DNA from: Caldilineales bacterium
GTDB lineage: Bacteria; Chloroflexota; Anaerolineae; J102
Assembly: GCA_024102915.1 (NCBI GenBank)
Contig: JAGFJG010000090.1
Span: 1 to 64,000, forward strand
Direction of reading: 5' to 3'
Length of the DNA: 64,000 nt
Each line of letters begins with the position of its first letter. Within the stretch, counting starts at the first letter, position 1. The translations under genes were made by a program, and so were the position numbers. Under the pieces are notes generated by a model. That model was not told where the DNA came from and did not search any database. It worked only from the letters and a program-made list of their open reading frames with translations. Below are positions 1 to 64,000 of this stretch, piece by piece.

Positions 1-1247
1 CCCCCATCCGCATCCTCCACTTCGCCGACCTGCACATCGGCATGGAACGCTTCGGCCATGTCGATCCGGGCACGGGCATGAACAGCCGCGTCATGGACTT
101 CTTGCGGCGATTGTCCGACCTGATCGAATACGCCATCGCCAAAGAGGTCGATCTGGTCATCTTCGCCGGTGACGCCTACAAGAATCGCGACCCCAATTCC
201 ACCTATCGTCGCGAATTCGCCTGGCGGATCAAAGACCTGGCCGACCACGGCATTCCTGTCGTCCTTCTGCCCGGCAACCACGACCTGCCCGCCGTTTCCG
301 CCCGCGCCTCTTCCATCGACGTGTTCCAGACCCTGTCGGTGCCGAACACCTATGTGCTGTCCGAATTCGATCTGCAAACCATCGTCACCCGCCGCGGCGC
401 GCCCGTGCAGATCGCTTCCGTGCCTTATCCTTTCCTTTCGGAGATCGTGGCCAAGGAGGAATTCCGCAGCGTCAGCCTGGGATCGTTGGACAATCTGCTC
501 GCCACGAAGATGGACGAGATCATCCGGGCGCTGGCCGACGAAGCCCGGCAACAGCCCAACCTCCCCGCCATCCTCGTCGGCCATTTCTCCGTGAGCGAAG
601 CTGAGCTTGGCTCGGAGCGCGGTATCATGGTGGGGCGCGATGTCACGGTTCCCCGCTCGACCCTGGCCGACGATGCCTGGGATTATGTCGCCCTCGGCCA
701 CATCCATCGTTTTCAGGATTTGAACAAGGGCGCGCAGCCGCCCATCGTTTACAGCGGCAGTGTGGAGCGGATCGATTTCGGCGAGGAAAAGGAAGCCAAG
801 GGCTGGGTGCTGGCCGAAGTCGCCCGCGGTCACTCGACCTATGAATTTATCCCCGGCTACCGGCGGGAAGCCCGGCGTTTCGTCACCATCGACTGCGACT
901 TGCGAGAAGAAGCCGACCCCACCCAGGCTGTTCTCGATGCCATTGCCCGCCGTAATGTGGCCGAAACCGTGGTGCGCGTGCGCCTGCGTTTGCGCTCCGA
1001 TCAGGATGCACTGCTAAAGGAGCGAGAGATCCGGGCGGCGCTCGCTGAAGCGTCCGCGCTGGCCGGGATCAGCAAGGATATCGATTGGGGAGTGCGCAGC
1101 CGTTTGGGCGCGGTCAATGTGGAGGAGATGAGTCCGCTGGAATTATTGGAGCGCTACTTCCAGGTCTCAGAGATTCCGGCTGAACAGTCGCAGCAATTGC
1201 TGGCGGACGCCGAAGAGATCGTGCGGCAGGTGGACGGGGGGGAATAA
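1..1247 (+). CDS. sbcD: SbcD-type DNA double-strand break repair nuclease (5' end missing)
   Basis: Calcineurin-like metallophosphoesterase of the SbcD/Mre11 family, a manganese-dependent nuclease that normally works with the SbcC ATPase on DNA ends and hairpins. The reading frame is open from base 3 and already contains the first metal motif (F-A-D-L-H-I-G) before the first ATG at 42, so the true start lies outside the window. Further motifs follow in order: FAGDAY, LPGNHDLP, VGHFS and ALGHIHRF, which together cover the metal ligands of the family. The last part is the variable capping region. No sbcC follows; the next gene is convergent, so sbcC, if present, is upstream or elsewhere. Confidence 0.9.
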   Translation, partial: PIRILHFADLHIGMERFGHVDPGTGMNSRVMDFLRRLSDLIEYAIAKEVDLVIFAGDAYKNRDPNSTYRREFAWRIKDLADHGIPVVLLPGNHDLPAVSARASSIDVFQTLSVPNTYVLSEFDLQTIVTRRGAPVQIASVPYPFLSEIVAKEEFRSVSLGSLDNLLATKMDEIIRALADEARQQPNLPAILVGHFSVSEAELGSERGIMVGRDVTVPRSTLADDAWDYVALGHIHRFQDLNKGAQPPIVYSGSVERIDFGEEKEAKGWVLAEVARGHSTYEFIPGYRREARRFVTIDCDLREEADPTQAVLDAIARRNVAETVVRVRLRLRSDQDALLKEREIRAALAEASALAGISKDIDWGVRSRLGAVNVEEMSPLELLERYFQVSEIPAEQSQQLLADAEEIVRQVDGGE

Positions 1248-1349
1248 ATAGGCCGCGGATGACGCGGATTGTGCCGCAGATATTCGCTGATTTTCATTGG
1301 ATTGATCAGCGTGAATCCGTGGTTGACCCGCGCCATCCGCGGCCTATTT
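1246..1349. repeat. Family A quasi-palindromic intergenic repeat (GCGGAT units), copy 1
   Basis: A perfect 16-bp inverted repeat has its left arm at 1246-1261, overlapping the sbcD stop codon, and its right arm at 1334-1349. A nested hairpin CGCTGAT/ATCAGCG lies at 1285-1291 and 1305-1311. The arms contain degenerate GCGGAT-type units. It fills the whole gap between two convergent genes and may also act as a bidirectional terminator. Confidence 0.8.
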
Positions 1350-1353
1350 CCCC

Positions 1354-2673
1354 TTAGAACAGGCTGAACACGCGCAGGACCGGCAGCAGGCATCCGCCCG
1401 GAACTGGCGGCGGCGTAGGCGTGGGTTCAGGCGTTGGCTCCGGTTCGGGAGTCGGTTCTGGCTCTGGCTCAGGCGTCGGTTCGGGTTCCGGTTCGGGTGT
1501 GGGCTCAGGTTCCGGCTCCGGTTCGGGGACGCCAGCTTCCCAGGCGGCGTACACATCTCCGCGGCCCGTGCCCTGCGTATTGGCATCCAAGCCCAGATCG
1601 ATGGCGGTGGACATCAGCCGTTCTTTGAGTTGGGCGGGCGTCATATCCGGCTCCGCTTCCAAAATCAAAGCCGCCGCTCCGCTGGCGTGCGGCGTGGCCA
1701 TGCTTGTGCCCGAAGCCTCGGTATATTTGTCATCGATCACGCGGCCCATGGCGGTGCCGCTGGCGCGGGCGGCGATGATCTTGTGGCCGGGGAAACTGAC
1801 ATCCGGCTTGACCCGGCCGTCCAATGTCGGCCCGCGCGATGAAAAATCGGCCATCGTGTCGCTGTCCGTGCTCGCCCCAATGGTGATCACATCCCTGGCG
1901 CAGCCGGGCGACCCCACCGTCCGTGCACCCGGCCCGGCGTTTCCCGCCGCCACGATCACCGCGAGGCCCGCGGCCACGGCTGCATCGCACGACTCCGACA
2001 GCGCGTCCGTGCCGTCGCAGGAGCCATCAGCGCCCAGGCTCATATTCACGATATCGACGCCCTGATCGACCGCCCATTCCAGTCCGGCGATCACATTGCT
2101 CATGCGCCCGCCGCCCCGATCATCCAACACTTTGGCGATATAGAGATCGGCCATCGGAGCCACGCCGCGATATTTGCCGCCGCTGGCTTCGCCCGAACCG
2201 GCGATGATCCCGGCCACATGCGTGCCATGACCATTGCCATCCTGCACAGTGCCCTTGCCGCTGAAATCCTGCTGGCCTTTGATGCGTTCGCTCACGTCGG
2301 GGTGGTTCAGGTCGCAGCCTGTGTCGAGGATCGCCACCTTGACGCCGGTTCCCTGGCCGCTGCTCGTCCACACGCGCGGGGCTTCGATCAGGGGGACCGA
2401 CACATCCAGCATGGTGTGCACCGGAAAATCGAACCAGATGCGCTCGACCTGAGGCTGATCGGCCAGGGTGCGGATGTTCTCCGGCGAGGCCTCGATGGCG
2501 ATAGCTGGGGTGAGTTTGAAAGTCTGGGTGATCACGACGTCATCGGGCGTGGCCTGGGCGGCGGCGATGCCGGCGACCGAGGGCTGGTATCGCACGATGA
2601 CAGGGATCTGAATGTCGGGCTGCGACTGGTCAAGCACGCGCTTCAAGTCGGAGTGAATGGTTCCATCGCTCAT
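1354..2673 (-). CDS. Subtilisin-family (S8) serine protease with Pro-Glu repeat tail
   Basis: Serine endopeptidase of 439 residues. The catalytic triad is visible: Asp117 in ILDTGCDLNHPD, His149 in GNGHGTHVAG and Ser324 in SGTSMATPH, with the oxyanion Asn in AAGNAG near 245. Residues 1-90 look like an I9-type pro-domain. No signal peptide or N-terminal membrane segment is seen, so the enzyme may be cytoplasmic or use another export route. Residues about 382-425 are a (PE)n/PT repeat, followed by a short hydrophobic end (GCLLPVLRVF). It starts 2 nt after the stop of a small upstream gene that resembles its own pro-domain, suggesting a two-gene operon. Confidence 0.9.
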   Translation of the reverse strand: MSDGTIHSDLKRVLDQSQPDIQIPVIVRYQPSVAGIAAAQATPDDVVITQTFKLTPAIAIEASPENIRTLADQPQVERIWFDFPVHTMLDVSVPLIEAPRVWTSSGQGTGVKVAILDTGCDLNHPDVSERIKGQQDFSGKGTVQDGNGHGTHVAGIIAGSGEASGGKYRGVAPMADLYIAKVLDDRGGGRMSNVIAGLEWAVDQGVDIVNMSLGADGSCDGTDALSESCDAAVAAGLAVIVAAGNAGPGARTVGSPGCARDVITIGASTDSDTMADFSSRGPTLDGRVKPDVSFPGHKIIAARASGTAMGRVIDDKYTEASGTSMATPHASGAAALILEAEPDMTPAQLKERLMSTAIDLGLDANTQGTGRGDVYAAWEAGVPEPEPEPEPTPEPEPEPTPEPEPEPTPEPEPTPEPTPTPPPVPGGCLLPVLRVFSLF

Positions 2674-2675
2674 GG

Positions 2676-2960
2676 TCAGGCGTCCTCGCTGTGCATGGTT
2701 TTGACAGGTTGATCAGGCTCGATTCGCACGACCCGCGGCGATTTGGCAAGTTTCAATAAAGCGCCCCCCTGACCCTGCACGGCTAACCCGCGCACCAACC
2801 GCAGCCGCCGCGAAACCGTCAATCCCAGGTCGGTCACTGTTAGCTCACAATCCTCGTCCAGCCTGTCAAAACGCACGATAGCCGCCGTGGCGGATTGAGG
2901 ATTGGCCTCAATCGCCTTACGGAAATCGCTGCTCAACTTGGTCGATAAGGATGTAGACAT
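2676..2960 (-). CDS. Stand-alone pro-domain/inhibitor-like protein paired with the subtilisin
   Basis: Small protein of 94 residues immediately upstream of the S8 protease (2-nt gap). Its pattern (SDFRKAI near the start, AIVRFD, then RVVRIEPDQPVKTM at the end) lines up with the first 90 residues of the protease (SDLKRVL, VIVRY, QVERIWFDFPVHTM) and with the general I9 pro-peptide plan. I infer a detached intramolecular-chaperone or inhibitor domain. The start at 2960 is preferred because GGGGAG lies 9 nt upstream; a longer form could start at 3038. The assignment rests on reading the two sequences side by side, not on a database match. Confidence 0.65.
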   Translation of the reverse strand: MSTSLSTKLSSDFRKAIEANPQSATAAIVRFDRLDEDCELTVTDLGLTVSRRLRLVRGLAVQGQGGALLKLAKSPRVVRIEPDQPVKTMHSEDA

Positions 2961-3084
2961 CCGGAATGGCTCCCCGAACCCTGGTATGGTGAAATCGTAG
3001 CCTGGGATCATCTTACTCCAGTTGCCAAAGGGTGTCAATCAAGATTTTCACCGCCCAAAATCACCTTAAACATCTGGCGCTCTC

Positions 3085-3108
3085 TTATCCACAATTCGCT
3101 GGGGATAA
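3085..3108. other. Pair of inverted DnaA-box-like 9-mers
   Basis: TTATCCACA at 3085-3093 matches the DnaA box consensus. TGGGGATAA at 3100-3108 is the reverse complement of TTATCCCCA, a one-mismatch box in the opposite orientation. They lie in the gap upstream of the DUF151 gene and about 0.8 kb before dnaB. Two boxes are too few to call an origin. Confidence 0.4.
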
Positions 3109-3178
3109 CCCGGTCGCGACGTGCTTCCACCTGACTGCGCGACCCTGTGACAGGCTCCGCATCCCGGTCGAGATTGGT

Positions 3179-3207
3179 TTGACGCCTCATCCGGCCAAGC
3201 TTATAAT
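3179..3207 (+). promoter_or_regulatory. Sigma70-type promoter of the DUF151 gene
   Basis: TTGACG at 3179-3184 and a perfect TATAAT at 3202-3207 are separated by exactly 17 nt. The predicted transcript start is about 25 nt before the ATG at 3241, which has GGAG at 3229-3232. Confidence 0.75.
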
Positions 3208-3240
3208 CGATTCATCCCTCTTGCCTCCGGAGATGACGCC

Positions 3241-3768
3241 ATGATTGAAGTCACAATCGACAGCGTTCGCATTAGTCTGATGACGCAGCACCGTGTTGTT
3301 GTGCTGCGCGAAAAGAACTCGCAACGCTATTTGCCAATCTGGATCGGCGCCCCGGAAGCCGATGCCATCACCTTGCGGCTGCAAGGCGTACAGGTCGAAC
3401 GCCCTTTGACGCACGATCTGCTGGCGCGCTCATTGGAGACTCTGGGCGCTGAAGTTCAATTCGTCGTGGTGAGCGATCTGCGTTCCGACGTTTATTACGC
3501 ACAGATCGTCCTGGAATATGGCGAGCGTGAAGTCCGCATCGATTCTCGCCCCAGCGACGCCATCGCCCTGGCTGTGCGCGCCGACGTGGCCATCTATGTC
3601 AGCGAAAAGGTCATGACCGACGCCGGACGCATGCCGGATGAGGATATTGCCCCGGCCATCCTGGAAGGCGTTCGTTCCGAGAAGGGCGAGGCCTCGAACG
3701 AAGACCTGGGCGTTTTCGCCGATTTCATCGAAGAATTAGACCTCGACGACCTGGGCCTGGACGATTGA
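3241..3768 (+). CDS. Bifunctional nuclease family protein (DUF151)
   Basis: Protein of 175 residues that matches the DUF151/BFN-1 family, small proteins described as having DNase and RNase activity, although their cellular role in bacteria is poorly known. The diagnostic pattern is clear: VVVLREKNSQRYLPIWIG near residue 20, then HDLL, and DSRPSDAIALAVR near residue 100 with its conserved Arg-Pro-Ser-Asp. The C-terminus is acidic (EELDLDDLGLDD). It has its own strong promoter and a GGAG ribosome site 8 nt before ATG. A perfect GC hairpin at 3818-3839 separates it from dnaB. Confidence 0.88.
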   Translation: MIEVTIDSVRISLMTQHRVVVLREKNSQRYLPIWIGAPEADAITLRLQGVQVERPLTHDLLARSLETLGAEVQFVVVSDLRSDVYYAQIVLEYGEREVRIDSRPSDAIALAVRADVAIYVSEKVMTDAGRMPDEDIAPAILEGVRSEKGEASNEDLGVFADFIEELDLDDLGLDD

Positions 3769-3817
3769 ATCGCCTGACCAACGCTCGCTTTTCCCCCCGC
3801 CGTTGCCAGCCCTCAAC

Positions 3818-3840
3818 CGACGCCTGCCCGCAGGCGTCGC
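3818..3840. terminator. GC-rich hairpin between DUF151 gene and dnaB
   Basis: A perfect 10-bp stem (CGACGCCTGC/GCAGGCGTCG) closes a 2-nt loop and is followed by CTTTGTCTCT. The T-tract is weak, so termination is likely but not certain. Confidence 0.55.
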
Positions 3841-3892
3841 TTTGTCTCTGACGCCAGCCACGCTGCTTCCCCGTTGAGTACCGTTTTGCCCC

Positions 3893-5242
3893 ATGAGTTC
3901 CCTCCCCGAACGCACAGTACCCAGTAATATCGACGCCGAAGAAGCGCTGTTGGGATCGTTGCTCACCGATCCCGATGCCGTCGTTCAGGTCGCTACCACC
4001 GTGCAGGCGGATGATTTTTATGTGCAACGCAACGGCTGGATATATGAGTCCATCCGCCATCTGCACGATCAACGCCAGCCGATCGACTTTCTCACCCTGA
4101 CGTACGAGCTGGATCGGCAGGGCCAACTGGCCGACGTGGGCGGCGCCGCCTACATCAGTTCGTTGATCAACGCCGTGCCCACCGCCGTACACGCTGTCGA
4201 GTACGCCCAGATCGTGCAGCGCACCTCGACGCTTCGCCAGTTGATCAGCGCCGCCGGCAGTATCGCCCGCATCGCGCACGACGAATCGATCGACGTGCAT
4301 GAAGTCGTGAACCGCGCCGAAGACTTGATCTTCTCCATTTCGCAGCGCCGGCTGGAACGCGACCTGGTTCCTGTGCGCAGCATCATGGGCGAGGTCATGC
4401 GAGACCTGGACGATTTGCACCGGCGTAAGGGCGAGGTGCTGGGCGTGCCCACCGGTTTCAAGTCGTTGGACCGATTGCTCGGCGGCATGCAGAAATCGGA
4501 TCTCGTCATCGTGGCCGCTCGCCCCGGCATGGGAAAAACCTCCCTGGCTTTGACCATGGCCCTGACCGCGGCGAAGAGACACCAATCCCGTGTGGCCGTG
4601 TTCAGCCTGGAAATGAGCAAAGAGCAGTTGGTGCAGCGTTTGTTGTCCCAGGAATCGCGCATCGACTCGCAGCGTTTACGCCTGGGCCAGATCCGAGACG
4701 AGGAATGGGGCAGGCTGGCCGAGTCCGCTGGCATCCTCAGCGACTGCCCGCTCTTCATCGACGATAGCGCTGCCCTGACGCCTTTCGATTTGCGCACCAA
4801 AGCCCGGCGCATGTATTCCGAGCACGGCATGGACATGTTGATAGTTGATTACATGCAGCTCATGCATAGCGGCTCCCGCTCCGAGAATCGGGTGCAGGAG
4901 ATCAGCTTTATCTCGCGTTCGCTCAAGCAACTGGCCCGCGAGCTGAACGTGCCCGTCATCGCCCTGTCGCAGCTCAGCCGCCAGGTGGAGAGCCGGGCGG
5001 ACAAACGCCCGCAGTTGAGCGATCTGCGCGAGAGCGGCTCGATCGAGCAGGACGCCGACGTGGTGATGTTCGTTTATCGCGAGGATGTCTACAAAGAGGA
5101 GAGCGAGCGCAAGAATATCGCCGAGATCATGGTCGCCAAGCATCGCCACGGTCCCACTGGCAGCGTTGACCTCTATTTCCACAAGGAATTCACTCATTTC
5201 GACGAACTGGCGATGGTGCGCGAGGATATTCGCGTCAATTGA
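3893..5242 (+). CDS. dnaB: Replicative DNA helicase DnaB
   Basis: Hexameric replicative helicase that unwinds DNA ahead of the fork. The length of 449 residues is normal for bacterial DnaB. The N-terminal helical domain starts at PSNIDAEEALLGSLL. The RecA-like domain carries Walker A (ARPGMGKTS, about 209-217), the SLEM motif, Walker B (LIVDYMQL), and the SQLSRQVE and LRESGSIEQDADVV motifs including the arginine-finger region. It is followed on the same strand by a DnaD-like protein and a DnaC-like loader, so this looks like a helicase-loading cluster. Confidence 0.97.
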   Translation: MSSLPERTVPSNIDAEEALLGSLLTDPDAVVQVATTVQADDFYVQRNGWIYESIRHLHDQRQPIDFLTLTYELDRQGQLADVGGAAYISSLINAVPTAVHAVEYAQIVQRTSTLRQLISAAGSIARIAHDESIDVHEVVNRAEDLIFSISQRRLERDLVPVRSIMGEVMRDLDDLHRRKGEVLGVPTGFKSLDRLLGGMQKSDLVIVAARPGMGKTSLALTMALTAAKRHQSRVAVFSLEMSKEQLVQRLLSQESRIDSQRLRLGQIRDEEWGRLAESAGILSDCPLFIDDSAALTPFDLRTKARRMYSEHGMDMLIVDYMQLMHSGSRSENRVQEISFISRSLKQLARELNVPVIALSQLSRQVESRADKRPQLSDLRESGSIEQDADVVMFVYREDVYKEESERKNIAEIMVAKHRHGPTGSVDLYFHKEFTHFDELAMVREDIRVN

Positions 5243-5299
5243 GCCGTTAAACGTATTGCGTGCTGCGTGAGATAATCTTCCCTGCCCTCTGCCTAACCC

Positions 5300-6034
5300 A
5301 TGTCCGACTCCTTGCGCGGTTTCCCCGGCTTCTCCGCCGGCAAGACCCGCCACACTCCCATCCCCAACGAGTTCTTCAGCGAATTATTGCCGGTCATCGA
5401 CGATCTGGCCGAGCTGAAGGTGGTTCTCTACGTCTTCTGGCGATTGGGGCAAGGCGAGGGCGATACGCGCTATGTGCGCCTGAACGATGCGTTGGCGGAT
5501 ATTCTCTTTCTTGAAGGCATGGGCGGCGAGCCGGGCGAGCGCGAGCAGGCCATGGCCGAGGCGTTCAAGCGTGCGGCCCAGCGCGGGGCTTTGATCGAGA
5601 TCGAAGTCAAGCGCGGTGAACGCAGCGAAATCTGGTATTTCCTTAACTCCGACAAAGGCCGACAGGCAGTGGAGCGTCTGTCTCGTGGCGAGTTCGAGGG
5701 CCTGATCCACGACATCGACGATGTGGTGGTGGGACTGGAGAAGGAACGACCAAACGTATTCCTGCTCTACGAACAGAACATCGGCATGGTCACGCCCATG
5801 GTGGCGGAGAAACTGCGGCAGGCCGAGCGAGATTATCCACAACCCTGGCTGACCGAGGCATTCTCCATCGCTGTGGCCAACAACAAACGTAACTGGGCCT
5901 ATATTTCGGCTATCCTGCAAAAGTGGGCGCAACATGGCAAAGACACATCTGCAACCGTTGAACGAACTCCTGCCCGTAACGATATCGAGGGCGACCGGCG
6001 TGACCCAAGCTTCGACTGGGATATCATCCGCTAG
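5300..6034 (+). CDS. DnaD-domain replication/primosome protein
   Basis: Protein of 244 residues with an N-terminal winged-helix-like half (KVVLYVFWRLGQGEG, then FKRAAQRGALIEIEV) and a C-terminal DnaD/DnaB_2-type helical domain (NVFLLYEQNIGMVTPMVAEKL, then WLTEAFSIAVANNKRNWAYISAILQKW). In Firmicutes, DnaD remodels DNA at the origin and helps recruit the helicase loader. Its place between dnaB and a DnaC-like ATPase fits that role. The last codons overlap the start of the next gene, so translation is probably coupled. The family call is from motif pattern. Confidence 0.8.
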   Translation: MSDSLRGFPGFSAGKTRHTPIPNEFFSELLPVIDDLAELKVVLYVFWRLGQGEGDTRYVRLNDALADILFLEGMGGEPGEREQAMAEAFKRAAQRGALIEIEVKRGERSEIWYFLNSDKGRQAVERLSRGEFEGLIHDIDDVVVGLEKERPNVFLLYEQNIGMVTPMVAEKLRQAERDYPQPWLTEAFSIAVANNKRNWAYISAILQKWAQHGKDTSATVERTPARNDIEGDRRDPSFDWDIIR

Positions 6035-7349
6035 CGGGCCGGGAGACCCCAACTGCCCGATTTGCGGCGGCAAGGGCTTCGTGCTCAGGGATGTCGAGAT
6101 CACGCATCCCGATTTCGGCAAAGCTCGGCCCTGCACCTGCGCCCAGGATTTCATTCGCCAGAGCCGCCAGCGCCAGCTAAACGCCCTGGGCGAATTCAGC
6201 GCTCTAGCCCAGATGACGTTCGAGACATTTCGACCGGAGGGGGTGGGTCTGCCGCCGGAGCGCCAGCGCATCCTCCGCCAATCCTATGAGGCCTCCCGGC
6301 ATTATGCCGCCAATCCCCAGGGTTGGCTGATGTTGACTGGCGGCTTTGGCGTGGGCAAGACGCATCTGGCCGCAGCGGTGGGCAACGCTTATACATCCGC
6401 GGGCGGGCAGGCGTTGTTCGTGCTCGCTCCCGACCTGCTGGATCACTTGCGTTCCACCTACGCCCCCGACAGCCCCGAGACGTTTGACGAGCTATTCGAG
6501 CGCTTGAAGAACACGCCGTTGCTGATCCTCGACGATCTCGGTGCGGAAAGCTCGACTCAGTGGGCGCAGGAAAAGCTATTCCAACTTCTCAGCCATCGTT
6601 ATCTCCAGCGCCTGCCCACCGTGATCACAACTAACCTGCCCTTGGAATCGATCGAGCCGCGCCTGCGTTCTCGCTTGCTGGATATCGATCTGGTGACGCG
6701 CCTGCACATCCTGGCCGCGGATTATCGTGGCGGCGGGTTCCAGGATCGGTTGGTCGAGTTGAGCGAATTGGACATGCACAGCGGCCAGACCTTCGACGCT
6801 TTCTATGTGCCGAGCGCCGGCAGTGAAAAACTGCGCCGGAATCTGGAGCGGATTCGCAATATCACCTGGGATTACGCGCAGCGACCGGAGGGCTGGCTCG
6901 CCCTTTTGGGTCGGCCTGGCGTGGGCAAGACGCATCTGGCCGCGGCCATTGCCAATCATGTGAGACACACGCAGCCGCAGGTGTTGTTTGTCTCTGTCCC
7001 CACCTTGCTCGATCATCTGCGCGCAGCCTTCGCTCCCAGCGCCACGGTCTCATACGATGTGCGCCTCGAACAAATCAAGCGAGCGCCGGTATTGGTGCTG
7101 GATGATCTATCGCCGGGCGGCAGCACCGTGTGGGCGCGGGAGAAACTGCTGCAACTGCTCGACCATCGTTATCTCAGCCGCCAGCCCACGGTCTTCACCA
7201 TCAGCACCAGCGGCCCGGATTTGAAGGAATTGGAACTGGCTGAGCCGCGTATCGCCTCTCGCATCAGCGATAGCACGCTGTGTTTGCATTGTTATCTGGA
7301 AGGGTCGGGACGGCCGCGCAGCGGCAGGCGGATGAATTTCGGCGAGTGA
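6000..7349 (+). CDS. DnaC/DnaI-like helicase loader with two tandem AAA+ domains
   Basis: ATPase related to the DnaC/DnaI/IstB loaders that place DnaB on DNA. An N-terminal zinc-ribbon-like patch (CPICGGKG, later CTC) precedes two AAA+ modules in one chain. Module 1 has GGFGVGKTH, LILDDLGAES, sensor-1 TTN and RLRSRL. Module 2 has GRPGVGKTH and LVLDDLSPGG, but TIS replaces TTN. Ordinary loaders have one AAA+ module and about 250-300 residues. Two starts are possible: GTG at 6000, with GAGG 9 nt upstream and a 35-nt overlap with the DnaD-like gene (chosen), or ATG at 5934 without a ribosome site and a 101-nt overlap. Confidence 0.85.
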   Translation: MTQASTGISSASGPGDPNCPICGGKGFVLRDVEITHPDFGKARPCTCAQDFIRQSRQRQLNALGEFSALAQMTFETFRPEGVGLPPERQRILRQSYEASRHYAANPQGWLMLTGGFGVGKTHLAAAVGNAYTSAGGQALFVLAPDLLDHLRSTYAPDSPETFDELFERLKNTPLLILDDLGAESSTQWAQEKLFQLLSHRYLQRLPTVITTNLPLESIEPRLRSRLLDIDLVTRLHILAADYRGGGFQDRLVELSELDMHSGQTFDAFYVPSAGSEKLRRNLERIRNITWDYAQRPEGWLALLGRPGVGKTHLAAAIANHVRHTQPQVLFVSVPTLLDHLRAAFAPSATVSYDVRLEQIKRAPVLVLDDLSPGGSTVWAREKLLQLLDHRYLSRQPTVFTISTSGPDLKELELAEPRIASRISDSTLCLHCYLEGSGRPRSGRRMNFGE

Positions 7350-7354
7350 GGGAA

Positions 7355-7419
7355 GAGAGATAGGACGCGGATAACGCGGACTGGTGCAGATCGACACTGA
7401 TCTCGAAAAATCAGCGTCG
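7355..7419. repeat. Family A repeat, copy 2 (partly decayed)
   Basis: The left part contains GGACGCGGATAACGCGGA, as in copy 1. The surviving inverted repeat is CGACACTGAT at 7392-7401 against ATCAGCGTCG at 7410-7419 with one mismatch. The outer right arm is missing. It sits between convergent genes. Confidence 0.6.
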
Positions 7420-7428
7420 CATTGCCCT

Positions 7429-8016
7429 CTAACTGCCGTCCAACCCCAACTCGGCAGCGTTCTCTTGCATAGCAGTCAGCACGAATTCGATGTGCTCATC
7501 CAACGGCATACCCAGCGCCTCGACATTGTGCGTGATCTCATCCCGGTCGATGGCGGCGGTGAAGCGCCTATCCTTCCACTTTTTCTGCACCGACTTGAGG
7601 TTGACATCGCGGATATCGCGGCTGGGGCGCACATAGGTGGTGGCAATGATCAGGCCGGTGATCTCATCGCAGGCGCGTAAGGTTTTGTCCAGGGGCGTAA
7701 TAGCGGGCACGCCCAGAAAGTCGGCGTGAGCGGCGACGGCATGGATGAGTTCTTCCGGCCAGCCCATTTCCTCGAACAGGCGCAGCGCGGTGCGCGGATG
7801 GCCGTCCACTTCGTCGTCCATGTCGGGAAATCGTTCGTAATCGAGGTCATGCACCAGGGCGGTGACGCCCCAAAGCTCCTCGTTCGTGCCGAACTTGCGG
7901 GCGTAGGCGCGGACGGCGGCTTCCACGGCCAGCACGTGTTTGCGCAGGCCGTCGTTCTCGATCCATTCGCAAACCAGATTCCAGGCTTCGTCTCGAGTCG
8001 GTTGGGGCATCGTCAT
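7429..8016 (-). CDS. HD-domain hydrolase
   Basis: Protein of 195 residues with a metal-dependent HD phosphohydrolase pattern: RKHVLAVEAAVRAYARKFG, then ALVHDLDYE (the HD motif), DGHPRTALRL and AVAAHAD. Such small HD proteins are often predicted nucleotide phosphohydrolases; the substrate cannot be read from sequence. The ATG at 8016 has GGAGAAAGA just upstream and overlaps the stop of the preceding cobalamin adenosyltransferase gene by 4 nt (ATGA), so it is translationally coupled. The frame stays open further upstream but only as an alternate frame of that neighbour. Confidence 0.85.
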   Translation of the reverse strand: MTMPQPTRDEAWNLVCEWIENDGLRKHVLAVEAAVRAYARKFGTNEELWGVTALVHDLDYERFPDMDDEVDGHPRTALRLFEEMGWPEELIHAVAAHADFLGVPAITPLDKTLRACDEITGLIIATTYVRPSRDIRDVNLKSVQKKWKDRRFTAAIDRDEITHNVEALGMPLDEHIEFVLTAMQENAAELGLDGS

Positions 8017-8576
8017 TCTTTCTCCGGATTTTTGCTGGGTCGCCAGGGGATGTCGGGCTGGTTCTGGCGATGGTTTGCCAGTCGCGCCAGCATGAACAAC
8101 CAATCGCTGAGGCGGTTGAGGTAGCGAAAGGCGTCGTCGTTGATCGGTTCTTGCGCGGCCAACGCCGCGGTCGCTCGTTCGGCGCGGCGGCAAACCGTGC
8201 GCGCCATGTGCAGTACGGCTGCCGTCTCTGTGCCGCCGGGCAGGATGAACGAGGTCAGCAGCGGCAATTCCAAATCCCAGGCGTCCATTTCCGTTTCCAG
8301 CCGGGTGATTTTTGCGGCGTCGGTGCGCACGATGTAGGTCGTTTTGGCATCCAGCGGCGTCGCCAGATCGGCCCCGACTTCAAATAATTCCGCCTGGACG
8401 CGGGCGATCAGGGCGCTGAGATCGGGATCGGTACAGCGGCTGGCGGCTAGGCCGAGCACGGCGTTGGTTTCATCGACCGTGCCGTAGGCTTCGATGCGCA
8501 GGTGATGTTTGGGGATGCGACCGCCGCCGAAGAGGGCGGTTTCGCCCAGGTCGCCGGTTCTGGTGTAGATTTTCAT
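8013..8576 (-). CDS. pduO: Cob(I)alamin adenosyltransferase, PduO type
   Basis: ATP:cob(I)alamin adenosyltransferase of 187 residues, which makes coenzyme B12 from reduced corrinoid and ATP. Family hallmarks are present: the N-terminal TRTGDLGETALFGGGRIPK, EAYGTVDETNAVLG, the SFILPGGTETAAVLHMARTVCRRAER core with ATP- and cobalamin-contacting residues, and the end YLNRLSDWLFMLAR. It lies in a three-gene minus-strand group: a SanA-like gene 3 nt upstream and an HD protein overlapping downstream. No cobalamin riboswitch is visible upstream of the group. Confidence 0.93.
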   Translation of the reverse strand: MKIYTRTGDLGETALFGGGRIPKHHLRIEAYGTVDETNAVLGLAASRCTDPDLSALIARVQAELFEVGADLATPLDAKTTYIVRTDAAKITRLETEMDAWDLELPLLTSFILPGGTETAAVLHMARTVCRRAERATAALAAQEPINDDAFRYLNRLSDWLFMLARLANHRQNQPDIPWRPSKNPEKE

Positions 8577-8579
8577 GAT

Positions 8580-9314
8580 CTATTCCACTCGGCCAACATA
8601 GCCGGGGGCAAAGATGTCGATGGGTTCGCCGCCGATGACTTCGGGGTGCAGGAAGTGAATATCAGCCCAGGCGGCGACGCGGGCGAATGATTCGCGCAGA
8701 GCGAACCATCCGGCCAGACGATAGTTCCGCTCGTCCGCGGCCACGCCCACGGCATCGACCCCAAGCTGGCGGCAGATGTACAGCGCCCGGGGCAGGTGGA
8801 AGCGTTGGGTGACGAGCACGACCCGGTCGAGGCCGAAGATGTGGCGGGCGCGATAACAGGAATCGTAGGTGCGACGACCGGCGTAATCATAGGCCAGCGC
8901 CGCTTCGGGCAACCCGACCTGGCGGGCGTAATCGCCCATGCGCCCCGGCTCATTGTACTCGACCAGGCTGTTGTCGCCAGTGAGGAGCAGTTTTTCGACA
9001 GCCCCGTTTTGATAGAGGCCGATGGCCGTGTTCATGCGGTCGGCCAATACGGCGCTGAGCCGCCCGCTGGGATAGATGCCAGCGCCAAAGACGATGGCAG
9101 CCGGGCGTTTGCTCACTTCGGCGGGTTGCAGGATCAGGCCGCGATAGCGCAGGGTGACATCCAAATAGGCGAAGAGCAACACCGCCGCCGTCAGGCCGAC
9201 GATCAGCGCCAGGGCCAGGCCAAACCAGCGCAGGGGATTGCGGCGATGGCTGGCCGAACGCGATTGCGTGCGCCGGGGGGACGAACCCAGTCGGGGGTTA
9301 CTAAGACTTGTCAT
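8580..9314 (-). CDS. SanA/YdcF-like membrane protein (DUF218)
   Basis: Membrane-anchored DUF218 protein of 244 residues, the family of SanA, YdcF and ElyC linked to envelope integrity. A basic N-terminus is followed by one transmembrane segment (about residues 30-52), and the soluble part is predicted outside. Motifs seen: AAIVFGAGIYPSGRLSAVLADR, KLLLTGDN, AYDYAGRRTYDSCYRAR and VLVTQRFHLPRALYIC. It is the first gene of the minus-strand group with the cobalamin adenosyltransferase and HD protein, only 3 nt apart. Confidence 0.85.
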   Translation of the reverse strand: MTSLSNPRLGSSPRRTQSRSASHRRNPLRWFGLALALIVGLTAAVLLFAYLDVTLRYRGLILQPAEVSKRPAAIVFGAGIYPSGRLSAVLADRMNTAIGLYQNGAVEKLLLTGDNSLVEYNEPGRMGDYARQVGLPEAALAYDYAGRRTYDSCYRARHIFGLDRVVLVTQRFHLPRALYICRQLGVDAVGVAADERNYRLAGWFALRESFARVAAWADIHFLHPEVIGGEPIDIFAPGYVGRVE

Positions 9315-9345
9315 AACGCATTGAGCAAAACAGGGGAAGAAAATT

Positions 9346-9439
9346 CGACACGGAGTTCATAGAGGAGATACAGAGGTTTTTGAGATTGTGTCAGGAAATC
9401 TCTGCGCCCTCAGCGGCTTCTCCGTGGCCCTCTGTGTCG
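9346..9439. repeat. Family D quasi-palindromic intergenic repeat (CACGGAG/CACAGAGG units)
   Basis: The left side begins CGACACGGAG at 9346-9355 and continues with degenerate GAGG units. The right side ends CTCTGTGTCG at 9430-9439 and is its imperfect reverse complement. It lies just upstream of the SanA-like gene and downstream of the glycogen-synthase-like gene. Confidence 0.6.
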
Positions 9440-9459
9440 ATGCCCTTCTCATCCGACGA

Positions 9460-11235
9460 CTATCGCGCCTCGATAGCTCGTTGCAAGGCAGGCAGTAGAT
9501 AATCGTGGGTCACCACTTCCCAACTCATGCGGTTCCCGATCTCCTGGCCTAGCTCGATCATTTGCTCGCTTTGGGCGTCATCGGTGGGCAGGCGGGCGGC
9601 GATGGCTTCGGCCACGCCGCGGCTGTTCTCGATCTCGATCAGGTCACGGCCATATTGGTCCAGTTTCAGCGCATCCCATGGGCTGAGGAAATGCCAGCCC
9701 GCGGGCGCGGTCACGTAATCGGCCACCACCACGTTGGGAAATTCGGGTAGATGGGCGCGGGCGCGGCTGATGAAACCCACGCAGCCGCAGACATTGGAGG
9801 GCACGCAAATAGCGCCAAAGCTCAAAGGCTCGACCTGAGCGATGCCAAATGGCTCATAAATGCTCTGGCCGAACTCCACGTCCGCGCCTTTACGCAAATC
9901 CATGAAGTTCATCTCCGCCGGCATGCGACGACCGCAGCGATCCTGGCTCCACCCGAACTGATTGACAAACACAGCCTTGATCGCACGGCTGCGCAGGTTG
10001 AACGGCTCCAGGCTGTGGAAGAAATAATCGACCTCCTGGCCTAGCAGGTCGCCATTGTCGGCGCGGTGGCCCACCGGCCATCCATAGACTTCCTCCCATG
10101 CCCGGATCTGATTCGCCGAACGTCCGGTGGGTTCCTGGCTGGAGAGCACGAATAGTGTGGCGGTCAACCTGGCCCCGGCCAGCATGTGGTCGAGATGATC
10201 GAGCACGCGGATGTCGCGCCACATCGCTTTGCTGGTGACAAAACGGGTGACATGGCTGAAAACGAAGTCGGGCGAGTAGCCGAGCAGGTTCTGGGCGTAA
10301 GCCTGAAGCAGGGCTTTGCTCTGCTTCTTTTCGGCCAGGGTGATAGGGAAGCTGGGGACGCCGTTATAGACCAGGTCGATGTTCTTGTGCGCATAAGCGC
10401 CGCCCACGAAGCGCAATTCCTCGACCACGAGATCACCCACGGCCAGGATGGCGTCGCAGACAGCGGCGCGCTGGATCAGGGCGTGTTTGTAGTAATAGGT
10501 CTGATCGCCAAAGACCGCATCCATGCTCAACCCCTGCGAGCGGGCGACGGCCATGGCATTGTAGAACCGCGTATCGTGGCCGCGATGTTCTTCGACCAAA
10601 AGACGGGCGGTCGCCACTTCGTGCGCATAAAAAGCGGTGCGCCACAATTGCGGATCCTTTATCAGCGCCGCCATGACCAGGGGCATGCCCATCCATTCGT
10701 GGGCGAGGATCACACGCGGGCCTTGCACGCCCGCCGCCAGATGAAAGAGGGCGGCATAGGCCGGTTCCGCCAGGTTGACGAAAAGGCGGAATTCGGGGTC
10801 GTAGTCGTAGCGGGCGCAATCCAGACCGAACTTATCCCACAGGTAGTACTTGAAACTGCCCACCGCCCCCGGATTGAGCGCGGAAAGGTCAAGCAACAGC
10901 ACTTCGTGCTCGACGCCGCGGAAAGGGCGCTTGCCGTAGACGATGCGCACATTGTAGGCGGATTCGACCGCGCGTAACGATTGGCTGAGTTCGGCGGGCA
11001 GCGAGTTGACGCCTAGCGCCGAAGCATATCGCAGCCGCAGGCCATTGCGCGGATCGAGCAACCGCTCCATCTCACCGGGGTTGCTGGCATTGAGCGGCCC
11101 CACCACAATACTGCGGCCCACTTCCTGCACATATTCTTTGGCGCTCAATAGGCCGTCGAGCACAGCGCCGATGCCGCCGACTTTGACGCCGGCTTCGTGG
11201 GTGACATGGACTAGGAGATCAACGCTTTGGGGCAT
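9460..11235 (-). CDS. Glycogen/starch-synthase-like glycosyltransferase (GT5-like)
   Basis: Protein of 591 residues with a GT-B plan like glycogen synthases. The N-terminus (LLVHVTHEAGVKVGGIGAVLDGLL) resembles the K-x-G-G-L/I-G ADP-glucose-binding loop. Other motifs are ILAHEWMGMPL, FYAHEVATARLLVEE and, in the C-terminal domain, SIYEPFGIAQVEPLSFGAICVPS with the E-x7-E motif. It probably elongates an alpha-glucan, but the exact donor is uncertain. The ATG at 11235 is chosen because longer forms read into the repeat at 11260-11330. No other glycogen genes are nearby. Confidence 0.75.
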   Translation of the reverse strand: MPQSVDLLVHVTHEAGVKVGGIGAVLDGLLSAKEYVQEVGRSIVVGPLNASNPGEMERLLDPRNGLRLRYASALGVNSLPAELSQSLRAVESAYNVRIVYGKRPFRGVEHEVLLLDLSALNPGAVGSFKYYLWDKFGLDCARYDYDPEFRLFVNLAEPAYAALFHLAAGVQGPRVILAHEWMGMPLVMAALIKDPQLWRTAFYAHEVATARLLVEEHRGHDTRFYNAMAVARSQGLSMDAVFGDQTYYYKHALIQRAAVCDAILAVGDLVVEELRFVGGAYAHKNIDLVYNGVPSFPITLAEKKQSKALLQAYAQNLLGYSPDFVFSHVTRFVTSKAMWRDIRVLDHLDHMLAGARLTATLFVLSSQEPTGRSANQIRAWEEVYGWPVGHRADNGDLLGQEVDYFFHSLEPFNLRSRAIKAVFVNQFGWSQDRCGRRMPAEMNFMDLRKGADVEFGQSIYEPFGIAQVEPLSFGAICVPSNVCGCVGFISRARAHLPEFPNVVVADYVTAPAGWHFLSPWDALKLDQYGRDLIEIENSRGVAEAIAARLPTDDAQSEQMIELGQEIGNRMSWEVVTHDYLLPALQRAIEAR

Positions 11236-11259
11236 GGCAGGGAATATTATGAATGATGA

Positions 11260-11332
11260 CGATGGGACGAACAGACGAAGTTTGACGATGACGATTCGTC
11301 CCATCGTCGATTTTCGTCAAGGTTCGTCGTTT
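11260..11332. repeat. Family B quasi-palindromic intergenic repeat (GACGAA units), copy 1
   Basis: Perfect 12-bp arms CGATGGGACGAA (11260-11271) and TTCGTCCCATCG (11295-11306), with further TTGACGA/TCGTCAA units inside and after. It lies in the divergent gap between the glycogen-synthase-like and LmbE-like genes. Confidence 0.7.
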
Positions 11333-11437
11333 TCAAGAATTGGTTCGGTTTGAGTTGTACGGTGATCGTCTTTCGACGAAATGCTTCGGAATTGTATCAC
11401 AACAACAGCCTCTTTCCGTGCTCCCGCAGAATGATTG

Positions 11438-11443
11438 TATAAT
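11438..11443 (+). promoter_or_regulatory. Perfect -10 box directly before the LmbE-like gene (leaderless start)
   Basis: TATAAT at 11438-11443 ends 7 nt before the ATG at 11451, so transcription should begin at or within a base of the start codon. No ribosome site is possible in that space. No convincing -35 is seen. Confidence 0.5.
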
Positions 11444-11450
11444 CCTGGGC

Positions 11451-12266
11451 ATGTCTGAACAATTACGACTCATGGGCGTCTTCGCCCACCCGGATGATGA
11501 ACTCAGCGTGGGCGGGACCCTGGCCCGGTACGCTACCGAGGGCGCGGCCATCACCGTGGTATGCGCCACACGCGGGGAAGCGGCCACGATTTTCTGTGAC
11601 GATTGCGCCACCCGCGAGACGCTGCCCGTCGTGCGCACGGGCGAGATGGAATGCTGTTGCGCCGAGTTAGGCGTGCAAGACTTGCGCTGGCTGGATTGGC
11701 CCGATGGCGGGGTGAGCGATGTGCCGGAGGCGCAGGCTGTGGCGCAGTTGGTGTCGCTTGTGCGAGAAATCAGGCCGCATGTCCTGTTCACGCATCCGCC
11801 GCATGGGGGCTACCCCCACCCCGACCACATCGGCGTTTACGAGCGGGTGATGGCGGCTTTTTCCGCCGCCGCTGATCCCGATTTCTTACCCGCTGCGGGA
11901 CCAGTCTGGGCCACGCCCAAAGTCTACGTGCGAGCGATCCCGGTCGAGGCGTTCGATGTGATCCCGAATTTCCGCGATTATCGAATCCAGCTCAACGGCC
12001 AGGCCCTGGCGTTCGAGATGGACCCGCCCGAACACATCAACGCTATCATCGATTGTCACGATTCCGTCGATGCGCGCATTCGCGGCTGGCATTGTCATCG
12101 CTCGCAACACAATCCCAACGGCACTTTCAGCCTGATGCCGGAGGAGATGCAGCGGCAGATTTTCAGCCAGGAATATCTACGGCTTCTGGCTCACAATTTG
12201 CCATCGCCGCCGTCCACGCCGCACAACCGATTGGAAGCCGGGCTGCCGGAGTTTACGCATGAATGA
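11451..12266 (+). CDS. LmbE/PIG-L family N-deacetylase
   Basis: Zinc-dependent deacetylase-like protein of 271 residues. The metal motif AHPDDE follows the first strand (LMGVFAHPDDELSVGGTLARY), and the second motif HPDH is in GGYPHPDHIGVYERV; these give the His-Asp-Asp-His ligand set. Relatives remove N-acetyl from GlcNAc-inositol, mycothiol or bacillithiol precursors or other sugars; the substrate here is unknown. The start at 11451 lies about 7 nt after a perfect TATAAT, suggesting a leaderless mRNA. The end overlaps the next gene by 8 nt. Confidence 0.88.
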   Translation: MSEQLRLMGVFAHPDDELSVGGTLARYATEGAAITVVCATRGEAATIFCDDCATRETLPVVRTGEMECCCAELGVQDLRWLDWPDGGVSDVPEAQAVAQLVSLVREIRPHVLFTHPPHGGYPHPDHIGVYERVMAAFSAAADPDFLPAAGPVWATPKVYVRAIPVEAFDVIPNFRDYRIQLNGQALAFEMDPPEHINAIIDCHDSVDARIRGWHCHRSQHNPNGTFSLMPEEMQRQIFSQEYLRLLAHNLPSPPSTPHNRLEAGLPEFTHE

Positions 12267-12693
12267 CGCTTTTGTGCAGGACATGATCACGAACCTGCGT
12301 TATCACATGGCCTGGATCGCCATCTGCGAGAATTATCTGCGGGCGCAACCAAAGTCAGATGTAACCGCGTTTTTGCAGGCGTTTCAGGCGGCTGAGCAGG
12401 AGGCTATCGAGATCATCGCCTACGAATTACGCCAGCGCGGGGTCTCTCCCGCACGACTGGGCGCGCACGAAAACCTGATCACCGATGGCCTGAACCGCCA
12501 TACGACGCGCAGTCGCGTACAATTCATCGTCATCGGCCTGGACCGCTCGATGGTGTGGTATGAAGAGCGGCTGGCGGGAGGCGATGCAGAATCGACGGCG
12601 TTCTGGCAGACCCTGTTCGATCTGCTGGCCCCGCAAGCTGCTGCCGCTAAAGCGCTCATAGAGCATCTTGAGACGCCGCAAAAGACAGGTTGA
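12259..12693 (+). CDS. Small helical protein of unknown function
   Basis: Protein of 144 residues coupled to the LmbE-like gene (8-nt overlap). It appears all-helical, with four amphipathic stretches (residues about 5-26, 34-58, 70-100 and 113-138) and scattered acidic and His residues (RYHMAW, EQEAIEIIAYELRQRG). That could suit a four-helix bundle of DinB or ferritin-like type, but I do not recognise a family signature. Because of the overlap it probably works with or is co-regulated with the deacetylase. Confidence 0.7.
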   Translation: MNDAFVQDMITNLRYHMAWIAICENYLRAQPKSDVTAFLQAFQAAEQEAIEIIAYELRQRGVSPARLGAHENLITDGLNRHTTRSRVQFIVIGLDRSMVWYEERLAGGDAESTAFWQTLFDLLAPQAAAAKALIEHLETPQKTG

Positions 12694-12751
12694 TCGACTC
12701 AAACCCAAAACGGAACGCGCAAAACGCATTACTCTTCAAAATAGGAGCAAA

Positions 12752-13609
12752 ATGAACATCCAAACAATCGGCGTCATCGGCTGCGGCCTGATGGGTTCGG
12801 GCATTGTCGAAGTCGCCGCTAAATCGGGTTTCGACGTTATCGTCGGTGAACTCAACCAGGAATTCTTAGACACAGGGATGGCCCGCATCCACAAATCATT
12901 AGAGCGAGCGCAGAGCAAGGGCAAACTCACCGAGAAAGAAGCGTCCGCAGCGCTGGCCCGCATGAGCGGCACGATCAAAAGTGAGGATTTCGCGCCGGCG
13001 GATCTGGTGATCGAAGCGGTGACCGAAGACCTGGAACTCAAACAACGGATTTTCAGCCGTCTGGATCAGGTAACCCAGCCGGATGTCATCCTCGCCAGCA
13101 ATACCTCTTCGATCAGCATTGCCGCCATCGCCGCCGCCACCAATCGTCCCGACAAAGTGCTTGGCATGCATTTCTTCAATCCCGTGCCGGTGATGGCTTT
13201 GCTGGAACTGGTGCGCGGCAGCCTCACCAGCGACGAAACCCTGGCGACGGCCCAGGCATTCGGCGAGCGCCTGGGCAAGACCACGGTCGTGGCCAAGGAT
13301 AGCCCTGGATTTATCGTCAATCGCCTGCTTATCCCCTACATCGTTGATGCCATCGGCCTGTACGAGGCCGGTCTGGCCAGCAAAGAGGATATCGACGCCG
13401 GGGTGAAGTTGGGGCTGGCTCATCCCATGGGGCCGCTGACCCTGGCCGACCTCGTGGGCCTCGATACCACGCTGGCTGTGGCGGACGTGCTGTACGAGGA
13501 ATACGGCGAGCCGCGCTTCAAAGCCCCGCCCCTGTTGCGGCAGATGGTTACCGCCGGGCTTTTGGGCCGCAAATCGGGCCGAGGTTTCTACGATTACCGG
13601 CAGGGTTAG
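12752..13609 (+). CDS. hbd: 3-hydroxybutyryl-CoA dehydrogenase
   Basis: NAD(P)-dependent 3-hydroxyacyl-CoA dehydrogenase of 285 residues, the usual size for stand-alone Hbd/PaaH. It interconverts acetoacetyl-CoA and 3-hydroxybutyryl-CoA in short-chain acid metabolism or beta-oxidation. Seen: the nucleotide-binding GVIGCGLMGSGI, VIEAVTEDLELK, LASNTSSISI, the catalytic His in GMHFFNPVPVM, and DSPGFIVNRLL. The C-terminal dimerisation domain has GLAHPMGPLTLADLVGLD. The start at 12752 follows AGGAG; upstream codons belong to the intergenic stretch. Confidence 0.95.
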   Translation: MNIQTIGVIGCGLMGSGIVEVAAKSGFDVIVGELNQEFLDTGMARIHKSLERAQSKGKLTEKEASAALARMSGTIKSEDFAPADLVIEAVTEDLELKQRIFSRLDQVTQPDVILASNTSSISIAAIAAATNRPDKVLGMHFFNPVPVMALLELVRGSLTSDETLATAQAFGERLGKTTVVAKDSPGFIVNRLLIPYIVDAIGLYEAGLASKEDIDAGVKLGLAHPMGPLTLADLVGLDTTLAVADVLYEEYGEPRFKAPPLLRQMVTAGLLGRKSGRGFYDYRQG

Positions 13610-14360
13610 CGCCGCGCCAGCGTGGGCGGCGGAATCTGCCTTTGCTGCACTTGATGCGCATCCCGCCGAGGCGCTCGCCAATTTTACCTGGATCAACAAC
13701 GTCACGGTCGGGGCCGGAAATTGCCAATTCGCCGCCGATCGGGAACACTGTCTGGCCCGGCACCTGCACCTGCCTTTCCCGGCCATCTCGGTCGAGGGGC
13801 ATGACCCCGCCATCGTCGCCAATCTGGCCGCACAATTGCTTGAACCCGGCCAGTCGGCCTATTCCCTGGCCGGAAACCGTATCTTCGACCTGTTGGCGAA
13901 AGCCGCTGACATCATCGACATCGCCCCTGAATGGCAGATGCACTTTCGGGGCGACCCGACCGCCCTGGCATCCGGCCCCCTCCGGCGTTTGAACGAGGCG
14001 GATCTTCCGGACATGATGGCGCTAGCGGCAGCCGGTGATGCCATGGTATTTAGCCCGCAAAGCCTGAAGCGCGGCGAGTTCTTCGGCATCTTCGTCGGGC
14101 CAGAGTTAGCGGCGATGGGCGGGGTGCAGACCTATCTGCCCGGCCACGCCGAGATCGGTTCGATTGTCACCCATCCCCAGTATCGCCGCCAGGGGTATGC
14201 CACCCAGGTGGTTCACGCCCTTATCCGCCATCTGCACGTCCAGGATTGCCAGACCTTCCTGTGCCTTTTTCAAACCAATCGTAGCGCCCGTTCTCTCTAC
14301 GAAAAACTCGGTTTCGAGGTTATCAACGAATTGTATCTGATGCACTGGCGTTTGAAGTAG
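13593..14360 (+). CDS. GNAT-family N-acetyltransferase (FR47-like), unusual start
   Basis: The C-terminal part is a clear acetyltransferase: LRRLNEADLPDMMAL, EIGSIVTHPQYRRQGYATQVVHAL (acetyl-CoA loop R-x-x-G-x-A) and NRSARSLYEKLGFEVI. The frame stays open for at least 80 codons upstream of the first TTG at 13836, and that stretch reads like protein (ALANFTWINNVTVGAGNCQF and on), which suits the two-domain FR47-like GNATs of about 250 residues. Yet it contains no ATG, GTG or TTG. An ATT at 13593 has GAGG 8 nt upstream and would overlap hbd by 17 nt. A frameshift or sequence error is the alternative. Confidence 0.6.
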   Translation: MTGRVSAAPAWAAESAFAALDAHPAEALANFTWINNVTVGAGNCQFAADREHCLARHLHLPFPAISVEGHDPAIVANLAAQLLEPGQSAYSLAGNRIFDLLAKAADIIDIAPEWQMHFRGDPTALASGPLRRLNEADLPDMMALAAAGDAMVFSPQSLKRGEFFGIFVGPELAAMGGVQTYLPGHAEIGSIVTHPQYRRQGYATQVVHALIRHLHVQDCQTFLCLFQTNRSARSLYEKLGFEVINELYLMHWRLK

Positions 14361-14361
14361 A

Positions 14362-14440
14362 AAAGGTATTGGGTAGCAGGTATTGGATATCGGGTTTCGC
14401 CCATAGCCATCAACCCATAGCTACCCAATATCTGATATCC
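14362..14440. repeat. Family C quasi-palindromic intergenic repeat (ATTGGATAT units), copy 1
   Basis: ATTGGGTAGC at 14368-14377 pairs perfectly with GCTACCCAAT at 14420-14429. Flanking GATATC and TATTGG units extend the arms. It fills the gap between the GNAT and DUF2231 genes. Confidence 0.65.
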
Positions 14441-14446
14441 TGTCCT

Positions 14447-14881
14447 ATGTCCATCTTCACCCTACCCCTCCACCCCCGGCTCGTCCATTTCCCGGTCGCT
14501 CTTTTGCTGCTGGGCGCGCTGGCTGTGATCATCTATTTGTGGAAACCCTGGCCGTGGCTCAAAGGCTGGGGATTCATCGGTCTGCTGGCGGGCGTGATAT
14601 TGACTTTGCCCGCGGTCGTCACCGGCCTGATCGACAAATCGCCAATCGAGCAGGGCACGCAGGCCGACCAGGTTGCCAACATCCACACCACCGGCATGTT
14701 CCTGATGTGGGCGCTGTACTCCTTCGCCACGTATCTGATGTACATCTGGCGGGACGATTTAGGCGATCGAGGCAAGCGCTGGCGGATCACGATCTTGCTA
14801 ACCCTGGCTTCACTGCTCCTTATCGGCGCCACGCACTTCGGCGGCGTGCTGGTTTACGAGCTTGGCGTTGGCGTGCAGTGA
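14447..14881 (+). CDS. DUF2231 membrane protein
   Basis: Integral membrane protein of 144 residues with four predicted membrane segments (about 16-36, 43-64, 88-108 and 117-140). The N-terminal LHPRLVHFPVALLLLGAL matches the DUF2231 signature, whose His residues have been suggested to bind a cofactor. A further His (NIHTTGMFLMWAL) lies at the third segment. The function is unknown. The start at 14447 follows the family C repeat directly and has no clear ribosome site. Confidence 0.75.
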   Translation: MSIFTLPLHPRLVHFPVALLLLGALAVIIYLWKPWPWLKGWGFIGLLAGVILTLPAVVTGLIDKSPIEQGTQADQVANIHTTGMFLMWALYSFATYLMYIWRDDLGDRGKRWRITILLTLASLLLIGATHFGGVLVYELGVGVQ

Positions 14882-14885
14882 TCAG

Positions 14886-14903
14886 GGTATTGGATATTGG
14901 GGA
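14886..14903. repeat. Family C repeat, copy 2 (half element)
   Basis: GGGTATTGGATATTGGGG repeats the left arm of copy 1 but has no opposite arm. It lies just after the DUF2231 stop codon. Confidence 0.45.
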
Positions 14904-14951
14904 GCGCTTCGCACTGATAACCTCACGACCTCACTCTATTCGAGATAACCC

Positions 14952-15812
14952 ATGACCCCAAGATTCGGCGCCCATGTCAGCACGGCTGGCGGGGTGAGCA
15001 CAGCCTTCGAGCGTGGTGACAGCATCGGCTGCGAGACCATGCAAATCTTCACGCGCAACAATAATCGCTGGGACAGCAAGCCGCTGGCGGACGACGAAAT
15101 CGCAAAATGGCAGGATTTAGCCGCTCAGACCGGCATTCGCCCTGTGCTTTCCCACGCCTCCTATCTGATCAACCTCGGCTCTCCCGACCCCGACCTCTGG
15201 CAGAAATCGATCGATACCTTTGTCGATGAATTGCAGCGGGCGGAAGCTTTGGGCTTGCTGGGCGTCGTCATCCATCCGGGCTCGCACATGGGCGAGGGCG
15301 AGGATTTCGGCGTCGAGCGCATCGCCGCCGCCCTGGATCAATGCCATGAGCGTACCGATGGTTTCGCGACCCTGACGCTGTTGGAAACGACAGCGGGCGC
15401 GGGTAACCATCTTGGCTATCGCTTTGAGCATCTGGCCGGAATCCGAGCAGCCTGCCAACATCCTCAGCGCGTAGCCGTGTGCTTCGACACATGTCATGTG
15501 CTGGCCGCCGGTTACGACTTCCGCACCGAGAGCGGATACGACGAGGTGATGACTCATTTCGACCAGACCGTAGGCCTCGACCTGATCCGCTGCTTCCATT
15601 TCAACGACAGCAAATTCGATCTGGATAGTCGCAAAGACCGGCACACCCACATCGGCGATGGCTTTGTGGGACTGGATGGCTTTCGCCACATTATCAACGA
15701 CCCGCGCTTCCTGCACACGCCCATGATTCTGGAAACGCCTAAGGGCGATGACATGCACGAGGATGTGGAAAACCTGGCCAAACTGCGCGCCCTGATCGAC
15801 TCCGCTTCGTAA
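14952..15812 (+). CDS. nfo: Deoxyribonuclease IV (AP endonuclease)
   Basis: Endonuclease IV of 286 residues, a trinuclear-zinc enzyme that cuts 5' to abasic sites in base-excision repair. Typical motifs are present: RFGAHVSTAGGV at the start, MQIFTRNNNRW, LSHASYLINL, VIHPGSHMG, LLETTAGAGNHLG, CFDTCHVLAAGYD, FHFNDSK, DRHTHIGDGFVG and ILETPKGDDMHED. These supply the zinc ligands (His, Glu, Asp). It is followed by murE after a single nucleotide, so the two are probably co-transcribed. Confidence 0.96.
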   Translation: MTPRFGAHVSTAGGVSTAFERGDSIGCETMQIFTRNNNRWDSKPLADDEIAKWQDLAAQTGIRPVLSHASYLINLGSPDPDLWQKSIDTFVDELQRAEALGLLGVVIHPGSHMGEGEDFGVERIAAALDQCHERTDGFATLTLLETTAGAGNHLGYRFEHLAGIRAACQHPQRVAVCFDTCHVLAAGYDFRTESGYDEVMTHFDQTVGLDLIRCFHFNDSKFDLDSRKDRHTHIGDGFVGLDGFRHIINDPRFLHTPMILETPKGDDMHEDVENLAKLRALIDSAS

Positions 15813-15813
15813 T

Positions 15814-17355
15814 ATGAAAAGCCTTGGCCAGTTGGCGGCCGCGCTCGGCCTCGCCGCCGACCAACCCGACATCCCCATTACGTCAATCGAATCTGATTCG
15901 CGCAAGGTGCAGCCCGGCTCGCTTTTCGTGGCCTATCGCGGCGTAAGCGTGGACGGCCATCGCTTCATCCCGCAGGCCATCGCCAACGGCGCCACCGCCA
16001 TCATCGGCGAACTTCCCATAGCCGAACTCGAATCCCCAATCCCCGATCTTCCCTATTTCCCCGTCCCCAACGCCCGCCGCGCCCTCGCCATGCTTGCCGC
16101 CGCCTGGGAGGATAATCCCAGCCGCTCCCTCGGCGTGATCGGCGTCACCGGCACCGATGGCAAGACCACTACCAGCAATCTGATCCATAGCCTGTTGGCG
16201 GCTGCCGACCTGCCCGCGGGATTGTTGACCACGGTCAATGCCCGCATCGGCGGCCTGACGCTGGACACCGGCCTGCACACCACCACGCCCGACGCCCCGG
16301 ACATGCAGCGTTATTTGCGACAGATGGCGGAAGCGGGCAACCAATGGGCGGTGATCGAGACGACTTCGCATGGCCTCAGCCAGTGGCGTGTGGCCGGGAT
16401 CGACTACGACATCGCCGTGTACACCAATGTTACGCACGAGCATATGGACGAGCACGGCGATTACGACGGTTATCTGGTGGCCAAGGCCAGATTGCTCGAA
16501 CTTCAGGCGATCAGCCCGGCCAAACCGGGCATCCCGCGGGCCGTGATCCTCAACGCCGACGACCGCAGCTATCCCCGGCTGCTGGCCTTCGACCCTGCCG
16601 GCGCGTTCAGCTATGGCATCGATGGCGGCGACATTCGGGCGGAAGACATCATCGAAAATCCCGATGGCTTGCAATTCACAATTCGATCGGACATGCGCCC
16701 GCCGCTGATCGTGCAAACGCCCCTGGTGGGGCGGTTCAATGTGTACAATTGTCTGGCCGCCGCTGCCGTGGGTTTCACACTGGGATTGTCCGGTGACACG
16801 ATTCAGGCCGGGCTGGCGCAGATGGCCGGGATTCCGGGACGGATGGAGCGGATCGAGCGCGGCCAGGATTTCATCGCCATCGTCGATTTCGCCCACACGC
16901 CCTTCGCTTTGGAAGCCGCCCTCAACACAGCCCGCACGCTGACATCGGGCAAGGTGATCTGTGTGTTCGGTTCAGCCGGTTTGCGCGACGTGGCTAAGCG
17001 CCGAATGATGGGCGAGATAGCCGGGCGGCTGGCCGACCTCACCGTCATCACCGCCGAAGACCCGCGCACCGAAGATTTGCAATCGATCATGTCCATCAGC
17101 CAGCATGCCTGCGAAGAAATGGGCGGCAATGCGCTATGCGAAGGTGATCGTTACACGGCGATGCAAGTTGCAATCGCTCAGGCCCAGCCCGGCGATGTCG
17201 TGATCGTGTGCGGAAAAGGGCATGAACAATCGATGTGTTTTGGCGTGATCGAATACCCCTGGGACGACCGCATCGCCCTAACTCACGCCCTGGATGCGCA
17301 CCTGGGCCAGGCGACTGACCCCCCGCCATTGTTGCTGCCGACTTACAAAACGTGA
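15814..17355 (+). CDS. murE: UDP-N-acetylmuramyl-tripeptide synthetase MurE
   Basis: Mur ligase of 513 residues that adds the third peptide residue (diaminopimelate or lysine) to UDP-MurNAc-L-Ala-D-Glu in peptidoglycan synthesis. The N-terminal domain has SDSRKVQPGSLFVAYRG; the central ATPase has GVTGTDGKTTTSNL (about 109-122), TTSHGLSQWRV and YTNVTHEHMDEHG; the C-terminal domain has DFAHTPFALEAAL, GSAGLRDVAKRRMMGE and VVIVCGKGHEQS. Many MurE enzymes have DNPR in the substrate loop; here AEDPRTED is seen, so the amino acid specificity cannot be decided. The rest of the dcw cluster is not in the window. Confidence 0.93.
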   Translation: MKSLGQLAAALGLAADQPDIPITSIESDSRKVQPGSLFVAYRGVSVDGHRFIPQAIANGATAIIGELPIAELESPIPDLPYFPVPNARRALAMLAAAWEDNPSRSLGVIGVTGTDGKTTTSNLIHSLLAAADLPAGLLTTVNARIGGLTLDTGLHTTTPDAPDMQRYLRQMAEAGNQWAVIETTSHGLSQWRVAGIDYDIAVYTNVTHEHMDEHGDYDGYLVAKARLLELQAISPAKPGIPRAVILNADDRSYPRLLAFDPAGAFSYGIDGGDIRAEDIIENPDGLQFTIRSDMRPPLIVQTPLVGRFNVYNCLAAAAVGFTLGLSGDTIQAGLAQMAGIPGRMERIERGQDFIAIVDFAHTPFALEAALNTARTLTSGKVICVFGSAGLRDVAKRRMMGEIAGRLADLTVITAEDPRTEDLQSIMSISQHACEEMGGNALCEGDRYTAMQVAIAQAQPGDVVIVCGKGHEQSMCFGVIEYPWDDRIALTHALDAHLGQATDPPPLLLPTYKT

Positions 17356-17384
17356 TGCGTGTCACGTGAAAAATAAAGACACCC

Positions 17385-17426
17385 GACTCATCTCGCCGGA
17401 GCGCTTTTTGTTTTTTGTGATGAGTC
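17385..17426. terminator. Hairpin between convergent murE and membrane-protein gene
   Basis: GACTCATC (17385-17392) pairs with GATGAGTC (17419-17426) around a 26-nt loop rich in T. It lies between convergent genes, so termination is plausible, but the loop is long and the call is weak. Confidence 0.35.
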
Positions 17427-17463
17427 TGCGGTTATTCGCGTCCAAATAGCGCGCTTCGGATAG

Positions 17464-18033
17464 TCATCGACTTGATTTTGGCCCAGGTTTATTGGGTTTT
17501 GCGCTCTGACCACTGGTTTTCTTTCGGCTTTTGGTCGTTTTGGTCGATGCCGTGCGACTGAAAGAAGCAGCGCTTGCGCCGGACTGAGTTGGAGGCGTGG
17601 GGCTGGATTGTGATCTGGACGAACCGCTGGATCTCGAGTTTCGAGGCATGCGGCTCTGCACCTGTTTCCATTGCTCCCGCTGCTGGATAAAGACTTCCAG
17701 CATGATGAACAAAGCGGCTGCAACCAACACCAGCACCCAATCCAGCACGCGGAACACGCGCAGGGTGAGGAGGATGGCGACGAAGAGCCCCGCCCATAGT
17801 CCCTGGCGCACCGCCATCCGATTCAATTTGGAATCGTCCCTATCCGGCGTGATGCGGCGTTGCAGGGTTCTCCACAGGGGCGCGGTCGTTCCGCCGACTG
17901 CGATGATGACCAGCGGTATCGCCAGGGCCTGGTAGGAGCGCAGCGGTTCAAGATAATTGAACATCAATGCCAAACCTACCCAGGCCAGGATCGCAATCAA
18001 AATGCTGAGGGCGACAAAAGTTCGAGTTGACAT
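17464..18033 (-). CDS. Membrane protein with basic Ser-rich tail, function unknown
   Basis: Protein of 189 residues. Residues 1-120 hold four predicted membrane segments (about 5-26, 35-52, 76-95 and 97-115). The last 65 residues are a low-complexity basic tail rich in Ser, Lys and Arg, probably cytoplasmic and disordered. I recognise no family. It starts 7 nt after the stop of the secreted subtilisin gene on the same strand, so the two may share a transcript. Confidence 0.65.
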   Translation of the reverse strand: MSTRTFVALSILIAILAWVGLALMFNYLEPLRSYQALAIPLVIIAVGGTTAPLWRTLQRRITPDRDDSKLNRMAVRQGLWAGLFVAILLTLRVFRVLDWVLVLVAAALFIMLEVFIQQREQWKQVQSRMPRNSRSSGSSRSQSSPTPPTQSGASAASFSRTASTKTTKSRKKTSGQSAKPNKPGPKSSR

Positions 18034-18040
18034 GGGGGGA

Positions 18041-19954
18041 TCAGTTGATCAAACGGGGGAGGAAAACGGGCGGGCGGCTGGCGCAAAGGCGGACGCTGTC
18101 GATCTGAAATCGGGTGGGGAGGGTGTCGATGGCGTTCTGAGCCTGGAACCAGAGCTCTACAGAGCCAGTTTGTTTAAGCAGATCGAGCTCAGAAGGCGAC
18201 AGCACGTGCAACGCCTGATCCCACGAGGCGGAAGCGCCAATATTGCTGGCATGAAGCAAAGAGATCAGCGGATCGCCTTGCGGCGTTTGCAGCCAGGCCG
18301 ATAGATGATCCCGGCCAGGATTCATCGGATCGGTTCCCCAGCCGGTATCTGCGCTATCGGCCCACAGGGCGAACGACATAGTGATAGTATAGACGTCGGG
18401 GGGGATGGTCACAACCTGGCTGGCCGCAGCCTCCGCTCCCGGCTGGTCGGTCAGAAAGAGCGATTGCTCTCCCGTCGCAGCCAGGGTGTTTGTCAAACTG
18501 GCCGAGCCTGACAACGCCCAGCTTGAGGAATCCGCTGCTTCAAAATCGCCATCCTGAATCAATTCCACACAGGTTTCCGGCCAGATCACAGAGGGCAGCC
18601 AGTCGGGGGGCGAAACGGGGTCATCGCTGGGCGCGGTCGCCTGTACGGCGGCGAAAGCATCCACACGCCCGTGTCCGAACGCATTATCCCAACCCACCGC
18701 GCCCAGATCAGCGGCTGTCGATTCCAGGATTTGGCGCACCTGGGCCGGGCTCAGGGTGGGATTGATGCTGAGGATGAGGGCGGCGACGCCAGCGACGTGG
18801 GGCGAGGCCATGCTGGTCCCGCTCAGTGGCCGATAACTGCCCGACGGGGAAAGCGACCAGATGCTGACGCCAGGGGCGGAAATGTCCAGAAAAGCGCCTC
18901 GATTGGAGAAGCTGGCGTAACCATCTTTGGCCGTTGTGGCTCCGACGGCGATGGCGGCTTCGTGGGCGGCCGGCCAATGATAAGCATCCCGACCGTCATT
19001 GCCTGCGGCGGCCACCACCACCACGCCATGCGAGACGGCGTACTCGACCGCCATTTGCTCGCCCCGGCTGTAGGCATTGCTCCCCAGGCTAAGGTTGATC
19101 ACCCTGGCCCCCATATCGGTGGCATAGAGGAGCGACTTCACTTCATCGGCGAAAGTGCCGAGCGCCTGGCCGTTGATAGACGCGAAAACGCCGATGGGCA
19201 TGATCTGGACTTTGGGAGCGATGCCGGCAATGCCGATGCCGTTATTGAAGCGGGCGGCGATGATGCCCGACACATGGCTGCCATGACCATGCCAGTCGTC
19301 AACATTGGCCGAATTCGCCGCAAAGTTCCAGCCGATGATGTCGTCGATCAGTCCGTTCTGATCGTCGTCCACGCCGTTGCCCGGAATTTCCCCCGGGTTC
19401 TGCCAGATCGCTCCCGCCATATCCTCATGGTCGAGATCGACGCCGCTATCGATCACGGCGACCACGATCTCTTTGCGGCCGCGAGCCGTATCCCAGGCTG
19501 CGACCATGTTCATCCGGTTGAGATAACCGCCGACGCTGAGGCTATCGTTGGCGGCATAGTTGAGATAATAGGGATCGTCAGGCTCGTAATCGGGGAAAAG
19601 ATAATAGTTGGGTTCAGCGAATTCCACGCTCGGATCGGCGTTGACCGCTGCCAGGGTTGTGGCTAGGTCATCGTCGGAGCGGTAAACAACCATGTCCAAT
19701 TCGGCGATTTCATCGACGAGTAAAGCACTGCTGAGCGCGTCCGGTCGGGTGATGCCCAAAGCCTGGATCTGGTCGTCCCTGTATCGCACCATGATTTCGC
19801 CCGGCGCATGGGGATGCTGAAGTTGTGTTTGCCAATAAACCGCATCCGTCACCCCAGGGGCGGCAACGGTATTCGATACAACAGCCTGCCACAATCCGGC
19901 CAACAGGAGCAGACCGCATAACAGAATGTAGAGGCGTTGGGATAAGCCAGTCAT
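18041..19954 (-). CDS. Secreted subtilisin-family (S8) protease with C-terminal binding-like domain
   Basis: Exported serine protease of 637 residues. The N-terminus is a signal peptide (hydrophobic stretch about 8-28). A pro-region follows (EIMVRYRDDQIQ, then VNADPSVEFAEPNYY). Triad: Asp169 in AVIDSGVDLDHED, His224 in WHGHGSHVSG and Ser381 in SGTSMASPHVAG. The insert NGVDDDQNGLIDD looks like a calcium site. From about 450 there is a beta-rich, jelly-roll-like domain (DGDFEAADSSSWALSGSA). The chain ends in PVFLPRLIN, resembling the tail of the multiheme cytochrome at 50398. Likely role: extracellular protein breakdown. Confidence 0.93.
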   Translation of the reverse strand: MTGLSQRLYILLCGLLLLAGLWQAVVSNTVAAPGVTDAVYWQTQLQHPHAPGEIMVRYRDDQIQALGITRPDALSSALLVDEIAELDMVVYRSDDDLATTLAAVNADPSVEFAEPNYYLFPDYEPDDPYYLNYAANDSLSVGGYLNRMNMVAAWDTARGRKEIVVAVIDSGVDLDHEDMAGAIWQNPGEIPGNGVDDDQNGLIDDIIGWNFAANSANVDDWHGHGSHVSGIIAARFNNGIGIAGIAPKVQIMPIGVFASINGQALGTFADEVKSLLYATDMGARVINLSLGSNAYSRGEQMAVEYAVSHGVVVVAAAGNDGRDAYHWPAAHEAAIAVGATTAKDGYASFSNRGAFLDISAPGVSIWSLSPSGSYRPLSGTSMASPHVAGVAALILSINPTLSPAQVRQILESTAADLGAVGWDNAFGHGRVDAFAAVQATAPSDDPVSPPDWLPSVIWPETCVELIQDGDFEAADSSSWALSGSASLTNTLAATGEQSLFLTDQPGAEAAASQVVTIPPDVYTITMSFALWADSADTGWGTDPMNPGRDHLSAWLQTPQGDPLISLLHASNIGASASWDQALHVLSPSELDLLKQTGSVELWFQAQNAIDTLPTRFQIDSVRLCASRPPVFLPRLIN

Positions 19955-19991
19955 GGACGACCGCCGGCAATGCCGATAAGCCGTTGTCGGT

Positions 19992-19997
19992 TATAAT
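19992..19997 (+). promoter_or_regulatory. -10 box upstream of rsmD
   Basis: A perfect TATAAT lies in the divergent gap between the subtilisin gene and rsmD, about 70 nt before the rsmD start. No good -35 is seen. Confidence 0.4.
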
Positions 19998-20065
19998 GGC
20001 GAGATGATGCGCTTCGCTCACCCCGAAGGTTCGTTTTCGGCAAATCAGGCCCGGAGGTCATCGCC

Positions 20066-20626
20066 ATGCGTGTGATCGCCGGCGTGGCCAAGGGCAGAAG
20101 ATTGGAATCTGTGCCCGGCGATTCCACACGCCCCATCACCGACCGGGCCAAGGAAGCGCTGTTCGACATTCTGAGCACGCATATCGTGGGCGCACGATTT
20201 CTCGATTTGTTCGGCGGCACAGGGGGGGTCGGCATCGAAGCGCTTAGCCGGGGGGCGGACGAGGTGATTTTCGTGGAGCGTTCGGCGGTCGCCCTCAAGG
20301 TGCTGGGACGCAATTTGCAGCATACGGGGCTGGCCCCGCGGGCGCATGTTGTCCGCCAGGATGCTTTCAAATATCTGACATTGCCCGACATCGGCGCTTT
20401 CGATTTCATCTTCGTGGCCCCGCCTCAGTACCAGGAGTTATGGCAACAAGCCTTGGCGCGCGTCGACGCCCGACCACACTTGCTGAACCCGGCCGCTGAA
20501 GTCATCGTGCAGATCCACCCGAAGGAATTCAAAGAACTGGAGTTTGCGAATTTGCGGCGGTTTGACACGCGACGATATGGGGGAGTGCAACTCGATTTCT
20601 ATGGTTTGAAGGTGGAAGATTCGTGA
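20066..20626 (+). CDS. rsmD: 16S rRNA guanine-N2 methyltransferase RsmD
   Basis: S-adenosylmethionine-dependent methyltransferase of 186 residues, corresponding to the enzyme that modifies G966 of 16S rRNA. The start MRVIAGVAKGRRLESVPG, then TRPITDRAKEALFDIL and FLDLFGGTGGVGIEALSRGAD, are RsmD signatures. The catalytic motif IV, usually DPPY or DPPF, reads VAPPQY here, so the first Asp is replaced by Ala while Pro-Pro is kept. The ATG at 20066 has a GGAGG-like site upstream. The stop directly abuts the convergent coiled-coil gene. Confidence 0.88.
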   Translation: MRVIAGVAKGRRLESVPGDSTRPITDRAKEALFDILSTHIVGARFLDLFGGTGGVGIEALSRGADEVIFVERSAVALKVLGRNLQHTGLAPRAHVVRQDAFKYLTLPDIGAFDFIFVAPPQYQELWQQALARVDARPHLLNPAAEVIVQIHPKEFKELEFANLRRFDTRRYGGVQLDFYGLKVEDS

Positions 20627-22120
20627 TTACTCGCTCTGGTCGGCGAAGTTGACTTCGACCAGCCGGTCGGGGCGAGCGCTGACATTCACATAGTTGGGCG
20701 TGACGGAAGTGGAGCCATCGGCGTCCATCTCCACCACGAAGTAAAGCCCTGGCCGGACATTGGCGAAAAGATAGCGCCCGTCCGGGCCGGTGACGACTGT
20801 AGCGATCTCGCGGTCAGAGGGGTCGCGCAGGATGACAGTGATGCCGGACAACGCTTTGTCGCCCTGGTCAGGGATGCGGCTGTGGTTGCGGTCATCGTAA
20901 ACGAGGCCGAAGATATGGCTTTGTTCCGGTTCCGGGTAAGTGATGGGGGTATCGGCCGGGAAACGCTGCAAGGCGGGCGTCCCCGTGAATGGTTCGTCCA
21001 CTGCCGGCGCGGGCGTTGCCGTAACCGGCGGCTCACTGCTCGGAGTCGCCTCCACCGGGGCGCTGACCGTGGGCGACGGCGCAATGGTGGCCGGAGGTTG
21101 CTCGTTTGGTGATGCGGTTGCGCCTGCACCGATGCCGCCGCTGGCCTGTTCCAACGCCTGGCGCAGGCTGCCGACGAAGTTATCAAAGCGTTTGGCCGTG
21201 CTGTCCAGTTCGGCAATGCGAGCGGTGATGACGGCGACAGCTTCCTGCAACGATATGTCGTTGTTCACGAGTTGCTGCAAAGTGGAATCGACCGTCACCA
21301 TTACGGCCTGAATGTCGTTGACCTCAGTGCCGATGGAATCGACATTACCACCAAGGGCATCCACCTGGTCGCTCTGGCTCATCACTTCACTTTCGAGCAC
21401 GCCCATGCGCTCACCCGCGTCGGCCAGGTTGCCGTCCAGGTTGGAGAGCCTTTCATCTGTTGCGGCGGCGGCGGCGGAAGTCTGATCCAGCGCATCGCTC
21501 AAATCTGAGAGTTGGCCCTGCAGGGCGGCGATTTGCTCCCCCTGACCCTGCATCTCCGCCCCCACCTCGTTCAGGCGGGCATCGAGTGTCGCCACGCTGT
21601 CCAGGTTTTTGCCTGACACCTGTTTGACGCCATCCATGTCCTGGCGGAGTGTGGCGACATCGCTCTGCAACAACAGGAAGCGTTCATGTTGTGAAAAATC
21701 GAGGGTGCCATTGATCAACAACAAAATCAATAGCGACAACAGCGCGCCCAGCAGAGCGGCCAGTAGAATTGTCAGGAAGCTGCGGGAACGAGAATTATCC
21801 GGGGAGGCGACTGGCCTCGTTTCGAGGGGGGGAGGGCCTTCATCGGCAGCGGGCGGAGGCGGTGCGGTGGCCAGGACGGTTGCTTCAGCCGGGGCGACTC
21901 CAGCATCGTCGGCTGCCAGGAAGCCGTTTTCCGCCTCGGCCTCGATTTCGGCAGCAGAAGGTTTTGACGAACTTACGCTCTTTGCCGGAGGCGAAGCCGG
22001 TGTGGGTGCGGGGCGCACGACAGCTTCGCCATTGCCTGGGATGATCACGCCAACGCCGCCGATGCTTTCCTCATCTGCATCGGTTTCAGGCTGGTCGTTT
22101 CGTTGGGGTTCGTCAGGCAT
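20627..22120 (-). CDS. Membrane-anchored coiled-coil protein with SdrD/Cna-B-like C-terminal domain
   Basis: Protein of 497 residues. Residues 1-110 are a cytoplasmic Pro/Ala-rich linker, then one membrane segment (about 115-135). Outside, a long coiled coil (about 145-320) shows repeated heptads and LxxLDxNL-type turns. A Thr/Pro/Ser linker follows (about 325-385), then a beta-sandwich domain of the SdrD-B or carboxypeptidase-regulatory type (IFGLVYDDRNHSRIPDQGDKALSGITVILRD, GRYLFANVRPGLYFV). No enzyme motif is seen; a structural or spacer role at the cell surface is likely. The start at 22120 has AAGGAG upstream and lies 17 nt after the dsbB stop. Confidence 0.75.
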   Translation of the reverse strand: MPDEPQRNDQPETDADEESIGGVGVIIPGNGEAVVRPAPTPASPPAKSVSSSKPSAAEIEAEAENGFLAADDAGVAPAEATVLATAPPPPAADEGPPPLETRPVASPDNSRSRSFLTILLAALLGALLSLLILLLINGTLDFSQHERFLLLQSDVATLRQDMDGVKQVSGKNLDSVATLDARLNEVGAEMQGQGEQIAALQGQLSDLSDALDQTSAAAAATDERLSNLDGNLADAGERMGVLESEVMSQSDQVDALGGNVDSIGTEVNDIQAVMVTVDSTLQQLVNNDISLQEAVAVITARIAELDSTAKRFDNFVGSLRQALEQASGGIGAGATASPNEQPPATIAPSPTVSAPVEATPSSEPPVTATPAPAVDEPFTGTPALQRFPADTPITYPEPEQSHIFGLVYDDRNHSRIPDQGDKALSGITVILRDPSDREIATVVTGPDGRYLFANVRPGLYFVVEMDADGSTSVTPNYVNVSARPDRLVEVNFADQSE

Positions 22121-22137
22121 TTGAAGTTCTCCTTGGC

Positions 22138-22581
22138 TTAATCTTCCTCGTCTTCGATTTCTTCGTCGTGCGAGCCGGTGAGGAAGACGACCATGGCGAT
22201 GGTAATGATCAGGAAGGCGGTGAGGGCCAGGAAGGGGATGGTGATGAATCCCAGCCAATTGATCCAGATGCCCGAACAGGGCACGCCGCTGGAGCAGGCT
22301 TTGATGCCGCCTTCGAAGAGGTCGGTTTTTTGCAGCAGGTAATGGTACGACGAAACAAAGATGCCAAAGACCGAAAATGGCAGGACGTAGAGAGGCAGTC
22401 CATCGTCTTTGCGCAAGATGCCGACAAGAATGATGACGGACAATGGGTACATCAGGATGCGCTGATACCAGCACAAAGTACAGGGAATGAAGCCGGCGAC
22501 TTCGCTGAAATAAAGGCTACCCAGCATGGCTGTCCAGGCGGCAATGAGGGCGATGTATAAGCTGAGGCGTTCGATGCGCAT
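22138..22581 (-). CDS. DsbB/BdbC-type disulfide bond formation protein
   Basis: Quinone-linked thiol oxidase of 147 residues with four membrane segments. The first cysteine pair is in [15 protein letters not shown] and the second in CSSGVPC, the arrangement of DsbB/BdbC proteins that reoxidise an exported DsbA-like partner. The C-terminus is highly acidic (EEIEDEED). The start at 22581 is chosen because the upstream extension reads into low-complexity GTTGG repeats. No dsbA is adjacent. It sits in a minus-strand envelope group between a transglycosylase and a coiled-coil membrane protein. Confidence 0.85.
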
Positions 22582-22585
22582 GTGG

Positions 22586-22630
22586 GGTTGAAGTTGGAAA
22601 GTTGGCGGGTGGGGTGGCGGGGTGGTTGAG
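22586..22630. repeat. Low-complexity GTTGG/GGTGG repeat
   Basis: The gap between the transglycosylase and dsbB genes consists of short degenerate direct units (GAAGTTGGAAAGTTGGCGGG, then GGTGGCGGGGTGG). It has no inverted arm. Confidence 0.5.
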
Positions 22631-22657
22631 GAGGCGTTAGTCAAGCTGCCAGTAATG

Positions 22658-23110
22658 TCATGATACGGCTGGCGTTTCTGAAGCAGCCAGGGCTCTGGCT
22701 TCGGCTCCAAGCAAGATGTTGATGGCGTAATCCTGGCGAACTTCGGGGATGTCGGCCCAGCCTTTGCCGCCTTCGATCAGCTTTTGGACATTGCCCGGCC
22801 CCCAGTTATAGGCCACCAGCACCCAGTGGTCGCCGGTCAATTGCAGTTTGTCGCTGAGGAATTTGCGCAGGTAGGTGAGGTACGCGCAGGCTACGCGGAT
22901 GTTGCTCTCAGGATCGAATGGATCGTAGACCTTGACTTTAGGCGCCCATTCGCTCCAGGTGGCGGGCACGATCTGCATCACGCCCATGTCATTGGCTTTG
23001 CCGATCGCCATCGGATCCCATTTGCTTTCGCGCCAGCCTTGCTCGGCCAGCGTGTGCTTATCCAACTTGTACTCGGCGGCGATTCTGGCGAAAAGCTCTT
23101 CGTAATCCAT
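22658..23110 (-). CDS. Lytic transglycosylase (SLT domain)
   Basis: Protein of 150 residues consisting of little more than one SLT/goose-lysozyme-like domain that cleaves peptidoglycan glycan strands. The catalytic Glu is in [11 protein letters not shown], followed by [13 protein letters not shown], the [14 protein letters not shown] helix and AYNWGPGNV. No signal peptide is visible, unusual for a cell-wall enzyme; an upstream start or a non-classical route is possible. It leads the minus-strand group with dsbB and the coiled-coil protein. Confidence 0.85.
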
Positions 23111-23269
23111 AGATCGTCCCAGGTCATTGCGGGGGATGGCAGTCGCGGATTTCAGTATCGAAACTTAAAGATCCAAAACCGCGACAATGACTGCGCAATG
23201 AGTGTGCGCCGATTATAACATTCCCCCGTCAATTTGATAACTGGGTCGAGAGCCTGGAAGCCCAACCCT

Positions 23270-23298
23270 TTGTATCGGGTATGGCTGCGTGCTACAAT
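23270..23298 (+). promoter_or_regulatory. Sigma70-type promoter of the aminotransferase gene
   Basis: TTGTAT at 23270-23275 and TACAAT at 23293-23298 with a 17-nt spacer. A GTG at 23289 overlaps the spacer and -10, so translation must begin downstream, at TTG 23337. Confidence 0.65.
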
Positions 23299-23336
23299 CG
23301 GCGCTGTTACGCGGCCCGCATCTTCGAGGATTCAAT

Positions 23337-24536
23337 TTGAACGCAAACAGCCATTTTTCCGCCGCCCGCATTCGGGGTTTTGGCACGACCATCTTTGCCG
23401 AGTATACCGCTCTGGCTGAGGAACACGGGGCCGTCAACCTGGGCCAGGGCTTTCCCAATTTCCCCGCGCCCGACTTCGTGAAGGAAGCGGCGCGGGATGC
23501 TGTCGCTGCCGATCAGAACCAATATACGCGCTACGGCGGTCACAGCGCTTTGGTGCAGGCCCTGGCCGCTCAGGCGGAGATCGATTTAGGCCGGAGCATC
23601 GATCCGTGGACCGAGATTCAGATCACGTCCGGGGCTACGGCCAGCCTTTTTGCCGCATGCCAGGCATTCCTGGACCCCGGCGACGAGGTGATCCTGTTTG
23701 AGCCATTTTATGACGCCTACCCGGTCGATGTGACCATGGCAGGCGGCGTACCGCGTTTCGTGCCGCTGCATCCGCAGGCCGATGGCGACTGGCGTTACGA
23801 CCCTGACGAACTTCGTACAGCTTTCAGCCCGCGCACCAAGCTGGTATTTCTGAACACGCCGCACAACCCCACCGGCAAGGTCTTCACCCGGCCAGAATTG
23901 GAGGAGATCGCCGGATTGTGTCAGGCTTACGATGCCCTGGTCGTCGCCGACGAGGTGTACGAGCGCATGATTTTCGATGGCCGCACGATGGGGCGCATCG
24001 CTACGATTCCGGGCATGTGGGAGCGCACGATCAGCATCGGTTCCGCCGGGAAGTCGTTCTCGGTCACGGGCTGGAAAATAGGTTGGAGCATCGGGCCGTC
24101 GCCACTGATCGCCGCCATCCGTTCCGTCAGCCAATGGATGGTGTTCAGCGTGGCCACGCCCTTGCAGGCGGCTGTGGCTCAGGCCGTGTCGCTGGCCCCC
24201 AGCGCGGGGTATTACGAGGAACTCGCAAGCATGTATCAGGCCAAGCGCGACCGCATGGGCGAAATCCTGGACGCCGCAAACCTGAAGCCATTAACCCCCG
24301 ATGCCACCTATTTCACCATTGCCGACACATCCGCCTACCATTTCACCGATGACGACGCGTTCTGCCGGTGGCTGACCGCCAAGATCGGCGTGAACGCCAT
24401 CCCTCCCAGTGCGTTTTATAGTTCAGCCCACAAAGGTCTGGCTCGCCATCTGGCCCGGTTCTGTTTCTGCAAAACGGATGAGACATTGGACGCCGCCGCC
24501 GAACGCCTGCAACAGTTGAGCCGGGCAGGAGGATAG
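23337..24536 (+). CDS. Class I/II pyridoxal-phosphate aminotransferase
   Basis: Fold-type I aminotransferase of 399 residues, closest in motif to the methionine/kynurenine aminotransferase (YbdL/KAT) group: GFGTTIFAEYTALAEEHGAVNLGQGFPNF at the start, TSGATASLFAACQAF, LNTPHNPTGKVF, VVADEVYERMIFDG, and the PLP lysine in SIGSAGKSFSVTGWKIGW. It probably transfers amino groups between a hydrophobic or sulfur amino acid and a keto acid. TTG at 23337 has GAGGA 6 nt upstream and lies after the promoter. The uracil-DNA glycosylase gene follows after 3 nt. Confidence 0.9.
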   Translation: MNANSHFSAARIRGFGTTIFAEYTALAEEHGAVNLGQGFPNFPAPDFVKEAARDAVAADQNQYTRYGGHSALVQALAAQAEIDLGRSIDPWTEIQITSGATASLFAACQAFLDPGDEVILFEPFYDAYPVDVTMAGGVPRFVPLHPQADGDWRYDPDELRTAFSPRTKLVFLNTPHNPTGKVFTRPELEEIAGLCQAYDALVVADEVYERMIFDGRTMGRIATIPGMWERTISIGSAGKSFSVTGWKIGWSIGPSPLIAAIRSVSQWMVFSVATPLQAAVAQAVSLAPSAGYYEELASMYQAKRDRMGEILDAANLKPLTPDATYFTIADTSAYHFTDDDAFCRWLTAKIGVNAIPPSAFYSSAHKGLARHLARFCFCKTDETLDAAAERLQQLSRAGG

Positions 24537-24539
24537 CGA

Positions 24540-25139
24540 TTGCGGGTAATCGAACTGCAAGCGAATCTCCGCCGCTGCCAGCGCTGCCTGGAAGCCGGAT
24601 ATGAGATTCAGGGCCCGCCGGTGTTTTCCGGGAAGGCCGGGGCCAGATTGATGCTGGTGGGCCAGGCTCCGGGCAGGTTTGACGGCGACAATGCCGACAA
24701 ACCCTTCAGCGGCACAGCCGGCTCGCGATTGTTCCAATGGTTGGCGCAGGCAGGCTGGCCGGAGGCGGAGTTTCGCTCGAAGTTTTACATGACATCGATA
24801 ACCAAGTGCTTTCCGGGGACGAATAAGTCAGGTCGCGGCGATCGTGCGCCCAGCCGGGCGGAGATATCTCTTTGTAGCGATTGGCTGGAGGCGGAAGTAA
24901 CCCTGATCGACCCGGAGGTCATCCTGCCGGTGGGCAGTCTGGCCATCGCCCGTTTTCTGGGTTCAGGTCGCAGACTGGTCGATGTGATCGGTCAGCGCTT
25001 TCAAATCGAAGGTCGCATAGTCATCCCTTTGCCTCATCCCTCCGGCGCTTCATCGTGGACGCAATATCCGGAGAATCGACCGTTGCTCGCCGCCGCGCTG
25101 ACGCACTTAGCCACAGTGCGTAGGGAACTGGCGTTATGA
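24540..25139 (+). CDS. Uracil-DNA glycosylase family protein (type 4/5-like, Fe-S)
   Basis: Base-excision-repair glycosylase-like protein of 199 residues. Motif A is in LMLVGQAPGRFD, followed by FSGTAGSRLFQWL, and the C-terminal motif is PLPHPSGAS. Four cysteines (CQRC at 13-16, TKCFPG, SLCSDW) could hold the 4Fe-4S cluster of family 4/5 enzymes. The start is TTG at 24540, with AGGAGG about 7 nt upstream, 3 nt after the aminotransferase stop. Substrate preference (uracil or other deaminated bases) cannot be read from sequence. Confidence 0.82.
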   Translation: MRVIELQANLRRCQRCLEAGYEIQGPPVFSGKAGARLMLVGQAPGRFDGDNADKPFSGTAGSRLFQWLAQAGWPEAEFRSKFYMTSITKCFPGTNKSGRGDRAPSRAEISLCSDWLEAEVTLIDPEVILPVGSLAIARFLGSGRRLVDVIGQRFQIEGRIVIPLPHPSGASSWTQYPENRPLLAAALTHLATVRRELAL

Positions 25140-25360
25140 TTCGGTTACTGCCTGAAATGCAAATGAGTTGCACACTTGCCATAGCTTCGCACGAAGGGCG
25201 CGAATTCAGGCAAAAATCTCTGTGCAAATTTGTAGAATATGTGGTTGAATTCTCCTACTGCGTAAGCCTTCATCCAAATGATAATGATTCAACCGCTCTT
25301 GCTGGGCAATAGTCAGTCATCAATCTCGATTCTCATCTCACTCTGAAGGAGGTTGAAAAC
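25140..25360. other. Non-coding stretch before the aldo/keto reductase operon
   Basis: No gene is seen. It holds a short inverted repeat TGCAA/TTGCA (25158-25172) and an 8-bp inverted repeat GGTTGAAT (25243-25250) / ATTCAACC (25287-25294). A strong AAGGAGG ribosome site lies before the ATG at 25361. The inverted repeats may be operators. Confidence 0.4.
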
Positions 25361-26218
25361 ATGATCCACAAAATCCCCTTTGGCCGCACGGGCCATGACA
25401 GCACCCGCATCATCTTCGGGGCCTTCGCCCTCGCCGAGATGACGCAAGCCCAGGCGGATGCGACGCTCGATCTGCTGCTGGACTATGGCGTCAATCATAT
25501 CGACACCGCTCCCACCTATGGCGACTCGGAGCTGCGCATTGGCCCCTGGATGAAGCGGCATCGTCAGGATTTCTTCGTGGCCACGAAGGTCAGCGAACGC
25601 ACTTACGATTCGGCCTGGGCGTCGATCCGCGAGTCCTTGCAGCGTTTGCAGGTCGATCAACTCGATCTGCTGCAATTGCATGATGTCAGCGTGCAAGACG
25701 TGTGGGATCAGGTGATGGGCGAGGGCGGGGCGCTGCAAGCCGTGCTTGAAGCGCGCGACCAGGGTTTGACGCGTTTCATCGGCATCACCGGTCACAATTA
25801 TCAGATCGGCAGACTGCACCGCGAAGCGCTGGAACGGGTGGACTTCGACTCGGTCTTGCTGCCCTACAACATCGTCATGATGCAGGACGCCCAGTACGCC
25901 GCCGATTTCGAGCGATTGGTGGCGATCTGCGGAGAGCGCGATGTGGCGGTGCAGACCATCAAAGGCGTGGCCCGGCGGCTGTGGGGCGGCCGGCCGCAAC
26001 AGGGCAACACCTGGTACGAACCGCTCATGGAGCAGGCGGACATCGATCAGGCCGTGCATTGGATTCTGGGTCGCCCCGGCATTTTCCTGAACACGGCCGG
26101 CGATGTGGACATCTTGCGCAAAATTCTGGATGCAGCCGCGCGCTATCGCCAGGGTCAAGCGCTGCCCGACATGGCGGCGCTGGCAACCGCGCGGGCGATG
26201 GAAACCGTTTTCGCTTGA
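25361..26218 (+). CDS. Aldo/keto reductase
   Basis: NAD(P)H-dependent oxidoreductase of 285 residues with the TIM-barrel aldo/keto reductase pattern: FGRTGHDSTRIIFGAFAL, the catalytic Asp and Tyr in HIDTAPTYGDSELRIG, Lys in FFVATKVSERT, and His in DLLQLHDVS. The substrate is unknown. First gene of a three-gene unit: a DUF5661-like gene follows after 11 nt and a second, only distantly similar aldo/keto reductase after that. A strong AAGGAGG site precedes the start. Confidence 0.9.
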   Translation: MIHKIPFGRTGHDSTRIIFGAFALAEMTQAQADATLDLLLDYGVNHIDTAPTYGDSELRIGPWMKRHRQDFFVATKVSERTYDSAWASIRESLQRLQVDQLDLLQLHDVSVQDVWDQVMGEGGALQAVLEARDQGLTRFIGITGHNYQIGRLHREALERVDFDSVLLPYNIVMMQDAQYAADFERLVAICGERDVAVQTIKGVARRLWGGRPQQGNTWYEPLMEQADIDQAVHWILGRPGIFLNTAGDVDILRKILDAAARYRQGQALPDMAALATARAMETVFA

Positions 26219-26229
26219 GGAGGCGAAAC

Positions 26230-26676
26230 ATGAAACTGCCCGATTACATTTCGATTGCCGAGGTTCAGCGCGTCTGCGCCGAACTGGGGATTCGGGATTG
26301 GACGCAGTTGACGGATACCAGTGTGTTGCCGGAAGAGGCAGCGCTGATCCGCGAGGAAGTCGGGGGCGAGGCTTTGCAGATATCGTTGGAAGCATTCCAA
26401 ATGGGGCTGGAAGTCGAGCTTGAACATGGCCTCGCATTCCCCGACGCCAATGTCACCAACAACCATCCCCTGCTCACCGGCAAGATCGTCCTGGCCCATC
26501 TCAAGGAAATGCTCGATTATTACGAGCGGCTGGAGGTCACCGAACTGGAGGGGGATATGCTCAAAGCCCGCTTACGAGGCGACGAAAAGAAACTGGCTGA
26601 CAAATATCAAAAACTCATCATTGCACGAGCAAAGCTTGGCAGCAGTGAACAAACCCGATTGGAGAACGCATCATGA
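26230..26676 (+). CDS. DUF5661-like small protein
   Basis: Protein of 148 residues, mostly helical. Its core (MGLEVELEHGLAFPDANVTNNHPLLTGKIVLAHLKEMLDYYERLEVTE) matches my memory of the DUF5661 pattern; its function is unknown to me. It has no signal peptide or membrane segment. It lies between two aldo/keto reductases, 11 nt after the first and overlapping the second by 4 nt (ATGA), so translation is coupled. Confidence 0.72.
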   Translation: MKLPDYISIAEVQRVCAELGIRDWTQLTDTSVLPEEAALIREEVGGEALQISLEAFQMGLEVELEHGLAFPDANVTNNHPLLTGKIVLAHLKEMLDYYERLEVTELEGDMLKARLRGDEKKLADKYQKLIIARAKLGSSEQTRLENAS

Positions 26677-27656
26677 AATACCGCACTTTTGGCCGCACTG
26701 GCTGGCAGGTTTCGGAAGTTGGCTTTGGGGCGTGGGCGATTGGCGCGGATTGGGGCAACGTGTCCGAAGAGGATGCCATGGCCGCGCTGCACACCGCGCT
26801 GGACAAGGGCATCAATTTCTTCGACACCGCCGATGTTTATGGCGATGGCCGCAGCGAACGGCTGATCGCTCGCCTGCGCCGCGAGCGCTCCGAGCCATTC
26901 TATGTGGTGACGAAAGCGGGCCGGCGACTGCCCCAACAAACCGTCGAAGGCTACAACGCCGAGAATCTCAACCGCTTCGTGGATCGCAGCCTCAAAAACC
27001 TGGAGACCGACTCCCTCGATCTCGTTCAGCTTCACTGTCCACCCACCGAGGTCTATTACCGACCCGAGGTTTTCCAAATTTTGGATGACATGGTGGCGGC
27101 GGGGAAAATCAAGCATTATGGGGTGAGCGTGGAAAAGGTGGAGGAGGCGCTCAAGGCCATCGAATTCCCCGGCGTGAAGAGCGTGCAGATCATCTTCAAT
27201 ATGTTCCGCCTGCGCCCCGCCGAGCTGTTCTTCCCCGAGGCGATACGCCGCAACGTGGCTATTCTTGCCCGCGTGCCGTTGGCTTCCGGGCTGCTCACCG
27301 GCAAGATGACCCGCAGCAGCGAGTTCGCCGCCAACGACCACCGCCATTACAATCGCCAGGGCGAGAAGTTCGACATGGGCGAGACCTTCTCCGGCGTCGA
27401 TTTCGAGACCGGTCTGGCCGCGGTGGAACGCATCCGGCCCATGGTCCCCGCCAACGCCACCATGGCCCAACTGGCTTTACGTTGGATTCTGATGTTCGAT
27501 GCCGTGAGTACGGTCATCCCCGGGGCCAAGAATGTGCAACAGACCGCGGACAATGCCGCCGCCGCTGACTTGCCGCCCCTGACCACCGCGCAGATGGCCG
27601 AGGTGCAGGCGATCTACGACGAGATGATCCGGGCGCAGGTGCACCAGCGCTGGTAA
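26673..27656 (+). CDS. Aldo/keto reductase
   Basis: Second aldo/keto reductase of the unit, 327 residues. Motifs: MKYRTFGRTGWQVSEVGFGAWAIGADWG, the catalytic Asp and Tyr in FFDTADVYGDGRSERLI, Lys in FYVVTKAGRR, His in DLVQLHCPPTEVYY, and the C-terminal cofactor-binding VIPGAKNVQQTADNAAAA. It differs clearly from the first one, so this is not a recent tandem duplication. Relatives act on sugars, aldehydes or xenobiotics; the substrate is not evident. A strong hairpin follows at 27712-27759. Confidence 0.92.
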   Translation: MKYRTFGRTGWQVSEVGFGAWAIGADWGNVSEEDAMAALHTALDKGINFFDTADVYGDGRSERLIARLRRERSEPFYVVTKAGRRLPQQTVEGYNAENLNRFVDRSLKNLETDSLDLVQLHCPPTEVYYRPEVFQILDDMVAAGKIKHYGVSVEKVEEALKAIEFPGVKSVQIIFNMFRLRPAELFFPEAIRRNVAILARVPLASGLLTGKMTRSSEFAANDHRHYNRQGEKFDMGETFSGVDFETGLAAVERIRPMVPANATMAQLALRWILMFDAVSTVIPGAKNVQQTADNAAAADLPPLTTAQMAEVQAIYDEMIRAQVHQRW

Positions 27657-27711
27657 TAGTCTCCGTTCGGAGTTCAAAGTTCCGGGTTCCGAAATCCGCG
27701 ATAGACAAACA

Positions 27712-27759
27712 AAGGCCGGGTGCAGTCACTGATCTCAGACGGTGATTGTGTCCGGCCTT
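27712..27759. terminator. Bidirectional hairpin terminator
   Basis: AAGGCCGG (27712-27719) pairs with CCGGCCTT (27752-27759), with an inner TCAC/GTGA pairing. It lies between the convergent aldo/keto reductase and SDR genes and could stop transcription from both sides. Confidence 0.65.
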
Positions 27760-27780
27760 CTTGACTAAGCGAGTCTCTTG

Positions 27781-28692
27781 CTAATCCCAAATGTACTTCA
27801 CGCCCGTCAGTTCCTCCGACACTTCCCACAACCGGCGAGCAGCGGCTTCGTCGTGTGATTTGCCGTTGGAATGAACCTTGGCGGGATGCCCGCGCTGCTC
27901 GAAGAATCTGTCCGGGCCGATGTAATCGCAGCCGTTGACATCGGCGGCGGTGGCGGCGTAAAGCGTGGGCAGGGCGCCCATCTGCGGGCTTTGGGCCAGG
28001 ATGTGGTTGAGTAAGCCGAAGACGCCGCTGTGCCGCTGCAAATCGGTGGCTGAATAGCCGGGATGAGCGGCCACGCTGATCGTGCTGCTGCCATGAGCGA
28101 CGAGACGGCGTTGTAATTCATAGGTGAAGAGCAGGTTCGCCAGTTTGCTGGCCCCATACGCTCCCCATTGCGAGTACTTTTTCTCGGCATTCAGATTCTC
28201 GAAATCGATGTTGCCCAGCTTGTGGGCATTACTGCTGACATTGACCACACGGCTATTCGGGGTGGCCAGTACGCGGTCGAGCAGCAGGCCGGTGAGGGTG
28301 TAGTGACCGAGGTGGTTGGTGCCGAACTGCATCTCGAACCCGTCCGCTGTTTTCTCATGCTTGGGCAGCGCCATCACCCCGGCGTTGTTGATCAATAAAT
28401 CCAGGCGATCGTGCCGCTGCTTGAATGTTTCGGCGAACGTGTGAATCGATTTCAGATCGGCCAGATTGATCAGGATGACTTCCAGGCCGCAATCGGGCGA
28501 GACGTTGCGGATGTCCATCGCCGCCTGCTCACACTTTTCGGGATTGCGTCCGGCCACGACCACGTGCCCGCCCTTCGCCGCCAGGGCCAGCGCGGCTTCA
28601 TAGCCGATGCCGCTGTTGGCCCCGGTGATGACGATGACCCGGCCAGTCTGATCGGGGATATTGGCTGCGGTCCATTTGCCGTTTGAACTCAT
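27781..28692 (-). CDS. Short-chain dehydrogenase/reductase
   Basis: NAD(P)-dependent oxidoreductase of 303 residues in the retinol-dehydrogenase/protochlorophyllide-reductase-like part of the SDR family. Seen: cofactor motif ITGANSGIGYEAALALAAKGGHVVVAGRN, NNAGVM, the catalytic YGASKLAN (Tyr and Lys) and HPGYSATDLQR. The cytoplasmic location is inferred from the lack of a signal. The substrate is unknown. It is a single gene, followed convergently by a terminator hairpin. Confidence 0.93.
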   Translation of the reverse strand: MSSNGKWTAANIPDQTGRVIVITGANSGIGYEAALALAAKGGHVVVAGRNPEKCEQAAMDIRNVSPDCGLEVILINLADLKSIHTFAETFKQRHDRLDLLINNAGVMALPKHEKTADGFEMQFGTNHLGHYTLTGLLLDRVLATPNSRVVNVSSNAHKLGNIDFENLNAEKKYSQWGAYGASKLANLLFTYELQRRLVAHGSSTISVAAHPGYSATDLQRHSGVFGLLNHILAQSPQMGALPTLYAATAADVNGCDYIGPDRFFEQRGHPAKVHSNGKSHDEAAARRLWEVSEELTGVKYIWD

Positions 28693-28732
28693 TGAACTAC
28701 TCCATTGGTTGAGAGGGGATAATAGCTTGGGA

Positions 28733-29170
28733 TCAGATTACTGTCAGCGCCTCGCCGGGCGTCAGGGCGATGATCATGTTTGGCGTCTGCTCTCTTTGCT
28801 GGCGGTCCAGGGTGATCAGTGGGACGTCGAGTGTCATGCTCAGCGCCACATAGACGGCATCGCAGCCGCGGATAAACCGCCTGGCGGCGATGCGGGCGGC
28901 AAGTATACCCAATTCCTGGTCAATTGTTATTATTTGCAGGCCGGGCACTTCTTGAATAAGCGCAACATCTTTCTCCGCCTTTCCTGAATCCGTCGTGCCG
29001 CGGGCGATAGCCGCTGCAATTTCGGCCAGGACAAGCGCCGGTACGCAAATTTCGACTTTTTGCTTGGTAAGCCGCTCTAAAAGCAACCGTCCATCGGCGT
29101 GGTAACGTTCCTGCGGCTGAATACTGGCAACGAAAACGCTGGCATCAATCACCACTCGGGCGCTGTTCAC
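28733..29170 (-). CDS. VapC-type PIN-domain toxin
   Basis: PIN-domain ribonuclease of 145 residues, probably the toxin of a type II toxin-antitoxin pair. Acidic active-site residues are visible: Asp in VVIDASVFVAS, Glu in LVLAEIAAA, Asp in RGCDAVYVALS and Asp in LITLDRQQ. The start overlaps the antitoxin stop by 4 nt (ATGA). Such toxins usually cut tRNA or rRNA; the target here is unknown. Confidence 0.88.
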   Translation of the reverse strand: MNSARVVIDASVFVASIQPQERYHADGRLLLERLTKQKVEICVPALVLAEIAAAIARGTTDSGKAEKDVALIQEVPGLQIITIDQELGILAARIAARRFIRGCDAVYVALSMTLDVPLITLDRQQREQTPNMIIALTPGEALTVI

Positions 29171-29457
29171 AGATCACGTCGCTGTTCTTCAAGCAGCTCC
29201 ACAGCGCTTTTTTCACTTGTCCAGGCTGCGCCAATTTCAGCTGTCAACGCATCCCACTTTTGCCAAAACGCTTCGCGCTGACGAGCCTCTGCCAGAATGG
29301 GTTCCTGGCCCTGAGATTCATCTTCATCTTGTAGCGGCAGGATTCTTGCAACCGGCTCCCCCCGGTACGTAACGATATATTCAACGCGGGCTTCTCGCAC
29401 TTCGCGGATGATCTCCGACGCTTCGTTTTTCAGTTGGCGGATGCCGACTTCTGGCAT
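29167..29457 (-). CDS. Phd/YefM-type antitoxin
   Basis: Protein of 96 residues. The N-terminus (VGIRQLKNEASEIIREVREARVEYIVTYRGEPVARILPL) is the Phd/YefM DNA-binding and dimerisation pattern; the rest is charged and helical, as expected for the toxin-binding tail. It should neutralise the PIN toxin encoded next and repress the pair. An AGAGAGG ribosome site lies upstream. A 28-bp near-perfect palindrome about 110 bp upstream is a possible operator. Confidence 0.85.
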   Translation of the reverse strand: MPEVGIRQLKNEASEIIREVREARVEYIVTYRGEPVARILPLQDEDESQGQEPILAEARQREAFWQKWDALTAEIGAAWTSEKSAVELLEEQRRDL

Positions 29458-29519
29458 AATTCATACACCTCTCTGGTGAAATAACGACTGCTCAGGCAGG
29501 TACGCGCTCAGTTTTTTGG

Positions 29520-29545
29520 AACCGCAGATTTCGCAGATTTCGAAA
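29520..29545. repeat. Family A repeat, half element (CGCAGATTT units)
   Basis: AACCGCAGATTTCGCAGATT matches one arm of the copy at 42203-42267, including two GCAGATT units. The second arm is absent. Confidence 0.45.
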
Positions 29546-29565
29546 ATGGAAGAATGCATCTCTTG

Positions 29566-29593
29566 CAATGTGGCCACAATTGTAGCCACATTG
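29566..29593. promoter_or_regulatory. 28-bp near-perfect palindrome, likely operator
   Basis: CAATGTGGC (29566-29574) and GCCACATTG (29585-29593) are perfect arms. The centre ACAATTGT is itself a palindrome, leaving one mismatched pair in 28 bp. It lies between the divergent antitoxin and pepA genes. A dimeric or tetrameric repressor site is likely; the regulator is unknown, with the antitoxin as first candidate. Confidence 0.6.
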
Positions 29594-29794
29594 TATTGTC
29601 ATTCGATCTGAATGGCAAATAGCCGTTGAATGAAGTCGTTCGGAAAATGTCGGTCGGTCAGGAGCGCTATTTTGGATGCAGCGTGATTTCTTGCTCTGAA
29701 TTAAAATCCCGCACTATTATGGATGAGCTTTGCGTTTTCTCCCGATTCAAGCGTGACAACTTCACGCCATATAACGCTCGACTCGATTTTCCAT

Positions 29795-31303
29795 ATGCAA
29801 ATCCAAACTCAACAAGCCAACATCACTGAATTCTCCGCCGACCTGATCATCGTCAACCTGTTCGAGGGCGTCACACGACCGGGCGCGGCCACAGGCGCGG
29901 TTGACCGCGATTTGGGCGGGCGCATCACTGAACTGATCGCCCTGGGCGATTGCCCGGCCAAACTAGGCGAGACCACGCTCATCCACACGTTCGGGGCCAT
30001 TCCCGCGCCGCGCGTGCTCGTCGTCGGCCTGGGCGACAGCCGCAATTTCGATCTGTATGGCGTGCGCGTCGCCAGCGCCAGGGCCATATCCGCTGCGGCC
30101 AGGGCTGGCGCGAAAAGGGTGGGAACCATCGTGCATGGCGCCGGTGTGGGCGGGCTGAACCCGCAGGACGCGGCGCAGGCCGTGGTCGAAGCCAGCCTGT
30201 TGGAAAACTATCAGATGCCGCGGCAAAGCAGCGCGGGCGGGGACAGGAAAAAGATCGAGTTTCTGACCGTGGTCGAGTTCGATGCCGAGAAATTGCCGGA
30301 AATCAAGGCCGGGGCTAAGACCGGGCGCATCATCGCCGAAAGCGCCATCTTCGCCCGCGACCTCGTCGCCACCCCATCCAATCAACTCACCCCCGCCGCC
30401 CTGGCCGAAGCCGCCCGAAAGATGGCCGCCGAAACCGGTCTTGACTGCACCATCCTGGAACGCGACGAGTTGGAAGCATTGGGTATGGGCATCTTCCTGG
30501 CTGTGGCCAAAGGCAGCGATGAACCGCCCAAATTCGTCATCCTGGAACACAACAAAGCGCGGGCGGATGAAATGCCCACCATCGTGCTGGCGGGCAAGGG
30601 CATCACCTTCGACACCGGCGGCTATTCGCTCAAGGTCACCGATCAGGCAGGCATGTGGCGGATGAAATACGATATGAGCGGGGCGGCCAATGTCATCGCC
30701 ACATTACGGGCGGCGGCGCTGTTGGACGTCCCTCTCCACGTCGTCGCGCTCGCCCCCATCTGCGAGAACATGATCAGCGGGCACAGCCAGAAACCGGGCG
30801 ATGTCTACCGGGGAATGACCGGCAAAACCATGGAAGTGATCTCGACCGATGCCGAAGGGCGCATGATCCTGGCCGATGCGCTGGCCTATGCCGGGCTCTA
30901 TCGCCCCGATGCTGTCATCGATCTGGCGACGTTGACCGCCACGATCAGCTATGCGCTGGGGCAAAAAGCCGCCGGTCTTTTCAGCGAGCACGAGGATCTG
31001 CAAGCCCGCCTGCTGACCGCCGCCGCCGGAACGGGGGAGCGATTGTGGCCGATGCCCATGTACGAAGAATACAGCGAAGACATCAAGAGCGATTTCGCCG
31101 ATGTGAAGAATTCCACGGCCCCCGACAAATATTCCGGCGTCAGCACCAGCGCCAAGTTCCTGCAACATTTCACCGAAGATTACCCATGGGCGCACCTGGA
31201 CATCGCCGGGATGTCATGGACGCGCAAGGCGCGGCCCATGTATCCGTTGGGCGCGGCTGCTTTTGGCGTGCGATTGTTGGTGCAAATGCTGCGCGATTGG
31301 TAG
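29795..31303 (+). CDS. pepA: Leucyl aminopeptidase (M17)
   Basis: Cytosolic aminopeptidase of 502 residues that uses two metal ions to release N-terminal residues from peptides. The catalytic domain carries VLAGKGITFDTGGYSLK, KYDMSGAANVI and STDAEGRMILADALAYA, which contain the metal ligands (Lys, Asp, Asp, Asp, Glu) and the catalytic Lys and Arg. The N-terminal domain is typical, with LVVGLGDSRNFD. The start at 29795 is chosen because upstream codons are AT-richer and unlike the gene. It is followed closely by the Alg14/Alg13-like pair. Confidence 0.95.
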   Translation: MQIQTQQANITEFSADLIIVNLFEGVTRPGAATGAVDRDLGGRITELIALGDCPAKLGETTLIHTFGAIPAPRVLVVGLGDSRNFDLYGVRVASARAISAAARAGAKRVGTIVHGAGVGGLNPQDAAQAVVEASLLENYQMPRQSSAGGDRKKIEFLTVVEFDAEKLPEIKAGAKTGRIIAESAIFARDLVATPSNQLTPAALAEAARKMAAETGLDCTILERDELEALGMGIFLAVAKGSDEPPKFVILEHNKARADEMPTIVLAGKGITFDTGGYSLKVTDQAGMWRMKYDMSGAANVIATLRAAALLDVPLHVVALAPICENMISGHSQKPGDVYRGMTGKTMEVISTDAEGRMILADALAYAGLYRPDAVIDLATLTATISYALGQKAAGLFSEHEDLQARLLTAAAGTGERLWPMPMYEEYSEDIKSDFADVKNSTAPDKYSGVSTSAKFLQHFTEDYPWAHLDIAGMSWTRKARPMYPLGAAAFGVRLLVQMLRDW

Positions 31304-31310
31304 ATATCGG

Positions 31311-31805
31311 ATGCGGCTCCTCATTGTTTTGGGCGCGGGCGGCCACACCAAGCAAATGTTGCGGCTCGTCGATTTGCTCGGCGGCGACTATGAGTATCAT
31401 TACGTCGTCGCCGACTATGATGAGGTGTCCGCGCACAAAATCCGCAGGCCGGGCCTGGTCTATCGCATCGTGCAACCCAGGCAGAAATTCAAGGGCGAAA
31501 CGGAGAGCGCATCCGCGGTTCTGCGCAAGATGCCGGGCGCGCTGAAACAGGCCTGGGAAATCCTGGATGAGGCGCAACCGGCAGCCGTGATCGGGGCAGG
31601 GCCGAGCCTGCAAATCCCGATTGCGCTGGCGGCAAAAGTCCGACACATCCCCGTCATCTTCGTGGAAACAGCCTCGAAGGTCGAGCGTGTGACCTTTACC
31701 GGGCGGCTGATTTACCGGCTGCGACTGGCCGACCAGTTTTACGTGCAGTGGGAGCATCATTTGCAAGAATACCCGCGGGCGCGCCACGCCGGGCGGCTAC
31801 TATGA
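31311..31805 (+). CDS. Alg14-like glycosyltransferase accessory subunit (PssD type)
   Basis: Protein of 164 residues that corresponds to the acceptor-binding half of a split GT-B enzyme, like Alg14 or bacterial PssD/EpsE. It begins with a hydrophobic strand (MRLLIVLGAGGHTKQMLRLVDLL) containing the G-G-H-T/x motif, followed by VIGAGPSLQIPIALAAK and IFVETASKVERVTFTGRLIYRLADQFYVQW. It probably holds a lipid-linked sugar at the membrane. The stop overlaps the Alg13-like gene by 4 nt. Confidence 0.85.
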   Translation: MRLLIVLGAGGHTKQMLRLVDLLGGDYEYHYVVADYDEVSAHKIRRPGLVYRIVQPRQKFKGETESASAVLRKMPGALKQAWEILDEAQPAAVIGAGPSLQIPIALAAKVRHIPVIFVETASKVERVTFTGRLIYRLRLADQFYVQWEHHLQEYPRARHAGRLL

Positions 31806-32257
31806 TTTTCTGCACAGTCGGCACCACCGAATTCGATCCGCTGGTGCGGGCGGTCGATGAACTGGTCCCCGGTCTGGGCGAGCCGGTGATTTTCCAGATC
31901 GGCAACGGCGTTTACGAGCCGCAGCATGGCGAGTGGTTTCGCCTGCGCCCCAGCATCGATGACCTTTTGCGAGAGGCAGGGCTTGTGATCTCGCACGGCG
32001 GTTTTGGCACAGTGGTCGAAGTTCTGGAATTGGGCAAGCCGCTGGTGGCCGTGCCGAATCCCGACCGCTTCGACCGCCATCAGGAGGAAATCCTGCGGCA
32101 TTTCGCAGCCGAGAGCTATCTCATCGCCTGTTTTGATTTATCCGAATTGGCCGACTCAATCGCCCGCGCCCGCGCTGCTGTCTTCCGTCCGTACAAACCG
32201 CCGCAAACGACGATGCATTTGGAGATCAGGGCGTTTCTGAAGGGCCTGAAAGCGTGA
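31802..32257 (+). CDS. Alg13-like glycosyltransferase catalytic subunit (PssE type)
   Basis: Protein of 151 residues corresponding to the C-terminal donor-binding half of a GT-B glycosyltransferase of the MurG/Alg13 type: IFCTVGTTEFDPLVRAVDEL at the start, EAGLVISHGGFGTVVEVLELGKPLVAVP in the middle (nucleotide-sugar-binding His-Gly-Gly loop) and NPDRFDRHQEEI. It needs the Alg14-like partner, whose gene overlaps by ATGA. Such pairs add the second sugar to an undecaprenyl-linked polysaccharide. The donor sugar is unknown. Confidence 0.87.
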   Translation: MIFCTVGTTEFDPLVRAVDELVPGLGEPVIFQIGNGVYEPQHGEWFRLRPSIDDLLREAGLVISHGGFGTVVEVLELGKPLVAVPNPDRFDRHQEEILRHFAAESYLIACFDLSELADSIARARAAVFRPYKPPQTTMHLEIRAFLKGLKA

Positions 32258-32297
32258 GGCTGTGCGATGATCTTTCACGCATCGCGCTGAAATCCGC

Positions 32298-32326
32298 TTG
32301 TCCCGCTAAGGCCCAGGTGCTATACT
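32298..32326 (+). promoter_or_regulatory. Extended -10 sigma70 promoter of the GH-A-like gene
   Basis: TTGTCC (32298-32303), a 17-nt spacer, then TATACT (32321-32326) preceded by TGC (extended -10). The predicted start is about 40 nt before the coding region. Confidence 0.65.
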
Positions 32327-32374
32327 CAGCGCGGTGCATCCCCGTATGATTAGCCGCCGATTCCCTCTCAGTTC

Positions 32375-35300
32375 ATGGGGCAGCTGATGGCAGCCAAACC
32401 GCTTTCCGAATATCCCCGCCCGCCGGAAGATAACGGCCGGGGCGTACACTGGTCAGCCTCCGTCTATCATCCCACCGGGGCGGCATTGCAGCGTTGGATT
32501 GGCGAACTGCAAGCGATGCAGGTCAAGTGGCTGAAACTGCTCGACGATGGCGGCGGCTCATCGCTGGAAATCTGCCGGGCGCTGCTCGACAATGGCATCA
32601 TGCCCATCGTGCGGATGTACCGCGAGCGGCCTAATCCCGGACGCATTGGGGGACGGGAAAAGGGGGCGATCCGCAGCCTCATCGACATCGGCGTTCCGTA
32701 TTTCGAGACGAATAATGAGCCGAATCTGCGGGCGGAATGGCAGGATGACATTCGTCCCGGAAACTGGCTGGACATCGTAGTCGATAACTTCATCTACGAT
32801 GCCAGATTCATCCTGGGCGAGGGAGGCTATCCCGCCCTGCCTTCGATGGGACCGAGCAGCCAGGCCGACGCCATCCGCAAGGTGGTTGAGAAAGGGCAGG
32901 GCGATATTTTCGAACTCGGCGGCTGGATGGCGATCCACAATTACACGCTCAACCACCCGCTCGACTATCCCAGCGATGAGGTCAATCAGACCGGGAAAGC
33001 CCTGACCGTCGAGGAGTTCGATCAACTCAAACAGTGGCAGTACAGCCATCTCAGCCCGGAGGAAGCCGCACAGCATGGCATCAGCCGGGCGGATTATGAC
33101 AAATATCAAGGCTGGGCGTGGGATGGTCGCAATCTGGACATGGTCAATGTCCTGCGGGCGGAGAAGAAAAATCCCGGGTTTACGGTTTTCGATGATTCCA
33201 ACTGTTTTCGCGGGTTCGAGGTATGGGGTCATCGCGTCTACAATGCCCTGGGCTACTATGTGCCGATCATGAGCACCGAGGGCGGACCGGTCGTGGGGTG
33301 GGGAGATGACAAACGCTATGCCAAACTCAACCCCGTCACGCAGGCGGCTTGGCAGATGGAGATCAATCGCTTCATGCAGGATGAAGCGCCAGAATGGTAT
33401 TTCACCTGTTGCACCTGGCTACTCGCCTCGAAACCGTTAGGCGACTGGAACCCCACCTGGGATCAGATGTCCTGGTTTACCAACGCCTGGGATGTGCAAT
33501 TTGGGCTTGAAGGTGAATTGCCCCTCGTGCGCATGATGAAGGATACGCCCGCCCAAATCCGGCATGAACTGCGTCCCGACCAGGCGCCCTCTTTGCTTTC
33601 CGGCCAGATCAGCGGTCGGGATGGCCTACCGTTGGCCGGGATCGCCTTATCTTTGCGCGATGTGGCGGGCGTCTGGGATGAGACGCGGTCGGATCAGGAA
33701 GGGCGCTATCGCTTGCAAGCCCCGCCGGGGCAGTACGATCTGTGGGTCGCCTGGTATGGCCCCGTCGCCCATGACATCATGTTGGGCGAAGCGGACGAAG
33801 ACGCCATCGACCTGCCCGATTTCGACGCCCCCGGCCAGTTCGTGATCTCCGGCCAGGTGTTGGACGAAAACGGCAAGGGCCAGGGTGGACTCAGGGTGGC
33901 GTTACGCCGCAACGGGCTGGAACATGCCTTCACGACGGCTGACGCCGCCGGGGTCTTCAGCTTCGCCCCGAAACTGGCAGGCAGCTATGCCCTGGAGGTT
34001 GTGAACGGCAGCGCTGCGGCCACCGTCGGGCCGGATGACCCCCTGGCCGAGATCGAGATTCGCGTACCGGCCCCGCCCGATCCGAAATACGTCCTGACCG
34101 AAAAACGCCTGCTCTCGGCTGCCGAGACTGGCAATCGTCGCCTGATCTATGGCCGGGTGCGCGATGCCCTGGGGCGCGGGCTATCGGACATCGAAGTGGA
34201 AATGCGGTGGACGAATCCGGCTCCGGGGGCGCGTTTCCCGCGCACGCGTACCGGCCAGAACCCCTTCATCCCAGACCCGACCGGTTACTTTGAATTCCTG
34301 CATTCGCCCGGCGAATTTCTAGTCGAAGTCGTGCAGGGCGATTACGATAGCGACATCGCCAGTGGTCTGCTCACCGCCAATGTGCCGGGCCGGGTGGGCG
34401 ACCCGATCACCTATGAAGTGAACTTCCAGCTTCAGGGCGCCGCCACGATACGGCCAGGGCAAAGCCGACTGTCCGGCAGCGTTCCGGGTGGCAGGACGGG
34501 ACAGGTCGTGCAATTGTGGAATCGCACGAATTCTATCGACGCCGTGCTGGATGCCAGCCGCCAGTTTCAGTTCAAAGATTTGCCCGCGGGCGCGTACGAC
34601 CTGTTCCTGGCTGGGATCGGCGTTATCGCTTCCGACATCGTGTTGGACGGCGGCAATGCGGTCGAGATAGAGACGCCGCTCTTGGGCGCTATCGTGGGCC
34701 GGGTGCAGAATGCCTCACCCAGCCAGCGCGGCATCGCCCTGGTTTCGGAAACCTATGGATTCTCGCGCCGGGCTGTGTTGGATGCCGGGGGCGTTTATCG
34801 TTTCACCAACCTGCCCGGCGGTCGGTATCGCGTCGAGGTCGGCGACGCCATGCTTTCGGGCTTGCGATGTGATGGCCAGTCCGTTTTGCACGCCCCCGAT
34901 TTCGATGTCTCCGGTTCGCCCGCCCGGCTCATCGCCATTTCCGGGGTCGTCACCGTGCGTGAGAGCGGGCAGCCATTGGCCGATGTGGTCGTCTCGCTGC
35001 TGCGAGGCGACACAGTCATCGCCGAAACCGTGAGCGATGACCAGGGTCGTTATCAGATCGTCAATGTGGCGGCGGGCGTTTATGCGCTGGCCGTGCAGGG
35101 CGAGGTTGTGGCGGCGGAGGTGACGGTCGAAGGGCTGCGCGACCTGGTGGTTGATCTGGCGTACAGCCTGCCCACCTCCGATCATTCGCTGCCGCGCTAT
35201 TATTGGTTGCGTATGGCCGACGCCGATCTGCACCCGGCCAGCCTGCGCGTCCTGGCCCCCTGGTTTGCCGTGCAGCCGACCGGTGTTGTCGGGTTCAGCC

Positions 35301-35473
35301 TGAGCGAGGCGCAGAAATCCGCCACGGTCGTGGCCATTGGCGATGGCATCAGCAATGCGGACCTGGAGGTGGTATCGGACGCAGGCGCCAGAGCCATCGA
35401 TCTTCGCCATGACCTGCTGACCCTGGCCGCAATGGTCGCCGATGATTTGCAAGGGGAGGACAGCAATGCCTGA
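32375..35473 (+). CDS. GH-A-like (beta/alpha)8 protein with serial carboxypeptidase-regulatory-like beta domains
   Basis: Protein of 1032 residues. Residues 20-400 look like a clan GH-A glycoside hydrolase barrel: Glu115 in ETNNEPNL fits the acid/base and Glu302 in MSTEGGP fits the nucleophile. From about 410 onward come at least six beta-sandwich modules of the carboxypeptidase-regulatory type, each with a G-x-x-L-A/P-x-x-x-V/I strand, a DAxGxYxFxxLPxGxY turn and a closing strand. No signal peptide or anchor is seen. The substrate cannot be named. The start may be ATG 32375 or 32387. The stop overlaps the next gene, which encodes a probable partner. Confidence 0.75.
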   Translation: MGQLMAAKPLSEYPRPPEDNGRGVHWSASVYHPTGAALQRWIGELQAMQVKWLKLLDDGGGSSLEICRALLDNGIMPIVRMYRERPNPGRIGGREKGAIRSLIDIGVPYFETNNEPNLRAEWQDDIRPGNWLDIVVDNFIYDARFILGEGGYPALPSMGPSSQADAIRKVVEKGQGDIFELGGWMAIHNYTLNHPLDYPSDEVNQTGKALTVEEFDQLKQWQYSHLSPEEAAQHGISRADYDKYQGWAWDGRNLDMVNVLRAEKKNPGFTVFDDSNCFRGFEVWGHRVYNALGYYVPIMSTEGGPVVGWGDDKRYAKLNPVTQAAWQMEINRFMQDEAPEWYFTCCTWLLASKPLGDWNPTWDQMSWFTNAWDVQFGLEGELPLVRMMKDTPAQIRHELRPDQAPSLLSGQISGRDGLPLAGIALSLRDVAGVWDETRSDQEGRYRLQAPPGQYDLWVAWYGPVAHDIMLGEADEDAIDLPDFDAPGQFVISGQVLDENGKGQGGLRVALRRNGLEHAFTTADAAGVFSFAPKLAGSYALEVVNGSAAATVGPDDPLAEIEIRVPAPPDPKYVLTEKRLLSAAETGNRRLIYGRVRDALGRGLSDIEVEMRWTNPAPGARFPRTRTGQNPFIPDPTGYFEFLHSPGEFLVEVVQGDYDSDIASGLLTANVPGRVGDPITYEVNFQLQGAATIRPGQSRLSGSVPGGRTGQVVQLWNRTNSIDAVLDASRQFQFKDLPAGAYDLFLAGIGVIASDIVLDGGNAVEIETPLLGAIVGRVQNASPSQRGIALVSETYGFSRRAVLDAGGVYRFTNLPGGRYRVEVGDAMLSGLRCDGQSVLHAPDFDVSGSPARLIAISGVVTVRESGQPLADVVVSLLRGDTVIAETVSDDQGRYQIVNVAAGVYALAVQGEVVAAEVTVEGLRDLVVDLAYSLPTSDHSLPRYYWLRMADADLHPASLRVLAPWFAVQPTGVVGFSLSEAQKSATVVAIGDGISNADLEVVSDAGARAIDLRHDLLTLAAMVADDLQGEDSNA

Positions 35474-36164
35474 TCCCATCAATGATGCCGAATCTTATGG
35501 CGTGCGCATCGCCCCGGTCTCGGTGGCGGATGGCGAGGAATACTGGCGTGTGACCCGCGTCCACCATCTCACACCTGTTGAGAATGGGGGCAAACATCAT
35601 ATCTATATCGATGCGATGGATGCCGATGGTAACCGCATGTTTGGGCAACGGGCGCTGATCACCTGGGAAGGGGGCAGCCAGGAAGTCGTGATCGAAAAGC
35701 CCTTGAACGAGCCAGGCGGCAATTTCCCCATGTTCAAATGGATGATCTGCCGGGCCGAGATGATGGGCTTACCCTCGGATGGCGTGGAAAACCTGCGCAC
35801 CGATCACCCGGATGAAGCAGTTGGCAACACGCTGTTCCACCATTCTTTCGCCGTCGATTTTCGGCGATCGATTGCAGGTGAAGACGAAGAGCCGCCCGAT
35901 ACCACCCAGTCGGCGCTGGCGAAATTTGTCCTCTTCGGCCCGCCCGATCTACCCGCGACCCAGGTCTATCTCACGGTGCTGGCAGACTACCTGGCGGAAA
36001 ACGCCCTGGCTTTCGGCTTCAGTCTGGCCGACGCCCTCAAGGCCGGGCATGTGACGCTGGTGGGCGTGCATCCGCAAAGCACGCGCGAGGCTTTGCAGGC
36101 GGCGAACATCATTTTCGCAGAATTGCCGATTGATCCCGGCGCTTTGTTGGCGGCGATTTCATAG
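35466..36164 (+). CDS. Protein of unknown function coupled to the GH-A-like gene
   Basis: Protein of 232 residues whose start overlaps the previous stop by 8 nt. It looks beta-rich: GVRIAPVSVADGEEYWRVTRVHHLTPVENGGKHHIYIDAMD, then ALITWEGGSQEVVIEKP, GNFPMFKWMICRAEMMGLPSDGVENLRTDHPDEAVGNTLFHHSFAVDF. The last phrase resembles, from memory, a domain found beside glycoside hydrolases and LysM proteins in Chloroflexota, but I cannot name it. Residues 150-232 are helical (VYLTVLADYLAENALAFGFSLADALKAG). It has no signal peptide. A function in carbohydrate binding or assembly with its neighbour is possible but is inference. Confidence 0.65.
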   Translation: MPDPINDAESYGVRIAPVSVADGEEYWRVTRVHHLTPVENGGKHHIYIDAMDADGNRMFGQRALITWEGGSQEVVIEKPLNEPGGNFPMFKWMICRAEMMGLPSDGVENLRTDHPDEAVGNTLFHHSFAVDFRRSIAGEDEEPPDTTQSALAKFVLFGPPDLPATQVYLTVLADYLAENALAFGFSLADALKAGHVTLVGVHPQSTREALQAANIIFAELPIDPGALLAAIS

Positions 36165-36195
36165 AGCAATCGATCGCTTCACAATCAACAAGAAA

Positions 36196-36312
36196 TGGTA
36201 CGCGGATTCGGGCGGATGCAAACGGATCAACGCTGCTGGATACGAAAACGAAGAAATAGCTCGAATAATCCGCTTCGATCTGCGTTGTATCCGCGGCATC
36301 CGCGTCCTATTC
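36196..36312. repeat. Family A repeat, copy 3
   Basis: An imperfect palindrome of about 115 bp. The left arm has ACGCGGAT (36200-36207), GGCGGATGCAAACGGATC and more; the right arm ends ATCCGCGGCATCCGCGT (36289-36305), which is its imperfect reverse complement. It lies between the 35466 gene and the DUF1801 gene. Confidence 0.7.
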
Positions 36313-36347
36313 ACCATAAGCCCGCACGTGCAACACCTGAGGGAAAT

Positions 36348-36755
36348 ATGACCTCGTCCACCAGCGTCGATGATCTGTTGAGAGCTTATCCGCCGCCCAT
36401 CCGCGAGACGGTCGCCAGCCTGCAAGCAGTTTTGGCCCAGACAGCGACCGAGGCCACTTGGCGGGTGAACACCGGCTGGAAGAGCATCAATTATCGCCAT
36501 CCCCGCCTGGGCTATTTCTGCGGCATCTTCCCCTTTGTCGATTCCGGGCAGCTTGTCTTTGAGTTCGGCGTCCTTCTGCCCGATCCCGATGCGGAGTTGC
36601 TGGGCGCGGGCAAGCAGGTGCGCTATCTCACCTTCCACAATCCGGGTGACGTGATTGAGGAGCCGATCGTTCGTTTCGTGCAGGCGGCGCTGGAGTTGCC
36701 GGAAGAAGCGTCGGTGCGGCGAGCGCTGGCGGCGGCGGGTGCGAAGCCTGCGTGA
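36348..36755 (+). CDS. DUF1801-domain protein
   Basis: Protein of 135 residues with the DUF1801/YdhG-like pattern: a helical start (LLRAYPPPIRETVASLQAVLAQ), then TGWKSINYRHPRLGYFCGIFPF, VFEFGVLLPDP and KQVRYLTFHNPGDV. The family has no established biochemical role known to me. GAGGG precedes the ATG at 36348. Longer forms would read into repeat DNA. It is followed by a small TPR-like gene after 11 nt. Confidence 0.78.
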   Translation: MTSSTSVDDLLRAYPPPIRETVASLQAVLAQTATEATWRVNTGWKSINYRHPRLGYFCGIFPFVDSGQLVFEFGVLLPDPDAELLGAGKQVRYLTFHNPGDVIEEPIVRFVQAALELPEEASVRRALAAAGAKPA

Positions 36756-36766
36756 GACCCTAAACC

Positions 36767-37129
36767 GTGGATACCGCCAATCCTGTCATCCGGCTTTGCA
36801 TCCTGGGAACTGAGGCCGAGTTTGCCGGGCGGCTGGCTGAGGCGCGCCGCCTGTACGCGCAGGCCTGGGAAGCCCGCACCGATGATTTCGAAGCCTGTAT
36901 CGCAGCCCATTATATGGCGCGATTTCAGGATAGTCCTGCCGAAACGCTGCGTTGGAATCAGACTACGATGTACCACGCCCAGGCGGTCACCGATGGCCGG
37001 GCGGATGATTTCTTCCCCTCCCTTTATTTGAATCTGGGCCGCTCACACGAACTCTTGGGCGATCCGGCGACGGCGCAGGAATACTACGATCAAGCCGCGG
37101 CGTTGGGCGCAGTCCACCAGCCGGACTAA
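36767..37129 (+). CDS. Small TPR-like protein
   Basis: Protein of 120 residues starting at GTG. Two or three helical hairpins resemble tetratricopeptide repeats (EAEFAGRLAEARRLYAQAWEAR, then FFPSLYLNLGRSHELLGDPATAQEYYDQAAAL). Such proteins mediate protein contacts; the partner is unknown. The stop overlaps the convergent GT39 gene by 4 bp. No ribosome site is obvious, so the exact start is uncertain. Confidence 0.7.
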   Translation: MDTANPVIRLCILGTEAEFAGRLAEARRLYAQAWEARTDDFEACIAAHYMARFQDSPAETLRWNQTTMYHAQAVTDGRADDFFPSLYLNLGRSHELLGDPATAQEYYDQAAALGAVHQPD

Positions 37130-39678
37130 GGTTGCGGCTCGATCACGACGTCGGTCAGATAGACGCTGTCGCCGAGGGGTTCACCCAATCCGCTGCTGAC
37201 GGCAGCCCTTTGCATCGTCAATAGATCGTACATGCCCACGCGCAGCGGCACGGGGCCGACGGGGCTGTCGGGGTTGATGGGGATGCGATGGGGATCGACG
37301 ATGATTTCGCCTGGTTGCCAGCCGACGGTGGGGCGGGCGCCGCAGGCGGGTTTGCCGTCGAGTTGGCCGCGCATCACCATGCCATCGTGCAGGTGATTGA
37401 AGATCGTGTAGTCGATGGCGGGCGTTTGCAGCGCCTCCCACACCAGGACGAGATCGACATACCCGCCCGGATGCGCCTCCCCGGCGTCGAGGCTGTACCC
37501 GACCAGCCGGGCGAAGTCACCGACCACGAAATCCTGGGGGATAACCCCGTCCGGCATCGTCAGCCCAATCGGTTCGTGAACAGCGGCCACCCGCGCCGGC
37601 GTCGTGCCAGCGTCGAATGCAGCCTCATAATCCTCCACTCGCAGAAACTGCGGGCGGTCAAGGCTGCCCAGGCGATGCACGGTCAGCTTGGGTTCGCCGC
37701 CGACCAGAGCCTGCATGGCCGGGCTGTATTGCGACTCGACCTGGCTCCACTCAATCGCTATCTCGTCCTGCACGTTCACCGCCGTGATGTACATGTCGGG
37801 CGTCAGGCAGAACTGGCGGTCGGCATGGCGCGTATAATAATCGGTGATGTGCGGCTCTTCGTTGCTGTTGTACGTTCCTGAAAGCATGTCCAGATCGAAC
37901 AACGCCCCCACCGTCTTCCAGCCCGCGCGATAGGGAAAGCCGAAGATGCCCGCCTCTGGAATCTGTTCGTAGGGCGTGGGATAGAGGGCAAGCTGCGAAG
38001 CCGGGAAGGTGCGGCGGTATTCGGGCGAGTGGCTGACGAACATGATCAAGATGTAGACGGCGGCGAGCAGATAAAGCGCCGCGCCTGCCGCTAACCCCGC
38101 CCAGCGCAGACCACGCTGCCGCCGTCGCAGCCAGTTCCAAACGCCCAGCCCGCCCCATGCCGCCAGAATCGCCCAGGGCGGGAAAAAGGTGTGGACGTGC
38201 GACCAGGGCACATCGACCACAAACAGATAGAAAATGAAGGGCGTGCTGAACCACACCCACAGCGCCCGGCGTTCCATGGTTTGGGCCGGAGCCAATAGCG
38301 CCCCGCCCAACAAGGCGACGAACGGCAAACCGGCCAGGGTCACGCTCCCGAGCACCCAGACACCGGGCCAGATGTATGTGGTGATGGCGAGCAGGATCAG
38401 CGCGACAGCCGCGGCCAGACCCGTTCGTCCCCACTTCGACCAACTGATCAAAATACTTGCCAGCAGTCCCGCCAGCAGCAGGGCCAGATAATAGATCGAG
38501 TTGTAGACTGTGCTGAGGACGAAAGTATCGCGAAGATTGTTGCCGAATGTGCCGCCCACACGCGAGGCGATATAGGCTGAGGTGTATCCGACCCAGGGGC
38601 TGCGATAGAAGGGCACGAAGAAGATGGCGATCAGCGCCAGCCCCAACAGCCCGGCCAACCCCACCGGTATCAGCGCCCGCCCGATGTGATCTCGATCCTG
38701 CCAAAACCTGGCCAGGATCAGGAATATGCCCGCGGGCAGGGCCAGAGCGGCATCGTAATGGGACAGGAACGCACCGGCGAAGAGAGCGGCGGCAATCAGC
38801 ACCAGCTCTGCGTGCCCGCGCTTGAAATAGATCAGCAGGCAGAGCAGGGCCAGGGTGGTCAGGGCGAAGACGATGCTCTGGTATTGCACGATGCGCCCGA
38901 ACCCGACCAGATAGCCGTCGATCGCCAGCAGCGCCACCGCCAGGGCGCCCAGCCAGGGGCTGCGCAGCCGTCGTCCCACCAGGAAAATGCCAAAGAGGCC
39001 GACCACGCTGATCCAGGCGAAGGGCAGCCGCGCCATTAGCTCATTGTGGACGCCGGTCAGCCGCCACTGCGCCATGATCAGGGCGTATTGGGCGGCCGGT
39101 TTCTTGGCCTCGAAGATGACGCCATCCTCTCCCTGCAGCACACGCGCCGCCCGGATCATGATGATGGCTTCGTCACCCTGAAATTCGGAATAATCCAGGT
39201 TGATGGTGCGCAGGCCGATCGCCAGCAGCAACGCCGCTGCCAGCCAGAACCAGGGCCGCTGCCAGAGCTTTTTCTCCGACGCCGCGTCCATTTTATCCGA
39301 TTCGACTTTCGCCCGATTCCGGCGCAGGAGCAGCAAAGAGGCGATCACGGGCAGCGCCGTCATCATCACCATCGCCGCCAGAATCTCGCTGCCGCTGAGC
39401 GGACCGGGCAGATACGACAGCGCCAACACCGTGATCGGCGTGATGACAAAGCTCAGACCCAGACCGATAGCCGCCCGTTCCGCCGGTCGTGCGTGGCTGG
39501 CGGGGACAAGCGAAACCCAGGCCGGCCCGGGCAGAATCCACAGAAAGATAAACGTGCAGGCGTAGCGCAAACCCGTCCAGGGCAGGACGGTGAGCAGCAC
39601 AGCCAGCAACGCCGAAGCGGCCAGAAGAATCAGACGTGCTGAAATGGGCGAGATCGATTTCGTGTGCATGCGAGCCAA
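37126..39678 (-). CDS. GT39-type membrane glycosyltransferase
   Basis: Large integral membrane protein of 850 residues, a lipid-phosphosugar-dependent transferase of the PMT/ArnT class. About 14 hydrophobic segments fill residues 10-570. The catalytic acidic loop is in INLDYSEFQGDEAIIMIRAARVLQ near residue 170. The C-terminal 130 residues form a beta-rich outside domain (RLVGYSLDAGEAHPGGYVDLVLVWEAL and on) that is also found at the end of the GT39 protein at 42408. It is followed on the minus strand by no further gene; upstream lies the DegT-type aminotransferase. Probably adds a sugar to a surface polymer or protein. Confidence 0.85.
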   Translation of the reverse strand: MARMHTKSISPISARLILLAASALLAVLLTVLPWTGLRYACTFIFLWILPGPAWVSLVPASHARPAERAAIGLGLSFVITPITVLALSYLPGPLSGSEILAAMVMMTALPVIASLLLLRRNRAKVESDKMDAASEKKLWQRPWFWLAAALLLAIGLRTINLDYSEFQGDEAIIMIRAARVLQGEDGVIFEAKKPAAQYALIMAQWRLTGVHNELMARLPFAWISVVGLFGIFLVGRRLRSPWLGALAVALLAIDGYLVGFGRIVQYQSIVFALTTLALLCLLIYFKRGHAELVLIAAALFAGAFLSHYDAALALPAGIFLILARFWQDRDHIGRALIPVGLAGLLGLALIAIFFVPFYRSPWVGYTSAYIASRVGGTFGNNLRDTFVLSTVYNSIYYLALLLAGLLASILISWSKWGRTGLAAAVALILLAITTYIWPGVWVLGSVTLAGLPFVALLGGALLAPAQTMERRALWVWFSTPFIFYLFVVDVPWSHVHTFFPPWAILAAWGGLGVWNWLRRRQRGLRWAGLAAGAALYLLAAVYILIMFVSHSPEYRRTFPASQLALYPTPYEQIPEAGIFGFPYRAGWKTVGALFDLDMLSGTYNSNEEPHITDYYTRHADRQFCLTPDMYITAVNVQDEIAIEWSQVESQYSPAMQALVGGEPKLTVHRLGSLDRPQFLRVEDYEAAFDAGTTPARVAAVHEPIGLTMPDGVIPQDFVVGDFARLVGYSLDAGEAHPGGYVDLVLVWEALQTPAIDYTIFNHLHDGMVMRGQLDGKPACGARPTVGWQPGEIIVDPHRIPINPDSPVGPVPLRVGMYDLLTMQRAAVSSGLGEPLGDSVYLTDVVIEPQP

Positions 39679-39688
39679 TCGCCAATTG

Positions 39689-40930
<1,242 letters not shown>

Positions 40931-40965
40931 GATGACGGGTGGTGATTACGGGCGTGTTAGTTGGA

Positions 40966-41040
40966 GCGGGAATTGGAGATCAGATATTGGAGATTGGCAA
41001 TTGAGTCAGGCTTCAACCTCCCATACCCAGTATCGACTAT
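40966..41040. repeat. Family C repeat, copy 3 (degenerate)
   Basis: The left half (GGGAATTGGAGATCAGATATTGGAGATTGG) carries the same ATTGG/ATATTGG units as copy 1. The right half (CCCATACCCAGTATCGACTATCC) is a weak reverse complement. It fills the gap between the methyltransferase and aminotransferase genes. Confidence 0.45.
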
Positions 41041-41786
41041 CCTGCCTTCTTTGCCAGAACGAAGATGCTGAGGCCCGCGGGCAGATCATGGCGGCGGAGC
41101 CAGCGGCGTTCGATAGCCAGGGGCAGACGTAAAGTCTGGTTCAGCCAGCCGGGCGGGGTGAGTTCCCAGCGCACGGGCAGCAGGTCGCGTTGTTGCATGA
41201 GCCGCAGCAGAATCGTCGGCGGCAGTAGTAAGGTGTTGGCGTAGGTCATTCGTTGCAGCCGAAATCCGGTCTTATTCAGGGCGGCGATCAACTGGCGGCG
41301 AGAATAGCGTTGGCCCGTTCCGAAGAGTTCATCGTGCGGGCCGAACAGCCATTCATAAGCGCTGACGCGCAATAATAGTATGCCGCCGGGCCGCAATACC
41401 CGCCAAGTCTCTCGCAAGGCCAGATCAAGCTCGACGCCGCTCTGGTCGAAGACGTCGAAGGCGAACACGGCCGCGCAAACGGATGCGGGCAGCGGTAATT
41501 CCAGCAGATTGGCGAGGGCCAGGTTTTCGTTCGGATAATACGACCGGGCAGCCGTCAGAGCCGATGCCCAGATGTCTATGCCAATGCAGGCGTTGTCGGA
41601 GGAAACATCTGCAACTTCGTGTAGAAAAGCGCCCCGACCACTGCCTAGTTCGAGGATGAGGCCGCTGCGCACGGGAGAAGTGCGCACGAATTGCAGGCTG
41701 ATCTGGCGCATGCCCATGCTCCACCAGTGGTCATCCGCCAAAAAAGCGCGCTGGCTTTTCGCCTCGCCCCACCCGATCTGTGCCAT
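41037..41786 (-). CDS. SAM-dependent methyltransferase (class I)
   Basis: Protein of 249 residues with a Rossmann methyltransferase core: GLILELGSGRGAFLHEVA (motif I), CIGIDIWASALTAARSYYP, LLELPLPASVCAAVFAFDVFDQSG, and RETWRVLRPGGILLLRVSAYEWLFGPHDELFG. Relatives modify small molecules or polysaccharide ends. The substrate is unknown; the setting suggests surface glycan or lipid chemistry. It starts 2 nt after the stop of the SdpI-like gene, so these two are probably co-transcribed. Confidence 0.88.
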   Translation of the reverse strand: MAQIGWGEAKSQRAFLADDHWWSMGMRQISLQFVRTSPVRSGLILELGSGRGAFLHEVADVSSDNACIGIDIWASALTAARSYYPNENLALANLLELPLPASVCAAVFAFDVFDQSGVELDLALRETWRVLRPGGILLLRVSAYEWLFGPHDELFGTGQRYSRRQLIAALNKTGFRLQRMTYANTLLLPPTILLRLMQQRDLLPVRWELTPPGWLNQTLRLPLAIERRWLRRHDLPAGLSIFVLAKKAG

Positions 41787-41788
41787 CG

Positions 41789-42145
41789 CTATGTCCCGCT
41801 TGCGCTTTCGGCTGCAAGATGTCGAGCGTAACGCCAACCGAATGCGAACGTCAGGCCCAAGCCGCCCAAGGCCAGAACGGCGATGGCGATGGCATAACTG
41901 TCGACTGTGATTTCGAGAAACAGGAACGGCAGGGCCAGGGATGCAAGCAACAGGATAACGCCCAGGGCGCACAGCCACTTCCCGGCATAACGGTTGGCCG
42001 GATACCAGATTTCGGGATTGTTCGTCGTCAGGGGGATGCGGAACCCATAGAATGCGTTGGGCTTGACTTTGCCGCGAATCATCGGGATCGATAGCCCGAT
42101 CAAAAGGATGCTCGCGGCCGTGTAGAAGATGATCAGCCAGGTCAT
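41789..42145 (-). CDS. SdpI/YhfL-like membrane protein
   Basis: Membrane protein of 118 residues with three predicted segments (about 3-20, 57-76 and 83-102). The loop GKVKPNAFYGFRIPLTTNNPEIWYPANRYAGKW is the SdpI-family signature; in Bacillus, SdpI gives immunity to a toxin, but most relatives have no known role. It starts a two-gene unit with the methyltransferase. Confidence 0.8.
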   Translation of the reverse strand: MTWLIIFYTAASILLIGLSIPMIRGKVKPNAFYGFRIPLTTNNPEIWYPANRYAGKWLCALGVILLLASLALPFLFLEITVDSYAIAIAVLALGGLGLTFAFGWRYARHLAAESASGT

Positions 42146-42202
42146 TATCGGTAGGTTAACGCCTTTCGATTAAGGTTCATTGCACAATGCAGAAGAAAAC
42201 AT

Positions 42203-42267
42203 CCACAGATTTCGCAGATGTCACAGATTGGAAAATATATATCTGCGTCAATCTGCGAAAGCTGTGG
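42203..42267. repeat. Family A repeat, copy 4 (GCAGATTTCGCAGAT type)
   Basis: The left arm starts CCACAGATTTCGCAGATG at 42203; the right arm ends ATCTGCGAAAGCTGTGG at 42267. Together they form imperfect arms of about 26 bp. It lies in the divergent gap between the SdpI-like and GT39 genes. Confidence 0.7.
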
Positions 42268-42407
42268 TTAGACTTTTCAGGATATGGTTCGGACAACTTG
42301 GGGATAACATGGAAAGGATATCGCTATTTGCCAGCCTATCAGGCCGGTGGCAACATATTCTAGCAGGTCACGTTCGATCTAGCGCGTTCGCCGCCTCGCC
42401 TTTACCG

Positions 42408-44417
42408 ATGCTAAACGATCTCTCCGTCTCGCCCCGCCAGAATGCCCCCACCCGAACATGGTGGCTGGCCCTGGCTGCCATCTCGTTGCTGGCGTTCGCA
42501 TTTCGCTTTTATCGCCTGGGCGACATGCCACCAGGCCTGCACTATGACGAAGCTTTCAACGGGCTAGATGCTTATGCGCTGTTGAGCACGCCCTTGCCGC
42601 AATGGCCGCTGTTCTTTACTGGCAACTTCGGGCGCGAGCCGCTGCACATCTACATGCTGGCGCTGGCTCAAGCCACGTTCGACCCCTCCGCCCTGACTTT
42701 GCGGTTGGTCCCCGCCCTGGTGGGTACACTGCTCACGCCGACGTTGGCCTGGCTGGCTTGGGAATTATCGCCTTCCCTGCGCGTGCGGAATCGCCAGCGC
42801 TTCAGCCTGTGGGCGGGCGCGGCAGCGCTGACCATGTTGTGGAGCCAGGTGTTCGCCCGTTACGCCATCCGCATCGAGCTTTTCGCCTTGATGGAAGTGC
42901 TGGTGTGGGCGGCGCTTTGGCGCGCCTGGCGAGGAAATCGCATCCGTTGGTGGGCGATAGCGGGGATTCTGGCCGGGGTCAGTTTTTATTCCTATTTGCC
43001 CGTCCGCATCCTGCCCCTGGCGCTGATCCCGATCATTATCCTGGCCCTCTGGCGGTATCGCCCGCAACTGGCTGCGCGCTGGCGGGGCGTGTTCCTCGCC
43101 GCCGGAACCGCCGCCCTGGTTGCCGCGCCGTTGGCATTCTATTTCCTGCGCAATCCCCTCTCGTTTTCGACCCGCTCCGGCCAGGTGAATATCCTCGACC
43201 AGGGCGGCCTGCCGGCTTTATGGCGAAACCTACTCGCCACCCTGGGCATGGCCTTTGTGCAGGGCGACGCCAACGCCCGCAACAACATCCCCGGCCGTCC
43301 CGTTTTGGACTGGCTGATGGCTGCGCCCTTCCTGTTGGGGTTGGTCTATCTCATTCGATATTTGCTGCGGCCAGCCGCCTTATTCCTGCTTTCATGGCTG
43401 GCGGTGATGTTGCTGCCCACTATCCTCAGCGACTACGCGCCCGCCTATCATCGAGCGATTGGGGCGATGCCGGTTTTCGCTCTGCTCATCGCCCTCGGCC
43501 TGGAGACGGCTGCCGCCTGGCTGGAAAAGCGTCAGGGCCAGGCTGGCGGTTGGGTGCAGTGGGCGGGCTGGGCCTGGTTGTTAGCCGGGGTCATTTTGAC
43601 GTGGCTGGCGTTCGCTCGTTGGAGCGCCCTGCCCGATCTGTTTTACGCCCGCGATGTCAGATTTCAGATGTTAGGCCAGCGTCTGGCCGAATCCGATCCC
43701 AATTCGACCATCTACATCAGCCCGCGTGGGGCCGATCACCCCACCGTTCGCTACACTCTGCTTTCGCAGCCGGCGACGCCCGATCTGCGCGGCTTCGACG
43801 GCGGCATTTGCGTGCGGATTCCGCAAGATGGCCGGGCCGAATATGTCTTCCTCGACGCCGAAGACACGCGCGGCCCTGGTCTCATCAGCAGCTATTTGCA
43901 CGGCGCCCCCCGCTCTCCAGCGATTTCCGATTTCGATGATCGCACCTGGGCCAGCACCCTGAGAGGCGACGCTCCGCCCGTTTTCCCCGAAATGATCGCT
44001 TTCCCGCAATCGCTGTCCGACGGCATCAAGCTCAACGGCTATTGGCTGAGCCAGGAGGCGCTCCAGCCCGGCGAACGGCTTTACGTGCGCCTGTTCTGGC
44101 AGGCCGATGCCGCGCCCGCGCAAGACTACACGACCTTCGTGCACCTGCTGCGCGCCAATCCCGATGGCGGCCTGGAATGGCTGGCCGGGTCCGACAGCAG
44201 GCCGGGCGGCGGTTCCTGCCCGACCGACGATTGGCGTCCGGGCGAGTTCGTCGTCGATGAACTGCAATTCGCCATCCCCGACAATCTATCCCCAACGGGC
44301 GCCTATTTTCTGGCGCTCGGCTTTTACACCGCCGCCGACGGCCAACGCCTGCCCATTCCCGGCCAATCCGATGACCAGATTTTGATCGGGCCACAGCCAG
44401 CCGTTGGGAGCGGCTGA
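42408..44417 (+). CDS. GT39-type membrane glycosyltransferase
   Basis: Membrane protein of 669 residues. Segments fill residues 15-450. The catalytic loop is in LGDMPPGLHYDEAFNGLDAYALL. Conserved later loops include NFGREPLHIYMLAL and RYAIRIELFALMEV. The outside C-terminal part (about 470-665) holds a beta-sandwich (LNGYWLSQEALQPGERLYVRLFWQAD, DYTTFVHLL, DDWRPGEFVVDELQF) like that of the GT39 protein at 37126. The start at 42408 is chosen because the 33 codons after the alternative ATG at 42309 have A/T-rich third positions unlike the gene. Probably glycosylates an exported polymer or protein. Confidence 0.85.
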   Translation: MLNDLSVSPRQNAPTRTWWLALAAISLLAFAFRFYRLGDMPPGLHYDEAFNGLDAYALLSTPLPQWPLFFTGNFGREPLHIYMLALAQATFDPSALTLRLVPALVGTLLTPTLAWLAWELSPSLRVRNRQRFSLWAGAAALTMLWSQVFARYAIRIELFALMEVLVWAALWRAWRGNRIRWWAIAGILAGVSFYSYLPVRILPLALIPIIILALWRYRPQLAARWRGVFLAAGTAALVAAPLAFYFLRNPLSFSTRSGQVNILDQGGLPALWRNLLATLGMAFVQGDANARNNIPGRPVLDWLMAAPFLLGLVYLIRYLLRPAALFLLSWLAVMLLPTILSDYAPAYHRAIGAMPVFALLIALGLETAAAWLEKRQGQAGGWVQWAGWAWLLAGVILTWLAFARWSALPDLFYARDVRFQMLGQRLAESDPNSTIYISPRGADHPTVRYTLLSQPATPDLRGFDGGICVRIPQDGRAEYVFLDAEDTRGPGLISSYLHGAPRSPAISDFDDRTWASTLRGDAPPVFPEMIAFPQSLSDGIKLNGYWLSQEALQPGERLYVRLFWQADAAPAQDYTTFVHLLRANPDGGLEWLAGSDSRPGGGSCPTDDWRPGEFVVDELQFAIPDNLSPTGAYFLALGFYTAADGQRLPIPGQSDDQILIGPQPAVGSG

Positions 44418-44437
44418 GCCCGACAAATCACAGAGCC

Positions 44438-44494
44438 GACGAACGTTGACGAAACTAGACGAACGGACGATGGACCTTTTCGTCAATCTTCGTC
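44438..44494. repeat. Family B repeat, copy 2
   Basis: The left arm GACGAACGTTGACGAAAC (44438-44455) and the right arm TTTTCGTCAATCTTCGTC (44477-44494) are imperfect reverse complements. It lies just after the GT39 stop codon. Confidence 0.65.
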
Positions 44495-44516
44495 CTAACG
44501 TCCCTTTGTCATAAAA

Positions 44517-44541
44517 CTGCCAGGCTGTTGAGACCTGGCAG
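44517..44541. terminator. Hairpin between convergent genes
   Basis: CTGCCAGG (44517-44524) and CCTGGCAG (44534-44541) form a perfect 8-bp stem with a 9-nt loop. It has no clear T-tract; it may be a terminator or another small palindromic repeat (CCTGGCAGGT type). Confidence 0.5.
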
Positions 44542-44553
44542 GTGTGAAAGTCG

Positions 44554-45186
44554 TTACTGATTGGCCGGAGCGCTCTCGATCTCGGCCGGACGCCGGTCGG
44601 GTGGCGCAAACTGTTCGTATGCGGGGATTTCGGCGGTGATGGACGCTGGCTTGGACGCGACCGCCGGAGCAGCGACCATCGGGTCGCTGACCACCTGCGT
44701 GGCGGCAGCCGGGGGCGGCACAATATCGGCGGAGCGTTTGGCTTGCTTGCCGGGATAAGCGCCGCAGTGCGGGCACCGCTTCCACTCAGGGTTGAGGAGC
44801 TCGCCGCATTGCTGGCAGGGGTGGCGCAGTTCGGTTTCGCAATGCGGGCAGAACTGCCAGTCCACCTCGGCCGGGCGGCCGCATTTGTGGCAATGCGGGG
44901 CCTGCTCGATCTCGCGCAGTAAGGCTTCTTCCTCCAGCGCCCGGTCATATTGCTCGGCCAGCGTATGTTTCGGGCGCAGCAGCAAATAGAGCAACACGCC
45001 CAGGACGCTGAAAATGGCGACCAGAAGCGTGGCGAGAAGGGCGGCGAAGATGTCGGATGAGCGGGTGCGGATGTCGCGCCAGGTCCACACGATCAACCCC
45101 ACCCAAAAGGCGACCAGCAGGCCGCCGGAAATGGCAACGACCCATTCCAGGCCGACGCCGATCAGGTTTGCGAATTGTTCAGGCAT
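44554..45186 (-). CDS. Membrane protein with two zinc ribbons
   Basis: Protein of 210 residues. Two membrane segments (about 15-35 and 47-70) are followed by a cytoplasmic part with two Cys4 zinc ribbons: CHKCGRPAEVDWQFCPHC and CQQCGELLNPEWKRCPHC. A Pro/Ala-rich tail completes the chain. The double zinc-ribbon design is common in bacterial membrane proteins of unknown role. GGAGG lies 11 nt before the ATG at 45186, and an extended -10 (TGCTATGAT) lies further upstream at 45258-45263. Function is unknown. Confidence 0.75.
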   Translation of the reverse strand: MPEQFANLIGVGLEWVVAISGGLLVAFWVGLIVWTWRDIRTRSSDIFAALLATLLVAIFSVLGVLLYLLLRPKHTLAEQYDRALEEEALLREIEQAPHCHKCGRPAEVDWQFCPHCETELRHPCQQCGELLNPEWKRCPHCGAYPGKQAKRSADIVPPPAAATQVVSDPMVAAPAVASKPASITAEIPAYEQFAPPDRRPAEIESAPANQ

Positions 45187-45257
45187 GAAAAAATTGCCTC
45201 CAAAGAGGTTACAGACTGCCAGCATCCCATAGCAGTGATGGGTGCGGGCAGGGCGGA

Positions 45258-45286
45258 ATCATAGCACAAGCCGAAGTCCCTGGGAA
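45258..45286 (-). promoter_or_regulatory. Extended -10 promoter of the zinc-ribbon gene
   Basis: On the minus strand TATGAT (45263-45258) is preceded by TGC. A weak TTCCCA -35 lies 17 nt upstream. Confidence 0.45.
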
Positions 45287-45334
45287 AACGCGTTCGTCGT
45301 TTTCGCGAGTGCGCTGTACCGGTGTTGCCCTGCT

Positions 45335-46858
45335 TCAGTCCGAAATGATCGGCAAGGTGACCACGAATCTCGATCCATTGCCCACTTCCGAAGTCACCGA
45401 GATTTCGCCCTGGCGCTGCGTGACGATCTCTTTGACCAGGGCAAGCCCCAGACCGCTTCCGTTCCCATCCCTGGCCTTGTCGACGCGATAGAAGCGGTCG
45501 AAGATCAGCGGCAAATCCGCCGGGGGGATGCCGATGCCTGTATCGGCCACCACGATTTCGATCTGGCCCTGACCTGCCGATGCAGAAAGGTTTACCTCCC
45601 CGCCCGGCCTCGTGTATTTGATGGCATTATCCAATAGATTGCGTACCAGCAATTCACAGTCGCTGGCATCCAGCGCCACCGGCGGCAGGCCGGAGGGGAT
45701 GTAGATGTTCAACGTAACCTGGGCGTGGTCGGCCAGCGGGGCCATGGTGCTGGCCGTGCGAGCCAGACAGTCCGAAGGAGAGGCCAGCGTGGCGGAAGCG
45801 GCGGGGGCGGACTGCATACGATTGAGGTCGAGCAATTGCCTCAGAAGTTGGCTGAGACGAGCGGTCTCGTCGCCGATCTCGGCCAGATAGCGCTGTACGT
45901 GGGCGCAGTCGTTCAAATCGACGCTCTGCAAAAGCTCGGCTCGCAACTGGATGGCGGTCAGGGGACTGCGCAACTCATGCGAGGCGTTGGCGACAAAGGT
46001 CCGCTCTTTGGCCAGCAACCGGCTGATTTGTTCAGCCATATGGTCGAACGCATTCGCCAGGATGCCCAGTTCGTCCTTGCGTTCCAGGTCGAGCCGCGTG
46101 CCCAGATCGCCATCGGCCAACTGATTGGCGGCAATGGTGAGCGCGTGAACTGGTCGTGTGATCTGCCGCCCGATGAGAATTGAGGCGATTACTGACAAGA
46201 CAGCAAGCAGCAAGCCGCTGCTGATCAACAGCACCCATGTGTTCCGAATCTGATCCTGGATGGTCGACATGGGGACGGATAATTGCACCAGGCCTCTGGG
46301 CGTCTCGGAATTGCCGACCGGCGCGGCCACGAAAATGCGTTCCTCTTCCGACCATTCATCGAACCGCACATGATATTGTTCCTGACCTTGCAGCGCAGCC
46401 ACAATTTCGGGGTGGCGGTCTTCGGTATGAATTGGCACGTCGGCATCCGAGGAATAGCGCACAAATAGCGAAGGATCGAGGATTGTGACACGTGCCGCCG
46501 TCTGGTCGGCGTAGGCGTCAACCAGGGCTTTGAAATCGCGATCGCCGATGGGCGAATAGACGGGAATGGGGCGAAGCTCATGATCATCTTCATCTTCGCC
46601 ATCTTCCTCGATTTCGATAGCGCCGCCGTGTTCCCGCTCATAAGCCAGTTGCGTGGACAGCGGCTCCACCATCCCGTTCGCCACGATCATCGCCTGGATC
46701 TCCAGCCTGTGCTCGGCTTCCTCCACCACCCCGGCCTGCAGGCGATAACCCGACCATAGCACCAGCCCGCCCAGGGCGACGATGATCACCGCCAGATTGA
46801 CAATCACCAGGCGCAGAGCCAGGCTGCGCCGCGGGTCAAGGCGTCGAAATAAGCTCAT
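45335..46858 (-). CDS. Sensor histidine kinase
   Basis: Membrane histidine kinase of 507 residues. Membrane segments at about 16-36 and 208-229 flank a 170-residue outside sensor domain with a striking acidic patch (IEIEEDGEDEDDHEL, about 81-95). HAMP follows (230-283), then the H box with His294 (ASHELRSPLTAIQ), the N box (LLDNAIKY), the G1 box (VVADTGIGIPPADLPLIFDRFYR) and the G2 box (GSGLGLALV). It should phosphorylate the response regulator whose gene overlaps its start by 23 nt. It is the last gene of a six-gene minus-strand operon with ApbE and a heme membrane protein. Confidence 0.93.
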   Translation of the reverse strand: MSLFRRLDPRRSLALRLVIVNLAVIIVALGGLVLWSGYRLQAGVVEEAEHRLEIQAMIVANGMVEPLSTQLAYEREHGGAIEIEEDGEDEDDHELRPIPVYSPIGDRDFKALVDAYADQTAARVTILDPSLFVRYSSDADVPIHTEDRHPEIVAALQGQEQYHVRFDEWSEEERIFVAAPVGNSETPRGLVQLSVPMSTIQDQIRNTWVLLISSGLLLAVLSVIASILIGRQITRPVHALTIAANQLADGDLGTRLDLERKDELGILANAFDHMAEQISRLLAKERTFVANASHELRSPLTAIQLRAELLQSVDLNDCAHVQRYLAEIGDETARLSQLLRQLLDLNRMQSAPAASATLASPSDCLARTASTMAPLADHAQVTLNIYIPSGLPPVALDASDCELLVRNLLDNAIKYTRPGGEVNLSASAGQGQIEIVVADTGIGIPPADLPLIFDRFYRVDKARDGNGSGLGLALVKEIVTQRQGEISVTSEVGNGSRFVVTLPIISD

Positions 46859-47552
46859 CGGCCGCCACGAAACGATAGCCGTAGCCGCGCACGGTCAGGA
46901 TCAGTTGGGGATTGGAGGGATCGGATTCCAACTTCTCGCGCAGCCAGCGGATATGGACATCGAGCGTGCGCGGCCCCCCAATCCAATCCTCGCCCCAGAC
47001 GACATCGAGCAGTTGTTGGCGATGGACGGCATTGCCGGCGCGCTGCATCAACGCTTCCAACAGGTTGAATTCCTTTTCCGTCAGATCGACCGCCTGTCCC
47101 TGGCGACGCACCAGGTGCGCGTCGATGTCGAGGCGAATGCCGCCGATATCGATTTGGTTCGGCGGGGTCATGGCCGTGTGCTGCACCCGGCGCAGATTGG
47201 CGCGGACGCGCGCCACCAGTTCGCGAAAGCTGAACGGTTTGACGATGTAATCATCAGCCCCGGTCTCCAGCCCCATCACCCGATCCATTTCCTGATCCCG
47301 GGCGGTGACCATGATCACCGGCGCCGAGGATTCCTGGCGGATGTGGCGCAAAAGCTGGAAGCCATCGATGCCGGGCAGCATCACGTCCAGCAAAATCAGG
47401 TCGGGCTGTTGCGAGCGGGCCAGGGCCAGGCCCTCGTGCCCATTGGCGGCGCGCCACACCTCGAAGCCTTCATTCTGCAGCCCGAAAATCAGCGGGTCTG
47501 CGATCATGGCGTCATCTTCAACCAACAATATCTTACTCTGTATCTGGCTCAT
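46836..47552 (-). CDS. OmpR/PhoB-family response regulator
   Basis: DNA-binding regulator of 238 residues. The receiver domain has acidic residues in LLVEDDAM, phospho-acceptor Asp56 in LILLDVMLPG, Thr in VTARD and Lys105 in DYIVKPFSF. The C-terminal winged helix is of OmpR type (VDLTEKEFNLLEALMQRAGNAVHRQQLLDVVWG, RTLDVHIRWLREKLE, VRGYGYRF). It overlaps the kinase gene downstream and the heme membrane protein gene upstream (ATGA). The 11-bp-period CTTAAC repeats at 50236-50263 are its most likely target. Confidence 0.94.
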   Translation of the reverse strand: MSQIQSKILLVEDDAMIADPLIFGLQNEGFEVWRAANGHEGLALARSQQPDLILLDVMLPGIDGFQLLRHIRQESSAPVIMVTARDQEMDRVMGLETGADDYIVKPFSFRELVARVRANLRRVQHTAMTPPNQIDIGGIRLDIDAHLVRRQGQAVDLTEKEFNLLEALMQRAGNAVHRQQLLDVVWGEDWIGGPRTLDVHIRWLREKLESDPSNPQLILTVRGYGYRFVAADELISTP

Positions 47553-48274
47553 GGATTGGACTTGGCCGTAATGAAAATCCGGTAAAACGTCAGGAATAGG
47601 ATACTGCCAATGGCGGCCCCATACAAAAGCCAGAGCTGGTTGGAGTCGGTTCCGGCGGCGATGCTATGCACAGTGACCAGCACAAACATGAGAAAGCTGG
47701 CGAAGTGGATTAATCGCCAGGCGCGGCGGCCAATGCGATTGCGGACGTAAAAACTGAAGCTGACAATCAGGCCGAGATAGAGGGCGATCTGGCCCCAGGC
47801 GGTGGCGATGGGTTTGTAACCGCTAGCGGCAAATGGAACCAGAATCTGCGGCAAAGTATAGCCGATGTAATGGTCGCCCATCAGGATGACGGCGTGGAAT
47901 CCGGCGAAAGCCAGAGCCACCAGGCTGGCGAATTGGTGCAGGTCGAAAGCGGCAGGGCCGCCCGGCCACAGGCGGGCCAGCCGGTTGGTGATGCTCAAAC
48001 CCAGAACCATGCTCAACCACAGCAGGACATAACCGATCACGCCCGAAGCGCGGGAGAGATGCCAGGGCGCCTGGGCGGCGGCGATGTCGGCGGCCAGCAG
48101 CGGCGTGCTGCGCGGCAAAAACCAGAGCGCCACCGCAGCGCCGAGAATGGCTCCGGCCAGCAAGAGGACGGCTGCCTGCCAGGGCAGGGCGTGTTGCGCC
48201 TGTTGTTCAGGCGTAACGAGGGTGGTAGGCGACAACGTGCGTTGCCAGAGTGTGGGTTTGGTAGGTGCTGCCAT
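47549..48274 (-). CDS. Ferric-reductase-like / MsrQ-type heme membrane protein
   Basis: Membrane protein of 241 residues with about six segments. Two helices each carry a His pair at heme-ligand spacing: HQFASLVALAFAGFH and HFASFLMFVLVTVH. This is the ferric-reductase-like/YedZ-MsrQ transmembrane pattern that passes electrons from quinol or flavin across the membrane. MsrQ is usually coupled to the MsrP periplasmic molybdoenzyme, which is not nearby; the neighbour is ApbE instead. The start overlaps the apbE end by 68 nt, so a later start is possible. Confidence 0.82.
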   Translation of the reverse strand: MAAPTKPTLWQRTLSPTTLVTPEQQAQHALPWQAAVLLLAGAILGAAVALWFLPRSTPLLAADIAAAQAPWHLSRASGVIGYVLLWLSMVLGLSITNRLARLWPGGPAAFDLHQFASLVALAFAGFHAVILMGDHYIGYTLPQILVPFAASGYKPIATAWGQIALYLGLIVSFSFYVRNRIGRRAWRLIHFASFLMFVLVTVHSIAAGTDSNQLWLLYGAAIGSILFLTFYRIFITAKSNP

Positions 48275-49217
48275 CGTTCAATACGAGTAAAATGGGGAGT
48301 TCGGTGTGTGTGGAAAGGTAAGTTTGTACGCCGCCGGTGTCGAGAATGGTGAGCGTGAGGGCCAGCACATCGGCCTCGGTCGCGGTGGCGGCGATGACCG
48401 TCGAATTCAGAATGTTGGTGGGGGCGGGCGTTCCCAGCCTGGGGTCGATCAGGTGGTGTTGCTGTCGGCCTCGAACCCGCCATTTGCGGTGATCGGTGCC
48501 GGACGTCGCCAGTCCGCACTGGCTGAGTTGCAGCAATGCCACATCCTGTTCCGGGGTCAGAGGATCGGCGATGGCGACGAGCCAACCGGCGGTGGCGGGC
48601 GGCGGCGCGCCAATGGCCAGATCGCCCCCGGCATCGATGAGCGCCGGCCCAAACGCCGAGAGTTTCTCCAGCGCTTTGTCGGCGGCCCAACCTTTGGCGA
48701 TTCCCCCAAGGTCGAGTTGCAACCCGTCCGGGATCAGGATCGTGCGGGCATCCGTATCGAGTTCGATGCGATGGTAATCGGGCAGCGATGACGGCAACGT
48801 TTTCTCTTGGTCGGAATCGCCGAGTTGCTCGAAGGATCGATCATAACCTGCGGCGATCAGTGTTTGGCCGACGGTGGGATCGAAGAGACCCGCCGTGCTG
48901 ACAGCCGCGTCCACGGCTGCCAGCGTCACTTCCCACAGGATGTCACCGGCATGGTAAGCGTTTCCGGTCGCCCGATTCAGGCGGCTGAGGTCGCTATCGG
49001 CACGAAAACGGCTGAGTTCGGCTTCCACTTGTTGCATCCATAATTCAACGCCGCGCAGGGCCTCTGGCGCTTGGGGGTGATCGCTGTAGACCGTAGCCAT
49101 CATCTCGCAGTTCATGGCTCGAAAGCGATGCGTGTGCTGACCGGGATGCGTCGCCATCTCGTTAGCGACTGGAGCGGGAGCGGGCAAGCGGTCGGGCGGG
49201 AACCTGTTGGGAGACAT
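48207..49217 (-). CDS. apbE: FAD:protein FMN transferase (ApbE)
   Basis: Flavin transferase of 336 residues that attaches FMN covalently to Thr or Ser of exported redox proteins, using FAD and magnesium. Seen: MNCEMMATVYS, ELSRFRADSDLSRLN, LFDPTVG, LDLGGIAKGWAADKAL, DAGGDLAIGA, HLIDPRLGTPAPTNI and ATATEADVLALTLTILDTGG. No signal peptide or lipobox is evident. No protein in this operon shows an obvious acceptor motif (D-x-x-S/T-G-A-T), so the flavinylated partner must be elsewhere. It sits between a small membrane protein and the heme membrane protein in the six-gene operon. Confidence 0.9.
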   Translation of the reverse strand: MSPNRFPPDRLPAPAPVANEMATHPGQHTHRFRAMNCEMMATVYSDHPQAPEALRGVELWMQQVEAELSRFRADSDLSRLNRATGNAYHAGDILWEVTLAAVDAAVSTAGLFDPTVGQTLIAAGYDRSFEQLGDSDQEKTLPSSLPDYHRIELDTDARTILIPDGLQLDLGGIAKGWAADKALEKLSAFGPALIDAGGDLAIGAPPPATAGWLVAIADPLTPEQDVALLQLSQCGLATSGTDHRKWRVRGRQQHHLIDPRLGTPAPTNILNSTVIAATATEADVLALTLTILDTGGVQTYLSTHTELPILLVLNDGSTYQTHTLATHVVAYHPRYA

Positions 49218-49539
49218 TGGGGATGGGATTCAATTGCAGAGGTGCGGGTATCGGATCGAGTGAGATTACTGTGCTTGCGCTATCAACTGGCGGGATCACC
49301 GTGGGCAGAGGCGCGAGTTGCACCTGTATGCCGGATGCGGCTGTGGGAATTGAAGTCGTCGCGGGTTGTGCGACGGCCACATTCGTGGGATTGGGCTGCT
49401 GCGCTGAGATTTCGCTAAGGGCGATTGCGCCCCATCCGCCCAGCGTTCCCGTCAGGGCGCAGGCCACGATCAAGGCCCGGCCCGCTACGGGTTTGGACGG
49501 CTTGCGCCGCTTACTCGCGGGTTTTCTGGGTTCAGTCAT
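49162..49539 (-). CDS. Small membrane-anchored linker protein, function unknown
   Basis: Protein of 125 residues: a basic cytoplasmic start (RKPASKRRKPSKP), one membrane segment (about 23-42), then a Pro/Thr/Val/Gln-rich outside part without Cys or recognisable domain. It overlaps the stop of the upstream coiled-coil gene by 8 nt (ATGACTGA) and the start of apbE by 56 nt, so it is embedded in the operon. Longer starts at 49572 or 49599 are possible. I do not recognise a family. Confidence 0.6.
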   Translation of the reverse strand: MTEPRKPASKRRKPSKPVAGRALIVACALTGTLGGWGAIALSEISAQQPNPTNVAVAQPATTSIPTAASGIQVQLAPLPTVIPPVDSASTVISLDPIPAPLQLNPIPNVSQQVPARPLARSRSSR

Positions 49540-50038
49540 CGTCGTGCGATTCTGAGTGTTCGGCTTCTTCATGGTCGTTTTCTTGATGATCGTCGTCACC
49601 CTGCCAGAAAGCCTGATCAGCGGACGAAGGTTGGCTTTGCGCCTGCATCGATTGCACCTGCAATGCCTGCAGGAATTGTCCTACGGATTCAAGTTGCATT
49701 CGATAGGCCTGGTCGCGTTGCAGCAACTCCTGATTCTGCGTCTTGAGCTGGCTGATTTCATCGTACGCTTGTTGAAGCTGGCCGTTCGCCTGTTCGATCT
49801 GACTGCGATAGGCGGCGTCGCGGGCCTGTAGCGTTTCCAACAACTGCGTTTCCGCCGGGGTGGGCGACGGCAATACCAACGTCTCAGTCTGAGCAGCCAT
49901 CTCGGCTGCGGCGACGTTATCGGAATCACTTGCCAGGGCTGTGTCCAGGCTGGGATAGGCCAGAAGAACTGCTGCGACAGCAATGATCACAAAAGCTGTG
50001 AGGGCGGCGGATGCGAAAAGGGCGGTGCGTTGTGTCAT
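49532..50038 (-). CDS. Exported coiled-coil protein with His/Asp/Glu-rich tail
   Basis: First gene of the six-gene operon, 168 residues. An N-terminal membrane anchor or signal (about 8-28) is followed by a coiled coil (about 62-130; LLETLQARDAAYRSQIEQANGQLQQAYDEI and on) and an extremely acidic and His-rich end (DDDHQENDHEEAEHSESHDDD with 5 His in the last 21 residues). The tail could bind divalent metal. It may be a metal or pH sensor element or an assembly factor for the redox proteins downstream; this is inference. No known family is recognised. Confidence 0.68.
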   Translation of the reverse strand: MTQRTALFASAALTAFVIIAVAAVLLAYPSLDTALASDSDNVAAAEMAAQTETLVLPSPTPAETQLLETLQARDAAYRSQIEQANGQLQQAYDEISQLKTQNQELLQRDQAYRMQLESVGQFLQALQVQSMQAQSQPSSADQAFWQGDDDHQENDHEEAEHSESHDDD

Positions 50039-50169
50039 GATTGAGAATCCTCCAATGGCGGATGATGTTTGGGTGGTGAGCCGGCTGGGCTGCGAGGTGC
50101 AAGCGGCGGCGTTTGTATGAATTCTGCCTGAAAACCAGACGTCGCTGGTTAAATCTCGGTCATGGTTAT

Positions 50170-50185
50170 GTTAAGCGTAGTTTAA
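50170..50185 (-). promoter_or_regulatory. Minus-strand CTTAAC-type boxes facing the ApbE operon
   Basis: GTTAAG (50170-50175) and GTTTAA (50180-50185) are read on the minus strand as CTTAAC and TTAAAC at a 10-bp period. They match the motif found three times near the cytochrome promoter and suggest autoregulation of the operon. Confidence 0.45.
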
Positions 50186-50235
50186 ATGACAGGTCGGGCG
50201 GATGAGGTCGGTAAGGCTGCCAGGATGAGTATTTG

Positions 50236-50263
50236 CTTAACATGCGCTTAACGTCCACTTAAC
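50236..50263 (+). promoter_or_regulatory. Three direct CTTAAC repeats at 11-bp period (PhoB/OmpR-type boxes)
   Basis: CTTAAC occurs at 50236-50241, 50247-50252 and 50258-50263, with exact 11-bp spacing. This is the geometry of direct-repeat boxes bound by OmpR-family regulators. The last box is next to the -35 position of the promoter for the cytochrome gene. Confidence 0.7.
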
Positions 50264-50284
50264 CAACAACCCGGTTTCCGCTGC

Positions 50285-50290
50285 TAGACT
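50285..50290 (+). promoter_or_regulatory. Extended -10 of the multiheme cytochrome promoter
   Basis: TAGACT at 50285-50290 is preceded by TGC. The -35 position has no consensus hexamer and is partly taken by the third CTTAAC box, as in activator-dependent promoters. Confidence 0.5.
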
Positions 50291-50397
50291 GACCACTTAT
50301 TGATGAAAGGCCGCCGATCCCCACACGAATATCCGGTTCATCCCCAGGCCGAAATGTTGTTCGCCATCGGGATGAACCCCCAAAACGAGGAGGTTCT

Positions 50398-52413
50398 ATG
50401 CAGAAAAAGACAAGTCCAAGACGTAAGATCCGACCCTGGCTTTTCCTGGCGCCCCTGCTGCTGGTCATTTCCGGCCTGCTGGTATGGGGCAGCCGGGAAA
50501 CGCCGGTGGCGGCCAAGAGCAACTACCTCACGGCCTTCCGCAATGCCTATCCCGCAATTGCCGGAACACAGTTGGACAGTTGCAGCGTGTGCCACACTGA
50601 TTCGATCCCGACGCTCAATCCCTACGGCGCTGACTATCGCAATCACGGACACAGCTTCCCGGCCATCGCCGCGCTCGATTCTGACGGCGACGGCTTCGAC
50701 AATCTGACCGAGATCAACGCCCTTACCTTCCCCGGCAACGCCGCCAGCCAGCCCGGCGCGCAAGCCACGGCCACGCCGACATCCTCGGCTCCGACCCCGA
50801 ACAGCCCGACGCCCACGGCTACAGCCACGACAACTGCACCGGGCAATTCTGGCGGTGAATACGAGATCATCGGCTGGAATGATCTGGGCATGCACTGCAT
50901 GAACGAATCATTCGCCAATGCCGTGGTGCTGCCGCCCTTCAACACACTCTGGGCGCAGGTCATTCGCAAAGGGTCGCAACCCGAAATCGTCACCGATGGG
51001 GTCGTGATCGAGTACAGCTTTCAGAACAACACCACCAGCGCCGACAAGGTCAATTTCTGGACCTACGCCAAGCAACTCTTCGGCGTCGATCTGCCGCCCA
51101 ATGTGGGGCTCACCGGCGTCGGCTTGAGCGGGAATCTGCACGCGGCGGGCGATCACTTTGTGGTGGAAGGCGTGCCGCTGACGCCCTATGAGGACGGCAA
51201 GCCGCACATTCCGCAGCCTTACCAGCTTGCCGATCTCGTCGCTCGCGATGCTGCGACCGGCGAGGTACTGGCCTCGACCACCTTCGTCGCCCCGGTTTCG
51301 ACCGAAATGAACTGCGACGATTGTCATGGCGATGGCAAGATGGAAGACATCGCCACCGGCAATGTGGAGACGAATATCCTGGCCTTGCACGACAAAGAGG
51401 AAGGCACGAATCTGATGGGACAGCGGCCAGTGCTCTGCGCCAATTGCCATGGCTCGAATGCCCTGGGCATGTCCGGCAACCCTGAATTGCCCAACCTCTC
51501 GCGGGCAATCCACAGCAAGCACGCGGATGAGGGCGACGATGGTGATGACGATGGCGCGGCTGATGTCGAGGCTGCGGGAATGAATGCGAGCGCAGACGCG
51601 GCTCCCACCTGTTACCAGTGCCATCCCGGTCCTGAAACCGCCTGTTTGCGCGGCGTCATGGCCGAAGCCGGACTGACCTGCGAATCCTGCCATGGATCAC
51701 TGCAAGATGTAGCCAACCCAGCCCGCCAGCCCTGGGTCGATCTGCCCCGTTGCGGCGATTGTCACGACCCCCAATATGCCGAGAACCCTGGAAAACTGTT
51801 CCGCCAATCGGTCGGGCATGGCGGCCTCTATTGCGAAGCCTGCCACGGCAGCACGCATGCCATCCTGCCCAGCACGCAGCCGCGCGACAACATCCAAGTG
51901 ATCCGGTTGCAGGGGTGGGCCGGCACGTTGACAGACTGCCGCGCCTGTCATGGCGACAACATCCCCGACGGCCCTGGCCCGCACGGCATGGCGAATCCGA
52001 ACCCGCAACCAAGCCCGACGGCTACGGCGATCGCCACCCAAACTCCCACTACGCAGCCCAGCCTCACCCCAACGGCCACGGCGACCGCCACCCCCACCAG
52101 ACAACCGAGTCCTACGCCTACCCGCGTATCGCCCACGGCCACACCGACTCGAACGAAAGCCGCCGCCACGGCGACCGTCACTCGTACCCCCACCAGGAAG
52201 CCCAGCCCTACGCCCACACGCGTATCGCCCACGGCCACGCCGACTCGAACGAAAGTCGCCGCTACACCGACCGTCACCCGTACCCCAACCAGAAAGCCCA
52301 GCCCTACGGCCACGCCGACTCGAAAGCGGGTGCGCCGCACAGTCACGCCCGATGTCGACGTTGATGGGATCGCACAGAACTACTACTTCCTGCCCATCAT
52401 CCGCACCAACTGA
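50398..52413 (+). CDS. Secreted eight-heme c-type cytochrome with Thr/Pro tail
   Basis: Exported protein of 671 residues with a signal or anchor (about 13-32). Eight CXXCH heme sites are present: CSVCH, CDDCH, CANCH, CYQCH, CESCH, CGDCH, CEACH and CRACH. The first lies in a small domain with a calcium-loop motif (DSDGDGFDNLTEI). A Thr/Pro linker separates it from the main part, which opens with GWNDLGMHCMNES. After the last heme comes a 130-residue Thr/Pro/Arg linker made of 32-residue repeats, then the end YYFLPIIRTN. Likely role: electron transfer at the cell surface. GAGGAGG precedes ATG. It is divergent from the ApbE/two-component operon. Confidence 0.9.
   Translation: MQKKTSPRRKIRPWLFLAPLLLVISGLLVWGSRETPVAAKSNYLTAFRNAYPAIAGTQLDSCSVCHTDSIPTLNPYGADYRNHGHSFPAIAALDSDGDGFDNLTEINALTFPGNAASQPGAQATATPTSSAPTPNSPTPTATATTTAPGNSGGEYEIIGWNDLGMHCMNESFANAVVLPPFNTLWAQVIRKGSQPEIVTDGVVIEYSFQNNTTSADKVNFWTYAKQLFGVDLPPNVGLTGVGLSGNLHAAGDHFVVEGVPLTPYEDGKPHIPQPYQLADLVARDAATGEVLASTTFVAPVSTEMNCDDCHGDGKMEDIATGNVETNILALHDKEEGTNLMGQRPVLCANCHGSNALGMSGNPELPNLSRAIHSKHADEGDDGDDDGAADVEAAGMNASADAAPTCYQCHPGPETACLRGVMAEAGLTCESCHGSLQDVANPARQPWVDLPRCGDCHDPQYAENPGKLFRQSVGHGGLYCEACHGSTHAILPSTQPRDNIQVIRLQGWAGTLTDCRACHGDNIPDGPGPHGMANPNPQPSPTATAIATQTPTTQPSLTPTATATATPTRQPSPTPTRVSPTATPTRTKAAATATVTRTPTRKPSPTPTRVSPTATPTRTKVAATPTVTRTPTRKPSPTATPTRKRVRRTVTPDVDVDGIAQNYYFLPIIRTN
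52105..52320 (+). repeat. 96-bp coding tandem repeat in the cytochrome tail
   Basis: About two and a quarter copies of a 96-bp unit encode RKPSPTPTRVSPTATPTRTK plus AAATATVTRTPT variants. The copies differ by only a few bases, suggesting recent expansion. Confidence 0.6.
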
Positions 52414-52446
52414 CATCGCTCGCCACGATCGAGCAAATTCCAACCA

Positions 52447-52486
52447 GCGACAGCCGTCAGTCCCCCTGACGGCTGTCGCCTTTTTT
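52447..52486. terminator. Strong Rho-independent terminator
   Basis: A perfect 14-bp stem (52447-52460 with 52466-52479), a 5-nt loop, then TTTTTT at 52481-52486. It ends the cytochrome transcript. The convergent histone-deacetylase-like gene stops at 52489. Confidence 0.93.
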
Positions 52487-52488
52487 AC

Positions 52489-53388
52489 CTACGCCAATAG
52501 CTCGGCCGCCAGCCTCACCGTCTGGAAATGGATATCGACGGTATCCTCAACCAGCCTGGCATACCCGCCCGACATCGTCACGGCCACCGGCAATCCCGCC
52601 TGCCGGCATCGCTCGAACACCATGCGGTCACGTTGGGCCAGACCCGCTTTGCTCAGATTCAGACGGCCGAGCGCATCACCGGCGAAAGGGTCGGCCCCGG
52701 CCAGATAGATCACCAGATCCGCCTCAAATTGTGCGAAGACTGAATCCAGGCTCTCATCCAATATCCGCAAATACGCCTCATCTTCCGTGTGATCGGGCAG
52801 GGCGACATCCAGATCGCCAGGCTCTTTGTGAAATGGGAAATTCTTGGCGCCGTGGATCGAAAAAGTGAAGACGGCGGGGTCGGCGGCGAAAATGGCGGCC
52901 GTACCGTTGCCCTGATGCACATCGCAATCGATGATGAGTACTCGTTTCGCCCGGCCTTCCGCCTGCATGGCACGTGCAGCCACCGCCACGTCATTGAACA
53001 CACAGAAGCCCTGACCGTGATCGGAAAAGGCGTGATGCGTGCCTCCGGCCAGGTTCACGCTCACGCCATCGGCCAGCGCCGACCGGCATGCGGCCAGCGT
53101 GCCGCCCACCGAACGCCGCGAGCGCTCGACCAGTTGCAGCGACCAGGGGAAACCAATACGGCGGACTTCTTGAGCGCTCAATGCCCCGGTCACGACACGA
53201 TTCACGTAATCCGACGTGTGCACCCGCAGCAAGGCAAGGTCATCGGCTGCGGCGGGCAAACAAAGCCGGTGCGGCGGGATCAAATCGGACGCGGCCACGC
53301 GCTGTCGCAAAAGCGCATATTTCTGGATAGGAAACCGGTGTTGCGACGGCAGGGGCAGGACGAATTGATCGGAATAGTAAATATCCAC
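52489..53388 (-). CDS. Histone deacetylase superfamily protein (AcuC/HDAC-like)
   Basis: Zinc-dependent amidohydrolase-like protein of 299 residues. Motifs: YYSDQFVLPLPSQHRFPIQKYALLR, LAGGTHHAF with the His pair, CVFNDVAVAARAM, IIDCDVHQGNGTA (zinc ligands Asp and His) and YLAGADPFAGDALGRLNLS. Bacterial members remove acetyl groups from lysine, polyamines or small amides, and some regulate acetyl-CoA synthetase. The substrate is unknown here. It is divergent from rpmH, with the rpmH promoter between them. Confidence 0.92.
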   Translation of the reverse strand: MDIYYSDQFVLPLPSQHRFPIQKYALLRQRVAASDLIPPHRLCLPAAADDLALLRVHTSDYVNRVVTGALSAQEVRRIGFPWSLQLVERSRRSVGGTLAACRSALADGVSVNLAGGTHHAFSDHGQGFCVFNDVAVAARAMQAEGRAKRVLIIDCDVHQGNGTAAIFAADPAVFTFSIHGAKNFPFHKEPGDLDVALPDHTEDEAYLRILDESLDSVFAQFEADLVIYLAGADPFAGDALGRLNLSKAGLAQRDRMVFERCRQAGLPVAVTMSGGYARLVEDTVDIHFQTVRLAAELLA

Positions 53389-53444
53389 GGCTGATGAGTG
53401 TAATCCCTTGTTTTGGCGGCCGCCAGGTTAGGGCGGCATCTATT

Positions 53445-53473
53445 TTGACGCGCGGCATTCCAGACAGTATAAT
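53445..53473 (+). promoter_or_regulatory. Sigma70 promoter of the rpmH operon
   Basis: TTGACG (53445-53450), a 17-nt spacer and a perfect TATAAT (53468-53473). The expected leader is about 107 nt long and begins with a GC hairpin at 53487-53509. Confidence 0.88.
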
Positions 53474-53486
53474 CACATGTTACGTC

Positions 53487-53509
53487 GGGGGGAGGCCTAT
53501 TAGCCCCCC
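53487..53509 (+). promoter_or_regulatory. Hairpin at the start of the rpmH leader
   Basis: GGGGGG (53487-53492) pairs with CCCCCC (53504-53509) around an 11-nt loop, a few bases after the predicted transcript start. It may protect the RNA or take part in control of the ribosomal protein; no known riboswitch is recognised. Confidence 0.4.
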
Positions 53510-53586
53510 TACTTTTATGCCAACCAACAGGCGCATGACGTTTTCGGGCGTTGTGACCTGCACATCGATATCGAAGGACTAGAACC

Positions 53587-53724
53587 ATGACGAAACGAAC
53601 CTGGCAACCCAAAGTGCGCAAGCGCGCACGCACCCACGGCTTCCGCGCCCGCATGAGCTCTCGCAATGGACGTATCGTCCTCAAGCGGCGGCGTTTGCGC
53701 GGCCGCAAGCGGCTGACCGTCTAA
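53587..53724 (+). CDS. rpmH: 50S ribosomal protein L34
   Basis: Ribosomal protein L34, 45 residues, strongly basic. It reads [19 protein letters not shown], then [24 protein letters not shown], matching the conserved L34 pattern (T-K-R-T-x-Q-P, HGFRxRM, NGRxVLxxRRxKGRxxL). AAGGA lies about 10 nt upstream. It leads rpmH-rnpA-yidD-yidC-jag, the conserved bacterial gene order near the origin, but dnaA is not upstream here; the neighbour is a divergent deacetylase-like gene. Confidence 0.97.
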
Positions 53725-53745
53725 CCCTGCCCCCCCAAAAGCTCG

Positions 53746-54123
53746 GTGCGTCGCCGTTATCGTCTGCGAGACAGTGAACGGTTTCAATATGTCCGCCGCC
53801 AGGGCGAAAGCCGCAAAGGACGCCTGGTCATCCTGATCTATTTGAAGAATGGGCTTGACCAGAGTCGTTTCGGCTTTTCGGCCAGCCGTCGTGTCGGCAA
53901 GGCCGTGCAACGAAACCGGGCGCGACGACTGATGCGTGAATCAGTGCGATTGCAGTTTCAGGATATTGCTTCCGGCTGGGACATGATCTTCCTGGCGCGT
54001 TCGCACATTGTAGGAGCAAGCTTTTCGCAGGTTGACGCCGACTGTCGGCGTGTATTGCACCAGGCAGGACTATTGAGACCCGCTGTGAGTTCGGCATCTT
54101 CATCCCTCCCGCTCAATGTTTAA
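53746..54123 (+). CDS. rnpA: Ribonuclease P protein component
   Basis: Protein subunit of RNase P, 125 residues, which binds the catalytic RNA and helps mature tRNA 5' ends. Signature: [27 protein letters not shown], the conserved RNR loop. The start is GTG at 53746, after a short run of C with no clear ribosome site, so coupling to rpmH (21 nt upstream) is likely. It overlaps yidD by 8 nt. Confidence 0.95.
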
Positions 54124-54331
54124 AGCATTCGTCCTTGCCTTGATTCGTTTTTACCAGCGTTTCATTTCGCCCGGACTGGGAAGCGCCTGTATCTATCAGC
54201 CTACCTGTTCACACTACACGTACGAGGCGATAGAAAAGCATGGCGTTTTGCGCGGGGGGTGGCTGGGCGCCAAACGGATCGCTCGTTGCCATCCTTTTGC
54301 CAAGGGCGGCTATGACCCTGTGCCGGATTGA
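54116..54331 (+). CDS. yidD: Membrane protein insertion efficiency factor YidD
   Basis: Small protein of 71 residues: [62 protein letters not shown]. The three conserved cysteines and the end are typical of YidD, which aids YidC-mediated insertion. The ATG overlaps the rnpA stop by 8 nt. It is followed by a family C repeat and then yidC. Confidence 0.96.
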
Positions 54332-54338
54332 TGCGTAT

Positions 54339-54391
54339 GTTGGATATTAGGTATTGGGGCAGACGCTCATAGCAATATCTAATGCCCAAAA
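54339..54391. repeat. Family C repeat, copy 4
   Basis: The left part (TTGGATATTAGGTATTGGGG) and right part (CAATATCTAATGCCCAAAATCC) are imperfect reverse complements with the ATATT/ATTGG unit. It interrupts the yidD-yidC gap. Confidence 0.55.
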
Positions 54392-54477
54392 TCCGGCATC
54401 TTCTTCCCGCCCTCGTACAAAACCCGCTGCTTTTGTCATCCCAATCCCGCCGGTTATTCCGGCGACGGAGTTCCTAA

Positions 54478-55536
54478 GTGAAATTTACCCGTAAGAGACT
54501 CGTCATTCTGGGCTTGCTGCTTCTGGCTGCCGTATTGCTGAGCAGTTGCGGCGGCGTTACAGTTGATCCCGCGACAGGCGAGGAAGTCTACAATCCCGGC
54601 ATCTTTGAGATTATCGCTGGACCGCTACGTCAGGCCATCGTCTTTTTCGAAAGCTTGCTCGAACCCTATATCGGCGCATTGGCCTGGGGCTGGGCGATCA
54701 TCGTTGTCACGCTGATTATCCGCTTGTTGCTGTTGCCCTTGGGCCTGCGGCAGATGCGTTCGATGCGGGAAGCCTCGGTCAAGACAAAACAATTACAGCC
54801 AGAGATCGACGCCCTGAAGAAGAAATACGGTAAAGACAAGAAGAAGATGCAGGAAGAGCAGATGAAGCTCTACCAGCAGCACGGGATCACGCAGGCGCAG
54901 ATGGCGGGCTGTTTGCCCACGCTCTTGCAGATGCCCATCCTTTTCGCCTTCTACTATGCGATTCTGGGGCTGGTTGTAACCAGCAACTTCAAAGATAATT
55001 CGCCATTCTATTTCATTCCCAGCCTGGCATATCCCGAATACCGGTCAGGCTTATCGTGGCTAACCAGCGATTTTTCGCTGCAAAAGTTAGCCTCGCCCGA
55101 AGTCTGGCCCTACCTTGTCCTGCCTGCCATTCTGGCCGTGACTCAGTTTTTCATGACGAGGATGAGCCAAAGCTCGCAGCCGACCATGGGAAGCAATGAT
55201 AATCCGGCGGCGGGGATGATGGGTCAAATGTCCATTTTGATGACCGGCATGTTTGTATTCTTCGCGTTGCAAGTGCCAGCGGGACTGAGTCTGTACTGGG
55301 TTGTCGGCAACGTGCTGGCCATGGCGCAGCAGTACTATGTGAATCGCCAAAAGGATCAGTGGGAATCGGCGGCAAGCCTGACCCCGGCGCTGGCGGCTTC
55401 CAGCGCTGGCGGAGCCGACGCCACCATCGATTCCACAGTCGTTTCGAAGAATGGGAATACGGCGTCGCAGGCGATTGAGGCCAGCGGGGAATCCAGTTCG
55501 TCTCAGGCGCGCCGCAAACGCCGCAAGCGCCGCTGA
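54478..55536 (+). CDS. yidC: Membrane protein insertase YidC (SpoIIIJ type)
   Basis: Insertase of 352 residues for inner-membrane proteins, without the large periplasmic P1 domain of Gram-negative YidC. The N-terminus has a lipobox-like end (LLLLAAVLLSSCGG), suggesting a lipoprotein, as in Gram-positive SpoIIIJ. The core has five membrane segments with WGWAIIVVTLIIRLLLLPL, the conserved positively charged groove Arg, QHGITQAQMAGCLPTLLQMPI, and the C-terminal tail is Lys/Arg-rich (RRKRRKRR) for ribosome contact. The start is GTG with GGAG upstream. jag follows. Confidence 0.95.
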   Translation: MKFTRKRLVILGLLLLAAVLLSSCGGVTVDPATGEEVYNPGIFEIIAGPLRQAIVFFESLLEPYIGALAWGWAIIVVTLIIRLLLLPLGLRQMRSMREASVKTKQLQPEIDALKKKYGKDKKKMQEEQMKLYQQHGITQAQMAGCLPTLLQMPILFAFYYAILGLVVTSNFKDNSPFYFIPSLAYPEYRSGLSWLTSDFSLQKLASPEVWPYLVLPAILAVTQFFMTRMSQSSQPTMGSNDNPAAGMMGQMSILMTGMFVFFALQVPAGLSLYWVVGNVLAMAQQYYVNRQKDQWESAASLTPALAASSAGGADATIDSTVVSKNGNTASQAIEASGESSSSQARRKRRKRR

Positions 55537-55621
55537 TCGTTGTAACGCACTCCGTTCTGTCTATATTCAAGACACACTGGCGTGAAAAGACGACGCCAGT
55601 CTTGCATCCATTGGAGGCTTT

Positions 55622-56431
55622 ATGCCTGAGTATTCTGGCCGCACTGTGAATGAAGCAATCGAAACCGGTCTGCAAGAATTGAACCTGAGTGAGAGTGATG
55701 CCGAAATCACCGTCCTGGAAGAAGGGCATACCGGCGTTTTCGGATTAGGCTCCAAACCTGCATTGGTGCGGGTGCAACCGAAAGGCGCGGAAAAAATCGC
55801 TCAGACGGAACCTCAAATCACCCCGCCGGCGGAAAAGACCCAACCGGCATCGCAGCCTCAAGCTTCGCTTGACGAAGAACCAGTCGCAGCGGCTGAAGAG
55901 GAGGATGTCGAACCCGCCATTGACGGCCCGGTTGAATCGATGCCCACAGGTGAGGGTGAGCAACCCGAAGCGTTGAGAGAGGCGGCGGTTTTTCTGCAGA
56001 ATATGCTCGATCTCATGGGATTGAATACCCGTGTCGAGGCATCGGTGCTGCCGCCCGACGAAGAGGATGATCGAGACAGCTATTATCTAAACATCGCCGG
56101 AGATGATCTGGGTATTCTGATCGGACGGCGGGGGGAAACCCTGGACGCTATTCAATACCTGGTCAGGATGGTCACCCACCGCCATGCGCGCCGCTGGCCC
56201 ATCGTGGAGGTCGATGTCGAGCATTACAAACAGCGTCGCGAACTCAGTCTGGAACGTCTGGCGACATCGATGGCCGACAAAGCCGTGCGCGAGCAGCGCA
56301 CGATTGTGCTCGAAGCCATGCCCGCGCGTGAACGCCGATTGGTTCACATCGCCCTGCGTGATCGTCCCGATGTCTTTACACAGAGCATAGGTGAGGGCGA
56401 GAACCGCAAAGTCACCATAGTGCCCAGCTAG
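55622..56431 (+). CDS. jag: Jag/KhpB (SpoIIIJ-associated) RNA-binding protein
   Basis: Protein of 269 residues with the three Jag parts: the N-terminal Jag_N (MPEYSGRTVNEAIETGLQELNLSESDAEITVLEEGHTGVFGLGSKPALVRV), a KH domain (DDLGILIGRRGETLDAIQYLVRMV) and an R3H domain (AVREQRTIVLEAMPARERRLVHIALRDRPDVFTQSIGEGENRKVTI). A variable acidic, Pro-rich linker of about 80 residues separates Jag_N from KH. KhpB-type proteins bind many mRNAs and affect cell division. GGAGG lies before the ATG. A terminator follows. Confidence 0.95.
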   Translation: MPEYSGRTVNEAIETGLQELNLSESDAEITVLEEGHTGVFGLGSKPALVRVQPKGAEKIAQTEPQITPPAEKTQPASQPQASLDEEPVAAAEEEDVEPAIDGPVESMPTGEGEQPEALREAAVFLQNMLDLMGLNTRVEASVLPPDEEDDRDSYYLNIAGDDLGILIGRRGETLDAIQYLVRMVTHRHARRWPIVEVDVEHYKQRRELSLERLATSMADKAVREQRTIVLEAMPARERRLVHIALRDRPDVFTQSIGEGENRKVTIVPS

Positions 56432-56471
56432 CGCACAACTACGGCCCTCCTCGAAGCGTCGAAAAAATGTC

Positions 56472-56501
56472 GAACCTCCCCCGCCGGGAGGTTCCTTTTT
56501 T
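56472..56501 (+). terminator. Rho-independent terminator of the rpmH-jag operon
   Basis: GAACCTCCC (56472-56480) and GGGAGGTTC (56486-56494), a perfect 9-bp stem with a 5-nt loop, are followed by CTTTTTT. Confidence 0.93.
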
Positions 56502-56534
56502 GAGACACGATTAGCTTCCACACCGTCCTCCGCA

Positions 56535-56540
56535 TATAAT
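56535..56540 (+). promoter_or_regulatory. Perfect -10 box directly before the GT4 gene (leaderless start)
   Basis: TATAAT at 56535-56540 ends 6 nt before the GTG at 56547, so transcription should begin at the start codon. A weak TTAGCT -35 lies 18 nt upstream. Confidence 0.55.
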
Positions 56541-56546
56541 ATTCTG

Positions 56547-57704
56547 GTGTCTGCCAACTCAGCCAACCATCTTCAACCCCGTGTTGGCATCATAGCCACG
56601 CTTCTCTCCACCGCTGCAACCTACCGTGGCGCCGGCATCCACATTTACAGCCGTCAGCTTCTCCAACATCTGGTAGAACGCGAGCGGCGCATCTCGTTTA
56701 CCGCATTCGTGAGCGATGATGCTTACCCGCCCCCCCCAGGTTTGTCGCTCGTGCGTTCCGCCCATTTAACCCGAAGCCGCCTGGGCCGCATTATTTGGGA
56801 ACAGACGGCGCTGCCTTTTCTGGCAAGAAGCAGGCAAATCGATCTCTGGCACGGCCTGGCGTATGCCCTCCCCCTGACCAGCGCTCGACCGGGCGTTGTC
56901 ACCATCCATGATCTCAGCTTCTTACGCTATCCCCAGGCTTTTAACGCCAGCAACCGACTCTATCTGTCTCGCATTACCGCGCTGAGTAGCCGCCGCGCCC
57001 AACGCGTCATCGCTGTTTCTGAAGCGACCGCCGGGGAAGTGCACGAACTTCTGGGCGTGCCTCGCAACAGGATCGACGTAGTCTACAACGGCGTTGATGA
57101 TGATTTTTCGACCCGACCCGCTGTGGAGATTGAAACGTATCGGGAACAGGCAGGCTGGCCGCAGCGTTTTATTCTCAGCGTCGGAACGTTGGAACCGCGT
57201 AAGAATTACCCCTCTCTCCTTCGAGCCTATGCGTTATATCGTCAAATGAGTTCACATCCCCTGCCGCTTCTAATCGGCGGCGGCAAAGGCTGGCGCTACG
57301 AAGAAGTCTACAAACTTCAGAGCGAACTGCGACTCGAAGAGAGTGTGCGGTTCCTGGGCTATGTGGCGCCGGAGCAACTCCCCTGGCTTTACAACGCCGC
57401 CCAACTGTTTGTCTATCCCTCTCTGTACGAGGGATTTGGGCTGCCTGTGGCGGAGGCGATGGCATGCGGCACGCCTGTGATCACCAGCACTGAGAGCAGT
57501 TTGCCTGAGGTGGCTGGCGATGCGGCGCTGATTGTTTCGCCATATGAGGTCGAAGAAATGGCCGTCGCCATGCGCGACATCCTGAGCGACGACGCACGCA
57601 GACAATCGATGATTACGGCCGGGCTGGAGCAATCCAGACAATTCCACTGGTCCCGGACGGCTGCCCAGACGGCGGAAATCTACCAGCGCGTCGGCGGGTG
57701 GTGA
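56547..57704 (+). CDS. Glycosyltransferase family 4
   Basis: GT-B glycosyltransferase of 385 residues (GT4/GT1 superfamily). N-terminal part: YRGAGIHIYSRQLLQHL, IDLWHGLAYALPLTSARPGVVTIHDLSF. C-terminal donor-binding part: FILSVGTLEPRKNYPSLLRAYAL, VRFLGYVAPEQLPWLYNAAQLFVYPSLYEGFGLPVAEAMACGTPVITSTESSLPEVAGDAAL (E-x7-E motif). Closest in style to mannosyl or rhamnosyl transferases of polysaccharide clusters. The GTG at 56547 lies right after a perfect TATAAT, suggesting a leaderless mRNA. It is followed after 1 nt by a sugar-phosphate transferase gene. Confidence 0.9.
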   Translation: MSANSANHLQPRVGIIATLLSTAATYRGAGIHIYSRQLLQHLVERERRISFTAFVSDDAYPPPPGLSLVRSAHLTRSRLGRIIWEQTALPFLARSRQIDLWHGLAYALPLTSARPGVVTIHDLSFLRYPQAFNASNRLYLSRITALSSRRAQRVIAVSEATAGEVHELLGVPRNRIDVVYNGVDDDFSTRPAVEIETYREQAGWPQRFILSVGTLEPRKNYPSLLRAYALYRQMSSHPLPLLIGGGKGWRYEEVYKLQSELRLEESVRFLGYVAPEQLPWLYNAAQLFVYPSLYEGFGLPVAEAMACGTPVITSTESSLPEVAGDAALIVSPYEVEEMAVAMRDILSDDARRQSMITAGLEQSRQFHWSRTAAQTAEIYQRVGGW

Positions 57705-57705
57705 T

Positions 57706-59133
57706 ATGGCTGAGAAATTCCTGCGCGTGCACAAGGGGCTTTTGGTGGCGTTCGATGGCGTACTGGTCATCGCCGCGTTCTATCTGGCCTGGTATGTGCG
57801 ATACGAACTGGAATGGTATCGCAGCGTCGATCCGGCATCCTATACCGAGTTCGATTTTTATCTCTGGATCGCGGTGTTGGCGGCGTTCCTGATCATCCTG
57901 GCGTTTTACATGGAGGGGCTTTACCGCTTGCGCCGGGGGACGGGCTATCTGGATGAATTCTATCGGCTGTTCAATGGCGTGACCACGGTCACCATCGTGT
58001 TGATGGTAGGGAACTTTATGTTCCAGCCGGCCTATCATTCACGCCTTGTTTATGGTATCGCCGGGATACTCATCCTGGTATTCACCGCCACCGGTCGGGC
58101 ATTGAATCGCCAATTCGTGGCCTGGTTGCGAAGTCGCGGCGCTGGCATTCGCCGTGTCGTACTCGTCGGCGCGGGCGAGGTCAGTCGCCGCATTATGCGC
58201 GTATTGCTGGCGAATCGCGCTTTGGGCTATGAAGTCGTCGGGTTTCTCGATGATAATCCTGAGCGAGGCAGTAGAGATATTGGCCCCTTCCCGGCGCTTG
58301 GCCCCATCGATAATCTGCCAGAGATCATCAGCGAGAGGCGTGTCGACGAAGTGATCATCACATTGCCCTGGCAATACCACCGGCGCATCATGAGCGTTCT
58401 GGATCAATGCGAACGGTTGGGCGTCCGCACCCGCGTCGTGCCCGATGTCCTGCAAATGAGTTTGGACCGCGTACACGTCGAGGTGATCGAAGGCATTCCG
58501 ATGCTAGGAATGCGGCAGGGTTCTTTCACCGGCCCGCGTTCGGCTGTCAAGCGGACGATGGATATTTTACTGACCGGATTCGGCCTGGTGCTGATGGCGC
58601 CATTGATGATCATCATTGCCATTCTGATCAAACTGGATTCATCTGGCCCCGCCCTGTTCGTGCAAGAACGCATTGGCCGCAACGGCAAGCCCTTCCACGC
58701 TTACAAATTCCGCACCATGGTCGTCGAAGCCGAGGCGATGCGCGAGCAATTGACGGCGTTCAACGAGGCTGACGGCCCGCTTTTCAAGATGCGAAATGAT
58801 CCGCGCACCACGCGGGTGGGGCGTCATTTACGGCGGTTCAGCCTGGACGAATTGCCGCAAACGATTAACGTTCTGCGTGGCGAAATGAGCCTGGTTGGCC
58901 CTCGTCCAGGGCTGCCGGCGGAAGTCGCCGCGTACGAGCCCTGGCATCGGAAGCGCCTGGAAGCAATGCCCGGACTCACCGGCTTGTGGCAGGTATCTGG
59001 ACGGTCGGACCTGGGCTTTGACGAAATGATGCTGCTCGATATTTACTATGTCGAAAACTGGTCTCCCGTGCTGGATATGAGCATTTTGTTGCGTACGCTC
59101 CCCAAAGTCCTCTTCGGTAATGGGGCCTATTAA
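57706..59133 (+). CDS. Undecaprenyl-phosphate sugar phosphotransferase (WcaJ/WbaP-like)
   Basis: Polyisoprenyl-phosphate hexose-1-phosphate transferase of 475 residues, which starts lipid-linked polysaccharide synthesis. Membrane segments (about 13-30, 47-65, 88-105 and 108-128) precede a CoA-binding-like Rossmann domain (VVLVGAGEVSRRIMRVLLANRALGYEVVGFLDDN). The catalytic domain has a further membrane helix (about 285-310), then SGPALFVQERIGRNGKPFHAYKFRTMVVEAEAM, DPRTTRVGRHLRRFSLDELPQTINVLRGEMSLVGPRPGLPAEV and PGLTGLWQVSGRSDLGFDEMMLLDIYYVENWSPVLDMSILLRT. Likely co-transcribed with the upstream GT4. Confidence 0.93.
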   Translation: MAEKFLRVHKGLLVAFDGVLVIAAFYLAWYVRYELEWYRSVDPASYTEFDFYLWIAVLAAFLIILAFYMEGLYRLRRGTGYLDEFYRLFNGVTTVTIVLMVGNFMFQPAYHSRLVYGIAGILILVFTATGRALNRQFVAWLRSRGAGIRRVVLVGAGEVSRRIMRVLLANRALGYEVVGFLDDNPERGSRDIGPFPALGPIDNLPEIISERRVDEVIITLPWQYHRRIMSVLDQCERLGVRTRVVPDVLQMSLDRVHVEVIEGIPMLGMRQGSFTGPRSAVKRTMDILLTGFGLVLMAPLMIIIAILIKLDSSGPALFVQERIGRNGKPFHAYKFRTMVVEAEAMREQLTAFNEADGPLFKMRNDPRTTRVGRHLRRFSLDELPQTINVLRGEMSLVGPRPGLPAEVAAYEPWHRKRLEAMPGLTGLWQVSGRSDLGFDEMMLLDIYYVENWSPVLDMSILLRTLPKVLFGNGAY

Positions 59134-59153
59134 CTTCAACCGAGAACACGCAT

Positions 59154-60395
59154 ATGGTCTTCTCTTCCCTCACCTACCGCAATAGCGATCCCGTCCGCAA
59201 GGACGCCAACAACGATGCAAGCGCCTGTATTGGCTTTCTACAGAGGTTGGTGCAGACCCCCAGCTTATCGGGTCAGGAAGCGGCCGTCGCTCGACTCGTG
59301 ACGGCCGAAATGCATCGTCTGAATTATCCCGACGTGCGCGTGGATCGCATCGGCAATATCATTGGCCGGTACGGCAAGCCGGGCGGCCCCATCCTGCTTC
59401 TCAACGGCCATATGGACACGGTTGGCGTCGGCGATCCGGGAGCGTGGACGCGCGATCCTTTTGGCGGCGAGATCATCGACGGCTATCTCTACGGTCGCGG
59501 CAGCGTGGATATGAAAGGCCCCCTGGCGGCGATGATCCATGGCGTGGGCCTGCTGGCGGCGCGTGGCGTCGAACTGCCCGGCGAAGTGATCGTCGCCGCG
59601 GTGGTGCAGGAAGAGCCGACCGAGGGCATGGCCATGCGCGTTTTGGTGGAGGAGGAAGGCGTGCGACCCGATTGGGTCGTCCTGGGCGAACCCACGAACA
59701 TGCAGGTCGCGCGGGGTCAGCGCGGGCGCATGGAAATCAAAGTCGAGGTACTGGGGAGATCCTGTCATGCGTCCGAGCCGGATGCCGGGGAGAATGCTCT
59801 TTCCAACGCCGCCCGCCTGATTTTTGGCCTGGATCTGTTAGGAGCGAATTTGATGAACGACGCCGTGTTAGGGCGAGGGACGCTGGCCGTCACCCAATTA
59901 ACGACGGTGGCGGGCAGCCGCAACGTAATCCCCGATCGTTGCGACATGGTCATCGACCGTCGCCTCACCCTGGGTGAAACCCCGAACCGGGCTTTGGCCG
60001 AAGTGGAAACGACTCTGCAACGCGAGGGCGTGCGCGGGACCGTGGATGTGAGCAATTATCGCAGCGTCAGCTACAGCGGCTACGAAACTTCTGGCCCCGA
60101 AATCTATCCCGCCTGGCTGCTGGCCGAAGATCATCCCCTGCTGCGTCGCGCTTGCGATTCTCTGGAACGCAGCCTGGGCCGCCGACCGCCCTTGCGCACC
60201 TGGCCTTTCTCGACCGATGGCGTATATACGATGGGCATGGTCGGCATCCCCACCATTGGCTTCGGGCCGGGCGAGTCGCGCCGTGCCCATACCAGCGACG
60301 AACGCATTCTGTTGGATGACGTCAACCGGGCGGTCCCGGCCTACGCCGCGCTGGTCGTCGATCTCCTCCATTATCTGGCTCGCCCAAACCGGTGA
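59154..60395 (+). CDS. M20-family metallopeptidase/deacylase
   Basis: Two-zinc hydrolase of 413 residues in the ArgE/DapE/YgeY group. Metal and catalytic motifs: LLLNGHMDTVGVGD, GRGSVDMKGPLAAMIHG, VVQEEPTEGMAM (Glu pair), LGEPTN and the C-terminal His in ESRRAHTSDERIL. A dimerisation domain lies between about 200 and 310. Most similar in pattern to YgeY-type selenium-metabolism hydrolases and acetylornithine-type deacylases; the substrate cannot be fixed. It lies 20 nt after the sugar transferase gene but has no evident link to it. Confidence 0.88.
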   Translation: MVFSSLTYRNSDPVRKDANNDASACIGFLQRLVQTPSLSGQEAAVARLVTAEMHRLNYPDVRVDRIGNIIGRYGKPGGPILLLNGHMDTVGVGDPGAWTRDPFGGEIIDGYLYGRGSVDMKGPLAAMIHGVGLLAARGVELPGEVIVAAVVQEEPTEGMAMRVLVEEEGVRPDWVVLGEPTNMQVARGQRGRMEIKVEVLGRSCHASEPDAGENALSNAARLIFGLDLLGANLMNDAVLGRGTLAVTQLTTVAGSRNVIPDRCDMVIDRRLTLGETPNRALAEVETTLQREGVRGTVDVSNYRSVSYSGYETSGPEIYPAWLLAEDHPLLRRACDSLERSLGRRPPLRTWPFSTDGVYTMGMVGIPTIGFGPGESRRAHTSDERILLDDVNRAVPAYAALVVDLLHYLARPNR

Positions 60396-60499
60396 TTATC
60401 CCAATCGAAGCCTGATAAAGCGCGACTTCTCTCGGCTTGATTTGCGTCGGACTGTGGGAATGTCGTAACTTTGCGCGTGCATCACTGGATCACACCTCT

Positions 60500-62026
60500 A
60501 TGATTTCACTGCTCCAATCGCTTGTGCCGTATGCATACCAGTTCTTTGGCGTATTGCTCACCCTTTACGGCCTCTTCGTGTTTTCTACACTCATTGTTTT
60601 TTTCGTCCATCGCCGCCGTCATGACTGGCCCATGCCGGATGCGCCGATAGAGGATTGGCCTGCCGTCACCGTGCAGTTGCCAATCTACAACGAACCCAGG
60701 GTCGCCGTACGGCTCTTGCAGGCGGTGGCCGATTTCGATTACCCGGCAGACAGGCTGCAAATCCAGGTGCTGGATGATTCCACCGATCAGACGGCGTCGG
60801 TTCTCGCCCGCCAGGCGGTCGGATTACGACGGCAGCGCGGTCTCAACATCAGCTATCATCACCGGCACGACCGCACGGGCTACAAAGCTGGGGCGTTGGC
60901 CGCAGCTCTTCCCGCCGCCAGCGGCGAATTCATCGCTGTCTTTGACGCAGATTTCGTGCCGCCGCCTTCCTGGTTGCGAGAGTCCCTGCCCGCACTTATC
61001 GCGAATGAAAACCTGGCCTTTGTGCAGACGCGTTGGGCGCATCTGAACCGTCATCAAAACATCCTGACCGCGGCGCAAAGCCTGGCTCTCGATGGTCATT
61101 TTGTCGTGGAGCAACAGGCGCGTTCGGCTGCCGGGTTGCTGCAAAATTTCAACGGCAGCGGCGGGTTGTGGCGGCGGCGCGCCATCGTCGAAGCCGGAGG
61201 ATGGACGGCGGACACCGTTACCGAAGACCTTGACCTCTCGTACCGCGCCCAATTGCGGGGCTGGCGCGGCGCGTATCTCAACCAGGTCGCCGCCCCAGCG
61301 GAATTGCCGCCCCTGATCTCCAGCTTCAGACGCCAGCAACGGCGTTGGGCCAAAGGTTCAGCCCAAACGTTGCGCAAACTCGCGCCCGAATTACGGCGCA
61401 GCGACCGGCCATTGTGGAAGAAGGTCTATGCCTTCGGCCATCTCGCCGGATACGCCACGCATCTGCCGCTGCTCATGCTTCTGGCGCTCACCCTGCCGAT
61501 GGCGCTGACCCCCGACCGAACGCTGCCCCTGCCCTTCATTGGCTCGATTTCACTACTGGTTTCGATTGCACCTTTCTTGCTTTATGCCGCAGCCCAGAAT
61601 CATCTTGATCATTGGCAGGGATTGCGTAGATTGTGGGCTTTGCCATTTCTGGCGATGCTCTCTTTGGGCATGTCCCCGGCGATCGGGCAATCCGTTTGGG
61701 ATGGGTTCAGGCATGGCGGCGGAGCCTTCGAGCGCACGCCCAAACAGGGCGCGGGTCCCGCCCATTCGGCCTTGCCCAAAGACACGAACTGGCGGCAGTT
61801 TTACCCGGAGATGCTGGCCCTGACCTATGCCATCCTGACGCTGCTGGTGATCTCATGGACAGGCGCATGGGGGTTGGCGCCGTTGCCAATCCTCTTTAGC
61901 CTCGGTTGCAGCTTCGTTCTCATCCACGGCATCCGCGACGCCTGGCGGATGCGTCCTCTGCGCGCCAGCGCCGGAGGGCAGCGGGGGCCGGCGCTCGCCA
62001 GCCCTGGGGATATTTATTCTCACTAA
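60500..62026 (+). CDS. Membrane glycosyltransferase family 2
   Basis: Processive-type GT2 of 508 residues. An N-terminal membrane segment (about 10-35) is followed by the GT-A domain: VTVQLPIYNEPRVAVRLLQAV, VQVLDDSTDQT, YKAGALAAALPAASGEFIAVFDADFVPP (D-x-D), NFNGSGGLWRRRAIVEAGGW, TVTEDLDLSYRAQLRGWRG (T-E-D) and FRRQQRRWAKGSAQTLRKL (Q-x-x-R-W). Four or five membrane segments close the chain (about 330-490). This is the pattern of cellulose-synthase-like and glucomannan-type synthases. The start at 60500 overlaps the next gene by one base at its end. Confidence 0.9.
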   Translation: MISLLQSLVPYAYQFFGVLLTLYGLFVFSTLIVFFVHRRRHDWPMPDAPIEDWPAVTVQLPIYNEPRVAVRLLQAVADFDYPADRLQIQVLDDSTDQTASVLARQAVGLRRQRGLNISYHHRHDRTGYKAGALAAALPAASGEFIAVFDADFVPPPSWLRESLPALIANENLAFVQTRWAHLNRHQNILTAAQSLALDGHFVVEQQARSAAGLLQNFNGSGGLWRRRAIVEAGGWTADTVTEDLDLSYRAQLRGWRGAYLNQVAAPAELPPLISSFRRQQRRWAKGSAQTLRKLAPELRRSDRPLWKKVYAFGHLAGYATHLPLLMLLALTLPMALTPDRTLPLPFIGSISLLVSIAPFLLYAAAQNHLDHWQGLRRLWALPFLAMLSLGMSPAIGQSVWDGFRHGGGAFERTPKQGAGPAHSALPKDTNWRQFYPEMLALTYAILTLLVISWTGAWGLAPLPILFSLGCSFVLIHGIRDAWRMRPLRASAGGQRGPALASPGDIYSH

Positions 62027-63186
62027 TGCCTGTATGGGCGGCGCTGCTAATCTGGCTGATCAGCCTGACCGCATTGGGGATCGCTCTCAAGACGGTCGCG
62101 CAGTTACGTCGTCCCGCTGAACCCATATCGCTTTCAGATGAACTTGTCGCTATTGTTATTCCCTGCAAAGGCGTTGAGCCAACCCTGCCCACTCTGCTCG
62201 ATGCCCTGACAGCGCTGGACCTTCCGCGCTACCGCGTTTTCTTCACAATCGCCAGCGCCGAAGATTCAGCCCTGCCGCTGATTCATGCCTGGCTTCAGCA
62301 GCACACCAGCCGGGGCGAATGCGTCATTTTCTCACCCCCGCCTGGCCTCGATGGCAAAATCGGAAATATGATTGGCGGCATGCGAGCGGCATTGGCGGCT
62401 GACGCAGGCTTTATCGCCTTTGTCGATTCCGACACCCTGCCCTCGCCTCAGTTCTTCGCACGTTTATTAGCGCCGCTGCAAAATGGAGAAATCCATCTCG
62501 TCACGGGTGCGCGGGTTTTAACGCCGACGGAGGATTCGTTGGCGCAATGGGCGGTCAGCCTTTGGATGCAGTGCAGCCTGCCCGGAGTTGTTCAGCCGCA
62601 ATGGGGCAGCGCCTGGGGCGGGGCGATGGCGCTGCGAGCCGATATTCTGCGAAAACTGGATTTGGATTCGATCTGGCGCAACGCCTATTCCGACGATCAC
62701 ACCCTGTCGTCAGCGATACGAGCGCAGGGCGGACGAATCGCATTTGCGTCGGGTTGTTTTCTGGCCAACCCGATTCATGGCGGCTGGCCTGAGACCTTCG
62801 ATTTTATGATTCGCCAACTGCTTGTCTTGCGCCTGCATGATCGGCGTCTCTGGCTTGTTTCCTGGCTGTTTATCTATCCCCTGCTTCTGCCGTTCCTCGC
62901 CGTTGCGCTATGGATACAGGGCGATCTCCTGACTGCCCTGACTGCCCTAACCGCTTTACTGCCACTGGCGGCGGCCCTCATCCTACTGAACGAGGCTGCG
63001 GCGACAGGTCTGGATCGCCCGCAAATGCGGTTGCGCAATCAACCCCTAATCCATCGAATCCTGACGCCGCTCAGCTTAATAGCCCTACACCCTTACGCGC
63101 TTGTTCGCACAGCCTTGTTGCGGCGATTTTTCTGGCGAGGACGCTGGTACAAAACCCAGGCGACCGGCATCCGCCCCCTTGATTGA
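62026..63186 (+). CDS. Ceramide-glucosyltransferase-like membrane glycosyltransferase (GT21/GT2)
   Basis: Membrane GT of 386 residues. An N-terminal segment (about 5-24) precedes VAIVIPCKGVEPTLPTLLDALTALDLPRYRVFFTIAS, GKIGNMIGGMRAALAADAGFIAFVDSDTLPSPQF (D-x-D), WGSAWGGAMALRADIL, NAYSDDHTLSSAIRAQGGRIAF and FDFMIRQLLVLRLHDRRLW (Q-x-x-R/W-like). Four segments follow. The pattern matches GT21 ceramide glucosyltransferase-like proteins, which transfer sugar to a lipid. Start and stop overlap the previous GT2 gene (TAATG). The stop codon lies within the next family B repeat. Confidence 0.85.
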   Translation: MPVWAALLIWLISLTALGIALKTVAQLRRPAEPISLSDELVAIVIPCKGVEPTLPTLLDALTALDLPRYRVFFTIASAEDSALPLIHAWLQQHTSRGECVIFSPPPGLDGKIGNMIGGMRAALAADAGFIAFVDSDTLPSPQFFARLLAPLQNGEIHLVTGARVLTPTEDSLAQWAVSLWMQCSLPGVVQPQWGSAWGGAMALRADILRKLDLDSIWRNAYSDDHTLSSAIRAQGGRIAFASGCFLANPIHGGWPETFDFMIRQLLVLRLHDRRLWLVSWLFIYPLLLPFLAVALWIQGDLLTALTALTALLPLAAALILLNEAAATGLDRPQMRLRNQPLIHRILTPLSLIALHPYALVRTALLRRFFWRGRWYKTQATGIRPLD

Positions 63187-63229
63187 CGAAAACCATTCGT
63201 CCCAACATCCCCTTTCGTCAAAGTTCGTC
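63183..63229. repeat. Family B repeat, copy 3
   Basis: TTGACGAAA (63183-63191) and TTTCGTCAA (63213-63221) are perfect 9-bp arms. More TTCGTC units lie in between and after. The left arm overlaps the stop codon of the GT21-like gene. Confidence 0.65.
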
Positions 63230-63298
63230 GCCTGATCAAGCAAGCTGGACAATCTCGAATAGTTACTCCGGCAATTCCAAATCGATCGAAGGGTCTGC

Positions 63299-63304
63299 TA
63301 TACT
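63299..63304 (+). promoter_or_regulatory. Extended -10 promoter of the proline dehydrogenase gene
   Basis: TATACT at 63299-63304 is preceded by TGC. TTCCAA lies 18 nt upstream. The inverted repeat CCGGCA (63268-63273) / TGCCGG (63304-63309) brackets this promoter and could be an operator. Confidence 0.5.
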
Positions 63305-63354
63305 GCCGGATATCCTGAGTCGCCGTCTGCCAGCCATTTCTTTGGAGATATGCG

Positions 63355-64000
63355 ATGTTGCGAAACAGCTTGCTGGCGTTATCACGCAGCAGCAAAGCCC
63401 GAAATTTTGTCACCGGATTCGGCCCGGCCAAGCGCGTCGCCCGCCGCTTTGTGGCCGGCGAAACCCGGCCAGAAGCTCTGGAAGCCATCCGCCAGCTCAA
63501 CGCCATTGGGCTGCTGGCGACGGTGGATTATCTGGGTGAGCACTGCACCGAGCGCGAAGCCGCAACCGCCAATGTCAACGAATACCTGGCGTTGTTAAAG
63601 GATATCCGGGCGGAGGATTTGCGCAGCGGCGTTTCGTTGAAGCTTTCGGCCATCGGCCTGCACATCGACCCCGAATTCTGTTTCGAGAATGTGAGACAGA
63701 TCGTGGCGGAAGCGCAGCGGCAGAATCGCTTTGTGCGCATCGACATCGAAGAATCCGACCTGGTCGATATCACGCTGGACATCTACCGCAGACTCCGCGC
63801 CGAGTTCGACAACGTGGGCATGGTGTTGCAGGCATACCTGTTTCGCACCAGGGCGGATATGCAGGCATTGATCGACGAAGGCATCGCCGACCTGAGGCTG
63901 GTCAAAGGCGCGTACGATGAGCCGCCGGAGATCGCATGGCAGGAACGCGGCAAAATTCAACAGGAGATGATCGATCTCTGCCAGACGTTGTTGGCGGCGG
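63355..64000 (+). CDS. putA: Proline dehydrogenase (3' end missing)
   Basis: First 215 residues of a proline dehydrogenase (PRODH), the flavin enzyme that oxidises proline to pyrroline-5-carboxylate. The beginning is monofunctional-type: MLRNSLLALSRSSKARNFVTGFGPAKRVARRFVAGET, then GLLATVDYLGEHCTERE, VSLKLSAIGLHIDPEFCFENV, FVRIDIEESDLVDITLDIYRRL, VGMVLQAYLFRTRADM and LRLVKGAYDEPPE. These match the FAD-binding barrel strands. GGAG lies 7 nt upstream of ATG 63355. The remainder lies beyond the window, so fusion to a P5C dehydrogenase cannot be excluded. Confidence 0.93.
   Translation, partial: MLRNSLLALSRSSKARNFVTGFGPAKRVARRFVAGETRPEALEAIRQLNAIGLLATVDYLGEHCTEREAATANVNEYLALLKDIRAEDLRSGVSLKLSAIGLHIDPEFCFENVRQIVAEAQRQNRFVRIDIEESDLVDITLDIYRRLRAEFDNVGMVLQAYLFRTRADMQALIDEGIADLRLVKGAYDEPPEIAWQERGKIQQEMIDLCQTLLAA

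Follow-up and report, generated by a model that had tools for sequence, protein, structure and literature searches.

Genes and repeat arrays at the locus

The window analyzed here is a 64,000-nucleotide stretch of a contig from a Caldilineales bacterium, whose genome assembly is 5.3 Mb in size, 97.9% complete and 6.8% contaminated. An operon on the reverse strand, with the gene order h168, h145, ApbE, FRD, RR, HK, is divergent from a cytochrome gene on the forward strand. The intergenic region between the h168 start (50038, reverse strand) and the cytochrome start (50398, forward strand), positions 50039-50397, contains two arrays of short direct repeats facing in opposite directions. The features of the locus are as follows.

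45335..46858, reverse strand: sensor histidine kinase (HK) with HAMP, HisKA and HATPase domains
46836..47552, reverse strand: OmpR/PhoB-family response regulator (RR; PF00072 and PF00486), proposed binder of both arrays
47549..48274, reverse strand: ferric-reductase-like transmembrane protein (FRD; PF01794, E = 1e-5, 26.0 bits, just under the cut-off of 28)
48207..49217, reverse strand: ApbE-family FAD:protein FMN transferase (Pfam PF02424, E = 1e-50)
49162..49599, reverse strand: h145, small membrane-anchored protein with a conserved C-terminal [ST]RSSR
49532..50038, reverse strand: h168, the gene that opens the operon, encoding a coiled protein with a membrane anchor and a His/Asp/Glu-rich tail
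50121..50126, reverse strand: putative -10 element CAGAAT, 21 nt past the last box, a weaker match than the TAnnnT of relatives
50148..50186, reverse strand: putative operon-side operator, four boxes with an 11-bp period, kept in orthologous loci
50236..50263, forward strand: putative cytochrome-side operator, three CTTAAC boxes with an 11-bp period (from sequence reading, pattern counts and the cross-genome profile)
50285..50290, forward strand: -10 element TAGACT, preceded by TGC (extended -10), 21 nt past the last box
50398..52413, forward strand: gene, divergent from the operon, for a c-type cytochrome that has eight CxxCH motifs

The response regulator combines a receiver domain (PF00072, 3e-30) with a winged-helix Trans_reg_C domain (PF00486, 8e-29), which places it in the OmpR/PhoB family, as a preliminary description of this DNA had proposed for the regulator of the operon. 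The His/Asp/Glu-rich tail of h168, HQENDHEEAEHSESHDDD, is possibly metal-binding. The h145 proteins of the window and of two related loci (L023 and L323) are without a Pfam match, and their terminal [ST]RSSR, encoded next to ApbE, could be a modification site.

On the cytochrome side, exact CTTAAC boxes occupy 50236-50241, 50247-50252 and 50258-50263, spaced by exactly 11 bp; the entire window has only four CTTAAC on the forward strand and one on the reverse strand (50170-50175). The extended -10 element, TGCTAGACT, spans 50282-50290, and since TAGACT begins 21 nt past the last box, that box covers about two bases of the expected -35 hexamer. The preliminary description had noticed these three repeats and their extension into the -35 position of an extended -10 promoter, and both observations hold.

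On the operon side, the boxes read on the reverse strand are TTTAAA (50186-50181), CTTAAC (50175-50170), CATGAC (50164-50159) and TTTAAC (50153-50148). The inverted copies previously placed at 50170-50185 are present; that reading was incomplete, as they belong to a four-unit, 11-bp array covering 50148-50186. CAGAAT is a poor -10 element for the operon of the window, which counts against the explanation that we favor below.

Support for the arrays and conservation in relatives

The pattern (CTTAAC N5)3, with up to three mismatches, has two matches in the 64-kb window, both in this intergenic region, and none in 100 dinucleotide shuffles. The second match is part of the four-box array, so the first reading had caught one array whole and the other by half. 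With a profile built from sites of other genomes only, the two window arrays receive the two highest scores in the 64 kb (37.2 and 33.1 bits over boxes 2-4), and the top five scores in the window all fall inside this intergenic region.

The same four-box array lies upstream of the same operon in eight relatives (G003, G005, G006, G007, G008, G017, G030 and G051). A sequence-only profile built from 11 sites and run on 61 relatives located further arrays, including at operon starts on other contigs of G015, G018 and G019. An alignment of 30 sites has the consensus CTTAACATnCnCTTAACATnnCnATnACnnnGnnTTAACCAC followed by a TAnGAT-type -10 element, and the boxes on the operon side follow the grammar YTTAAC-N5-CTTAAC-N5-nATGAC-N5-nTTAACC. 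TAnnnT lies exactly 21 nt past the last box in 25 of the 30 sites and at 20 nt in two more; among ten sites located from the boxes alone, with the -10 element left out of the search, eight have TAnnnT at 21 nt. The operon-side array is kept across many genomes and families of the Anaerolineae (Chloroflexota), and a profile search detects an array at E <= 1e-4 in 44 of 298 genomes of the class.

The paired arrays are thus genuine and conserved. That AT-rich repeats simply arose by chance in a GC-rich intergenic region is a reading to which we give almost no credence: all that speaks for it is how short any one box is, and it is dismissed by the shuffles and the cross-genome profile and refuted by the conservation.

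Conservation upstream of orthologous loci, which the preliminary description had put forward as a check, is found on the operon side and fails on the cytochrome side in G003 and G006, relatives in which a cytochrome-like gene is divergent and the cytochrome-side array is absent. The divergent gene in these two genomes matches the window cytochrome in its N-terminal part only. The relative of the window cytochrome in G009 is preceded by an array of its own, and in G017 a cytochrome relative lies directly downstream of HK.

Co-occurrence with the regulator

We gathered 80 named loci with the reductase gene and scanned them for the array. Almost all named relatives of the reductase come from Chloroflexota, the nearest being labeled Anaerolineae, Caldilineae or just Chloroflexota. 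Of the 11 FRD loci that have the orthologous regulator as the next gene, 9 carry an array, compared with 1 of the 54 that lack it (Fisher p = 1.7e-8); when the loci used for training are excluded, the counts are 6 of 8 and 1 of 54 (p = 3e-6). These p-values are indicative only, as the loci are kin by descent and contingency tests overstate their independence. One locus scored as lacking an array despite the regulator, L163, does have a degenerate one in which the 21-nt spacing is kept, and another with the regulator (L210) has no recognizable array at the locus. L187, which has an array and no adjacent regulator, comes from the same assembly (DAIDTM01) as L221, which encodes the regulator. In G260 (L315) and G255 (L326 and L327), the RR-HK unit lies apart from the ApbE-FRD unit, and an array is found at each unit. 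The presence of the array tracks the orthologue of the operon's regulator.

The array in L187 (4874-4954, reverse strand) heads an operon encoding a secreted protein that contains the stretch QYKNGSYTG, together with an ApbE-like protein and a large membrane protein. Many of the reductase loci of the Chloroflexus/Roseiflexus type (L153, L158-L162, L175, L190, L213 and others) have a different, divergent HK-RR pair, the regulator of which is about 41% identical to that of the operon; in the 80-locus scan, none of these arrays was found at the loci with this other pair.

Distinguishing the regulator from PhoB

The closest solved sequence relative of the operon's regulator is RegX3 (PDB 2oqr, E = 9e-66), and the genome encodes a second, PhoB-type regulator on another contig (C78) that is 52% identical to it. 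Orthologues of the C78 protein lie near pstS in several relatives. The operon's regulator and PhoB form separate clades (support 96/93), and we rejected the identification of the operon's regulator as PhoB itself, given this separation and the other PhoB in the genome. The PhoB equivalog model TIGR02154 gives the operon's regulator 234 bits against a cut-off of 296, a threshold that the PhoB of this genome, at 248 bits, does not reach either. The neighbors of the regulator (ApbE, FRD, HK and the cytochrome) are not the phosphate genes by which a Pho regulon is recognized.

The arrays might nonetheless be ordinary Pho boxes bound by the true PhoB, with the operon and the cytochrome being phosphate-starvation genes. 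Cyanobacterial SphR uses boxes of this type, CTTAAC at an 11-bp period (PMC1906773), and pstS promoters of the class, including that of this genome, carry TTAAC-type arrays with the -10 element likewise at 21 nt. The recognition helices of the two regulators are nearly identical (PRTLDVHIRWLREK versus TRTVDVHIRWLREK). However, the pst arrays have a different grammar, GTTAAN-N4-CTTAAY-N5-WTTAAC-N5-CTTGAR-GAC, with the first box 10 bp away and CTTGA[AG]-GAC as the last, and leave-one-out log-odds fully separate FRD-type from pst-type sites. With +24.5 bits, the cytochrome-side array falls on the side of the FRD-operon type; boxes 2-4 and the following bases alone contribute 17.1 bits in the same direction. 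The FRD profile does not pick up the genome's own pstS site. Most relatives have PhoB, yet the arrays occur where the paralogue is. We therefore regard control by the true PhoB as unlikely. Cross-talk is possible, since the box hexamer and the recognition helix are common to PhoB and its paralogue.

The genome's own pstS promoter (C28:40708-40745; about 6709-6746 of L063) carries the Pho-type variant of the array, with TATTCT 21 nt downstream.

A broader reading, which we offer tentatively and hold to be somewhat less probable than its converse, is that a PhoB paralogue with a near-PhoB recognition helix took over a flavin/heme electron-transfer regulon across the Anaerolineae, and that the two regulons are separated by array grammar (box order, first spacing of 10 versus 11 bp, and a last box of TTAACC versus CTTGAR-GAC) and not by a new box sequence.

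Extent of the proposed regulon

The genome of the window was scanned by pattern and profile searches. The 30-site profile at E <= 10 finds only the two window arrays, and a relaxed three-box pattern gives weak matches, fewer than in the reversed control, among which the pstS site (C28) alone is meaningful and is of the Pho type. Two other matches were rejected as further targets, one lying inside a long ORF (C118) and one inside a membrane-protein gene (C31, E = 0.37). The closed regulon suggested by the preliminary description therefore stands for this genome at the sensitivity of the profile and gives way to a wider one in relatives. There, arrays also precede an operon of a ferredoxin and an FAD oxidoreductase (G008 and G011), small NapC-like multiheme cytochromes (G006 and G008) and DUF5666-like proteins (G003 and G006).

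In G203, back-to-back arrays (L314, contig C91, 2396-2546), perhaps of the Pho type, lie between an amidase-like gene and a gene for a 452-aa lipoprotein-like protein, which is followed by genes resembling an ABC transporter.

Proposed mechanism

Head-to-tail boxes at 11 bp that adjoin the -35 and -10 positions have the geometry of an OmpR/PhoB-type direct-repeat operator, to which binding is predicted; this likeness had been pointed out before, and it is borne out by direct repeats that abut the -35 position. The intergenic region 50039-50397 probably holds two back-to-back operators for the operon's own PhoB-paralogue regulator, through which both the operon and the cytochrome gene would be activated. 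The sensor kinase would phosphorylate the response regulator, which would then bind the 11-bp repeats as head-to-tail subunits, at the four boxes facing the h168-h145-ApbE-FRD-RR-HK operon and the three CTTAAC boxes facing the eight-heme cytochrome. The last box ends 21 nt ahead of a -10 element and overlaps a -35 region that resembles the consensus poorly; most likely, then, the regulator stands in for -35 recognition and activates both promoters, which would be class-II activation. In this way it would autoregulate its own operon and co-express the membrane flavin/heme electron-transfer genes with the cytochrome.

The same overlap could allow a bound protein to exclude RNA polymerase, and the regulator might instead repress, blocking both promoters until released by a signal. 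Against such repression, the -35 of the aligned sites shows, by eye, little match to the consensus, as in activator-dependent promoters, and the -10 element keeps a constant distance of 21 nt, for which repression would have no need. We find repression quite improbable, and both it and control by PhoB are less likely than activation by the operon's regulator. We infer that the regulator binds, that it depends on phosphorylation, that its effect is activation and not repression, and that the signal is a redox one; judging by the target genes, the cue may be redox state or an electron acceptor. Most likely, the locus represents a PhoB-type regulon that is autoregulated and serves extracytoplasmic electron transfer.

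Relation to known systems and significance

The Pho boxes of SphR in the cyanobacterium Synechocystis are built of three or more 8-bp direct repeats in tandem, with the consensus CTTAACCT and 3-bp linkers, giving an 11-bp period (PMC1906773). They share this period and a PhoB-family regulator with the window arrays, and differ in that they precede phosphate genes, whereas the window arrays precede genes for ApbE, a ferric-reductase-like protein and a cytochrome, and the window regulator lies in a clade apart from its own genome's PhoB. The PhoB/PhoR system and pst promoters of the class resemble the locus in hexamer type, 11-bp period, the -10 element at 21 nt and the recognition helix, and differ in regulator clade and array grammar. 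RegX3 of Mycobacterium tuberculosis is the nearest solved sequence relative, but SenX3-RegX3 is described in PMC7525159 as responding to phosphate starvation, and nothing found at the window locus points to a phosphate function.

MsrQ-like flavinylation clusters, in the passages of PMC8238504 that deal with them, combine ApbE with a PF01794-type membrane protein; in the window, the ApbE match is clear and the PF01794 match stops just short of its cut-off. In contrast to the clusters described there, no flavinylated substrate domain was found in the window operon, and those passages describe no such regulator. In the collection of papers that we searched by text, neither this regulator nor this operator was the subject of any paper. 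The proposed regulon would be a new one, of a PhoB-type kind that is already known.

With comparative support, the locus predicts that electron transfer of the ApbE/ferric-reductase-like kind is under a two-component regulon in a phylum most of which is uncultured. The operator profile can be used to find more members, as with the DUF5666 proteins, the ferredoxin-flavoprotein operon and the small multiheme cytochromes. The two regulators are naturally occurring PhoB paralogues, and as a pair they lend themselves to the study of how DNA readers that are nearly identical separate their targets.
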